Source: Clostridia bacterium (GTDB taxonomy: Bacteria > Bacillota > Clostridia > Christensenellales > Borkfalkiaceae). From it: a stretch of 11,635 nucleotides of DNA. The stretch is taken from NCBI GenBank assembly GCA_029063275.1, contig JAIDOO010000296.1:7287-18921 (forward strand). The letters are read 5' to 3'. Position 1 is the first letter of the stretch. Every line of letters starts with the position of its first letter. Shown here one piece after another: positions 1 through 11,635 of this stretch. Under the pieces are notes generated by a model, which saw only the letters and a program-made list of their open reading frames with translations, was not told the DNA's origin and searched no databases. The position numbers were made by a program, and so were the translations under genes.

Positions 1-12
1 CATTAGTATACC

Positions 13-47
13 AAAAAAATGCAACTGTAATTTTACAGTTGCATTTT
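13..47 (-). terminator. Intrinsic terminator of the PadR-DUF1700 operon
   Basis: A perfect stem pairs 16-28 with 35-47, with a six-base A/T loop. Read on the minus strand it is followed by a run of T (A13-A19 on the plus strand). It lies 14 bases past the stop codon of the DUF1700 gene, which is where a factor-independent terminator for that operon should be. Confidence 0.85.
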
Positions 48-60
48 AGCATTTAGTTGT

Positions 61-1203
61 TTAATTGTCAAACGTAACCTCTACCGAACCCATACTTACG
101 CTGACGTCTATTTTTTTGTCCGACTCTACCGTCTGCGAGCTTATGTTGCTCGAACCCATTTCGCAGGAAGCCGTAATGTTGTATTCGCTTTTCGAGCCGG
201 TCATTCTTATTTCCAGCGTGCCCATGCTGACTGTTGCGTTCATGATAGTGCACGTAAGCGATTTTATCACTGTTTCGCCCATGTTTACGTCGCAGGACAA
301 ATCGTTGCAGGTAACTTTTTCGGCATTAAAACTGCCTGCGTCAATCGTGCATTTTAAACTTTCGCAAACTATTGTATCGGCGTCAAAACTGCCCGCTTTA
401 AGATTTACGTTTACGTTATTATAGGTGCCGTTTGCAAGAGTTGCACTGCCAGCTTTTATCTCTGCGGTAACGTCAACTTCTGCGCTATAAGGCAGTTTTA
501 TAACCGCGTCGGGAATATTGTACGAGCCGAAAACAGGCGTGGTGGTTAATCTTGCCGTGTAGGTCAATACGCCGTCGGCTTCCGTTACCGAAGTTTTATA
601 TACGTCCGCTACGGGATATTCTATTAAGATTTTTTCGCCGTCGTAAAATTCGGTTTTAAACGAACCGGCGCTGATATTCAGCTTTAATCCGGTCGCTGTT
701 TCGGTTGCCTCGTAACTGGCGGAATCGAATTTAAAGTTGTTGATTCGCCATGCGGCGCGTATGGGAATTATTATTGCAAAACTTACTATAATAACCGCCG
801 CGCCTATACAAAGCGGTAAAATCCAGTTTAAATTTGATTTTTTCTTCTTAACGGGTGCCGCAGGTACGGGTGCCGCTGTCTGCGGAACGAATACAGGCGT
901 TACCGCCGCAGGTGCGGGAGCAGGTGTAGGAGCAGGAGCGGGTGTGGGTACAGTTTTAGGCGCAGGCGCGGGTTCGTGCGTTGTGCCCGTTTGAATGTTT
1001 TCCGTTCCGTGAGCGTCGGCTAAAATTCTCTGCGCCGCGTCAAAGGGCGCGCCGAACTCTTCAATAATTTCGCTCTCGGAAAATCCCGCCTCGCGTCTGT
1101 CGGCGTAAGCTTCCGCATAGTAATCCAAAACTCTTGCGCGCTCGCTCTCCGAAACGCTTAAAAGGTTGTTCTTCAATTCGTCGCGCCATTCGTTATATTT
1201 CAT
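61..1203 (-). CDS. DUF1700/HAAS-domain membrane protein with C-terminal DUF4097-like beta-repeat domain
   Basis: This 380-residue protein has three parts. Residues 1-65 form a helical DUF1700 (HAAS) domain opening with MKYNEWRDEL and containing the typical FSESEIIEEFGAP segment. Residues 66-118 are a Pro/Ala-rich linker. After a tetra-lysine (119-122) comes one membrane helix (about 126-148), and residues 156-380 form a repetitive DUF4097-type region with recurring AGSF and MGS turns, likely a beta-helix. By the positive-inside rule the HAAS domain would be cytoplasmic and the repeat domain outside. The start is fixed by a strong GGAGG (1210-1214 on the complement) six bases upstream and by ATGA overlap with padR. 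DUF1700 genes commonly follow PadR regulators, so a role in sensing envelope stress and controlling PadR is an inference. Cysteines at 280, 285, 299, 304, 318 and 347 recur with the repeats. Confidence 0.85.
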   Translation of the reverse strand: MKYNEWRDELKNNLLSVSESERARVLDYYAEAYADRREAGFSESEIIEEFGAPFDAAQRILADAHGTENIQTGTTHEPAPAPKTVPTPAPAPTPAPAPAAVTPVFVPQTAAPVPAAPVKKKKSNLNWILPLCIGAAVIIVSFAIIIPIRAAWRINNFKFDSASYEATETATGLKLNISAGSFKTEFYDGEKILIEYPVADVYKTSVTEADGVLTYTARLTTTPVFGSYNIPDAVIKLPYSAEVDVTAEIKAGSATLANGTYNNVNVNLKAGSFDADTIVCESLKCTIDAGSFNAEKVTCNDLSCDVNMGETVIKSLTCTIMNATVSMGTLEIRMTGSKSEYNITASCEMGSSNISSQTVESDKKIDVSVSMGSVEVTFDN

Positions 1204-1511
1204 AACTCTCCTCCGAATAATTTATTATGAATAGTAATAATTTCATGTAAATCGGTTTTGCCCGATAAAAGTTTTTTTCCGCCGTCGGTTGTAATATTGT
1301 AGTACCGCCTCAGCCTGCCGCCGTGTTCCGCGGTGCGCGTGGTAAGAAAACCGCCCGCTTCAAGCCGTTTTAAAATGGGGTACAGCGTACTTTCGGATAT
1401 ATCTATTATACCCTGCAAATCGCTGATAATCTTGTAACCGTAGCTTTCGCTTTTACTAATTGCGTACAGAACGCATACGTCAAGTACGCCTTTTTTCAGT
1501 TGACTGTCCAT
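1200..1511 (-). CDS. PadR-family winged-helix transcriptional regulator
   Basis: A compact 103-residue PadR protein. The segment SESYGYKIISDLQ (about 21-33) is followed by the diagnostic STLYPILKRLEAGGFL (about 41-56), the recognition-helix region, and then the wing RRYYNITTDGGKKL (about 68-81). The length fits subfamily-2 PadR proteins, which have a short C-terminal dimerisation helix. The start at 1511 is supported by a GGAG seven bases upstream. It is the first gene of the operon and overlaps the DUF1700 gene by four bases, so the two are translationally coupled. A palindrome within its own promoter indicates autorepression. The inducing signal is unknown; control by the partner DUF1700 protein is an inference. 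Confidence 0.92.
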   Translation of the reverse strand: MDSQLKKGVLDVCVLYAISKSESYGYKIISDLQGIIDISESTLYPILKRLEAGGFLTTRTAEHGGRLRRYYNITTDGGKKLLSGKTDLHEIITIHNKLFGGEL

Positions 1512-1531
1512 AGAAATACTCCGTTATGTCT

Positions 1532-1554
1532 AATACTATACATTACATAGTATT
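1532..1554. promoter_or_regulatory. 23-bp palindrome, probable PadR operator
   Basis: Eight-base arms AATACTAT (1532-1539) and ATAGTATT (1547-1554) flank a seven-base centre, ACATTAC. The palindrome covers the whole -10 and most of the spacer of the padR promoter. PadR proteins bind A/T-rich dyads of this type, often with ATAC/GTAT-like arms. Binding here would block RNA polymerase. The site is also upstream of the divergent germination operon, so it might affect that as well. Confidence 0.7.
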
Positions 1555-1563
1555 AAATGTCAA
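1535..1563 (-). promoter_or_regulatory. Promoter of the padR-DUF1700 operon
   Basis: On the minus strand there is a perfect -35 TTGACA (1558-1563), a 17-base spacer and a -10 TATAGT (1535-1540). Transcription would start near 1528, leaving a short leader with a GGAG before padR. The near-consensus match suggests a strong sigma-A type promoter that needs a repressor to be controlled. Confidence 0.8.
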
Positions 1564-1583
1564 GTACTTTTGACAAAATTTTT

Positions 1584-1614
1584 TTGAATTTTTTTATTGC
1601 TTTTTACTGATAAT
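1584..1614 (+). promoter_or_regulatory. Possible promoter immediately upstream of gerAA
   Basis: TTGAAT (1584-1589) and GATAAT (1609-1614) are separated by 19 bases, and exactly six bases separate the latter from the ATG at 1621. The spacer is long, so the match is weak. It is listed because the six-base distance to the ATG repeats that seen at trmB, queH and the carbamoyltransferase gene. A forespore (sigma-G) promoter further upstream is an alternative. Confidence 0.3.
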
Positions 1615-1620
1615 GATTTT

Positions 1621-3048
1621 ATGGTAACGTTGGAAAAAAATATTAAAGGTATAAAGGACGTCCTGACTTCGCAGGATATACTCGTTTTCGAGTTTCAGTC
1701 GTCCGAAGGGAAGAGGTTTGCCGCAATTTATGCGGACGGCATAGCCGACAAACAGCTTTTGGGCGAACTGGTAGTTAAGCCTTTAAGGGAAGTTAAAAAA
1801 GACGCTAAGCTTGACGAGGTAAAGATGTTGCTTGCCTCGCCCGAAGTTAAGGATTGCAAAAAAATAAAGGACGGCATTGCGGAGGTTTCGGACGGAAATG
1901 CGGTGTTATTCGTCGACGGAGAAAAGGACTTTTTTATAATAGGTCTTAAAAATCCCCCGGGGCGCTCGGTTGCGGAACCGCCCACGCAGATTACCTTGAA
2001 AGGTCCGCGCGAGGGGTTTACCGAGGATATTAAGGTCAATTTGGGGCTTGTCAGAAAAAGACTTAAAAGCGATAAACTGCATATAAAAATGCTCAAATCG
2101 GGACAGCGGTCGGATACGGCGGTCGCAATGATTTACCTTGACGACGTGGTTCAGAAGGACTTGCCCGAAGACGTTGAAAAGCGCATTTTGAATAACGAAA
2201 TCGATTTAATTCCCGATTCGAGCTATATAGCCCAGTTCATTTCAAAAAAACCGAAGTCGCTTTTTAAACGCAACGGCACCAGCGAAAAACCCGATATTTT
2301 CTGTGCGAAAATATGCGAGGGAAGGGTGGGGCTTATCGTTGACGGCTCGCCCATTGCGCTGACCGTACCATATATTCTTACCGAAGATTTGCAGGCGGCG
2401 GAGGATTATTACGCGGTTTCGTACCGTTCTACGATAATACGAATTCTGCGCGTGCTGTCATTGGTAGTGGGAATGTTTTTGCCCGCTATGTATATTTCGG
2501 CACAGCTTTTTAAAATTCAGCTAATACCCTTTCAGTTGCTGTTGAAAATTTCAAGCTCCATTTCGAGTTTGCCGCTCTCGCCCAGCGTAGAAATGTTTTT
2601 GACACTGTTCGTTCTGGAAGTTTTAAACGAGGCGTCGATACGAATGCCCAAGTACGTCGGTCTTGCGCTGTCGGTAGTGGGCGCGCTGGTTTTGGGCGAT
2701 ACGGCGGTCAAGGCGGGCATAATTTCAACGCCTGCGATAATAATTATCGCATTTTCGGCAATCTGTCTGTACACCACGCCCGATTTGGTTGAAACTACTG
2801 CGACTTTGCGCTGGATACTTTTAATCGTTTCGGGCAGTATCGGTCCGTTCGGCATAGTTCTGTTTACGGCGTTTATTATATGCTATCTCGTAACCGAGCA
2901 GTCTTACGGCGCGCCCCTTCTTGCGCCCTTTGCGCCCGTTGTAAAAAGCGATTTGTACGACAGTATGGTCAAAGCCAATATGAACAAGCTGAACGACCGT
3001 CCGCGGTCGTACGTAACCCGTGATAAAGTGAGGTTTAAGGCAAAATGA
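1621..3048 (+). CDS. gerAA: Spore germinant receptor A subunit (GerA/GerKA family)
   Basis: This 475-residue protein is the A subunit of a GerA-type germinant receptor, which sits in the inner membrane of the spore and helps detect germinants. Residues 1-265 are the soluble region, with the family hallmarks RSVAEP (115-120) and GPREGFTED (128-136) followed by a basic stretch. AEDYY (260-264) precedes the membrane region, with helices from about 274 onward. The conserved RMPKYVGLALSVVGALVLGD segment starts at 341, and YGAPLLAPFAP is at 429-439. I chose ATG 1621 over an in-frame TTG at 1597: neither has a Shine-Dalgarno, and the family usually begins close to the LEKNIKGIKD helix. It overlaps gerAB by four bases. 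The symbol is a family name; the germinant is unknown. Confidence 0.93.
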   Translation: MVTLEKNIKGIKDVLTSQDILVFEFQSSEGKRFAAIYADGIADKQLLGELVVKPLREVKKDAKLDEVKMLLASPEVKDCKKIKDGIAEVSDGNAVLFVDGEKDFFIIGLKNPPGRSVAEPPTQITLKGPREGFTEDIKVNLGLVRKRLKSDKLHIKMLKSGQRSDTAVAMIYLDDVVQKDLPEDVEKRILNNEIDLIPDSSYIAQFISKKPKSLFKRNGTSEKPDIFCAKICEGRVGLIVDGSPIALTVPYILTEDLQAAEDYYAVSYRSTIIRILRVLSLVVGMFLPAMYISAQLFKIQLIPFQLLLKISSSISSLPLSPSVEMFLTLFVLEVLNEASIRMPKYVGLALSVVGALVLGDTAVKAGIISTPAIIIIAFSAICLYTTPDLVETTATLRWILLIVSGSIGPFGIVLFTAFIICYLVTEQSYGAPLLAPFAPVVKSDLYDSMVKANMNKLNDRPRSYVTRDKVRFKAK

Positions 3049-4106
3049 AAATTTGTACCAGACAAATCTGTTTTATAATGCTTGCCTATACGGTGGTTTC
3101 TAAAATTCTCGTTTACCCAACGCTTTTAAGCTCGCTGTGCGGCAGGGATTTGTGGTTTCCCGCTCTCATAAGCTTTGCGGTGCAGGCGATGGTGGTGTGG
3201 GCGGTGAGCTATCTTTGCTCGCGCACCGATAAAACGCTGTTTCAGCTGATAGAGGGAACGCTGGGAAATATTTGCGCAAGGATAATTTACGGCTTGTTCG
3301 GGCTGTTCTTTATTCTGGGCACGCTTATGCCCCTTTCCGAACAGAAGCTGTATGTTCACGCTATATTTTACGATACCGTGCCGTCCCTTCTGGTGTTTTT
3401 GCCATTCTTTTTCTTTTCGGTGTACGCGGCAAGCAAAAAGCTTACCAACATCGGAAGAAGCGCCGATATATGCCTGCCGATATTCGTGCTTTCATTGGTG
3501 TTTATATTTATAATGTCGCTTATGGAAGTGCATTGGGATAATTTTCTGCCCGCTTTAAAAACGCCCGTAAAAACGCTGTTCGGCTCGTCCCTTGCAACGA
3601 CCTATCTGTTTTTCGAGCCCTGCTGGCTTCTGATGTTTATGGGGCACTTTAAATATAAAAAGTGGGACGCGGCAAAAATCACCGCTTCGTATATCGGCGG
3701 CGGGCTTATCGTACTGTTTTTCCTTTTCGTGTTCTACGGTATTTACGGCGAAATCGCGGTATCCAGGCAGTTTGCGGTTTCAAAAATTTCGCTGTTTTTC
3801 CCCGCGATAGATATGCTTGGCAGGATTGATTTGGTTGCGCTGTATATCCTTGAAATCGCTATGCTGTTCGCGCTTGTTCTGAATATCCAGCTTGCGGTGC
3901 ATTGCTTTGTCAAGTGTACCGGTTGGGAAAACAGAAACGCGCTTTCGGTAATAGTTAACGGACTTCTTCTGGCGTTTATAATTATTTTCGACAACAAATA
4001 CAACGATTTGAGTATCGTATTCGGCAAATGGATGTGGATTGTATTCCTGCTGTTTGCAACTGTAATCCCTCTTTTGGGCTGGACTATGAAAAGGAGGGCA
4101 AAATGA
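3045..4106 (+). CDS. gerAB: Spore germinant receptor B subunit (GerAB/GerKB, APC-type transporter fold)
   Basis: A 353-residue, almost entirely hydrophobic protein with about ten predicted membrane helices, near residues 8-28, 36-58, 78-97, 108-127, 140-160, 178-199, 213-233, 266-289, 297-315 and 326-346. Family members have the amino acid/polyamine/cation transporter fold and are thought to bind the germinant. The N-terminal segment with ISARQ-like TRQICFIML and the mid-protein loop EVHWDNFLPAL fit the family. The start overlaps the gerAA stop as ATGA and the stop overlaps the gerAC start in the same way, so the three subunits are translated as a coupled set. The basic C-terminus (MKRRAK) is cytoplasmic by the positive-inside rule. 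Confidence 0.92.
   Translation: MKICTRQICFIMLAYTVVSKILVYPTLLSSLCGRDLWFPALISFAVQAMVVWAVSYLCSRTDKTLFQLIEGTLGNICARIIYGLFGLFFILGTLMPLSEQKLYVHAIFYDTVPSLLVFLPFFFFSVYAASKKLTNIGRSADICLPIFVLSLVFIFIMSLMEVHWDNFLPALKTPVKTLFGSSLATTYLFFEPCWLLMFMGHFKYKKWDAAKITASYIGGGLIVLFFLFVFYGIYGEIAVSRQFAVSKISLFFPAIDMLGRIDLVALYILEIAMLFALVLNIQLAVHCFVKCTGWENRNALSVIVNGLLLAFIIIFDNKYNDLSIVFGKWMWIVFLLFATVIPLLGWTMKRRAK
4092..4097 (+). promoter_or_regulatory. Shine-Dalgarno that fixes the gerAC start
   Basis: A perfect AGGAGG lies five bases upstream of the ATG at 4103, inside the last codons of gerAB. It decides the start against a longer in-frame ATG at 4028 and places the coupled start at the ATGA overlap. Confidence 0.9.
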
Positions 4107-5389
4107 TTAAAAAGCTTTCAGTAATAATTTACTGGGCGATTTTGATTGCCCTTCTGGCGCTGTTTTTTACCAACGATTTCGGACTGACGGATATACGCAA
4201 AACCTCGATAATAGTCGCTGTCGGCGTGGACACGCAGGACGGCGAGGTGCAGGTTACCGCACAGCTTGCGGTACCTCAGCCGTCGGAAAGCGGAAACAAT
4301 ATCCAGTACACGCAGGTTCAGGGTAGCGGACTTACGGTTGCGGACGCGCTGAACGAAATCAACTCTAAAACGGGATTTTATCCAAAGCTTCTTTTCTGCA
4401 AGCTGATTTTAATCGGCGAAGAGTGCCAAAAGGACGAGCTTTTCAAAGTGCTGAGCTGTTTTTACAGACGTAACTATTCCGAGCTGACCGCACTCGTCGC
4501 TATGTGTCAGGGCAGGGCTTCGGATATGCTGGCAATGCCCGCAACCGTCAATCCCGAAACTTCGTCGGCTATTTTGCAGGTGCTTTCGGACGAGCTGGAA
4601 AAGTCGGCTAACGTATCTTATGCAAACCTCAAGGATATAGCAGAGACAAACTATTCAAAGAGCGCGGCTTGCTATATGCCCTATATCGAGGCGAATAAAC
4701 CGGGAACTTCGGAAAGCGGCGGCGGCGACAGTATCGGTGGCGACCCTGCCGGAGGCTCAGGTTCGGGCGGAAGCTCGGGAAGCTCGGGAGGCGGTTCGGG
4801 TGAAAGCTCGGGAGGCGGTTCGGGAGGTTCGCAAAGCGAAGGTTCGGGTTCGGGCAGCAGCGATACGGGCGGCGGACAAGAACAGGTAGAGTTTACCGCA
4901 AGAAGAACGGCGTTTTTTTCAAACGGCAAATTTGCGGGAATTCTTGACGAAACGCAAGCTTTTGCGCTGGATATCTTAAAGAACAGTATCCGCCTCGCGG
5001 TATTGCCCTTCGAGGTTGACGGTATCAACTATACCTTGGGAATGAAAAACGCAAACGGCGGAATTAAGCTCAAAGTAGACAAGGGCGTGCCCCGTCTTAC
5101 GCTTAGTTTTAAGGCAAAGGCGCAAATTCAGGGAAAGAGAATGACCCTCGACCCCCACGACGTGCCCTTTGACGATACCGTAAAGCAAAGCGTATTGGAG
5201 GGCGCGAAAAAAGAAATCGAAAAACGGTTTTCGGACCTTGTGAAAGTCTGCGCGGAAACCGACTGCGACCTTTTGGGCGCGCGCAACCAGTTGTATAAGT
5301 ACAATAACAAATATTTTGACGCATTCAATGAAGATTTGCTTACGAGAATGGAAGTAAAGTACGAAATCGATATCCAAAGCATAAATTAA
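4103..5389 (+). CDS. gerAC: Spore germinant receptor C subunit (Ger(x)C family), non-lipoprotein variant with Gly/Ser linker
   Basis: This 428-residue protein is the third subunit of the receptor. Residues 6-22 form a membrane helix. IRKTSIIVAVGVDTQDG (31-47) matches the segment that in typical GerC proteins directly follows the lipidated CWD motif. The N-terminal domain runs to about 203, a Gly/Ser linker spans about 205-258, and the C-terminal domain (about 262-428) ends with the usual FSDLVKVCAETDCDLLGARN and ALFHK-like regions. GerC proteins are normally lipoproteins, but here there is no cysteine before residue 99, so the protein is probably held by its uncleaved N-terminal helix. It ends the operon, just ahead of a terminator. 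The family call is secure; the anchoring mode is an inference. Confidence 0.9.
   Translation: MIKKLSVIIYWAILIALLALFFTNDFGLTDIRKTSIIVAVGVDTQDGEVQVTAQLAVPQPSESGNNIQYTQVQGSGLTVADALNEINSKTGFYPKLLFCKLILIGEECQKDELFKVLSCFYRRNYSELTALVAMCQGRASDMLAMPATVNPETSSAILQVLSDELEKSANVSYANLKDIAETNYSKSAACYMPYIEANKPGTSESGGGDSIGGDPAGGSGSGGSSGSSGGGSGESSGGGSGGSQSEGSGSGSSDTGGGQEQVEFTARRTAFFSNGKFAGILDETQAFALDILKNSIRLAVLPFEVDGINYTLGMKNANGGIKLKVDKGVPRLTLSFKAKAQIQGKRMTLDPHDVPFDDTVKQSVLEGAKKEIEKRFSDLVKVCAETDCDLLGARNQLYKYNNKYFDAFNEDLLTRMEVKYEIDIQSIN
4715..4876 (+). repeat. Low-complexity Gly/Ser-coding tract in gerAC
   Basis: About 54 codons here are nearly all Gly and Ser. The DNA includes a perfect 20-base direct repeat at 4781-4800 and 4805-4824, a period of 24 bases (eight codons), so length change by slippage or unequal recombination is possible without frameshift. 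The tract lies between the two folded domains of the protein, fitting a flexible linker. Confidence 0.9.
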
Positions 5390-5391
5390 AC

Positions 5392-5426
5392 AAATCCCGC
5401 CTATTAAATTAAGGGCGGGATTTTTA
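5392..5426 (+). terminator. Intrinsic terminator of the ger operon
   Basis: A ten-pair G/C-rich stem (5392-5401 with 5414-5423) is followed by a T-rich tail. It begins three bases after the gerAC stop. Confidence 0.9.
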
Positions 5427-5444
5427 TTATCTTTTAAAAAAAAG

Positions 5445-5474
5445 TTGAAAAATGGGGCGGTTTAATGTTATACT
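5445..5474 (+). promoter_or_regulatory. Promoter of the structured RNA and small ORF
   Basis: There is a -35 TTGAAA (5445-5450), an 18-base spacer, and a -10 TATACT (5469-5474) preceded by TG (extended -10). The predicted start, about 5479-5481, coincides with the first base of a long inverted repeat, which independently supports a transcript starting here. Confidence 0.75.
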
Positions 5475-5479
5475 GTTCG

Positions 5480-5641
5480 TACCACATAAATTGAATAAAA
5501 AGGGAAAAAACCGTGCAAAATGTGAATGGCATTTTGTACCTCTTTTGCGCGGTATTTTTTCACTGTATACGTTCAATTTGTGTGGTAACAAATCGGGGGT
5601 ACAGGTGCAGGTGTGTTCCCGGTTTGGGAACACACTTTTTT
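5480..5641 (+). ncRNA. Candidate structured RNA (leader or sRNA), unknown family
   Basis: The predicted transcript begins with a segment (5480-5496) that pairs with 5571-5587 over 17 positions, two of them G-U. Inside that, 5504-5510 pairs with 5555-5561, 5511-5516 with 5547-5552 (a two-base bulge between these helices), and 5517-5522 with 5530-5535 around a seven-base loop, giving a rod-like hairpin of about 106 nt. A single-stranded stretch (5588-5610) leads into an intrinsic terminator (5611-5641). Open reading frames crossing it have no ribosome-binding site and run through the stems. I do not recognise an Rfam-type signature. It could be a stand-alone sRNA, or a cis-acting leader controlling the ORF at 5658. 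The structure is worked out by eye, not by folding software. Confidence 0.6.
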
Positions 5642-5695
5642 ATTTCAGGAGAATAAATTGCGCAATAAAATTGTTACCACACTTTTAGAACGTAT
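5567..5695 (+). repeat. Interrupted inverted repeat joining the RNA to the ORF start
   Basis: The 12 bases at 5580-5591 are perfectly complementary to 5671-5682, and the eight at 5567-5574 are perfectly complementary to 5688-5695, separated by a five-by-five mismatch. The downstream arm covers codons 5 to 13 of the small ORF. The upstream arm overlaps the strand that also pairs with the RNA's 5' end, so the two pairings exclude each other. Confidence 0.8.
5611..5641 (+). terminator. Intrinsic terminator/attenuator between the structured RNA and the small ORF
   Basis: A perfect ten-pair stem (5611-5620 with 5626-5635), a GGTTT loop and six T residues (5636-5641). It sits only six bases ahead of the Shine-Dalgarno of the downstream ORF, so full-length mRNA needs read-through. 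That is the layout of a transcription attenuator, or of an sRNA with a leaky end. Confidence 0.88.
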
Positions 5696-5795
5696 CTTGG
5701 AGCTCACCGAAGAAAACAGCCTGACTTTAAAGCAGGAGGTTGACGAAAACGGAAAAGTTACCGTAACCATTACGGTAGCGATAAACGAAGACTGA
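5658..5795 (+). CDS. Small protein of unknown function (45 residues, TTG start)
   Basis: An AGGAG at 5647-5651 is six bases upstream of TTG 5658, and the frame runs to a TGA ending at 5795, followed by a strong terminator at 5825. The predicted protein is acidic: an amphipathic helical N-terminal half (residues about 2-22, RNKIVTTLLERILELTEENS) and a beta-prone C-terminal half with alternating VTVTITV. There is no signal peptide or membrane helix, so it should be cytoplasmic. I do not recognise the family. A longer reading frame to 5613 exists, but its upstream part lies inside the terminator hairpin, so it is not used. A perfect 8-base inverted repeat (5759-5766 with 5770-5777) lies in its 3' end. 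The well-placed Shine-Dalgarno and dedicated terminator argue that the gene is real. Confidence 0.6.
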   Translation: MRNKIVTTLLERILELTEENSLTLKQEVDENGKVTVTITVAINED

Positions 5796-5824
5796 CAGCG
5801 GCTGCACCCGCTTAAAAGTTTTAA

Positions 5825-5856
5825 GTCCTGCGGATTTTCCGCAGGACCGTTTTTTT
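5825..5856 (+). terminator. Intrinsic terminator of the small-ORF unit
   Basis: A perfect ten-pair stem (5825-5834 with 5838-5847), a three-base loop, and seven T residues after CG. It lies between convergent genes. On the minus strand the stem is followed by a weaker A/T-rich stretch, so it may also serve the gene ending at 5863. Confidence 0.9.
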
Positions 5857-5862
5857 ACGGCG

Positions 5863-6411
5863 TTATTGGGTTGCCAGGTGCGCAAGCGTTTCTATTATCA
5901 GCTTGGAAAGAAGCTGAACATCACGTTCGTTGACGCCGTCGGTTGCGCTGTTTGCGATAATTTCCTCGCAAAGTTTTGCGCCGTTGCCCGTTACGTCCTT
6001 TAAAATCGCGTCGGTTACTTTTTTTGCAACCTCTTCAACGCTGTCGTCGGGCACGAAGCCCTGTATGAGCGCGGATACAACCTGCTCGGTTTCGGTAAGT
6101 CCGCTCTTCTGCCTTATAAACTGCTCGTACAAAACGTACAAGAGGGTGGCAAGCGAGCCTATCGCAAGACCGTGCTCGATAATTTCGGCATACTGCTGTA
6201 TAACGTAAATCGCACTCATATTACGCACTCCCGCATATACTGCATACAGCAAGGTTCCCAAAGTGAAGGGGAGAAAGGTCAGAATTTTTTTCTGCACCTT
6301 TTTCAGAACAGTAATTTTAAGAACCTGCGTAAGTATTGCGGTGGCGGCGGCAAGAATTGCCAAGTCTACGCCGTAAAAGGTGAAAATATCTATAATCTGT
6401 ATAAATGTCAA
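5863..6411 (-). CDS. Membrane protein of unknown function with three predicted helices
   Basis: The 182-residue form starts at TTG 6411, chosen because AAGGAG (6417-6422 on the complement) lies five bases upstream. A GTG at 6435 would add eight residues, but that start would place this strong Shine-Dalgarno inside the gene. Predicted membrane helices are near 13-33, 43-61 and 80-96, with a lysine-rich loop (36-42) between the first two. The C-terminal half (about 100-182) is soluble, acidic and helical, beginning QKSGLTETEQVVSALIQGF. I do not recognise the family. The small size and hairpin-like first two helices resemble some holin-like or phage-related membrane proteins, but no lysis or phage genes are nearby, so I give no function. 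Confidence 0.75.
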   Translation of the reverse strand: MTFIQIIDIFTFYGVDLAILAAATAILTQVLKITVLKKVQKKILTFLPFTLGTLLYAVYAGVRNMSAIYVIQQYAEIIEHGLAIGSLATLLYVLYEQFIRQKSGLTETEQVVSALIQGFVPDDSVEEVAKKVTDAILKDVTGNGAKLCEEIIANSATDGVNERDVQLLSKLIIETLAHLATQ

Positions 6412-6428
6412 AATTACTCCTTGCCGTA

Positions 6429-6467
6429 ATTTCACCCGAACAATTACGAGATTATTATTTCACCCGA
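6429..6467. repeat. Direct repeat upstream of the membrane-protein gene
   Basis: An 11-base sequence, ATTTCACCCGA, occurs at 6429-6439 and again at 6457-6467, spaced by 28 bases, just ahead of the gene starting at 6411. Tandem sites at close to three helical turns could be a regulator's operator. It may also be chance in a short intergenic region. Confidence 0.5.
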
Positions 6468-6548
6468 CGGTTATTTATAACGCGCCCGCCCGCGCTTAAA
6501 CGCGTAACAGCAAAATAAAAATAAAATAAAAGCGTGCCCCTTTCACGA

Positions 6549-6577
6549 TTGCAAATTTTCAGTGCGTGTGATAAAAT
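6549..6577 (+). promoter_or_regulatory. Promoter of trmB, predicted to make leaderless mRNA
   Basis: There is a -35 TTGCAA (6549-6554), a 17-base spacer, and a -10 TAAAAT (6572-6577) preceded by TG at the extended position. The predicted start is about seven bases past the -10, which is the A of the ATG at 6584. No Shine-Dalgarno is present upstream of that ATG. Confidence 0.72.
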
Positions 6578-6583
6578 TGCGCT

Positions 6584-7249
6584 ATGAGAATGCATAAGAA
6601 AGGACACTTGGAAGAACGGCTTTTATCCTGCGCGGAAATTCTGACCGTCTGCGATTTATCGGACAAAAATATGAAGAGCGCGGCAAAGCTAAAAGACTAT
6701 TTCGACTTTGAAAAAATTTTTAAAAACTCAAATCCCGTCCACCTAGAAATAGGTTGCGGAAAGGGTAAATTTATCTGCGGACTGGCAAAAATCAAGCCCG
6801 CAATTAACTTTATCGCCTGCGAAAAGGTTTCTAATGTGATTATCGACGCGTGCGAGTGCGCCCTGCGCGAAAATATTAAAAACGTACACTTTTTGAACAG
6901 CGCGGCGGAAGTTCTGGAAAGGTATTTCAAGCCGAAAACGGTTGAAACAATTTACCTCAATTTTTCCAACCCGCTGCCTAAAGAGGGCTATAAAAAACAG
7001 CGTCTGACCCATCCTAAATTTTTGGAAATTTACCGCACGGTTTTAAAGGACGGCGGAAAAATCATACAAAAGACGGACGATAAGGATTTTTATTTATTTT
7101 CGCTTGAAAGCTACCGCGCCGCAGGGTATAAAATTTCGGAAACCTGCGAGGACTACGCCGTACCGCTTGCGGACGACGTTGAAACCGAGCATGAAAGACT
7201 TTTTAAAGAGCGCGGAAAAAATATTTACCGCATAGTTGCGGAGGTTTAA
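6584..7249 (+). CDS. trmB: tRNA (guanine-N7-)-methyltransferase, TrmB
   Basis: TrmB methylates guanine 46 of tRNA at N7 using S-adenosylmethionine. The 221-residue length is normal. The SAM-binding motif LEIGCGKGKF is at about 54-63, the second acidic residue is in NFIACEK (about 80-86), and the family block LNFSNPLPKEGYKKQRLTHPKF lies at about 124-145. GGKIIQKTDD follows, and the C-terminal TEHERLFKERGKNIYR is the usual TE-E-F-G-IYR motif. The typical DPWPK of the block is NPLPK here; an N in the first position is found in clostridial homologues, but the W to L change is less usual. The start begins MRMHKK, as many relatives do. It is the first gene of an operon with the phosphoesterase (one-base overlap). 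Confidence 0.93.
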   Translation: MRMHKKGHLEERLLSCAEILTVCDLSDKNMKSAAKLKDYFDFEKIFKNSNPVHLEIGCGKGKFICGLAKIKPAINFIACEKVSNVIIDACECALRENIKNVHFLNSAAEVLERYFKPKTVETIYLNFSNPLPKEGYKKQRLTHPKFLEIYRTVLKDGGKIIQKTDDKDFYLFSLESYRAAGYKISETCEDYAVPLADDVETEHERLFKERGKNIYRIVAEV

Positions 7250-8037
7250 TGAAATTGTTATGGCTTTGGATAACGCTGGGCGTTATCGGCGCCGCGTTAT
7301 TGATTGCGCTGATTTTTATTTTAAACAACGATTGGCTGAAAATCACGCGTTACCGCTTTTCGTTCGGACTTGAAAGGGGGCTGAAAATCGTCCATCTTTC
7401 GGATTTGCACGGAAAGTCGTTCGGGCGCAAAAATGAACGGCTTATAAAAAAGGTAGCCGCCCAAAAGCCAGATTTTATCTGTATCACGGGCGATATAATT
7501 CACCTTTACCGCCCGCGCGATAAGTCGGTTGCGTTGCAGACGGTGGGCGCGCTCAAAGAAATTGCCCCCGTTTTTTACGTGTCGGGCAACCACGAAATGC
7601 GCAACAAGGGCTATCGCTTTTTAAGAAAGGATTTAATAGAGGCGGGCGCCGAGGTTTTGGACGACAGAACTGCGGAGGCGTGCGGTTTGATTGTAACCGG
7701 TCTTAACGGCGCCTCGCTTAAAAATGATAAGCTCTTAAAAATCGCACCCGAGGGGCAAAGGGATATTCTGCTCGCGCACGAGCCGCAGCATATAGAAAGT
7801 TATGCAAAGGCGGAATACAGGCTTATCCTCTGCGGACACGCGCACGGCGGACAGTGGCGCATACCCTTTACGGGCGTGGGGCTGTTTGCGCCTGGGCAGG
7901 GGACTTTTCCCAAGTACACATCCGGCGTGCATACCTGCGGCAAGTCGAAAATGGTAATCTCGCGCGGGCTTGGTAATTCCGAATTTCCCCTGCGGCTTTT
8001 CAACCGCCCCGAAATTGTCGTTATAGAACTGGATTAA
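7249..8037 (+). CDS. Membrane-anchored metallophosphoesterase (YkuE-like)
   Basis: A calcineurin-type phosphoesterase of 262 residues. Residues 5-26 form an N-terminal membrane helix, and the catalytic domain starts near 45. The two-metal ligands are visible in order: SDLHG (D52, H54), GD (D82), GNHE (N114, H115), H177 in LLAHEP, and GHAHGG (H197, H199). A characteristic loop, GLFAPGQGTFPKYTSG, starts near 211, as in YkuE/YaeI-type proteins, some of which act on lipid substrates at the membrane. The substrate here is unknown. The start overlaps the trmB stop as TAATG with GGAGG four bases upstream, so the gene is translationally coupled to trmB. It has no obvious functional tie to tRNA methylation. 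Confidence 0.9.
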   Translation: MKLLWLWITLGVIGAALLIALIFILNNDWLKITRYRFSFGLERGLKIVHLSDLHGKSFGRKNERLIKKVAAQKPDFICITGDIIHLYRPRDKSVALQTVGALKEIAPVFYVSGNHEMRNKGYRFLRKDLIEAGAEVLDDRTAEACGLIVTGLNGASLKNDKLLKIAPEGQRDILLAHEPQHIESYAKAEYRLILCGHAHGGQWRIPFTGVGLFAPGQGTFPKYTSGVHTCGKSKMVISRGLGNSEFPLRLFNRPEIVVIELD

Positions 8038-8052
8038 TTATTGCGGATATAT

Positions 8053-8092
8053 AAACCCGCCGACCGTGTAATTGCACGGTCGGCGGGTTTTT
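8053..8092 (+). terminator. Strong, probably bidirectional terminator between convergent operons
   Basis: A 16-pair perfect stem (8053-8068 with 8075-8090) is followed by five T residues on the plus strand and by TTTATATAT on the minus strand. It ends the trmB operon and is the only terminator candidate for the carbamoyltransferase gene ending at 8109. Confidence 0.92.
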
Positions 8093-8108
8093 GAGTTCGG
8101 GTTTTATA

Positions 8109-9050
8109 TTACTTTATCAGCAATGCAAGCAAAGCTTTTATGACGTGGAGCTTGTTTTCGCCCTGGTCTAATACCGCGCTCTGCTTTCCGTCGATTACGT
8201 CGGCGGTAACCTCCAGTCCGCGCGTGGCGGGGAGGGGGTGCATAAACATCGCGTTGTGCTCTGCCATACTCATAAGCGTGTTGTTTATCTGATAGGGTTT
8301 TAAAATTTTCTTGTCCGCTTCGGACAGAGGGTCGTGATAGAAGTAGTTATCGGTATAAACGACGTCTGCGGCGCGCACCGCCTCGGCAGGATTATCGGTT
8401 ACGAAAATTTTTCCGTACTGCTCGGCGGTTTGCAGGTGTACGGGGTTTAAAGGAAATTTTTCGGGAGTGGAAACTGAGATTTCCATACCGCACTTTATAC
8501 CCGCCATAATAAGCGAAGCCGTGTTGTTTCCGCCTTTGCCGACGTAGGCGAGTTTAAGCCCTTCGAGCTTACCCTTCTTTTCCCAGATAGTGAAAATATC
8601 ACATATCGCCTGTGCGGGGACGTATTCGCGGTTGGTTGAGTTGATAATAGATACGTCGGCAGAAACCTTGCAGAATTCGTTCAGCTCGTTATGGTTGATT
8701 CCGCGCGTTACCAGCGCTCCCGCGCCGTAGCGCGAAATGACGCTTACGATATCCTTAATGTTTTCGCCCGCGAGCATATCTTTTTCGTTGTAAGGCAAAT
8801 TCACGCAATAGCCGCCCAGCTGTCTTACTCCGATTTCCAAAGCCGCACGCGTGCGAATGGAGGTATCGCCGAATAGCAGGGCAACGGTTACGCCCTTTAA
8901 AATTTCGGTCGTTTCGTGCGCGGCAAATTTAGCTTTCATTGCCTTAGTCGCGTAAAGGAATTCAAACAGCTCCTCGGTTGAAAAATCGGCGAGCCGCAGC
9001 ATATGCTTTTTGTTGACCCCGTAAGAGGGTGTGTAACGGTTTATATCCAT
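8109..9050 (-). CDS. Divergent ornithine/putrescine carbamoyltransferase-family protein, substrate uncertain
   Basis: The 313 residues match the aspartate/ornithine carbamoyltransferase fold from end to end. The carbamoyl-phosphate loop SIRTR is at 64-68, GENIKD at 95-100, the second-domain GKGGNN at 161-166, YTD at 222-224, and HPLPATRG at 261-268. Several key positions differ from a true ornithine enzyme: HPxQ is VPAQ (134-137), the SMG loop that binds ornithine is missing after D224, and the HCLP cysteine is proline. HxLPATRG and the absence of SMG recall putrescine carbamoyltransferases more than ArgF, but those keep HPxQ and HCLP. It may use another amine, or be a regulatory or inactive paralogue. 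No arginine-pathway gene, carbamate kinase or agmatine deiminase is adjacent. The ATG at 9050 fits its promoter; a second ATG lies 16 codons in. Confidence 0.8.
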   Translation of the reverse strand: MDINRYTPSYGVNKKHMLRLADFSTEELFEFLYATKAMKAKFAAHETTEILKGVTVALLFGDTSIRTRAALEIGVRQLGGYCVNLPYNEKDMLAGENIKDIVSVISRYGAGALVTRGINHNELNEFCKVSADVSIINSTNREYVPAQAICDIFTIWEKKGKLEGLKLAYVGKGGNNTASLIMAGIKCGMEISVSTPEKFPLNPVHLQTAEQYGKIFVTDNPAEAVRAADVVYTDNYFYHDPLSEADKKILKPYQINNTLMSMAEHNAMFMHPLPATRGLEVTADVIDGKQSAVLDQGENKLHVIKALLALLIK

Positions 9051-9056
9051 AAAATT

Positions 9057-9085
9057 ATTTTACCACGTTTTTTATTTATTTTCAA
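9057..9085 (-). promoter_or_regulatory. Promoter of the carbamoyltransferase gene, predicted leaderless
   Basis: On the minus strand there is a -35 TTGAAA (9080-9085), a 17-base spacer and a -10 TAAAAT (9057-9062) with TG at the extended position. Six bases follow before the ATG at 9050. The -35 lies inside the last codons of queH, so this gene can be transcribed apart from queH. Confidence 0.72.
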
Positions 9086-9677
9086 GTAATTTCGTATCGG
9101 GTTGCGAGTACACGCAACCGCAGTAATTTTGCCTGTAAAGATTGTGTTCTTTCGAGAGCTCACAGCTTCTTAAATATCCGCCCCGCTTTTTAAAATCAGA
9201 GTGTAGCCAAATTAAGTTTTCGCTTTGCAGACTTTCGCCTATCGCGTTAATCAGAGCGGCATTCTTCAAAGGGCTGACCGTCAATGTTGTGGCAAACAGA
9301 TTAAAGCTGTTGCTTTCTGCAAGACGGGCGGTTTTTTCAAGCCTCAGCTTAAAACACTCCGTACAGCGGGCGCCGCCCTCTTTTTCGCGTTCGAGTCCGC
9401 GGACGGCGGCGTAAAATTTTTCCTGTTCGCCGTCGCAGTCCAAAAGCTTTGCCCAACCTGTTTCGGTAATAAGCCGTATAAGCTCCCTTTTCCGCCTCGC
9501 GTATTCTACGCTTTCAATATTGGGGTTATAAAACAGCACGGTTATATTAAAGCAATCTTTGAGCCGTTCCAGACAGGCGGAAGAGCAGGGCGCACAGCAA
9601 CAGTGCAAAAGAAGTTTTGCGCCCCTGTATTTTTCGATTTCGCCGCACATAATTTTGTCGTAGTTGCACGCGTTCAT
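9072..9677 (-). CDS. queH: Epoxyqueuosine reductase QueH (DUF208 family)
   Basis: QueH reduces epoxyqueuosine to queuosine in the wobble position of tRNAs and is the non-homologous alternative to QueG. All signature elements are present: LLHCCCAPCSS (23-33), with C26-C28 and C31; the CTEC pair (C105, C108) in ARCTECFKLRLE; and DFKKRGGYLRSCELSKEHN followed by YRQNYCGC (C186, C188) near the C-terminus. These cysteines are the iron-sulfur ligand candidates. The length of 201 residues is normal. No other queuosine gene is nearby, as is common in organisms that salvage queuine or place the pathway elsewhere. The gene is followed on the same strand, 21 bases on, by the carbamoyltransferase gene. 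Confidence 0.95.
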   Translation of the reverse strand: MNACNYDKIMCGEIEKYRGAKLLLHCCCAPCSSACLERLKDCFNITVLFYNPNIESVEYARRKRELIRLITETGWAKLLDCDGEQEKFYAAVRGLEREKEGGARCTECFKLRLEKTARLAESNSFNLFATTLTVSPLKNAALINAIGESLQSENLIWLHSDFKKRGGYLRSCELSKEHNLYRQNYCGCVYSQPDTKLLENK

Positions 9678-9683
9678 ATATAC

Positions 9684-9712
9684 AGTTTACCATACCGCGT
9701 GCAAAAATTCAA
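9684..9712 (-). promoter_or_regulatory. Promoter of queH, predicted leaderless
   Basis: On the minus strand there is a -35 TTGAAT (9707-9712), a 17-base spacer and a -10 TAAACT (9684-9689) with TG at the extended position, then six bases to the ATG at 9677. There is no Shine-Dalgarno. The architecture is identical to the promoters of trmB and the carbamoyltransferase gene. Confidence 0.7.
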
Positions 9713-9762
9713 ACCCGGGCAAATAAAAATTAAAATTTTACAAAATTTCCCCCGATTAAGTT

Positions 9763-9790
9763 TTGAAAAATCGTAAATCTATGTTATTAT
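9763..9790 (+). promoter_or_regulatory. Promoter of the ABC ATPase gene
   Basis: There is a -35 TTGAAA (9763-9768), a 16-base spacer and a -10 TATTAT (9785-9790) with an extended TG. The start would be near 9797, giving a 29-base leader with AAGGAG (9815-9820) five bases before the ATG. Confidence 0.72.
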
Positions 9791-9795
9791 ATAAA

Positions 9796-9812
9796 TAAGT
9801 CTTGATGACTTA
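9796..9812 (+). promoter_or_regulatory. Small dyad at the predicted 5' end of the ABC ATPase mRNA
   Basis: The six-base arms TAAGTC (9796-9801) and GACTTA (9807-9812) enclose TTGAT, right at the predicted transcription start. It could be a stabilising 5' hairpin ending just before the Shine-Dalgarno, or an operator overlapping the start. The short arms make either reading tentative. Confidence 0.45.
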
Positions 9813-9825
9813 CTAAGGAGTTTAT

Positions 9826-11028
9826 ATGGCAAGTCTTAAACTTAACGGCGTTGATAAAATTTATCCTTCGGGCACGACCGCGCTGTACGATATCAATCTC
9901 GAAACGGACGATAAGGAATTTATCGTAATCCTCGGCAACGACGGAAGCGGCAAAACCTCCCTTCTTCGCGTAATCGCGGGTCTGGACGATTTGTCGTCGG
10001 GTGAAATAGTTATCGGCGGAAAGGACGTAACCGAAGCCGACCCCAAGGACAGGGATATAGCTATGGTTTTCAGAAACAACACTTTAAGCCCCACTATGAC
10101 CGTGTTCGATAATATGGCGTTCGGTTTAAGACTGAGAAAAGCTCCCCAGACCGTCATTGAGCAGAGGGTCAAAGCGGCGGCGAATATTTTAGGGCTTACC
10201 GACGTGTTATACCGCAAGCCCAAGGTGCTGACCGCAGGTCAGAAACAGCGTACCGCGATAGGCAGGGCGATTGTAAGGGAACCCAAGCTTTACCTTTTCG
10301 ACGAGCCTCTTTCGGGCTTGGACGAAAAATTGCAAGCCGAGCTTCTGAACGTTATTGTCAATTTGCAGGCGAGAATGCAGGGAACCTTTTTATACTCGAC
10401 GAAAAGCGTAGCCGAGGCTATGACCGTCGGCACCAGAATAGTCGTTCTTAAAAACGGTTTTGTCCAGCAAATCGACACTCCCGAAAATCTGTACGACTAT
10501 CCCGCAAACGCTTATGTTGCGTTTTTAATCGGCTCGCCCACTATAAACTTTATCAACAACGCAAAAATTATCAAAGACGGCGAAAATTATTACGCCGCAG
10601 AGGGCAACATCAAGTTGCTTATTCCCGAAAATATTTTAAAGAGATTTACTGCGGTTGAAGAATACGCGGATTCGGAAAAGCAGGTAATTATCGGTATCCG
10701 TCCCGAGGACGTAAAAGAGGGCGGCGAGATAGTGGCAAACGTAATCGGCGAGGGCGAGGGCTTTGTCGAGGTAGAGGCGGACGGACATTCGTTCACAATT
10801 CCTTCGGACAAGCTTAAAAAGGGTGCAAAGACCGGAATTTCGGTTGACGCAACCAAGCTTTACCTTTTCGACGGCGAAACCCGTCTTACCCTTTTAGACA
10901 GGGACGGCGGCTACAAAAAGAACGGCTTTGCCGACTCGGATTTCGTACCCCGCACCTTTAAAGAGGAAGAGGAAATCAAGGAAAAGCTCAAGCCCGAAAA
11001 AGACGGCAAGAAGAAAAAACAGAGATAA
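9826..11028 (+). CDS. Orphan MalK/UgpC-like ABC transporter ATP-binding protein with altered catalytic loops
   Basis: The 400-residue protein has the ATPase-plus-TOBE layout of sugar-importer ATPases such as MalK, UgpC and MsmX. Walker A is GNDGSGKTS (37-45), the signature LTAGQ (135-139), Walker B LYLFDE (155-160), the D-loop SGLD (163-166), and the C-terminal regulatory domain includes IGIRPEDV (289-296). Three positions depart from the family: the Q-loop glutamine is arginine (R83 in MVFRNN), the signature is LTAGQ instead of LSGGQ, and the H-loop histidine is lysine (K193 in YSTKSVAEAMT). Such losses usually mark a weak or inactive site that works with a canonical partner. A Lys/Glu-rich tail follows from about 369. 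No permease or binding protein is adjacent, so its transporter must be elsewhere. The start is set by AAGGAG. Confidence 0.9.
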   Translation: MASLKLNGVDKIYPSGTTALYDINLETDDKEFIVILGNDGSGKTSLLRVIAGLDDLSSGEIVIGGKDVTEADPKDRDIAMVFRNNTLSPTMTVFDNMAFGLRLRKAPQTVIEQRVKAAANILGLTDVLYRKPKVLTAGQKQRTAIGRAIVREPKLYLFDEPLSGLDEKLQAELLNVIVNLQARMQGTFLYSTKSVAEAMTVGTRIVVLKNGFVQQIDTPENLYDYPANAYVAFLIGSPTINFINNAKIIKDGENYYAAEGNIKLLIPENILKRFTAVEEYADSEKQVIIGIRPEDVKEGGEIVANVIGEGEGFVEVEADGHSFTIPSDKLKKGAKTGISVDATKLYLFDGETRLTLLDRDGGYKKNGFADSDFVPRTFKEEEEIKEKLKPEKDGKKKKQR

Positions 11029-11033
11029 AATCC

Positions 11034-11060
11034 AAGACCCCCCGTTTTAAAGGGGGTCTT
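11034..11060 (+). terminator. Hairpin after the ABC ATPase gene, weak terminator
   Basis: A nine-pair stem (11034-11042 with 11052-11060) with a nine-base loop. The downstream tail is AAATTT, not a T run, so termination is likely partial and the next gene, 14 bases on, may be read through. Confidence 0.6.
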
Positions 11061-11074
11061 AAATTTGAGAGGAT

Positions 11075-11635
11075 ATGGAAGTATTTTTAGACGCGCTGAA
11101 AGACACCGCGATAGTGTTTCCGTTTTTACTCGTTATATATATTCTGATCGAGTTTTTGGAGCACCGCACTTCTATCGGGCGCAACCACAAAGTTTTACAG
11201 GGCAACCTTGCCCCCTTAATCGGCAGCGCTACGGGCATAATTCCGCAGTGCGGTTTTTCGGTTATGGCGGCTAAGCTGTACGACAGGGGTCTTATCAAAA
11301 CGGGCACGCTTCTGGCGGTCTTTCTTGCAACCAGCGACGAGGCGTTTATTATCCTTTTGTCAAGCGGAACGGTTGCAAAGGTCATAATGCCTATTATAGT
11401 TATCAAGCTCGTAGTCGGCGTGTGCTTCGGTTATCTCGTCAATGCACTGCTTTCGGGCGAAAAGCTGTCGGACGGCGGCGCGGAAGAAATCCACGCCTAT
11501 TCCTGCGGACGGGAACACGACGGCAAGAGCAATGTCAAGCTTTTTTTGGTAGAGCCCTTGTTGCACTCACTGAAAATCGCGCTGTTTCTGTTTTTGGTGA
11601 ACCTCGCGTTCGGATTTATTATCGAGGCGGTGGGC
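11075..11635 (+). CDS. ArsP_2-type putative heavy-metal exporter permease (C-terminus cut by window edge)
   Basis: The first 187 residues are present and the frame is still open at the edge. The N-terminus, DTAIVFPFLLVIYILIEFLE, then the hallmark IIPQCGFS (about 54-61), TLLAVFLATSDEAFI (about 78-92) and several hydrophobic helices, match the putative 10-membrane-helix heavy-metal exporter family (ArsP_2; often annotated as an arsenic efflux protein or manganese transporter). A cytoplasmic-loop candidate with His and Cys (HAYSCGREHD, about 142-151) sits where relatives carry a metal-binding-looking segment. The metal is not known from sequence. The ATG has only a close GAGAGG upstream with two-base spacing, so start efficiency is uncertain, although the N-terminus aligns with the family. 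It may be transcribed with the ABC ATPase by read-through. Confidence 0.85.
   Translation, partial: MEVFLDALKDTAIVFPFLLVIYILIEFLEHRTSIGRNHKVLQGNLAPLIGSATGIIPQCGFSVMAAKLYDRGLIKTGTLLAVFLATSDEAFIILLSSGTVAKVIMPIIVIKLVVGVCFGYLVNALLSGEKLSDGGAEEIHAYSCGREHDGKSNVKLFLVEPLLHSLKIALFLFLVNLAFGFIIEAVG

Follow-up and report, generated by a model that had tools for sequence, protein, structure and literature searches.

The structured RNA at positions 5478–5645 of the window, the 11,635-nucleotide stretch of Clostridia DNA analysed here, is best read as a cis-acting transcription attenuator of an uncatalogued class with a riboswitch-like design; the probability of this reading is put at roughly 0.8, with the switching itself inferred. 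A pseudoknot, an antiterminator and a terminator share strands and are mutually exclusive, which is the layout of a transcription attenuator. These helices, their overlap, and the order of promoter, RNA, terminator and gene are established by the sequence and its comparison with homologues.

All parts of the locus lie on the forward strand. The Shine-Dalgarno, lipobox, promoter, P1/X/terminator and complementarity rules applied in the analysis are simple, self-written scripts. A promoter-like site (TTGAAA-18-TATACT, with TG before the −10) matches the consensus at 5445–5474, from which transcription would begin near 5481, at the base of the P1 stem. P1, supported by folding and covariation, joins 5480–5496 to 5571–5587 through 17 of 17 pairs, two of them G-U, a run reached by none of 2000 shuffles. 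A first-pass annotation had proposed both this 17-pair stem and a promoter at its base, and had suggested folding the leader, which gave −61.6 kcal/mol for 5478–5645 (z −5.6 against dinucleotide shuffles). Within P1 lies the P3 hairpin (5516–5536), defined by covariation, with core pairs 5517–5521 × 5531–5535 and GGC in its loop, and beside it the pseudoknot 5′ strand GUACCUC (5536–5542). Directly 3′ of P1, segment X (5588–5608), delimited by pairing comparison, has two exclusive partners: the strand inside the hairpin, or the terminator 5′ strand and loop. It carries the pseudoknot 3′ strand (5596–5602) overlapping the antiterminator 5′ strand (5589–5603), whose partner (5612–5626) is inside the terminator 5′ stem and loop. 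The intrinsic-terminator-like hairpin, followed by a U-run, is placed by sequence and covariation at 5609–5637, in agreement with the terminator annotated earlier at 5611–5641. Downstream are a Shine-Dalgarno-like AGGAG (5647–5651), recognised by sequence and used by the ORF scan, a 45-codon ORF with a TTG start (5658–5795), and a second terminator-like hairpin (5825–5847, from sequence) 3′ of the ORF. Elsewhere in the window, 4700–4890 belongs to a GerC-like spore germination protein whose two Pfam domains are separated by a long Gly/Ser-rich insert. A 190-residue ORF after the RNA gene (5863–6435, reverse strand) had no match above the cut-off in Pfam or NCBIfam; it may be a phage-holin-type membrane protein.

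DNA of the leader (5476–5645) matched 42 of 398 genomes of the family, and an alignment of 43 copies was used to build a covariance model, R1, a step that the first-pass annotation had recommended. R1 found matches in 227 of 398 family genomes (E ≤ 1e-3), in 72 of 396 genomes across the order and 48 of 311 across the class (both E ≤ 1e-4; the family itself contributes 24 and 3 of these, respectively), and in one of 299 in a sample of the phylum (E ≤ 1e-4), which was the window's own genome. As few candidates per genome were scored in these searches, copy numbers from them are lower bounds. Finer scoring of seven genomes (E ≤ 0.01) gave 7, 7, 11, 11, 4, 4 and 6 matches, the two values of 11 coming from near-complete genomes, in one of which (G168) one match is a weak reverse-strand echo. 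Since such echoes of the palindrome score 24–34 bits, matches of at least 35 bits were kept, giving a broad set of 199 distinct sites. The window's own genome has seven matches, four of them under 35 bits, and the pseudoknot and antiterminator can be drawn by eye in all. Of eight loci from other orders, seven were read by eye and have the same layout, with a signal-peptide-like ORF in five. Among named genomes, 52 stretches contain an 18-base loop motif, and 47 of these come from Clostridia MAGs. When R1 was applied to 10 of 53 loop-motif loci, all four from Clostridia matched and none of the six others did; the exact motif matches in five non-Clostridia contigs and one viral contig are taken as chance because the model match is absent there. 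That the RNA is a companion of the 45-residue ORF alone was rejected, as the ORF protein occurs in 3 of 93 genus genomes and the RNA in the 227 family genomes given above.

Five helices (36 pairs) are conserved. On the 42 distinct rows of the alignment they are 96.8% paired, against 28.8–57.5% for slid controls, and their double changes exceed those of all 500 shuffles; further pair types showed no excess (39 against 37.3 in shuffles, with 130 of 500 as high). The covariation that the first-pass annotation had wished to see in P1 is present, the base of this stem being 99.4% paired with double changes in four of eight pairs. P3 (88.5%; four of five pairs) and the terminator hairpin (98.6% of cells; six of ten) behave likewise, X with the terminator loop is 92.4% paired with double changes in one of six pairs, and the pseudoknot (5536–5542 × 5596–5602) is paired in every row, with double changes in three of seven. 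In the broad set, complementarity of the pseudoknot strands was 17.5 against 13.3 for shuffles, and at 105 of 199 sites at most 1 in 20 shuffles was as high; the gain over swapped partners was modest (17.5 against 15.8; 21 of 187 sites at the 5% level, about 9 expected). Pairing of the pseudoknot strand with the Shine-Dalgarno site was rejected as a general feature (own 13.1, swapped 13.0; 12 of 168 at 5%, 8.4 expected). In other copies a further helix, P4, brackets the terminator and U-run, with variants such as UGCAGGGC/GCCCUGCA, GUGCGG/CCGCAC and GCGGGC/GCCCGC. At 13.4 for own and 10.9 for swapped partners (37 of 172 sites at 5%, 8.6 expected), P4 is, from these comparisons, a real helix in many copies; none was seen by eye in the window.

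In the window the two antiterminator strands form 15 of 15 pairs, such a run arising in 1 of 5000 shuffles, and the leader folds at −61.3 kcal/mol with the antiterminator and −61.6 with the terminator, a gap of 0.3. For the wider comparison, nine of the 199 sites were set aside for the length of X and 22 as duplicates, leaving 168 distinct pairs. Here complementarity between X and the terminator was 19.5 for own partners, 14.1 for swapped and 11.3 for shuffled, realised through 118 different duplexes; of the 168 cases, 161 overlap the terminator 5′ stem and 156 the pseudoknot strand. Runs of at least eight pairs were found in 127 of 168, against none of 32 other terminators from the same loci. 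On the 43-row alignment the antiterminator is 92.6% paired (slid controls 30.5–64.5%), and has 10 doubly changed cells, which no shuffle equalled; the doubly changed pairs number only three, with 168 of 500 shuffles as high, and further pair types showed no excess (346 of 500 as high). Mean hairpin energies over the 168 are −11.6 kcal/mol for the antiterminator and −16.5 for the terminator, 114 lying within 6 kcal/mol of each other. The alternative pairings proposed by the first-pass annotation were different, namely P1 against the start of the ORF; the set conserved in general is the pseudoknot, antiterminator and terminator.

These overlaps allow a mechanism to be modelled. Polymerase would start at the base of P1 and transcribe a sensor domain (P1, a variable P2, and P3 with its GGC loop), followed by X. 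With X held in the pseudoknot by the sensor's GUACCUC, the antiterminator would be blocked, the terminator would fold and the transcript would end about 160 nt in. With the pseudoknot unmade or broken, X would pair with the terminator 5′ strand and loop, the terminator would be lost, and polymerase could read through into the gene. The pseudoknot would thus represent the OFF state.

The surroundings of the copies fit a cis-acting leader. A −10-like box lies 5′ of P1 in 197 of the 198 copies tested, 147 of which also have a −35-like box; both boxes together were met at 29 of 800 random positions. In 172 of 199 copies, a start codon with a Shine-Dalgarno-like site is found on the same strand no more than 150 nt further on, against 21 of 188 in a mirrored control. 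The earlier proposal of an attenuator-type leader is supported in its layout by this gene placement, together with the helices and their strand overlap. The median distance from terminator stem to start codon is 35 nt, and in 128 of the 172 it is at most 45 nt, which would leave little room for another promoter. Of the 27 copies without an ORF by this rule, 10 are upstream members of tandem arrays, in nine loci, and one runs into a contig end. Such arrays, with two or three leaders in a row before one gene, are seen in L117, L176, L177, L180, L186, L189, L204, L244 and L245. In two genomes of another order (L308 and L309), the leaders are nearly identical and the downstream sequences differ by eye, one leader preceding a secreted-type ORF and the other a different sequence in which no ORF is clear, as though leader cassettes were mobile between genes.

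The genes served encode diverse surface-type proteins, not one pathway. Among ORFs of 100 residues or more, a lipobox-like signal opens 99 of 161 that are RNA-led, compared with 10 of 106 others in 40 loci. Pfam was applied to 89 of the 166 downstream proteins with 60 or more residues, hand-picked against near-duplicates and many of them cut at locus ends. This revealed 62 families in all; among the 25 listed are BspA-type LRR_5 in 25 proteins and a double zinc ribbon in 14. As to the signal, it is nearly an even bet that a protein or a second RNA acts on the leader to tip the balance between pseudoknot and antiterminator, and the diversity of the regulon and the many copies per genome would suit such a global regulator. 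A narrower form of the attenuator reading is a true riboswitch, with the P1–P3–pseudoknot domain binding a small molecule or ion directly. Consistent with this are the joining of a sensor domain to a terminator/antiterminator platform, the near-invariant bases seen in the alignment in and beside the pseudoknot strands, and the tandem copies in nine loci, a feature known from riboswitches. Against it, the regulon is not that of a pathway, and by eye conserved unpaired bases are few apart from the GGC. Direct ligand binding is possible, with the odds leaning against it.

A second pairing was proposed between the leader and the 45-codon ORF, which shows third-position bias when compared with two orthologues (10 of 13 and 17 of 25 differences). 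The first-pass annotation had noted that the P1 3′ strand, extended to 5567–5591, is complementary to 5671–5695 (codons 5–13), and both blocks are indeed perfect: 12 bp between 5580–5591 and 5671–5682, and 8 bp between 5567–5574 and 5688–5695. As 32 of 2000 shuffles also reach a 12-bp run, the window is weak proof when taken alone and homologues are needed. These were provided by 14 genes starting M..(F/L/I)VTT, including that of the window and its two orthologues, in which codons ~4–9 could pair with the P1 3′ strand together with the beginning of X. The pairing runs are 9–15 long, the value of 9 being shortened by parsing, and matched variants occur (GUGGUGAC/GUCACCAC, GUGGUAAC/GUUACCAC, GCGUGG/CCACGC), so that the covariation sought for this pairing was found in the few loci that possess it. 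Complementarity in this group was 31.6 for own and 26.2 for partners swapped within the group. In L143 (MKKLLPH), a 13-bp match lies at nt 10–22 in another reading frame, which points to selection on the RNA.

Beyond this group the pairing shows no clear excess, with own and swapped values of 13.9/13.9 (MKK), 13.8/13.7 (other), 14.5/14.4 (Zn) and 16.9/16.0 (MKH); over all 172 sites they are 16.9 and 15.5, with 22 sites at 5% and 8.6 expected. It was therefore rejected as a general feature, being confined to 14 of 172 genes plus the one in another frame. The switch originally envisaged, in which the P1 3′ strand would either close P1 or bind the ORF start and so set translation, draws on the matched variants, the within-group excess and the L143 match, and is unlikely given its absence from the other groups. 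Moreover, with one sequence common to most of the group, no single site reaches significance against within-group swaps (fraction 0.08–0.54), and in the window's read-through RNA the P1 fold is better than the ORF-start pairing by 5 kcal/mol. On the sequence comparisons the ORF-start pairing is real but local, and in the group that includes the window it probably adds control after read-through, with codons ~4–9 as a second partner for the P1 3′ strand. The same complementarity in 14 genes could instead mark the terminated leader as a trans-acting sRNA, directed for example against ORF starts such as that of its own gene; a predicted promoter and terminator of its own and several copies per genome would fit. 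The first-pass annotation had considered an sRNA with built-in antisense to its downstream gene. Very little probability is given to this reading. An independent sRNA would not need to lie immediately upstream of a same-strand gene, as 172 of 199 copies do (control 21 of 188); this placement disfavours an sRNA whose gene neighbour is merely next door. The P1 strand that would do the pairing is, besides, enclosed in a stem of 17 bp.

Attenuation thus remains the preferred reading, and its relation to catalogued RNAs was examined with Rfam 15. At gathering score, cmscan gave nothing on the RNA in the window, 20 close loci (scanned at this score only), 20 divergent loci and eight loci from other orders, in keeping with the earlier statement that no named family matches. 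A sub-threshold overlap with BTnc005 (window 5434–5557, E 0.46, 20.4 of 174.8 bits) is taken as chance. 6S RNA (RF00013) resembles the leader as a long, mostly double-stranded hairpin of similar length, and lacks an attenuator platform; it was rejected, the genome's one match lying elsewhere (G000:C16, 55.4 bits) and the window scan giving none. T-box leaders (RF00230) make a comparable terminator/antiterminator choice, and no T-box match fell on the RNA in the 20 divergent loci scanned. Closest in general kind are OFF-type transcription-attenuating riboswitches and leaders, which share a promoter, a structured domain, a strand-sharing antiterminator and terminator, and a gene right after. The present RNA differs in having no Rfam match at gathering score and in its anti-antiterminator, a pseudoknot that reaches back into the sensor.

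Several other RNA elements lie near copies of the leader. L119 has a T-box-like match below gathering (1935–2156, forward strand, 78.6 of 93 bits), off the RNA (1501–1686, reverse). In L120, a leader of the present class has a Gut-1 RNA match on either side, on the same strand (RF01706, gathering 50; 973–1053 with 56.8 bits and 1946–2014 with 49.6 bits, reverse strand), and a DUF3268 RNA (RF02966, 89.2 bits) lies near a leader in L071 (4691–4806, reverse). Between terminator and ORF, L121, L129, L195 (the window's own genome) and L198 (genome G020) carry a further repeat, about 110 nt long (GACCACGTCATCTGATATCCGCG... to a GC-rich hairpin); with no Rfam match in L121 and L129, it is perhaps another unnamed leader element.

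In the literature, PMC11109978 describes a motif whose terminator-loop pseudoknot is proposed to block terminator formation; going by that description, the motif and its gene set are other than those reported here. No description of the present RNA was found in open-licence papers taken without their supplements, and tables such as those of PMC8040213 may include it without a name. The RNA class, the pseudoknot anti-antiterminator and the surface-type regulon were not found described in these searches; the kind of regulation itself is known.

The leader is an abundant structured RNA without a catalogue entry, present in more than half of the family genomes searched and in other orders of the class, and it allows one signal to be tested for many genes at once in a single in vitro assay. 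It also provides an apparent case of base pairing to the leader limiting how the gene's own coding sequence may vary. The RNA flags surface-type proteins as a common regulon in these bacteria, which are represented here by uncultured MAGs only. A bolder and tentative proposal, held at somewhat below even odds, is that a family of RNA sensors spread across the class, perhaps amounting to a new kind of riboswitch, with about 10 copies per genome at most, sets the surface of uncultured Clostridia through lipoproteins, BspA-type LRR and zinc-ribbon proteins, and that in one branch leader pairing dictates codons ~4–9 in signal peptides that differ from one another (FVTT, or LLPH in another frame).
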